From IMG/VR virus record IMGVR_UViG_3300021197_000982, positions 1 to 20,919 of that record: 20,919 nucleotides of DNA; one strand, 5' to 3'. A model generated the notes under the pieces. It did no database searches. It was not told where the DNA came from and saw nothing but the letters and a program-made list of their open reading frames with translations. Positions 1 through 20,919 of this stretch are shown one piece after another (the first letter of the stretch is position 1; each line of letters starts with the position of its first letter). Made by a program: the position numbers and the translations under genes. The DNA is from a virus.

Positions 1-3000
1 GTATTAGCATAATTTATATCTACTCTTCCTAGTGTTAAAGGAATATAAGGAGCAATAGTCACTACTGTTCCTAAGTTTTCCCCTGCTGATTTAGTTTCTA
101 CTATTTCAAAATCCATTAAAGTGTTTATTGTATCAAAAGTCGCTTTGTTAGAAAAGGTTAAACTAACTCCCGTTGCGCTTCCAGTTGCGTTTGCACTCAA
201 CTCTAAAGTATTACTATTTGTAATACTACTAACTGTTGTTCCTGTTGGTATATTAGTTCCCGAAACTTCCATTCCTGCAAACAAATTAGTAGTTGATAAT
301 AAGGCTGTTATTGTTGCATCCCCCGAAGCAGTAGTTCCTGTTAAGACAACATCGTTATGTAAGCGAGATTGAAAGTGTGCATCACTTAACATATTTTGAA
401 CATCACTTATTTCATATCCAACTGCATTTTCATGTGTGCTTCCACTACTACCAACTAAGTTATCTCCTTCTTCTCCTGTAGAAGTAATCTTAACACCGGA
501 GTTAAAGAACAAACCTTTGTTAGAAGCACCACTTAAACTAGTTGTTGAATCTACCAATGTATTTGTAGCCAATGCTTTGTTTAGTAAATAATTCTTATTG
601 GTTTCTTTATATCCTGCCAATGTTGTTCCTTCTGCTCTTGCGTTATCTACTAAAGTAAAACTAGTTCCTGTAACAGTTGTGGCAATTTCACCAATATAAC
701 TCATCATTCCCGAAGAGTGTTTTAGGTGAACTTTAGTTCCTGCTGTTAATGTTATACTGCCCGATGAAGTTAATGTTTTGTTAGCAAAACTGCAAGTAAA
801 GTTAGCACTAACACTCTCTAACTTATTGTATGGACTATTAGTAGAATAAATTATATCTTGAGAAAATAAACTATTTTTAGATATTATAGGAGAGATTAAT
901 TTTCTAACATTACTTCTTGCTTCTAAATCAACGAAAGTCATAGTATTTTCTTTGTAAACATCTATTTTTTCTATTTCTCCATTTAGTTTTTCCGAGTATA
1001 TCATATACTTCCCAAACATATAATCCAACATAGTTCCTTGTGAATGATAGGCCGCTTCGTTTGTAGTGCTACCGTCGGAATCAAAATAGCCCTTATCGGA
1101 AAAAGACAATGTTATAAGTTTTTTATTCACATCAATAGCACTTACGCTAGCATATAACTCACTAAGAGAGTCGGAAACTAACTTAACAAATAAACTAGAA
1201 GTTCTATCGGACACTAGTGGAAAGTCAGTAAACAAAGTTTTGTCTTTTTTATTGTATGCCCTTCTTTCAAGAACACTATCGTTTGCTAAAGTGTAAGAAC
1301 CTGTTGTAAATATTGATTCAGTTTCTAATCTATTTTGACTTCTAAAAGTAATGTTTTGTGTATTTCCGCTTATTGATGCTATGCTTTGAACAATAACTAT
1401 TCTTGACCCAACTCTAACTTCATCTCCTACATTTAAATAACTACTTAAATCATGGTCTGTAATTGTAGCATAAGTATTTCCGCTAGGATTAGAAGTTATT
1501 TTAGCCCCTATTGATTTAAACTCATTAAAGTCTCCGATAAATAGTCTATGTCTAATTCTAATTGGTTCTTCGTCACTTATTTTTTTAGACATTATTTTAA
1601 ATGGGTCGGTGAGTTTTAACTTAACTATTGATGACTTTGCTCCCATAGATTCATACATTATATGGTCAATAACATTATGCGCTATATTTGCCCTGTCTTT
1701 TGAAAACCCATAGGACAAATATCTATATTGGCCGCCATAATCTTGACTTGCAGTATCAGTTATTGTATCATTATCATCTCTTCTAGCGTTAGTAAAACAG
1801 GCATCTCTTGAAAATGGAGTATAAGTTAATAGCGTTTCTCCTTCATTACTAGTGTGGGTTCTAGGATTATCTTGGTTCTTTAGATTATCAATGAGTTTAG
1901 TTTTCAAAGTATGCCTACCATAATCTATTATGTCAGTTCCAAAATCGGGAGTTGTAGTAAAAAAACTTTTAGTTCCTAAAGAGTCTTGAGTTGCACTTAC
2001 AGCCACAAAATCCAATTCCGAATAAACCAAATTGTATTTTTTATTATGATTTAATTCATTTTTCTTATCTAAGTTTTCATTGAAGAAATAAAACAAGGGT
2101 CTTGACACTGAAACTGAAGGTGCTAGCGTATTTTTTATACCAAGCCCTATTGCCGCTATTGTTTTATCAGTAGGTATAGGTGTAGAAAATAACTTAAATT
2201 TTACATCCTTTGCTATTTCATCTCCCAGTTTTGGCCTAAACTCAAAGGAATCTCCGTTAATATCATCAGTAAATATTTCCGAAACTTTAGCAAAGTGGTG
2301 TTTGTTTGCATCATTTGAGTGTATCATAGCAAATAAATGGGTAGTTGTTAAGTCAATGCTGTTTAATCTAATTCCTACACCTGTCAAATTATCAAAGCAT
2401 TTTATTCTAATACCTTCTGTTACTGATAAATTGGAGTGTTCTAATCCTAGAATATAAGTAGCATTGGTAGCATTAGATGTTGCTTTTTCTGTTAATTCAA
2501 ATTCGGTGCTAGAAATAATTCTTTCTATTCTAGCGGCTTTATTATCGGGTAAACTTTCAGTGGAAAATCCTGTTCCCGTAACTTGTTGCCCTACATATAA
2601 AGAATCAGTATTGCCACTAGAAAGAGTAACTCTTGAACTTCCGGCAGTAGCATTACAGTTTGTGACTTGCACCCTGCCTACAGGAGTTAAAGTTACATTG
2701 CCCGAAGTTTCTTCTATTATTGCTACACCAAAAGTATCTACTAAAGAACCATTAGAAGTGGGAGATAGCGCACTAACGCAAAGTTGTGGATTGGTAGGAG
2801 TATCGAAAGCGGTGTCGGTGAATGTTAAAACCGGCTGTGTTCCTCCCCCCGTAGTAGCAGTTGCCGCTTTACTAATTGTAATTTCATTGCTTGCTAAATC
2901 GGTTGCCGTAACAATAGTTCCATCGGGTATGCCTTCTCCTGTAACTTTCATACCAACTAATATGTGTGTGCTAGAACCATCAACATTAGTAACTGAAGTA

Positions 3001-3074
3001 TTTCCATTAAGAGTACACTGTTCACCATAAGTAGAGGCCGGTTTAGTTAATGCAACAAGTGTAGAAGTAGTCAT
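1..3074 (-). CDS. Large distal tail protein with repeated beta modules (C-terminus cut by window edge)
   Basis: The frame from the ATG at 3074 stays open for 1024 codons to the window edge; I checked every triplet from 1 to about 2500. The ATG overlaps the stop of the LamG gene (ATGA), and GAGGTGG lies just upstream as ribosome binding site. The protein is Thr/Ser/Asn-rich with no signal peptide. Modules with the pattern 'VG..VTG.GIP.GT.V..I......L..ATA....LTF' occur at about residues 23-85 and 135-210 and again near positions 355-130, with weaker versions near positions 1520-1330 and 815-620. Such modules are common in phage tail and fibre proteins. The middle part (near 2100-1560) is different, with many charged and aromatic residues, and may be the functional core. 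Its place after tape measure and two distal tail genes suggests a baseplate, tail-tip or fibre protein contacting the host. The exact role is not recognisable. Confidence 0.85.
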   Translation of the reverse strand, partial: MTTSTLVALTKPASTYGEQCTLNGNTSVTNVDGSSTHILVGMKVTGEGIPDGTIVTATDLASNEITISKAATATTGGGTQPVLTFTDTAFDTPTNPQLCVSALSPTSNGSLVDTFGVAIIEETSGNVTLTPVGRVQVTNCNATAGSSRVTLSSGNTDSLYVGQQVTGTGFSTESLPDNKAARIERIISSTEFELTEKATSNATNATYILGLEHSNLSVTEGIRIKCFDNLTGVGIRLNSIDLTTTHLFAMIHSNDANKHHFAKVSEIFTDDINGDSFEFRPKLGDEIAKDVKFKLFSTPIPTDKTIAAIGLGIKNTLAPSVSVSRPLFYFFNENLDKKNELNHNKKYNLVYSELDFVAVSATQDSLGTKSFFTTTPDFGTDIIDYGRHTLKTKLIDNLKNQDNPRTHTSNEGETLLTYTPFSRDACFTNARRDDNDTITDTASQDYGGQYRYLSYGFSKDRANIAHNVIDHIMYESMGAKSSIVKLKLTDPFKIMSKKISDEEPIRIRHRLFIGDFNEFKSIGAKITSNPSGNTYATITDHDLSSYLNVGDEVRVGSRIVIVQSIASISGNTQNITFRSQNRLETESIFTTGSYTLANDSVLERRAYNKKDKTLFTDFPLVSDRTSSLFVKLVSDSLSELYASVSAIDVNKKLITLSFSDKGYFDSDGSTTNEAAYHSQGTMLDYMFGKYMIYSEKLNGEIEKIDVYKENTMTFVDLEARSNVRKLISPIISKNSLFSQDIIYSTNSPYNKLESVSANFTCSFANKTLTSSGSITLTAGTKVHLKHSSGMMSYIGEIATTVTGTSFTLVDNARAEGTTLAGYKETNKNYLLNKALATNTLVDSTTSLSGASNKGLFFNSGVKITSTGEEGDNLVGSSGSTHENAVGYEISDVQNMLSDAHFQSRLHNDVVLTGTTASGDATITALLSTTNLFAGMEVSGTNIPTGTTVSSITNSNTLELSANATGSATGVSLTFSNKATFDTINTLMDFEIVETKSAGENLGTVVTIAPYIPLTLGRVDINYAN

Positions 3075-4186
3075 ATATCCACCTCTTCAAATCTAAAGTA
3101 AAATAATGTGCTGTCTGCGTTAGGAGCAAGATTATTTATTGAGAATTTTTTTCTAGTGGTATTTACCATAGACATTTCATGTAACTCTCCCATAAATTGT
3201 TTGTTAGCAATAGCACTTTCTGTTCCTGTTCCATTATTACTAGAAGCCCCGATAAAGTAATCTTCTTGAGCCATAGAAAAGGTGTCAGTAGTGGATAATG
3301 TTTGACGCTTAATTAATAGTCCATCTAAGAATATCTTTACTTCTTTACCAAGTTCATTATAACTACAAGCAATGTGAAAGTTGTTGTTGATGTATGAAGG
3401 GTCTTTAAACGCCGGAATAAATAGATTTGTTCCCGTAGTCACTGTGCTTGTTGGAGTATTGCTCATTTCAAAACTCCCACTAGCACCGCTAGTAAAATTA
3501 TTACTAGTTATAGTTCCTAAAGAAGTAAAATTAAAACCATCTCGTAAAAAGACTTCTTGCCCTACATGAAACTTAGCAGTATTATCCACATTTATTGTAA
3601 CTCCACTACTATTTGCATCAGCAGTTCCTCCAACAACATGAGTTATTCTTCCACTTCTATCAAAGCCTTCTAAGGTGTCAGCAGTATAAAACCAACCAAA
3701 CCCAGTAGTTGCATTAATTACAGTAGAGTCTGTTGTAACAGTATAGTCTGTACTGCCTAATTTTATAGTAACTTTAATTTTATATTCAGCCGGTTGATTC
3801 TCATTATGTAATGTTGAATTTACCAACGCTATTGTAAGATTAGTGCTAGAAAAAAGATTCATTTCATGAACTAATCTATTAGCAATTGGCATGTATTCAT
3901 TACTTTGCGGGTCAGCACTACTAGCATCACTAAATATTGCACTAGGCATTACCTTAGTTGTAGCAGTAACAGTTGGTCTTGCTGTCGCAGAATATTGTCC
4001 AAAACCATTTATGTCATATGGGGTAAGTATTGTTTCAAAAGTAAAATTACCTTCGTGGGCAAATATACCATACGCTTGATTATCCGAAGTGCTAGGAACA
4101 TTATCACTGTAATCTATTCTAACATGACCATTGCACATTACAGGGAATATCAAACCACGCTGTTTTCCTATGAGTGTATCATACAT
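3071..4186 (-). CDS. LamG/concanavalin-like tail protein (probable host-binding component)
   Basis: The 371-residue protein begins at an ATG preceded by GGTGA, whose bases overlap the stop of the upstream gene. The ends look like one jelly-roll domain of the LamG/concanavalin A-like type: N-terminal strands at about residues 10-60 ('GNFTFETILTPYD') and 100-145, and a C-terminal half at about 262-345 with 'FHIACSYNELGKEVKIFLDG' followed by 'YFIGASSN' and 'FMGELHEMSM', the usual LamG pattern of strand, 'V.iYlDG', 'iG....' and 'G.i.e..i'. Between them, about residues 190-257, sits a module resembling the repeats of the next gene ('FHVGQEVFLRDG...GTITSNNF'). In phage tails such domains bind surface glycans. 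I infer a receptor-binding or fibre role; the ligand is unknown. Confidence 0.75.
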   Translation of the reverse strand: MYDTLIGKQRGLIFPVMCNGHVRIDYSDNVPSTSDNQAYGIFAHEGNFTFETILTPYDINGFGQYSATARPTVTATTKVMPSAIFSDASSADPQSNEYMPIANRLVHEMNLFSSTNLTIALVNSTLHNENQPAEYKIKVTIKLGSTDYTVTTDSTVINATTGFGWFYTADTLEGFDRSGRITHVVGGTADANSSGVTINVDNTAKFHVGQEVFLRDGFNFTSLGTITSNNFTSGASGSFEMSNTPTSTVTTGTNLFIPAFKDPSYINNNFHIACSYNELGKEVKIFLDGLLIKRQTLSTTDTFSMAQEDYFIGASSNNGTGTESAIANKQFMGELHEMSMVNTTRKKFSINNLAPNADSTLFYFRFEEVDI

Positions 4187-4194
4187 ATTATCAC

Positions 4195-4830
4195 CTATGG
4201 GAATATGGTTGCCGCTTCAAAATCTAAACTAAAACTTAATTCGTATGCTTCTGATTCTATATTACAACTAAAACTTCTAATGAATCCTGTAATTCCTGTA
4301 TCTGTAGAACTGTTGGGGAAACTAGAAAATGGTATAGGAACTCCCTTGTTATCTAAAGCGTTTCTTGTTCCCCTAGATGAAAAGTTAAATGGAACTAAAG
4401 TTCCTGTGTTTCTATCGCTTGTATCTATACCTGCTCTTTGTGTGTAGTCATTCTTAACAAAGGAAGGCATTAGTATCACGATTTCGTTGAACGCTTGATT
4501 CTCAGCAAATCCTGTAGCGTCTACTCCTGCCGCTAGTAGTTGCGCTACTTCATGTGCTGTCATAGTAACAGTAGTGTCTCCACTATCAAAGGTTTTAGTT
4601 ATGCTTGTGTCTAAAATTACACCTTGTATCTGTATTGTTTTCTGAGCCATTCCTAAATCTAAGGCCGCAGTTATAGACTCTCCAAATGTAACGCCGGACA
4701 ACGGAATAGGCAAAGAAGGTATCTGCTTAGCGACGCTAATACCTACACTAGTTACTTTCAATGGTATGATATTCTTAGTTAAGCCGTCACTATCACTATG
4801 GCTTTGTAGTTTAATATATACATTAGTCAT
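4195..4830 (-). CDS. Distal tail protein downstream of the tape measure
   Basis: A 211-residue, beta-rich protein without membrane segments. The ATG at 4830 is preceded by AAGGTGATTAA, in which the TGA of the ribosome binding site is also the stop of the tape measure gene, so translation is probably coupled. The N-terminal half ('LPIPLSGVTFGESITAALDLGMAQKT' in two pieces around residues 39-64, then 'IQIQGVI') and the C-terminal 'FIRSFSCNIESEAYELSFSLDFE' read like a tail-ring or distal-tail fold, in which a protein sits between tape measure tip and baseplate. Position directly after the tape measure is where siphoviruses keep Dit-type or tail-tip proteins. I do not recognise a named family, so the role rests mainly on position. 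Confidence 0.6.
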   Translation of the reverse strand: MTNVYIKLQSHSDSDGLTKNIIPLKVTSVGISVAKQIPSLPIPLSGVTFGESITAALDLGMAQKTIQIQGVILDTSITKTFDSGDTTVTMTAHEVAQLLAAGVDATGFAENQAFNEIVILMPSFVKNDYTQRAGIDTSDRNTGTLVPFNFSSRGTRNALDNKGVPIPFSSFPNSSTDTGITGFIRSFSCNIESEAYELSFSLDFEAATIFP

Positions 4831-4834
4831 TTAA

Positions 4835-6820
4835 TCACCTTACTATACTAGACGAAGAAGATACTCTTCTGTTGATATTACCTGCAACTAGTTTGCCAAT
4901 TTTATCTGCAAGCATTCTAAGTTCTGCATCGGAGTTACCCTTTGCTTCTACATTAACTGTAATGTTATTGTTATGAGTATTATTTACAGTATTAGAAGGA
5001 GTAGAAAGTAATTTATTAGTTTCGCTATTGTTGTGAACTCTAGCACCTGCCGGTAATTCTACTATTTCTGCACCTCTTTCTCCAACTAAGTAATTTCCTG
5101 CTAGTGAGGCTGTTCCTCCTTTAGCCATAGCACCTTTTACATCTTTAGCAAAGTCAAATGATTTTTCACCAATAAACTTACCCCCCTTGAAAAGAAATTC
5201 ACCTGTTTTACTCGCTACATCTTTTACCTTGAATACTTTATCTAGGTGTGTTCCAAAGAAATCCCTTATTTTATCATACAGTTTTAAAATATACTCCCCT
5301 ACATAATCTCCCGCAGACAACAATGCATCTTTTAAGCCTTCCAATATGCCATCTTTTAATGCTATCAAATTTTCCTTAAACTTTTCATCGAATTTGCTTG
5401 CTAGTGCATATAGTAAAGCGGCCATCCCAATTACAAAAAGAATAGGTAAAGCATACATTCCTGCTAAAGTCAGTAATGATATTGCTATTGTTTTTAACAT
5501 CCATGCCCCTAGTGCTATCTTTAAAATTATTAAACCATAACTTATTACTCTCTCTCTAAATGCAGGGTCGCCAACAAACGCTTCAAAGAATCTTATGATT
5601 AAATCAAAGCCTCCAACTAATGTCATGAATGCTAACTTAACTAACAACTTAGCACCTTTAATTCCTAAATCAACCGCTTTTTCTAATATTGGCCCCAATA
5701 ACGCAAATGCTTTTTGATAATCACCATCTATAAAAGTTCCAATAACTTTGAAAATGCTTCCGACTAAAGAAAAGACCTCCCCTGCAAATGCTTTTATTTC
5801 ATCAACAATACCCATTTCTTGTAAAAATTGGAATATTTCATAAGCGGCTTTAACAAACAATAGGAAAGTTATTACTGCCATCATAGTAAACAAAAAGAAT
5901 TTGAACGCTTGGTTTAATAACGGGGCTAAAGACTTAGTAAAATCACTTGCTTTAGTTGCCAATCGTTTTCTATCCTTTGCTACTTTTAATATACCCGCTA
6001 TTGGGGCTAGTGGCATCATTAAGGCTTTGAATTGTTTAGGGTTAAAGGTCATTCCAAGTGCGCTTTTACCTGCTTCTTTTCTGCTATCCCTTAGCACTTC
6101 GCTTTTCTCAAATTCTTGTTGTTTTTTCTCTTCTTTTCCTTCCCTTTTTGCGGCAAAGAATTGTCTAAATCTACCCTTACCTTCTCCTTGTGCTTTTAAC
6201 TTAGCCTGTTCTTTGGCAATCTTTACTCTATCTTTGTCAAATGCATATTGTTTTTTCAAAACTTTAATGGTTTCTTCATTTTCTTTTTTAGCAGTTTTAG
6301 CCTGTTTATTTAGCATGTTTCTTGTCATTAACAAAGCCTTTGTTTCATCGCCAGTTTGTTTTAATGCTATAGTATAAATGTCTAGTTGCATTACTTCTTT
6401 TTTTAATAAATTAAATTCTTCTTTAGACAAATTTCCCAGTTGTCCTTTACCAACTTCATCTATGGCTTTATTAGCACTTGTAACTCTCTTCTCTAGTTCA
6501 TCATAATTTTTCAAATTCTCTACAACTACTTTATTCTGCTCTTGTAAAATCTCTTGTGCCTTTCTAGCCGATTCGCCAAACTCCGAGAAAGTAGATAGTG
6601 CGGCTCTTAAATAATTTTGAAGTCTCCATAAAGGAGTTCCCGAAACAATCCTACTAAAGATAGTCCACTTTTTACCTGCGCCATTTAATGAGTTTGCCGC
6701 ATCTAAAAATCCTTTAGCAAAGTCATTTACTTTACCAGTTGTGTTAAAGATAGTAGTTTCTAAAGAACCTAAACTGCCATCAATCTTGGCAATTTTTCTA
6801 TTAGTCTCTTCAATATCCAT
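4835..6820 (-). CDS. Tape measure protein
   Basis: A 661-residue protein that sets tail length and usually helps DNA cross the envelope. Residues 1-250 are long charged helices typical of coiled coil. Hydrophobic segments lie at about residues 303-334 and 427-474, with weaker ones near 345-365 and 390-412. The C-terminal part carries the hallmark 'GGTASLAGNYLVGERGAEIV' (568-587) followed by 'ELPAGARVHNNSE', seen in many phage tape measures, and then an Asn-rich stretch. The ATG follows AAGTGATTTAG, where TGA is the stop of the frameshifted chaperone product. It directly follows the chaperone, the canonical order. If fully helical at 0.15 nm per residue, the tail would be near 100 nm, an estimate from length only. 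Confidence 0.93.
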   Translation of the reverse strand: MDIEETNRKIAKIDGSLGSLETTIFNTTGKVNDFAKGFLDAANSLNGAGKKWTIFSRIVSGTPLWRLQNYLRAALSTFSEFGESARKAQEILQEQNKVVVENLKNYDELEKRVTSANKAIDEVGKGQLGNLSKEEFNLLKKEVMQLDIYTIALKQTGDETKALLMTRNMLNKQAKTAKKENEETIKVLKKQYAFDKDRVKIAKEQAKLKAQGEGKGRFRQFFAAKREGKEEKKQQEFEKSEVLRDSRKEAGKSALGMTFNPKQFKALMMPLAPIAGILKVAKDRKRLATKASDFTKSLAPLLNQAFKFFLFTMMAVITFLLFVKAAYEIFQFLQEMGIVDEIKAFAGEVFSLVGSIFKVIGTFIDGDYQKAFALLGPILEKAVDLGIKGAKLLVKLAFMTLVGGFDLIIRFFEAFVGDPAFRERVISYGLIILKIALGAWMLKTIAISLLTLAGMYALPILFVIGMAALLYALASKFDEKFKENLIALKDGILEGLKDALLSAGDYVGEYILKLYDKIRDFFGTHLDKVFKVKDVASKTGEFLFKGGKFIGEKSFDFAKDVKGAMAKGGTASLAGNYLVGERGAEIVELPAGARVHNNSETNKLLSTPSNTVNNTHNNNITVNVEAKGNSDAELRMLADKIGKLVAGNINRRVSSSSSIVR

Positions 6821-6825
6821 CTAAA

Positions 6826-7394
6826 TCACTTTTTACTTTTCATTTTCTCATACTCTTCGGCTTTTAGCGTTTCTATCACGCCATGAACACTTAATAAATC
6901 CTTTACAAGACTTATTGGCATTTTATAGACTTCTAATGGACTAATGTGTAAAGCACTAGAAAGCGAGTAAACCATAATTAGGCTCGCTGTCTTGAGGTCG
7001 GAACTACCTCCTTTAAGTGCTTTTTTAATTAGTCCTTTTTTTCTTCATCCTCCTGTAACATTGTCATAGGATTAGGTAGGATTGATTTAATTTGATTTCC
7101 AATATACGGGCTTAATCTAAGCATATCAACCGATGAGAGTGTTGGTTCAGTTTTAGATATGAAGTTATCTACCATGTAGCGATACATGGCATTCAAATCT
7201 AAATCTAAATTTTGCGTTCTTGTGTCTATCTTCATGACAGCATTTAACGCTTTTTCAGCCTCTAGCCATGTGGGTTCTTTTACCCACACTTTTAGATATT
7301 CGTCTTGGTCGGGTGCTACTTTAACATAGTGTAGCGTAGGCTCTTGTAGCGCAAATAGCGCATCTTTATTCTGTATTACTTTCTTTTCAGTCAT
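6826..7394 (-). CDS. Tail assembly chaperone long form (gpG-gpT type) made by -1 frameshift
   Basis: The minus-strand frame -1 to the chaperone gene opens just upstream of the slippery site (its previous stop is at 7045-7047) and runs to a TGA at 6826-6828, five bases before the tape measure ATG. A -1 slip on A-AAA-AAG at 7035-7041 joins 120 residues of the short form to 69 more, giving 189 residues. The extension is helical ('LSSALHISPLEVYKMPISLV', then 'KDLLSVHGVIETLKAEEYEK') and ends in Lys-rich sequence, without a good independent start. In lambda and many other tailed phages the equivalent gpGT fusion coats the tape measure and recruits tube subunits. Everything but the use of the slip is visible in sequence; that the slip occurs is inferred from how precisely the known arrangement is matched. 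Confidence 0.85.
6994..7010 (-). other. Small stem-loop downstream of the slippery site
   Basis: GAGGT (7010-7006) can pair with ACCTC (6998-6994) across a seven-base loop in the mRNA. The distance from the slippery site, about 24 bases, is larger than the usual 5-9, so a role as frameshift stimulator is uncertain. Confidence 0.3.
7029..7394 (-). CDS. Tail assembly chaperone short form (gpG type)
   Basis: The zero-frame product has 121 residues from the ATG at 7394. Longer frames reach a TTG at 7418, but the ATG is preceded by AAGGTGGATA, a good ribosome binding site, so I chose it. The protein is acidic at its end ('MLQEDEEKKD') and predicted to be mostly helical, with 'LKVWVKEPTWLEAEKALNAV' reminiscent of chaperone proteins that bind the tape measure. 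It lies between the tail tube gene and the tape measure gene, as in lambda and HK97. Its last codons contain the slippery heptamer, so most ribosomes would stop here and a minority would make the extended form. The leader upstream can fold so that the ribosome binding site is hidden (see 7399-7440). Confidence 0.88.
   Translation of the reverse strand: MTEKKVIQNKDALFALQEPTLHYVKVAPDQDEYLKVWVKEPTWLEAEKALNAVMKIDTRTQNLDLDLNAMYRYMVDNFISKTEPTLSSVDMLRLSPYIGNQIKSILPNPMTMLQEDEEKKD
7035..7041 (-). promoter_or_regulatory. Programmed -1 ribosomal frameshift site A-AAA-AAG
   Basis: Read on the minus strand, the zero frame is GAA-AAA-AAG-GAC-TAA, which places the heptamer A-AAA-AAG in exactly the phase needed for tandem -1 slippage. 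This is the slippery sequence of E. coli dnaX and of many phage chaperone genes. AGGAGG lies seven bases upstream (7048-7053), resembling the Shine-Dalgarno-like stimulator of dnaX. The zero-frame stop follows one codon later, and the -1 frame continues for 69 codons. Confidence 0.88.
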
Positions 7395-7398
7395 ATTA

Positions 7399-7440
7399 TC
7401 CACCTTCAAAACCAACAAACAAACAAACGGTGTTGGTGGA
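7399..7440 (-). promoter_or_regulatory. Leader of the chaperone gene with alternative hairpins over the ribosome binding site
   Basis: In the mRNA, ACCAAC (7437-7432) can pair with GTTGGT (7416-7411) around a GTTT-repeat loop. Alternatively TCCACC (7440-7435) can pair with GGTGGA (7404-7399), which contains the ribosome binding site of the chaperone ATG. The two pairings share bases, so they exclude each other in part. This is visible complementarity; regulation by it is only a suggestion. Confidence 0.35.
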
Positions 7441-7448
7441 ATTTATAA

Positions 7449-7586
7449 TTACTCGGCTTTTGGAGTTGTTTTTTTCTCCTCCTTAGCCTTTTTTTCTGCC
7501 TTTGCTTTTGCTTTGGCTTCTGCCTTTGCTTTTGCTTCTAACTTTTTAGCAATTGCCTTTCTGTATAGTTCATGGTAAGATGCCAT
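7449..7586 (-). CDS. Small Lys/Ala-rich basic protein, 45 residues
   Basis: Short reading frame filling the space between the tail tube gene and the chaperone. The ATG at 7586 comes after GGATGATTTAA, where TGA is the tube gene's stop, the same junction design as at neighbouring genes. The start 'MASYHELYRKAIAKKLEAKA' is followed by alternating Lys, Ala and Glu and ends '...EEKKTTPKAE'. It would form one long basic helix, similar in composition to histone H1-like tails. The role is unknown: a nucleic-acid-binding or tail-assembly accessory peptide are options. The codons of the KA tract are varied (GCA, GCC, GCT; AAA, AAG), which fits selection on the protein rather than a simple DNA repeat. 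Confidence 0.65.
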   Translation of the reverse strand: MASYHELYRKAIAKKLEAKAKAEAKAKAKAEKKAKEEKKTTPKAE

Positions 7587-7591
7587 TTAAA

Positions 7592-9211
7592 TCATCCCTG
7601 TAAAATCCAATGAGTTGTAGTTGTGCAAGAGTGTAAAGTTCTCGGCATCACTGTTGCTTCTACTGTAATTGCTCCTTTATCTTCGGGAACAGTCCAAGTA
7701 TTAGCAGATAAGAAATAATCTCTAAAACTAATAGCAAATGTCTCTCCACTATCCTTAGTAAATGATAAAGAGAGTAGGCTTTCATAGTCCTCGCCACCGT
7801 CATTACCATCACCATCGTTTTCTGCTTGGTTTAACAATTCTGTAAATAGTGTATCGTCGGTCACTAAAGCAGTAAAGGCAATTTCATAAGTTCTTTGTGC
7901 AGGGAGTCCTTCTTTAATGCTCTTATTTCCTACTCCTAAGAATCTCTTATCTTGTAAGTTATTGTTAATAGTTAATGTAAAGTTTGTAATCTTTAAGAAC
8001 TGTTGTCCAAAAACACTCATAGTTCCATCGGAAAAGAAAAACGGTTCTAAATGAGTTGGGTCGGATTCAAAATTAAATAATTTTCTATTATCAGTTTGCC
8101 CCCCTCTTGATTCGTAGCCTGTGCTTGGGCTTGGTAATGCTTGTGGGATTTTAGTTACTGCTCTAGTGTTTAAGTCCATAGTCATTTTAACTTCTTCATT
8201 TTCATTAGCAGTTAATGTTAGGGTATTAACTCTATTTCCTCTAGCGATTCTAACAAAGTTAATGTCTTCTGCATCATTATCTTGGTCGGATTGAAAGTTA
8301 TTTGCTACATCTTTTGTTAATGAATATTCCAAAGCAAAAGAAGGTAAGTGACTTCCATTAGTTTCTGCAAACTTGTATGTGATAAATCCTCCTGTTGCAG
8401 CAACGGGATAAGTAATGGAATCAAAATGAGTTTGTGGTGCGCTTTCAATTAGAACATTAATTGGAGGAACAATATGAACAGAAGGTGTGCTACCATCACC
8501 AACAGGATTTACTCTATGAATAAATGGCCCTTCGTCTATATGTGAAGTAGCACTCGTTCCGTGAAAATATAATTTATGCGCCGCAGTTCCAGTGTGTCCA
8601 TCTGCCACCGGATGTTCGCTTGCGGAAGTAGAAGCGGGAGTTAATTCAGTACACTTACCTAAAGCATAATAAAGCCATGTGACTTGATTACAAACCAATG
8701 CAAGATTACCTCCACTAGCAGTTTCTATTCCTTTATATTGGTGAGTAAAGTTTCTTGAACCTCCTAAAGACAAGTTAAGTTGTTTCATTTCAACTTCTAT
8801 ATTAGGGAATGTAGCAGTTTCAACAAGTCCTAACCAGTTATCAGCATGTAGTCTTGTTTTACCTGTTCCGTCATCATCCGAATCAGGAGCAGGACAAGGT
8901 GCGCCATATGCTCTTAAGATAAAAGTATCTTCAGCAATAACAACGGCTGCACTCGTAGCGGGAGTTATTGTAAAAGTATCATGGTCGTTAGTTGTAATAG
9001 TGTGAGAAGAAGTATATACGCCATCATCGTACCAATCTAATGTGCAACCAATATACATATCGGGAACTAACTGAAATTGAGCCAATGCTGATTGTAAAAA
9101 TTGAATTTGAGTTGTACTAACAGTCGCCGGTTTGAACGGAAAGTCCAATTCGGGTACTAAAGTCATTGATGCGCCGCTACCTAAAAATATGCTACTGTTT
9201 TCTACTGCCAT
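7592..9211 (-). CDS. Major tail tube protein
   Basis: A 539-residue beta-rich protein, longer than common tube proteins (about 150-350). The ATG follows AAAGGAAAGGAGAGAAGAATT. Residues 133-185 show a tube-like pattern: 'FPNIEVEMKQLNLSLGGSRN', then 'KGIETASGGNLALV...WLYYALG', comparable to 'G.i.fel.p.glg.ll..alG' of tube proteins. The C-terminal third ('FLKITNFTLTINNNLQDKRF', 'TYEIAFTALVTD', 'GAITVEATVMPRTL') has alternating strands usual in this fold. About residues 34-102 look like an inserted module resembling repeats in the distal tail proteins. The gene sits between the terminator-like gene and the chaperone/tape measure pair, the expected position. Confidence in the role is good from pattern plus order; the family is not pinned down. 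Confidence 0.78.
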   Translation of the reverse strand: MAVENSSIFLGSGASMTLVPELDFPFKPATVSTTQIQFLQSALAQFQLVPDMYIGCTLDWYDDGVYTSSHTITTNDHDTFTITPATSAAVVIAEDTFILRAYGAPCPAPDSDDDGTGKTRLHADNWLGLVETATFPNIEVEMKQLNLSLGGSRNFTHQYKGIETASGGNLALVCNQVTWLYYALGKCTELTPASTSASEHPVADGHTGTAAHKLYFHGTSATSHIDEGPFIHRVNPVGDGSTPSVHIVPPINVLIESAPQTHFDSITYPVAATGGFITYKFAETNGSHLPSFALEYSLTKDVANNFQSDQDNDAEDINFVRIARGNRVNTLTLTANENEEVKMTMDLNTRAVTKIPQALPSPSTGYESRGGQTDNRKLFNFESDPTHLEPFFFSDGTMSVFGQQFLKITNFTLTINNNLQDKRFLGVGNKSIKEGLPAQRTYEIAFTALVTDDTLFTELLNQAENDGDGNDGGEDYESLLSLSFTKDSGETFAISFRDYFLSANTWTVPEDKGAITVEATVMPRTLHSCTTTTHWILQG

Positions 9212-9242
9212 AATTCTTCTCTCCTTTCCTTTTACTTACTTA

Positions 9243-9752
9243 CTAAGGGAGTGCTAATGCGAATCGTTTTGTTTCTACTGTTAATTTATAACCGAATAAC
9301 CTCTTCGACCTGTCGTTACTTTCGCTTCTTGAACCTACAAACACTTGATTAAACTTAGAACCATCACTTGCAGTATATCCAGTACGACCTCGCTCAAGCG
9401 TATGACGGGCTATCAAGTATAAAGCCTTTAGCCTATCTTTTCCAAAAGCGGCATCCGTACCTGCTCTTTCATCGTGTATAGTTCTCATGTGCATTGTAAA
9501 TGAATAAGTTTCATTTCTTACATCAAAGTGAACTGTTGGATATTCTATGTTTTGGGAGTCTTCAAAGAACACTATAACATCTTTAGCCGTTAAATCATAT
9601 CTAACTCCCTTGTTCTTTTGTAGTGTTCTAACATCAACAAAGTTAGGAGTTCCTGCATGGTCAGCACTAATAGTTCCGGCATTGATTAAAGTAGTTACAG
9701 AAGAACTCCATTTAGAAGAGACTAAATCTATCAATAAACTTACTTCATCCAT
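9243..9752 (-). CDS. Probable tail terminator / tail completion protein
   Basis: A 169-residue soluble protein with an ATG at 9752. It opens with a helix ('MDEVSLLIDLVSSKW'), followed by strands ('DVIVFFEDS', 'YPTVHFDVRNETYSFTMHMR'), a helix ('FGKDRLKALYLIARHTLERG') and terminal strands ('YKLTVETKRFALALP'). This alpha-beta order and size match tail terminators (lambda gpU or similar), which cap the tube and join it to the head. It comes after the connector and before the tube gene, as in siphoviruses. The stop TAG is followed by extra in-line stops in a TAAG repeat. Function is inferred from fold-like pattern and order. Confidence 0.6.
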   Translation of the reverse strand: MDEVSLLIDLVSSKWSSSVTTLINAGTISADHAGTPNFVDVRTLQKNKGVRYDLTAKDVIVFFEDSQNIEYPTVHFDVRNETYSFTMHMRTIHDERAGTDAAFGKDRLKALYLIARHTLERGRTGYTASDGSKFNQVFVGSRSESNDRSKRLFGYKLTVETKRFALALP

Positions 9753-9753
9753 A

Positions 9754-9951
9754 TTAAATCCTCAATGCTTTTTGTATATCATCTTTTAGTTTTTTATTTA
9801 TTGCTTTGATAAGGCTTTCTTCTGCGTTTTTTATCATTTCTTTTTTGCTAAACGATACATCAATTCCTAATACTTCCGATAATTCTTGCATGGCTTTTTG
9901 TCTTTCCATTTCTATTTCTAAAAATTTCTTAAACAAATGTATCTCTTGCAT
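9754..9951 (-). CDS. Small helical protein between connector and terminator
   Basis: I place the start at the ATG at 9951, giving 65 residues; a GTG at 9960 overlapping the connector stop (GTGA) is possible. GAGTGATTTCT before the ATG uses the connector's TGA stop within the likely ribosome binding site. The protein is almost entirely charged amphipathic helix ('FKKFLEIEMERQKAMQELSE'), with a short central turn, and lacks membrane segments. Genes in this slot in siphoviruses are often head-closure or connector components, but those are beta-rich, so I assign no function. Confidence 0.6.
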   Translation of the reverse strand: MQEIHLFKKFLEIEMERQKAMQELSEVLGIDVSFSKKEMIKNAEESLIKAINKKLKDDIQKALRI

Positions 9952-9956
9952 AGAAA

Positions 9957-11075
9957 TCACTCAAGTAAGTACACTAAGTCTCCTTTTCCTTTTAGTATAT
10001 CCATAGCCTCTTTAGTTAAAATATCATACTTTTCTTTTGTAGATATATTACCACCAGTTTCAGCAATCATGATAGTTTGGTCATCGTGTCTTAGTAATTC
10101 AGCCGCAACTAACATTGTTGTAGCCTTATGTATAGCCGAAGGAACTCTTGAAGAACCCGCTACATAAGTTATTATTATAGAATTTTGAGTATGGTATGGG
10201 TAATCTCTTAAGAAAAATACTCTCCCTTCATCCCCTATCTTCCAAAAACTTCCCAATCTCTTCATATCTTGCTTATCCGTAAATGCTTCCGAAGTTGATT
10301 GTGAGTTTTCTCCGGCTTTATCTGCTAAGGTAATAGTGCAACCCGAACCATCTTCTCCTGCTAACAAACTTGAAATGTTAATCTTATATCCGTTATCGGG
10401 GTCAATAGAAGCATAAAAGAAATCACTTACACTTAGGCTGTTAGGGGAAGAAGTCCTCTCCTTCTCTCTATTTGCTCCTGTAAATTGAGCAGTATTAGCA
10501 GGAAACTCTTCATTGATTAAATGACAAATATCTCTTGCAGTTGTCTTTGCTCCAAATCTACTGTCAAATGTATTATGTGCTGACATGCTTCCTTCCCCTT
10601 GATGGTACAAAGTAAATGAATCTCCACTATTAGGTAGTTGTAATGTTATGCTCCTAAGTCTATGAAAGTCATCGGGGTGTAGTGTGACACTTGCTTGTGC
10701 TGATGCCAACTCCAAATAACTATTACCTTGCCATACTTTAAGAGAAACTATCTTCTTAACTTTCATAGTTGCTAATTGAATAAAACCAACATAGCCTCCA
10801 TAATAAGTTTGCATAGGATGATTCATAAATTCAAAATTATGGTATTCGTCTTCATGTATAATTGGTCTGTATGACCTTTTTACTTTGTCATCAATAATAC
10901 CTTCAATGTTTTTAATTATCTTACCGACCTGCGCTTGAGTAGGATAAGTAGAACCACTAAAAGCAGGAACTTGTAACATATCCGATACTGCGTCTTTGTC
11001 AGTATAGAATCCTTTTCCTGTTGAATAGTCCACATCAATAGATGTGTAGTCGCTTGGTGATGATGCTATTGCCAT
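9957..11075 (-). CDS. Head-tail connector (adaptor) protein, enlarged by a beta insertion
   Basis: A 372-residue protein with ATG at 11075, one base after the stop of the preceding gene. The N-terminal 'FYTDKDAVSDMLQVPAF...QVGKIIKNIEGIIDDKVKRSYRP' and C-terminal 'SRVPSAIHKATTMLVAAELLRHDD...DILTKEAMDILKGKGD' resemble the helical bundle of gp6-type connectors, which have about 100-200 residues: helix with 'I...I....D......yrp', then 'P..i..A...lva..l'. Between them, about residues 85-290, lies a long beta-rich stretch that may be an insertion. In such viruses this protein forms the ring below the portal. The order before terminator and tube supports it. Similarity is my own reading, not a search result. 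Confidence 0.62.
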   Translation of the reverse strand: MAIASSPSDYTSIDVDYSTGKGFYTDKDAVSDMLQVPAFSGSTYPTQAQVGKIIKNIEGIIDDKVKRSYRPIIHEDEYHNFEFMNHPMQTYYGGYVGFIQLATMKVKKIVSLKVWQGNSYLELASAQASVTLHPDDFHRLRSITLQLPNSGDSFTLYHQGEGSMSAHNTFDSRFGAKTTARDICHLINEEFPANTAQFTGANREKERTSSPNSLSVSDFFYASIDPDNGYKINISSLLAGEDGSGCTITLADKAGENSQSTSEAFTDKQDMKRLGSFWKIGDEGRVFFLRDYPYHTQNSIIITYVAGSSRVPSAIHKATTMLVAAELLRHDDQTIMIAETGGNISTKEKYDILTKEAMDILKGKGDLVYLLE

Positions 11076-11076
11076 A

Positions 11077-12963
11077 TTATTCTAACCCCAGTTTTAAATT
11101 TTTTAGTCTTCTCTTCATAGATAAAATAACTGTGTTCAGTTGTTGGTCTTGTAGAACAGGCTCCCCTCTAGTAATAGTTGTCAATCTCTTTTTAGGTGCA
11201 GTAAACCTACCACCGCCTTTAAAATTTATATTACTAGATAAAGCCTGTATTCTGTTTATTTCATATGTCTTTTTACCTTTTGAGTCTGTTATTTCATAGC
11301 CCTTAAATGAATATTTATACACCTTAGATAAATCATTCATGTAAGGTTCTAAGTGTTTATTAAGAAATTCTTTTGTGTTTGTGTAGGCTTCTTTAGCAAT
11401 ATCATTTTGGTCAAAATATTCTTTACCAGTCAAAACTCTTTTTCTTTCTTCGCCTTTACCTGTGTATTTGTGTTTTTTATAAAATAAAGCCGCTTCTTCC
11501 CTTTCTATGTAATCTTTCTTTCTATCAGTAATTGGCTTAACTAATGGCCTTACTTTTTCGGGGAAAGAAATTTTATTTTGTTTAATGCCAACACTTTCGG
11601 GTAGCATATTCATTTCCGGCACTTTATTTTTTTGAGATGCTTCTCTAAAGGCTTGATATGTCAATGCTTCTATTTGTTCATCATTATCAAATAATCCTTT
11701 TGCTTCGGGAAGACCAAGTAAGGCTTGAACCGTCAAATTACCTTCCATTTGTTTAGATATGTTATTAACTTTAACAACTAGTTCTTTTACTTTATTTGCC
11801 AAGATGGGGGATATTTTTTTCTCGGATGCTTCTTTATAAATTTCTTTCAAAGACTTAGTTTTTATTTTACTTAATTCCGATTCCATTTTATTGCGTTCTT
11901 TTTGACTAACATAATCTATGAATCTTTTAGGTTTAGTAACAGCAGTTCTTCCTTTTTTATCGTATGTTATTTCTTTACCGTCTTCGGTAACTTGAACAGT
12001 AACATCAAATTCTTGTTCAAATTCATTAACTGCCTTTCTATCCTTCATCTTTATTCTGTTTATTTCTAACCTAAACTCATCAACATATGTTTCTCTAAAC
12101 GATTCTTCACCATCTACTTCTGCATTTATAGATTTGATTGCACTTACTATTGTTTTATAGAGTTCAACATCTTTCTTTCCTTGGGTAGTTTTTTCATAAG
12201 ATATACCAAAAGCATAAATAAAAGAGTCTGCTTCACTATTTGGCCCCAATGGGCTTGTCGCCTTTCCACGATAGATAGGAATTACATTTTGATAAAATAG
12301 AGTCCTTCCCCCTCCCCCTTCTGCTTGTTTAGGTGGCGAAGGATTCAATTTACCTTGATATGCCGCCGCATCTACATTTGGTTCGGAAATAGAAATATCC
12401 GTAAATCCTAATTTTTTTAGTGTTTTAAATTTGTCTAATTCCGTAAATCTTTCAGTTTCATTCATAACCAATTCTTTCTTTTTTCTGTTAGATTTGTCTG
12501 TTGGTTCTTCTCTTGGTTCTTCATAGAGTTCTTCAAAGTATTTATCATAATCATCTAATCCCATCTTTAATGCAACTTCAGCCTCTTGTGTTTCTGCTAC
12601 ATCTCCTAAAAGTTTTCTAGCAACACTACTATCTAGTTGGTCTATTTTTAAATTTCCCATCTGTGGTATTTCCATAAGAAACTCGAATCTAGGAAGTACC
12701 TTTTTTCCTTCTACCAACTCATTTAATTTAATTTTATTAATTTCTTCTAACACTTCTTTATACATTTTTTTGTATTCTGCCAAAATCTTTTCGTTGCTAT
12801 TATCTGCTTTGATACTATCTAAATCATAATTATCATCAATACGGTCTATTTTTTGACTAGTAGAAGACAACAAAGGCTGAACTAAATATTTTTTAAAATC
12901 GTCTAACATAGATGCTTTCGTTAATTCAACGCTCTCATCATCTATGGTGATTTTTAACGACAA
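11077..12963 (-). CDS. Large charged protein of unknown function in the head-neck region
   Basis: A 628-residue protein that I do not recognise. It starts at a TTG at 12963, four bases after GGTGA, with no better ATG nearby. It is very rich in Lys and Glu, with long predicted helices at residues 1-95, 140-185 and 350-480 and an unusual Gly-rich stretch near residue 217 ('KQAEGGGGRTLFYQNVIPIY'). There are no membrane segments or signal peptide and no cysteine pairs. The C-terminus is basic ('TAPKKRLTTITRG', 'SMKRRLKNLKLGLE'). It lies between the Gln/Gly-rich protein and the connector. A minor head or internal virion protein is possible. I looked for portal, MuF-like and lysozyme-like features and saw none convincing. 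Confidence 0.8.
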   Translation of the reverse strand: MSLKITIDDESVELTKASMLDDFKKYLVQPLLSSTSQKIDRIDDNYDLDSIKADNSNEKILAEYKKMYKEVLEEINKIKLNELVEGKKVLPRFEFLMEIPQMGNLKIDQLDSSVARKLLGDVAETQEAEVALKMGLDDYDKYFEELYEEPREEPTDKSNRKKKELVMNETERFTELDKFKTLKKLGFTDISISEPNVDAAAYQGKLNPSPPKQAEGGGGRTLFYQNVIPIYRGKATSPLGPNSEADSFIYAFGISYEKTTQGKKDVELYKTIVSAIKSINAEVDGEESFRETYVDEFRLEINRIKMKDRKAVNEFEQEFDVTVQVTEDGKEITYDKKGRTAVTKPKRFIDYVSQKERNKMESELSKIKTKSLKEIYKEASEKKISPILANKVKELVVKVNNISKQMEGNLTVQALLGLPEAKGLFDNDEQIEALTYQAFREASQKNKVPEMNMLPESVGIKQNKISFPEKVRPLVKPITDRKKDYIEREEAALFYKKHKYTGKGEERKRVLTGKEYFDQNDIAKEAYTNTKEFLNKHLEPYMNDLSKVYKYSFKGYEITDSKGKKTYEINRIQALSSNINFKGGGRFTAPKKRLTTITRGEPVLQDQQLNTVILSMKRRLKNLKLGLE

Positions 12964-12973
12964 AAAATCACCT

Positions 12974-13642
12974 TCACATTAACCATTTAGCCCAAGCAGC
13001 ACCTTTTTGAATTGCTCCGCCTAAACCTAAACCGCTTTGTGGAGGTTCGTAACTCATTTGTCCTTGAGCATCTATCCAATATGGTCTTCCATAATTATCA
13101 GTTCCCGATGGAGGAACCGGATAGCCACTACCATTATTCATAGCACCTTGCATTTGTTGATATTGTTGTGTGTTACCTGTTAGTCCCGCTACTGCCATAC
13201 CTGCGGTTGGTTGTGTCATTTGTTGCATTCCACCGCCACCACTAAATCCTTGAGATTCAAGATATTGTTGCTTGGCTAACTTTCTTTGGTTTACTACTTC
13301 TGTATTGATTGCCGCATCTAATACTTTTTGAATATCTAATTCAATATTTTCTGCGGTAATCTTTTCAAATTCTCTCATGGCATCGTTGTGTATCTTCAAC
13401 ATACCTGTTGTAGAATCAGTTGTAAATTGTAACTTAGCCAACATTTTGCTAACTACTCTTTCTACAACATCTTCCATAAGACTTTCCATTTGTGTTAGAA
13501 ACTGTTGGCCATGATATTGAAAGAATTCTTCTACATGGTTTTCTTGTAAAGAAAGTAAGTTATTTACATTCTTAAATTGTTGGTCGCTTTGTTGTTGTAC
13601 CGATGCCAACACTGTTCCATTACTTGTTCCGAATACTCCCAT
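12974..13642 (-). CDS. Gln/Gly-rich protein with helical N-terminus, unknown function
   Basis: From the ATG at 13642 it has 222 residues; a GTG at 13651 overlapping the upstream gene is the alternative. The ATG fits better behind GGGTGAGTGAT. The first 130 residues are helical with Gln-rich and coiled-coil character ('LLSLQENHVEEFFQYHGQQF', 'ESLMEDVVERVVSKMLAKL'), and the rest is low complexity: a GGGG turn, 'MQQMTQPTAG', 'TGNTQQYQQMQGAMNNGSG', a Pro/Tyr stretch ('YGRPYWIDAQGQMSYEPP') and a hydrophobic end ('AAWAKWLM'). Sequences of this sort appear in virion or assembly proteins with flexible tails. It closes the run of genes that includes the GTPase. No family recognised. Confidence 0.75.
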   Translation of the reverse strand: MGVFGTSNGTVLASVQQQSDQQFKNVNNLLSLQENHVEEFFQYHGQQFLTQMESLMEDVVERVVSKMLAKLQFTTDSTTGMLKIHNDAMREFEKITAENIELDIQKVLDAAINTEVVNQRKLAKQQYLESQGFSGGGGMQQMTQPTAGMAVAGLTGNTQQYQQMQGAMNNGSGYPVPPSGTDNYGRPYWIDAQGQMSYEPPQSGLGLGGAIQKGAAWAKWLM

Positions 13643-13643
13643 A

Positions 13644-14276
13644 TCACTCACCCTGTTCTCCTTTAATTAGATAATTAACTCTTTCTGTATTTAATTGTAT
13701 TTCCGCCATCAATCTAACTATTTCTGCCATTTGTGTTTCTGCATCAGTAGCCGGTGTTGGCGGCGTTATGTTCCATCCCATGCTAGTCAGCCTCATAACA
13801 TCTTCTTTTGTTAAGTTGTTTAATTGTTGTCTTTTTAACATATTAGGCATTTTGGCTTTAGGAATAAACGCTTTAAAATCTAATCCGTGTTCATCTGCTA
13901 ATATTTGTTGTTGTAGCATTTCCATTTGTTTGTGAATAGCCGCATGTTTTTGACAGTAAGTTCCTCTTAGTGGTCTTCCTTTCTCAACATTATCTAATGG
14001 GATTGGTGGCCTTAAGTAATCTCCTGCTTCCCAAACATGGTGAGTTCCACATACTACACATCTATCTTTAAAGTTAAACTTGTACCCATATCTTAAGAAA
14101 AGAATCTTTTTCTTTTCCGGTAGTAATACTTTTTTTATCTCTTTCATTTGCTTTTTTGGTTTTAGCGCATCAAACTTATAATCTTCAATTGGCCCAACTG
14201 CTCTATATTGTTGCAGTTTAGGTAAAAAAGCACTCTTCATTTGTTGCGACTGTATTAAATTTGGTTGTTGATACAT
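13644..14276 (-). CDS. Protein with a Cys/His zinc-type site, unknown function
   Basis: A 210-residue protein with ATG at 14276 behind TGAGGAATTAAAG. Residues 73-80 read CVVCGTHH and residues 108-115 read CQKHAAIH, so C73, C76, H79/H80 and C108, H111, H115 could form a zinc site about 30 residues apart. Before it lies a Lys-rich stretch ('KPKKQMKEIKKVLLPEKKK'), after it long Gln/Met-rich helices. There is no signal peptide. The gene follows the GTPase by ten bases and precedes the Gln/Gly-rich gene with a one-base gap, suggesting joint expression. It could bind nucleic acid or act as an assembly adaptor; neither is shown. The metal site is inferred from residue spacing. Confidence 0.75.
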   Translation of the reverse strand: MYQQPNLIQSQQMKSAFLPKLQQYRAVGPIEDYKFDALKPKKQMKEIKKVLLPEKKKILFLRYGYKFNFKDRCVVCGTHHVWEAGDYLRPPIPLDNVEKGRPLRGTYCQKHAAIHKQMEMLQQQILADEHGLDFKAFIPKAKMPNMLKRQQLNNLTKEDVMRLTSMGWNITPPTPATDAETQMAEIVRLMAEIQLNTERVNYLIKGEQGE

Positions 14277-14286
14277 CTTTAATTCC

Positions 14287-14949
14287 TCAATAATCCTTTA
14301 TCATAGTAGTTATTCCTTTATACACCATCTCAGGGTCGGACTTAGCCGATACTATATATTTGAAACAAGGTATTCCCTTGTCATTTAACTGCCTCATTCC
14401 ATACTTAAAAGGTTCAAATATTTCATGTTTGTCTATGGGGCTATCACTTTTATACTTCTCTCCCCACATATCATACTTGTTTCCCCATATTCCTACGGCT
14501 ATAGGATAATCCGCTTCTTTTTTCTTTCTACCCGAAGGCCACCTATCTGCCACAATAGTATCTACTAAAAACTTCCATGCTAATTGATGGTCTAAATTAG
14601 AAGGAGAATCTAAATGTCTATGGTCTATCATAAAAATAACATATCTTACTCTACGCTTCTGCATATCTTTGACCCATTCTTTCCAATAGATTGCTTCCCC
14701 TCCCAAGTCAGCACTCTTAATTGTGTGAGAACTACCATCAATCTTAACATTCTTTCTAGTTGCTCTATGTAAGCCAACGGTTCTATCCTTTATTGTGGGG
14801 ACTTCACCCCTTGTTCTAAGTTGATGACTAAGAGTTGTTTTACCAACCATTGTAGAACCATATACACCAAAGTTAATTGCATGAACTTTTTTGTAAAAAC
14901 CTATTATGGCTTCACCAACTAATATAGCAAAGCCTGTCATTATAGACAT
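14287..14949 (-). CDS. Membrane-anchored small GTPase of Arf/SR-beta-like type
   Basis: The 220-residue protein has a complete set of G motifs: G1 GSTMVGKTT (31-39), a G2 Thr near 57 ('DRTVGLH'), G3 DLGGE (81-85), G4 NKYD (157-160) and G5 SAK (201-203). G1 lacks a Gly/Ser-rich loop of P-loop ATPases, and DLGGE followed by 'WKEW' resembles the WDxGGQ.. region of Arf-type GTPases rather than TRAFAC translation factors. A hydrophobic stretch at residues 3-19 precedes the G domain, so it probably sits in the membrane with the G domain in the cytoplasm, like SR-beta. The Gln used for catalysis in Ras-like proteins seems to be Glu85, so hydrolysis may be slow or altered. It is flanked by two membrane proteins and a zinc-site protein in the virion operon. 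A role in assembly at membranes or in host secretion is conjecture. Confidence 0.85.
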   Translation of the reverse strand: MSIMTGFAILVGEAIIGFYKKVHAINFGVYGSTMVGKTTLSHQLRTRGEVPTIKDRTVGLHRATRKNVKIDGSSHTIKSADLGGEAIYWKEWVKDMQKRRVRYVIFMIDHRHLDSPSNLDHQLAWKFLVDTIVADRWPSGRKKKEADYPIAVGIWGNKYDMWGEKYKSDSPIDKHEIFEPFKYGMRQLNDKGIPCFKYIVSAKSDPEMVYKGITTMIKDY

Positions 14950-14950
14950 A

Positions 14951-15169
14951 TCAATGTCCCCAAATATCTTTTGCTCTTGCTATAAGCCATCCCATTATAT
15001 TTATGTCAAAGACTCCCATTATATTTCCCACTAAAAAAGCAGACAATCCTAGACAGCCTCCCCAAAAATACATCTTCATTTTGATGAAAAACATATCTGC
15101 TGAATGCGCCCGACTTTGATTATATACATAGTCGGACTCACTAAAGCCCATTATGTCGCCAAAGACCAA
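14951..15169 (-). CDS. Small single-span membrane protein
   Basis: A 72-residue protein starting at TTG (15169) behind GGTTGAT; the first internal ATG (residue 7) lacks a ribosome binding site. Residues 33-55 ('MYFWGGCLGLSAFLVGNIMG') form one clear membrane span, with charged, polar sequence before it and a short amphipathic tail after it. The stop lies one base before the GTPase ATG, so the two are probably translated together. That suggests a partner or anchor for the GTPase, which is inference from position. No family recognised. Confidence 0.65.
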   Translation of the reverse strand: MVFGDIMGFSESDYVYNQSRAHSADMFFIKMKMYFWGGCLGLSAFLVGNIMGVFDINIMGWLIARAKDIWGH

Positions 15170-15180
15170 TCAACCACAAC

Positions 15181-15588
15181 CTATTGTTGTATAGTTGCTA
15201 GGAATTCATTCCCTATTGTATTGTCGTCATAGTCTTCAGTAGCCATAACATTACCACGCCAGTTTTCTCGCCTTACGGTGCCGAATTGTTTCATACTTTC
15301 CTGTAGTTTAGTTTTGATTTGTTCTTCTCTTTGTAGTCTTTGAAAATGATTTTCAATTTGTCTGTCTAGTAATCTTATCTCAATCTTATCGTTTAGTGAT
15401 AGGTCAAACAATGCTTTCATAACCATTATTGCCCCTACTGTAATAAGACCAAATAAGACAGAATGTGCTAATGCGCCGTAAGGAAATCCTAAACCGTATG
15501 CTGAATAAAAATATACATTCGCTCCGCTAACTGTTCCGACAAATAAAATTGTCATAACTAACCTTGTGTCTTGACTTAGTGCCGCCAT
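15181..15588 (-). CDS. Two-span membrane protein with cytoplasmic coiled coil
   Basis: A 135-residue protein with ATG at 15588 behind TGAGGTTTTATT, which includes the stop of the preceding gene. Hydrophobic segments at residues 9-29 and 40-62 are followed by a charged helix (66-103, 'IEIRLLDRQIENHFQRLQRE') and an acidic end. Lysis proteins of tailed viruses (holins) can have two spans and a charged tail, but holins are usually shorter and found with lysis enzymes, and I see no endolysin here. Given the next two genes (one-span protein and membrane GTPase), a small membrane complex is as likely. The function stays open. Confidence 0.72.
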   Translation of the reverse strand: MAALSQDTRLVMTILFVGTVSGANVYFYSAYGLGFPYGALAHSVLFGLITVGAIMVMKALFDLSLNDKIEIRLLDRQIENHFQRLQREEQIKTKLQESMKQFGTVRRENWRGNVMATEDYDDNTIGNEFLATIQQ

Positions 15589-15597
15589 AATAAAACC

Positions 15598-15903
15598 TCA
15601 GTTGAACTCTACGGAAACATTTGCCGTAGAACTTCCTGCTTCTGTTACTTCCAAGAATATTCCGCTTCTGCATAGAACTCCATGCATGTCATATTCTAAA
15701 TTGTAATGTCCTGTAACTGTGTGAAATATTCTAGCGATTTCTGTTCCTGTATTATCGGTTCCGTTAAAAACTTTAATCGTAACTGCTGAATTGCTAGCAA
15801 TTGTTATTGCCGCATGTATGCTAATTAACTTAGCATTCTCATTACTTACAATTGCGCTTGCGCCCAATACTCCACTACTTCTACAACCGCCTATGCCCGT
15901 CAT
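15598..15903 (-). CDS. Small beta-rich structural protein (decoration or fibre-tip candidate)
   Basis: A 101-residue protein starting at an ATG behind AGGTGATAGT. Almost the whole length is short beta strands ('LISIHAAITIA', 'AVTIKVFNG', 'EIARIFHTVTG', 'YNLEYDMHGVL', 'GIFLEVTEAG', 'ANVSVEFN'), which suggests a small jelly roll. Two cysteines at residues 7 and 57 could be coincidental. Proteins of this look occur beside capsid genes in marine viruses. It follows a short intergenic hairpin region, the only gap over 40 bases in this part, so it may start a sub-operon. Role inferred from composition and place. Confidence 0.65.
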   Translation of the reverse strand: MTGIGGCRSSGVLGASAIVSNENAKLISIHAAITIASNSAVTIKVFNGTDNTGTEIARIFHTVTGHYNLEYDMHGVLCRSGIFLEVTEAGSSTANVSVEFN

Positions 15904-15955
15904 ACTATCACCTGTTCAATCTATGGAGAAAGACTCCACCTATTTAATGTAGCGA
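15904..15955 (-). promoter_or_regulatory. Intergenic gap with hairpin and possible TATA-like box
   Basis: In the minus-strand sense this gap holds a TTAAATA stretch near 15946-15940 and TGGAG-TCTTT-CTCCA (15938-15924), a perfect five-pair hairpin, ahead of the AGGTGAT site of the next gene. A weak internal promoter or an mRNA processing point are possible. No U-tract follows, so it is not a typical terminator. Confidence 0.3.
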
Positions 15956-16312
15956 TTACTCTTTCTTTGATTTTGAAGGAGTTTTTGCCTTTGGTTTAGG
16001 TTTTGGTTTAGGTTTTGGAGTTGGTTTCTTACGAATAACTTCTTTTTTAGGAAGTAGTTCGTCTGCTAATTCTTTAACAGTTGAAATATCCTTTCCTGTT
16101 TCCTTACAACCCATTAGGACTAGTTTTTCATTAAGTGCTAACAACTCTTCACGGTCTTCTTCACCAAAACTAAAGAAATAATTAGGGTCAGAAAGACGAA
16201 GGACAGCCCATTTTACCGAGACTGTCGCTTCTTCTTTCCGTGTTATTTCTTGTTTTGGTGTAATGTTAAGTCTACCGATTTTAGAATCATCAGTTAATCT
16301 AACTGTTACCAA
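15956..16312 (-). CDS. Small protein with Lys/Pro-repeat tail
   Basis: A 118-residue protein. It starts at TTG (16312) behind TGAGGTGGCTTGA, which also contains the upstream stop. Residues 1-88 look like a small mixed alpha/beta domain ('VRLTDDSKIGRLNITPKQEI', 'VSVKWAVLRLSDPNYFF', helix 'EEDREELLALNEKLVLMG'). From about residue 89 it becomes basic and repetitive: 'KKEVIRKKPTPKPKPKPKPK', then 'AKTPSKSKKE'. The tail could contact packaged DNA or a capsid surface. Sequences such as this sit among decoration-type genes, but I know no family for it. Confidence 0.7.
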   Translation of the reverse strand: MVTVRLTDDSKIGRLNITPKQEITRKEEATVSVKWAVLRLSDPNYFFSFGEEDREELLALNEKLVLMGCKETGKDISTVKELADELLPKKEVIRKKPTPKPKPKPKPKAKTPSKSKKE

Positions 16313-16322
16313 TCAAGCCACC

Positions 16323-16667
16323 TCAAAGGTTTCCGTATACTCTTACTCTTACTGAGCCAAAGTCAACAGAACCGCCTTCTTCGTTTGCGCCGCTTGTTCC
16401 GATTACTACATTAAGTTTGAATGAGGTAGTTCCTGCATACAAACCTGTTGCCGATACTTCGGGAACAACCAATCCAACTACTGAATCTTGTCCTGTTACG
16501 ATAACTTGAGTAACTGTTGATAGACCAAGGGCTGAAGCCAATACTTCTAAACCACCGGAAGCATAAGTTCCCATGTCTATTAGCGCATCAACTACATATT
16601 CGTTACCGCTAACTTTAGGTCTTTTAATACCGTTGTGGTCTTCTAATAATGTTACTGTTAGTGCCAT
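16323..16667 (-). CDS. Small beta-rich protein, capsid decoration candidate
   Basis: A 114-residue protein with ATG at 16667 behind AAGGTGATTAATA. It has strands throughout ('ALTVTLLEDHNG', 'TQVIVTGQDSVVGLVV', 'TSFKLNVVIGTSG', 'GSVDFGSVRVRVYGNL') and few charged residues, and it contains 'LEVLASALGLSTV', a short helix. Size, fold type and place two genes after the major capsid gene fit a decoration protein or head-stabilising protein. There is no direct family match by eye. Confidence 0.65.
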   Translation of the reverse strand: MALTVTLLEDHNGIKRPKVSGNEYVVDALIDMGTYASGGLEVLASALGLSTVTQVIVTGQDSVVGLVVPEVSATGLYAGTTSFKLNVVIGTSGANEEGGSVDFGSVRVRVYGNL

Positions 16668-16678
16668 TATTAATCACC

Positions 16679-16972
16679 TTATTGTCCAATTGCCAAAAAG
16701 AAAAGAACATCGCCGCTTGTGCAAATAACATTTACCTTTCCGTCATCAGTAGTTGCCGCCGCAGCACCATCACTTTCTTTTGGTAATGTTTCTTTAATTA
16801 CTGCCGCCGCCGCTTCTACTGCCGAGCCGGAATGTGTTAATAAGCAAGCATCTATTCTTGTTAGTCCAGTAACTATATCGTCATCCGCACTATCAGTAGT
16901 TGTCTTACCAAATACCATTCTTCTGTTTCCTTCTAAATTCATTTCTAATAATATATCTGTTGTCCATGCCAT
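16679..16972 (-). CDS. Small capsid-associated protein, decoration candidate
   Basis: A 97-residue protein directly after the major capsid gene. The ATG at 16972 follows TGAGGTGAAGAAAT, whose first TGA is the capsid gene's stop. The sequence 'RMVFGKTTTDSADDDIVTGL', then 'TRIDACLLTH...VNVICTSGDVLFFLAIGQ', is typical of short Ala/Thr/Gly-rich proteins found beside capsid genes in uncultured marine viruses. I recall the closing 'I.CTSGD....AIG' pattern in such proteins but cannot name a family. It is probably an abundant virion protein. An Ala-rich tract ('AVEAAAAVI') sits mid-protein. Confidence 0.66.
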   Translation of the reverse strand: MAWTTDILLEMNLEGNRRMVFGKTTTDSADDDIVTGLTRIDACLLTHSGSAVEAAAAVIKETLPKESDGAAAATTDDGKVNVICTSGDVLFFLAIGQ

Positions 16973-16983
16973 ATTTCTTCACC

Positions 16984-18321
16984 TCATTGTATGTTTGTTA
17001 TCTTTCCTTGACCTCGGAAGAAGGAACATCCTACTTCACCAATTGTTCGATACAAAGCCCTGTTTCCTAGAGTTCCTACACCAAATGGATTACCATTGGC
17101 GATTCCGTCTTCAAAGTATTGTGTAGGTTTCATTACTGAAAGCCACAAATGGTCTGTATCAAGGAATAATAGGTCACTTAGTTTTGTTGAAGCACCGCCA
17201 GTTTGACACATATCCTTAACTGGGATAAGTGGTATGTCGTAGTAAGTAGCAACTCTAAAGCCCATTTCTTGACCTTTGGTTCCTCTAACACCGTTTACTG
17301 TTGGTACGATTTCTTTTCTGTCCATAAATCTCTCTTGGCTTTGTAACAAATCAGCAAGTGCTTGAATTGTATCATATCCAGTTAGAATAACCTTTGGAGA
17401 ACCACCGGCTAATTTTAGGTTTCTAATCATATCATTAAGTCTAGTTAGAGTTAGTGAACGAACATCGCCGGAAGCGTAGCCAGTTCCACAATCTACTTCT
17501 GCATCAAGGAAAGATGCCGCAGTAAATCTCTCACTACCGTAAATCTTTCCTAGTGCGTTAGAAGCGGTAGTTGTATCAGTTGCGATAGCAGTTCCGTCAA
17601 TCTTTAGCAATTCATCTCTTGAGGTAATTACTTTCAATAGAGAAGTATAGTTGTTACCGATATTTGGCATAGCGGCTGATTCACCATAATGCTCTAGTGG
17701 CATAACCAACATTTTGTTTTGTACTTCAGCATGGTGCTTACCCATATCTTCACGCATTTGCGCTCTAATATCGCCAATACCATCATCAATTTGTGCCATT
17801 TCCATAGCAAGTTCACTGAAATCAAATTGGTGTGCAACTACTTTAGGACTCATGTTTAGTTGAGCGTAAGTTGGTGCAATTGGGCCAAGTCCATCTTGTG
17901 CTGTTGATAGTGCCGCATTCTCCGGTACACCACCAATCATATCTGCTCTTGGACTATCCGAACCTAGTTCTGCTAAGTTTTCTGTTCCGGTTGCGTCAAC
18001 AGTAAACAAGTTACCGCTTCCACCGGCAGGTCTTGACTTTAGAACTCTCCATCCGCTAGAACTGTAAGGTCTTTTTGAAATCATTGAAAGAGCATTAACT
18101 TCTCTATTCAACATTGACCATACTTTTTGTCCGTAAACAATATTGTATAGTGCTGATACATCACTGACAGCACTACCGGAAAATGCCGGAGAACCATCGT
18201 GTCCTGTGTGTATTCCACCAATAGCACCGGCTTGCTTCAAAAGAGCGTTACCGGCAGGTAGATTGTTTATTCCATATGTGCTTGCTTCTAAGTCTGCGAT
18301 TGTATTAATATATCCTGTCAT
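16984..18321 (-). CDS. Major capsid protein, HK97 fold
   Basis: A 445-residue protein that would form the capsid shell. The ATG at 18321 follows AGGAGGAATTTAAG, one of the strongest ribosome binding sites in the window, as expected for an abundant protein. The pattern fits HK97-type capsid proteins: an E-loop/P-domain-like middle ('VVAHQFDFSELAMEMAQIDD', 'IRAQMREDMGKHHAEVQNKM'), an A-domain helix-strand part ('LTRLNDMIRNLKLAGGSPKV', then 'ILTGYDTIQALADLLQSQER'), and a closing 'YYDIPLIPVKDM...LLFLDTDHLWLSVMKPTQYFED', common near the C-terminus of these proteins. It comes straight after the protease-scaffold. Only one copy is seen. Confidence is high from pattern and position together. Confidence 0.88.
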   Translation of the reverse strand: MTGYINTIADLEASTYGINNLPAGNALLKQAGAIGGIHTGHDGSPAFSGSAVSDVSALYNIVYGQKVWSMLNREVNALSMISKRPYSSSGWRVLKSRPAGGSGNLFTVDATGTENLAELGSDSPRADMIGGVPENAALSTAQDGLGPIAPTYAQLNMSPKVVAHQFDFSELAMEMAQIDDGIGDIRAQMREDMGKHHAEVQNKMLVMPLEHYGESAAMPNIGNNYTSLLKVITSRDELLKIDGTAIATDTTTASNALGKIYGSERFTAASFLDAEVDCGTGYASGDVRSLTLTRLNDMIRNLKLAGGSPKVILTGYDTIQALADLLQSQERFMDRKEIVPTVNGVRGTKGQEMGFRVATYYDIPLIPVKDMCQTGGASTKLSDLLFLDTDHLWLSVMKPTQYFEDGIANGNPFGVGTLGNRALYRTIGEVGCSFFRGQGKITNIQ

Positions 18322-18322
18322 C

Positions 18323-19018
18323 TTAAATTCCTCCTACCATCTTGTGAATGTCCGACCAATCCATGTTAGCCATTTCATCCATACTTGGGAGTATTGCTTG
18401 TACTTCTTCTTGAGCCTTTAGAATAGTTTCCTTTTCTGCGGTCAATGATTTCCTTAGTTGTGTAAATTCATCTTTAAGAGAAGCAATCTCGCTAGCAGCA
18501 TCATAGTTTGCCTTTGCGATTGTGTTTTCTCTTGATGTAACTTCAGTAGCGAATCTTGCTTCAAATGATTTCTTTAGGTTATCATAAGCAAGAGTTTCTA
18601 ACTGCTCTTGTCGGAAAGCCTCGTAAGCCTTCTCGATGTTTCCAACTGACAAATCTAGTGTGTCAAATTCACCGTTACCAAAAGACTTTACGACTGGCAT
18701 ATCGGATGAAGTTGGTTTACCATTGTTAATTACAATACGGTCAGCAGGTTCTCCAATTTGATTTCCTGCACCATCAAGAGTTCTTAGATATGCTTTGTTT
18801 GAATCATCTTGATATTCTTCGGCTTCTTTGTCGCCTTCTTCATCAGCCTCTTCCATGTCTTCATCAGCCATTTCGTAGTCTCCTCTTTCCAAGTCTTCAT
18901 CGTCTTTCATTTCATGCATTCCTTTTTCATCCTGCAACTCTTCTTCTTTACGAAGCGTATTTACTTCTTCTAGCAAAGTATCTAACTCCGCTAATGCTTT
19001 TTCTAGTTTTTCACTCAT
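18323..19018 (-). CDS. Scaffold protein from an in-frame internal start
   Basis: An ATG at 19018 in the same frame as the protease is preceded by AAAGGAG with eight bases between. It would yield 231 residues ('MSEKLEKALAELDTLLEEVN', then an acidic region and C-terminal helices), that is, the scaffold without protease. Lambda makes its scaffold Nu3 from an internal start in the C gene, so the design has precedent. The context is excellent but use is not proven. Confidence 0.72.
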   Translation of the reverse strand: MSEKLEKALAELDTLLEEVNTLRKEEELQDEKGMHEMKDDEDLERGDYEMADEDMEEADEEGDKEAEEYQDDSNKAYLRTLDGAGNQIGEPADRIVINNGKPTSSDMPVVKSFGNGEFDTLDLSVGNIEKAYEAFRQEQLETLAYDNLKKSFEARFATEVTSRENTIAKANYDAASEIASLKDEFTQLRKSLTAEKETILKAQEEVQAILPSMDEMANMDWSDIHKMVGGI

Positions 19019-19561
19019 GTTTATGTCTCCTTTATCTTGTTTCAAAATATCGAACCTCGCTTCGGGATTAATTCCTTTTTCGCATATAGTAATTTCATGC
19101 AACTCTAACTTGCTGATTTCATTATAATCACCTAAGTTTTCGTGGCTTTTCTTTACTTTTTGGAGGGCTTGGCCTCCTATGCTAAAAGACCTTAATGACC
19201 CTTTGCGAATGTTTCTGCCAACTTCTTTGGCTTTTTCTATATCGTCTCGTAGTTTAATTACTACAAAGAAACCTACATCATCTACTTCGGACTTCCATAG
19301 TCTCCCGCTAGTATCTCTATAAGAATCTACAACTTCTCCAACTTGAACATTGGAATGGTTTGTCATAACATTTCTAAATTTAGAGTCTCCCATAAATTTA
19401 GTAACTGCTTCATTAAGTGCCTTTAGTGTGATTAAGTCGTTTTGCTTATCCACTATCTCTATGCTAGCATATCCGCCAATCATTAAATCATCAGTTCTAG
19501 CCTTGAGGATGGAGAACCCATCATTTCTCGTTGCTAATACTGCCGATGACATTTCGCTCAA
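18323..19561 (-). CDS. Prohead protease (XkdF-like serine protease) fused to scaffold
   Basis: I place the start at a TTG (19561), eleven bases after AAAAGGAG, giving 412 residues; GTG at 19594 has no binding site and ATG at 19552 lies far from one. Residues 20-170 form the protease: 'MIGGYASIEIVDKQND', a His in 'VMTNHSNVQVGEVVDSY' (H69), and a Ser in 'GSLRSFSIGGQAL' (S127), the His/Ser pair of XkdF/HK97-type proteases, with 'LELHEITICEKGINPEA' after it. Residues 180-330 are very acidic and coiled-coil, and 330-412 are helical, as in a scaffold. The protease clears the scaffold before packaging. An internal start allows separate scaffold. The gene ends one base before the capsid gene. Confidence 0.85.
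   Translation of the reverse strand: MSEMSSAVLATRNDGFSILKARTDDLMIGGYASIEIVDKQNDLITLKALNEAVTKFMGDSKFRNVMTNHSNVQVGEVVDSYRDTSGRLWKSEVDDVGFFVVIKLRDDIEKAKEVGRNIRKGSLRSFSIGGQALQKVKKSHENLGDYNEISKLELHEITICEKGINPEARFDILKQDKGDINMSEKLEKALAELDTLLEEVNTLRKEEELQDEKGMHEMKDDEDLERGDYEMADEDMEEADEEGDKEAEEYQDDSNKAYLRTLDGAGNQIGEPADRIVINNGKPTSSDMPVVKSFGNGEFDTLDLSVGNIEKAYEAFRQEQLETLAYDNLKKSFEARFATEVTSRENTIAKANYDAASEIASLKDEFTQLRKSLTAEKETILKAQEEVQAILPSMDEMANMDWSDIHKMVGGI
19019..19033 (-). promoter_or_regulatory. Internal ribosome binding site for scaffold
   Basis: AAAGGAG (19033-19027) stands eight bases before an in-frame ATG inside the protease gene. It is among the best matches in the window and lies exactly at the protease-scaffold border. 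Confidence 0.65.
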
Positions 19562-19611
19562 AAGGAAAAAATCTCCTTTTGATATATAATACACACGGTT
19601 ATTTTAAACGA
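19562..19611 (-). promoter_or_regulatory. Gap with possible archaeal promoter and ribosome binding site for the protease gene
   Basis: This 50-base gap, larger than most others, holds TTTAAAATAA (19608-19599) and TATTATATAT (19591-19582), both TATA-like, then AAAAGGAGAT (19580-19571). AAAAGG also can pair with CCTTTT just downstream. A promoter in front of the head genes is plausible, and the second box is placed so that a transcript would start near the start codon. AT-rich sequence gives such boxes by chance, so this is weak. Confidence 0.35.
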
Positions 19612-20919
19612 TTAGCCTTCATTTGGAGGTAATTCAAGACTACTGTATTTATCTTCATAAATATTCCATAGTCCTCTATCACTATCAGTATCAGCAGGTT
19701 TTTGTTCATAGCCTGTCCATGCTAGCCACATTCTTTTTCCTTTAACTTCAAGCATTCTAACATGAAGTTTAGTTTCAAACTTATTACCATCTAAGAAATA
19801 CTCATGGTAGCCTTCCTTTTGAACACCTAATTTAACATCTCCACTATCAATGACTTTACGCTTAGATATATTCTTAGCAACAATAGCAGGGAACTTACCT
19901 GCTTTACCAAACAATTCAAAAATATCATCTTTGCTGTCTAATCTTACCATCCAGTTAATGCTTTCATCACCTAACTTCATAACAATATTTAGATTATCAT
20001 CATCTCTAAGATATATCTTAAACTCACCACTTCTATATTTTTCGGGAGTTTCGTATTCTTTCTTAATAGTGTCCATTAATATCTTATCATGTTCAGCAAA
20101 CAATTTTTTTGTTTTGGCATCAAAAGATATTCCATCCCTGTTTTCAAACCAGTCTTTAACTCGGCTTTCTTTACTATCCAAAATAGTTTGATAGTCGTTT
20201 TTATGATTTGCAGTTAAGAAATTGTGAATTTTTTTAGCGGTTTGTGCGCCCTTTTCCTTTAAGAAATTAAATATAGCAACAGTAAGTTTAGATTGTTTTG
20301 TTTTCATTATTTCTTCTGCTTGTTCTTTCCACAGGTCTAAATCCATCAATGCATTCTTAGCCATTAGATTGTCTTCTTCAAATCCATAGATAGTAAAGCC
20401 ATCCATATCTCCTTTGATTATAATACTGGCTTCGCCGTGAATATGGTCAGAAACTACAATACCTTTCTCTACTTCTTCTACATTATATTTCAAAGACTTA
20501 TCCGTATCATTAATTAGCATTTGTAGTGTAACTAACTTATCCGGTGTCTTACTTTCAGCAATTTCATTTATCTTTGCTGAATAAACAACTGGTTTACCCT
20601 TAACTTCTTTTACCTTATCAATAGAAACTCTAACAACTTCTCCGACATCTGCTGAAACTTTAGTATTAGTAGCACTACCTACATTAAGATAGTTTACGCC
20701 TTCTATTTTTTCACCATCTTCTTCAACTGGCCCCGCCCCTAACTTATAAGAAAAGTTAGAACCACTCTTTTTCTTATCAAGTACAATTAAATCTAACTCA
20801 ACAAAAGGCTTCCATCTAATCCACTTAGGATTTTTCTTTGTTCCTAAGTAGTAAGTTGATGTAGAGTCTTTAATCATAGCACCTTCAGCAGTAGGCATTT
20901 CCATAATCTTCTTAGCATA
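19612..20919 (-). CDS. ATP-dependent DNA ligase C-terminal part fused to wHTH-like and LigD-PE-like segments (N-terminus beyond window)
   Basis: The frame is open to the window edge ('YAKKI' before the first visible ATG at 20904), so the start lies outside. Counting from that ATG, residues 7-12 are EGAMIK, matching ligase motif IV (EG.M.K), and 28-32 are WIRWK, matching motif V; 'GTKKNPKW' lies between. Residues 35-125 fit an OB-fold ('YLNVGSA...DVGEVVRVSIDKVK...SKTPDK'). About 195-270 looks like a winged helix ('LTVAIFNFLKEKGAQTAKKI'). About 290-400 resembles the LigD 3'-phosphoesterase fold ('FKIYLRDDDNLNIVMKLGDE' in place of the family's 'F.vqkH.a..lHyDlRle.d'), ending 'KRMWLAWTG'. The family's catalytic His residues appear replaced, so this part may be inactive. 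The adenylating Lys domain is not visible. Nick sealing on viral DNA is the likely role. Confidence 0.75.
   Translation of the reverse strand, partial: YAKKIMEMPTAEGAMIKDSTSTYYLGTKKNPKWIRWKPFVELDLIVLDKKKSGSNFSYKLGAGPVEEDGEKIEGVNYLNVGSATNTKVSADVGEVVRVSIDKVKEVKGKPVVYSAKINEIAESKTPDKLVTLQMLINDTDKSLKYNVEEVEKGIVVSDHIHGEASIIIKGDMDGFTIYGFEEDNLMAKNALMDLDLWKEQAEEIMKTKQSKLTVAIFNFLKEKGAQTAKKIHNFLTANHKNDYQTILDSKESRVKDWFENRDGISFDAKTKKLFAEHDKILMDTIKKEYETPEKYRSGEFKIYLRDDDNLNIVMKLGDESINWMVRLDSKDDIFELFGKAGKFPAIVAKNISKRKVIDSGDVKLGVQKEGYHEYFLDGNKFETKLHVRMLEVKGKRMWLAWTGYEQKPADTDSDRGLWNIYEDKYSSLELPPNEG

Follow-up and report, generated by a model that had tools for sequence, protein, structure and literature searches.

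A predicted programmed -1 ribosomal frameshift in the tail assembly chaperone gene of a magrovirus-like virus and its relatives

The tail assembly chaperone gene of tailed phages contains a conserved frameshift, which is -1, -2 or +1 depending on the phage, and the arrangement is conserved even though sequence similarity between phages is low (PMC5009743). In archaea, -1 frameshifting has been shown experimentally mainly in one gene, that of the Sulfolobus alpha-fucosidase, and a few frameshifts in haloarchaeal viruses have been predicted from sequence (PMC8211752). The G/GT gene of phage lambda has the gene order tail tube, G, T, tape measure, gives a short and a fused product and shifts in the -1 direction. 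The lambda heptamer is G_GGA_AAG and the host is bacterial. E. coli dnaX combines the heptamer A_AAA_AAG with an upstream Shine-Dalgarno-like (SD-like) element and a downstream RNA structure, and the shift yields a shorter product. In phage Mu, the tail chaperone frameshift is in the -2 direction. Among archaeal tailed viruses, the records of HCTV-1, HCTV-5 and HVTV-1 (Druskaviridae) annotate a joined two-frame chaperone gene just before or close to the tape measure gene, with a G-rich SD-like stretch 5' of the heptamer.

The window analysed here is the whole of a 20,919-base IMG/VR virus record (IMGVR_UViG_3300021197_000982), a metagenomic contig. The chaperone cassette lies on the minus strand and contains the following features.

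7592 to 9211, minus strand: tail tube protein gene, 5' of the chaperone; match to PF18906 Phage_tube_2 at 5.2e-11, over the cut-off
7029 to 7394, minus strand: 0-frame open reading frame (ORF) of the chaperone, G-like domain, 121 aa counting the stop; ATG at 7394-7392, TAA at 7031-7029
7049 to 7054, minus strand: AGGAGG, SD-like putative stimulator, ending 7 nt 5' of the heptamer
7035 to 7041, minus strand: slippery heptamer A_AAA_AAG in X_XXY_YYZ phase, followed by GAC and then the 0-frame stop TAA
6950 to 7023, minus strand: predicted three-way RNA structure, 11 nt 3' of the heptamer
6826 to 7035, minus strand: T-like extension in the -1 frame, 69 codons and a TGA (6828-6826)
4835 to 6820, minus strand: tape measure protein gene, ATG at 6820; PHROG tape measure match at 2.4e-5

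On the minus strand, the G ORF ends in CAG GAG GAT GAA GAA AAA AAG GAC TAA. A sequence-only reading of the window had proposed a -1 programmed frameshift with an SD-like element at this point. The in-phase A_AAA_AAG near the end of the chaperone gene, the AGGAGG seven bases upstream (7054-7049 versus 7041-7035) and the -1 frame of 69 codons that ends five bases before the tape measure ATG are all found as that reading described them, and comparison with relatives supports the frameshift itself. It is highly probable that this virus, of the magrovirus type, decodes its tail assembly chaperone gene with a programmed -1 ribosomal frameshift; the predicted G-T fusion has 189 aa (120 + 69). Most ribosomes would terminate at the TAA at 7031-7029 and release G (121 aa), the short form of the chaperone. 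It is proposed that a minority pause at A_AAA_AAG because AGGAGG pairs with the tail of the 16S rRNA and the RNA structure ahead resists unwinding. Both lysyl-tRNAs would then re-pair one base back, and 69 further codons would give the 189-aa fusion. By analogy with phage lambda, G would coat the tape measure and T would recruit the tail tube, so that the ratio of G to G-T would matter for tail assembly.

The cassette resembles that of phage lambda in gene order, in its predicted short and fused products and in the predicted direction of the shift; the heptamer and the bacterial host are different. With dnaX, an unrelated gene that is also from a bacterial host and whose product is shortened by the shift, it shares the heptamer and both kinds of flanking element. 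The spacing of the SD-like element in dnaX is similar to that in the window. The downstream structure is a simple hairpin in dnaX, whereas the predicted structure in the window is a three-way junction. HCTV-1, HCTV-5 and HVTV-1 have capsid proteins related to that of the window at 25% identity and share its gene arrangement, but host, sequence and most heptamers differ. Because counterparts are annotated in these three viruses, a chaperone frameshift of this kind is already known in archaeal viruses and the window adds another case. The locus had been called one of few cases in archaea, on condition that the host is archaeal, which is right, except that the counterparts in HVTV-1, HCTV-1, HCTV-2 and HCTV-5 were already predicted and annotated. 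In the literature searched, with subscription papers outside its scope, no report of magrovirus frameshifting was found. Added here are a magrovirus-type family, evidence of selection on the elements and a variant with T in a shifted frame; the analysis of selection on the SD-like element and the stem covered the magrovirus-like family only.

The chaperone gene is flanked by the tail tube gene (PF18906) on one side and the PHROG tape measure gene on the other. The window chaperone has a PHROG tail assembly chaperone match (1.4e-4) and no Pfam match. Matches to phrog_25860 (tail assembly chaperone) are present in 11 of 15 aligned relatives (best 1.2e-5) and are weak but consistent. There is no detectable homology between the window chaperone and HCTV-1 gp122 (hhalign probability 0.1%). 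Searches of the phage collection returned no match, either with the tail region at the nucleotide level or with the tail tube protein by tblastn. Between the tail tube and chaperone genes, a small lysine/alanine-rich ORF of 45 aa, read by eye, is located at 7449-7586 on the minus strand. It contains another in-phase A_AAA_AAG, but the -1 frame there stops immediately. A small GTPase candidate is located at 14287-14949 on the minus strand, within the virion gene cluster, with Ras, SRPRB and MMR_HSR1 Pfam matches that are below their cut-offs.

The best reading of the contig is a magrovirus-like tailed dsDNA virus, and the inferred host is very probably a marine archaeon. This reading is based on the major capsid protein matches, on genes found in the large relatives and on the published description of the Magrovirales, whose inferred hosts are Poseidoniales (PMC10768690). 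In the phage collection, the major capsid protein has matches in nine records, of which eight are haloarchaeal tailed viruses and one is a Methanofastidiosa-assigned virus. The large relatives are 68-98 kb in length; a Cpn60/TCP1 gene is present in 10 of 13, TFIIB in one, and a weak, sub-threshold MCM in three. The PCNA (PCNA_N) and archaeal small primase models have no match in the 13 large relatives. The Magrovirales criterion used for comparison, with resemblance judged from the published description, is a genome of approximately 90-100 kb with a chaperonin and an archaeal-type replication set. The only relative from the genome-collection scan, L145 (NZMJ01000011.1), is a 10.5-kb contig that carries the viral chaperone and tail tube genes and is filed under a bacterial (Maricaulis) MAG. 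It is most likely a mis-binned viral contig, probably of an archaeal virus, and is set aside as host evidence.

Relatives were gathered by single-protein, profile and pattern searches of IMG/VR, together with the one genome-collection contig. The site is covered in 168 distinct sequences, many of which are akin to each other and are therefore not 168 independent trials; a non-redundant set at <90% identity over the site contains 115 members. All 168 distinct relatives have an in-phase heptamer at the end of G, no more than 60 nt from its stop codon, and beyond it a shifted frame that is open for at least 55 codons. The open shifted frame is -1 in 156 relatives and -2/+1 in 12. The heptamer is of the A type in 73 (A_AAA_AAC), 25 (A_AAA_AAG), 6 (A_AAA_AAA) and 1 (A_AAA_AAT) of the 168 sequences, and of the G type in 35 (G_GGA_AAC), 22 (G_GGA_AAA), 3 (G_GGA_AAG) and 3 (G_GGA_AAT). 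The share of A_AAA_AAG is somewhat enriched because the pattern search targeted this form. Swapping among canonical slippery types fits selection on slipperiness and not on amino acids. The other window genes, with 5,487 codons between them, contain 13 in-phase AAAAAAN or GGGAAAN heptamers, and only 1 of 18 of these genes has one within its last 20 codons. Given this sparseness against 168 of 168 relatives, chance is no reasonable explanation for the site. The conservation check suggested by the sequence-only reading thus finds heptamer class, phase, SD-like element and shifted-frame coding capacity all kept.

The SD-like element is selected at the nucleotide level, as judged from codon use among the 115 non-redundant members. 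Where its central codon encodes Glu, it is GAG in 59 of 59 cases (background in G genes 21%), and where the codon encodes Gly, it is GGG in 48 of 54 (background 17%). The pairing energy with the anti-SD sequence is -11.0 kcal/mol compared to -6.3 in synonymous shuffles. The anti-SD used is an assumed archaeal-type sequence, although GGTGA/GAGG-type sites are present before genes of the window itself.

The T domain can be aligned over all relatives and contains the motif Y.L..AL.ISPLE.YKMP.SLV.DLL.VH. When the window is compared with L037 and L100, its nearest relatives, dN/dS in T is 0.00-0.06 at a dS of 0.19-0.36, and the constraint on T is at least equal to that on G. By these measures, the T domain is under purifying selection. 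A rival account has T translated as a separate protein without any frameshift: ribosomes would reinitiate after terminating on G, or start internally, with AGGAGG as the site at which they bind. In its favour, AGGAGG is strong as a ribosome binding site, and sites of the GGTGA/GAGG type are in use in the window. An ATG in the T frame is present at or near the G stop in 19 of 107 non-redundant -1 members and in 8 of 8 non-redundant shifted-frame members. However, 59 of the 107 non-redundant -1 members, the window included, have no ATG, GTG or TTG in the T frame between the stop that precedes it and codon 12. In the window, a TGA closes the -1 frame just a few codons 5' of the slip point. From this stop up to the conserved domain there is no ATG, GTG or TTG, and an ATG first occurs deep within the domain. 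Separate synthesis also leaves the in-phase heptamer in every relative unexplained. It is a very improbable account of the locus, although the best placed of the alternatives to a programmed -1 frameshift.

Both putative stimulators looked for, an SD-like element upstream and an RNA structure downstream, are present, the latter as a prediction. The sequence-only reading had named the first, which stands, and left the second unmentioned. Folding was scored as z against synonymous shuffles. In A_AAA_AAN members with a -1 frame, the 63 nt directly after the site fold beyond synonymous expectation (mean z -3.2), as does the same stretch in the shifted-frame group (mean z -3.7). The next two 63-nt stretches are without excess folding (z -0.3 and +0.4). 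For a fixed stem of 15 pairs over 71 sequences, 76% of outer-stem cells are paired compared to 63% (sd 1.1) after synonymous shuffling and 38-52% when the stem is slid out of place, and compensatory changes occur at several positions. An RNAalifold consensus over 73 sequences falls short of the complete stem; loop indels and the differing stems of subclades probably break the alignment. The G_GGA_AAN relatives are mostly without a detectable stem.

The long stem usual in A_AAA_AAN members is not found within 63 nt in the window and its two nearest relatives (z -0.0 to -1.2). Instead, the window has the predicted three-way structure, with a closing stem (7023-7016/6957-6950), a hairpin (7010-7006/6998-6994) and a third arm. 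Its minimum free energy is -24.8 kcal/mol, with z -3.7 over 84-90 nt. A similar fold is predicted in L100 (z -3.4 to -3.5) and, more weakly, in L037 (-1.5 to -1.7). The three-way structure is likely to be real, but this is not secure. A search with Rfam models found nothing relevant here. Two sets of subclade members (L152, L153, L154, L158, L164 and L167; L030, L055, L058 and L185) have hairpins that occupy this position 3' of the heptamer but differ in sequence; one example is GGAAGGC...GCCTTCC, 9 nt from the heptamer. In L030, the hairpin of the second set is not above synonymous shuffles. The differing subclade hairpins look as if the stimulator had been rebuilt.

Slippage of RNA polymerase on the A run could also reach the T frame, by adding an extra A to the mRNA with no shift of the ribosome. 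Seven consecutive A are present in the window, and in the shifted-frame relatives the run is likewise of exactly seven A, with a G after it. The heptamer is G_GGA_AAN, without a long homopolymer, in 63 of the 168 relatives, however, and others have only six A. Polymerase slippage also gives no reason for a fixed SD-like element or for a stem 3' of the site, and it is less probable again than separate synthesis of T. In a metagenomic contig, where A runs are presumably error-prone, it would be conceivable that the open -1 frame is accidental, is decaying or reflects a misassembly, but the 168 distinct sequences from many samples, the purifying selection on T and the conserved site reduce the probability of this to almost nothing.

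Relatives with a disrupted -1 frame had been named beforehand as evidence against a -1 frameshift. Such relatives exist (12 distinct sequences: L008, L016, L019, L020, L025, L028, L032, L045, L049, L065, L138 and L249), but the T domain is intact in them in the -2/+1 frame at the same site. For this reason, they are treated as a variant and not as a refutation. In these relatives, a stop closes the -1 frame shortly beyond the slip point, and in 11 of the 12 just one codon intervenes. All 12 have the SD-like element and exactly seven A then G. As a group, they keep the downstream stem, one base closer, and the SD spacing is the same as in the -1 group. The sequence A7G would allow both tRNAs to re-pair two bases back, which A_AAA_AAC would not. 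With an HIV cassette, a shorter spacer raised the ratio of -2 to -1 shifts, and in arteriviruses -1 shifts at the -2 site run into an immediate stop (PMC5009743). The re-pairing at A7G, the closer stem, these precedents and the unchanged SD spacing favour -2 over +1, and suggest that the shifted-frame relatives use -2 frameshifting. In this they would be similar to phage Mu, which also has the T domain of a tail chaperone in the frame reached by a -2 shift; the slippery sequence of Mu is different from A7G, and the direction in the relatives is proposed from the frame of T and the sequence around the site. A +1 shift is a possible alternative. It is also possible that T is made by internal initiation in these 12 relatives, since all of them have an ATG in the T frame directly after AGGAGG and 11 (all except L045) have a second.

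On the T-only tree, the T domains of the shifted-frame relatives form one group, which requires one change and has a support of 85. The G-only tree needs seven changes between -1 and -2, and few forks are well supported in either tree. A tail tube tree with nine changes, which would indicate many origins of the -2 type, was rejected because the tail tube appears to be unlinked by recombination. L007 (-1) and L008 (-2/+1) have 93% identity over 2.6 kb. This identity ends 39 nt beyond the first base of the heptamer and gives way to approximately 2.4 kb without similarity, which places a recombination junction at the frameshift site. The pairs L027/L032, L037/L049, L034/L028 and L059/L045 break in a comparable way, in some cases as much as approximately 0.2 kb downstream. 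From the tree conflict and the L007/L008 break, T modules of either frame appear to have been attached to one and the same kind of G, with the junction in the site or directly beyond it, which suggests that both frame arrangements work with the same upstream G gene. A joint reading, held tentatively and at slightly under even chances, is that -2 shifting is programmed at A7G, that the stretch from the A run to the stem lost one base, and that the -2 T module arose once and then recombined, at or just after the site, onto many G genes otherwise paired with -1 modules. If this is true, the frameshift site would be both a decoding switch and a module boundary, and the family would provide an archaeal example of -2 shifting.

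The family contains more than 100 natural variants of one cassette, in viruses of probably abundant marine archaea. With these variants, one could test if SD-like elements and stems stimulate shifting by archaeal ribosomes in the way they do in bacteria. The heptamer A_AAA_AAC is much less shift-prone than A_AAA_AAG in E. coli and very shift-prone in mammals (PMC5009743); it is the commonest site in the family, so that its efficiency in archaea could be tested as well. The influence of spacer length on the direction of the shift could be probed with the naturally occurring -1 and -2/+1 forms.
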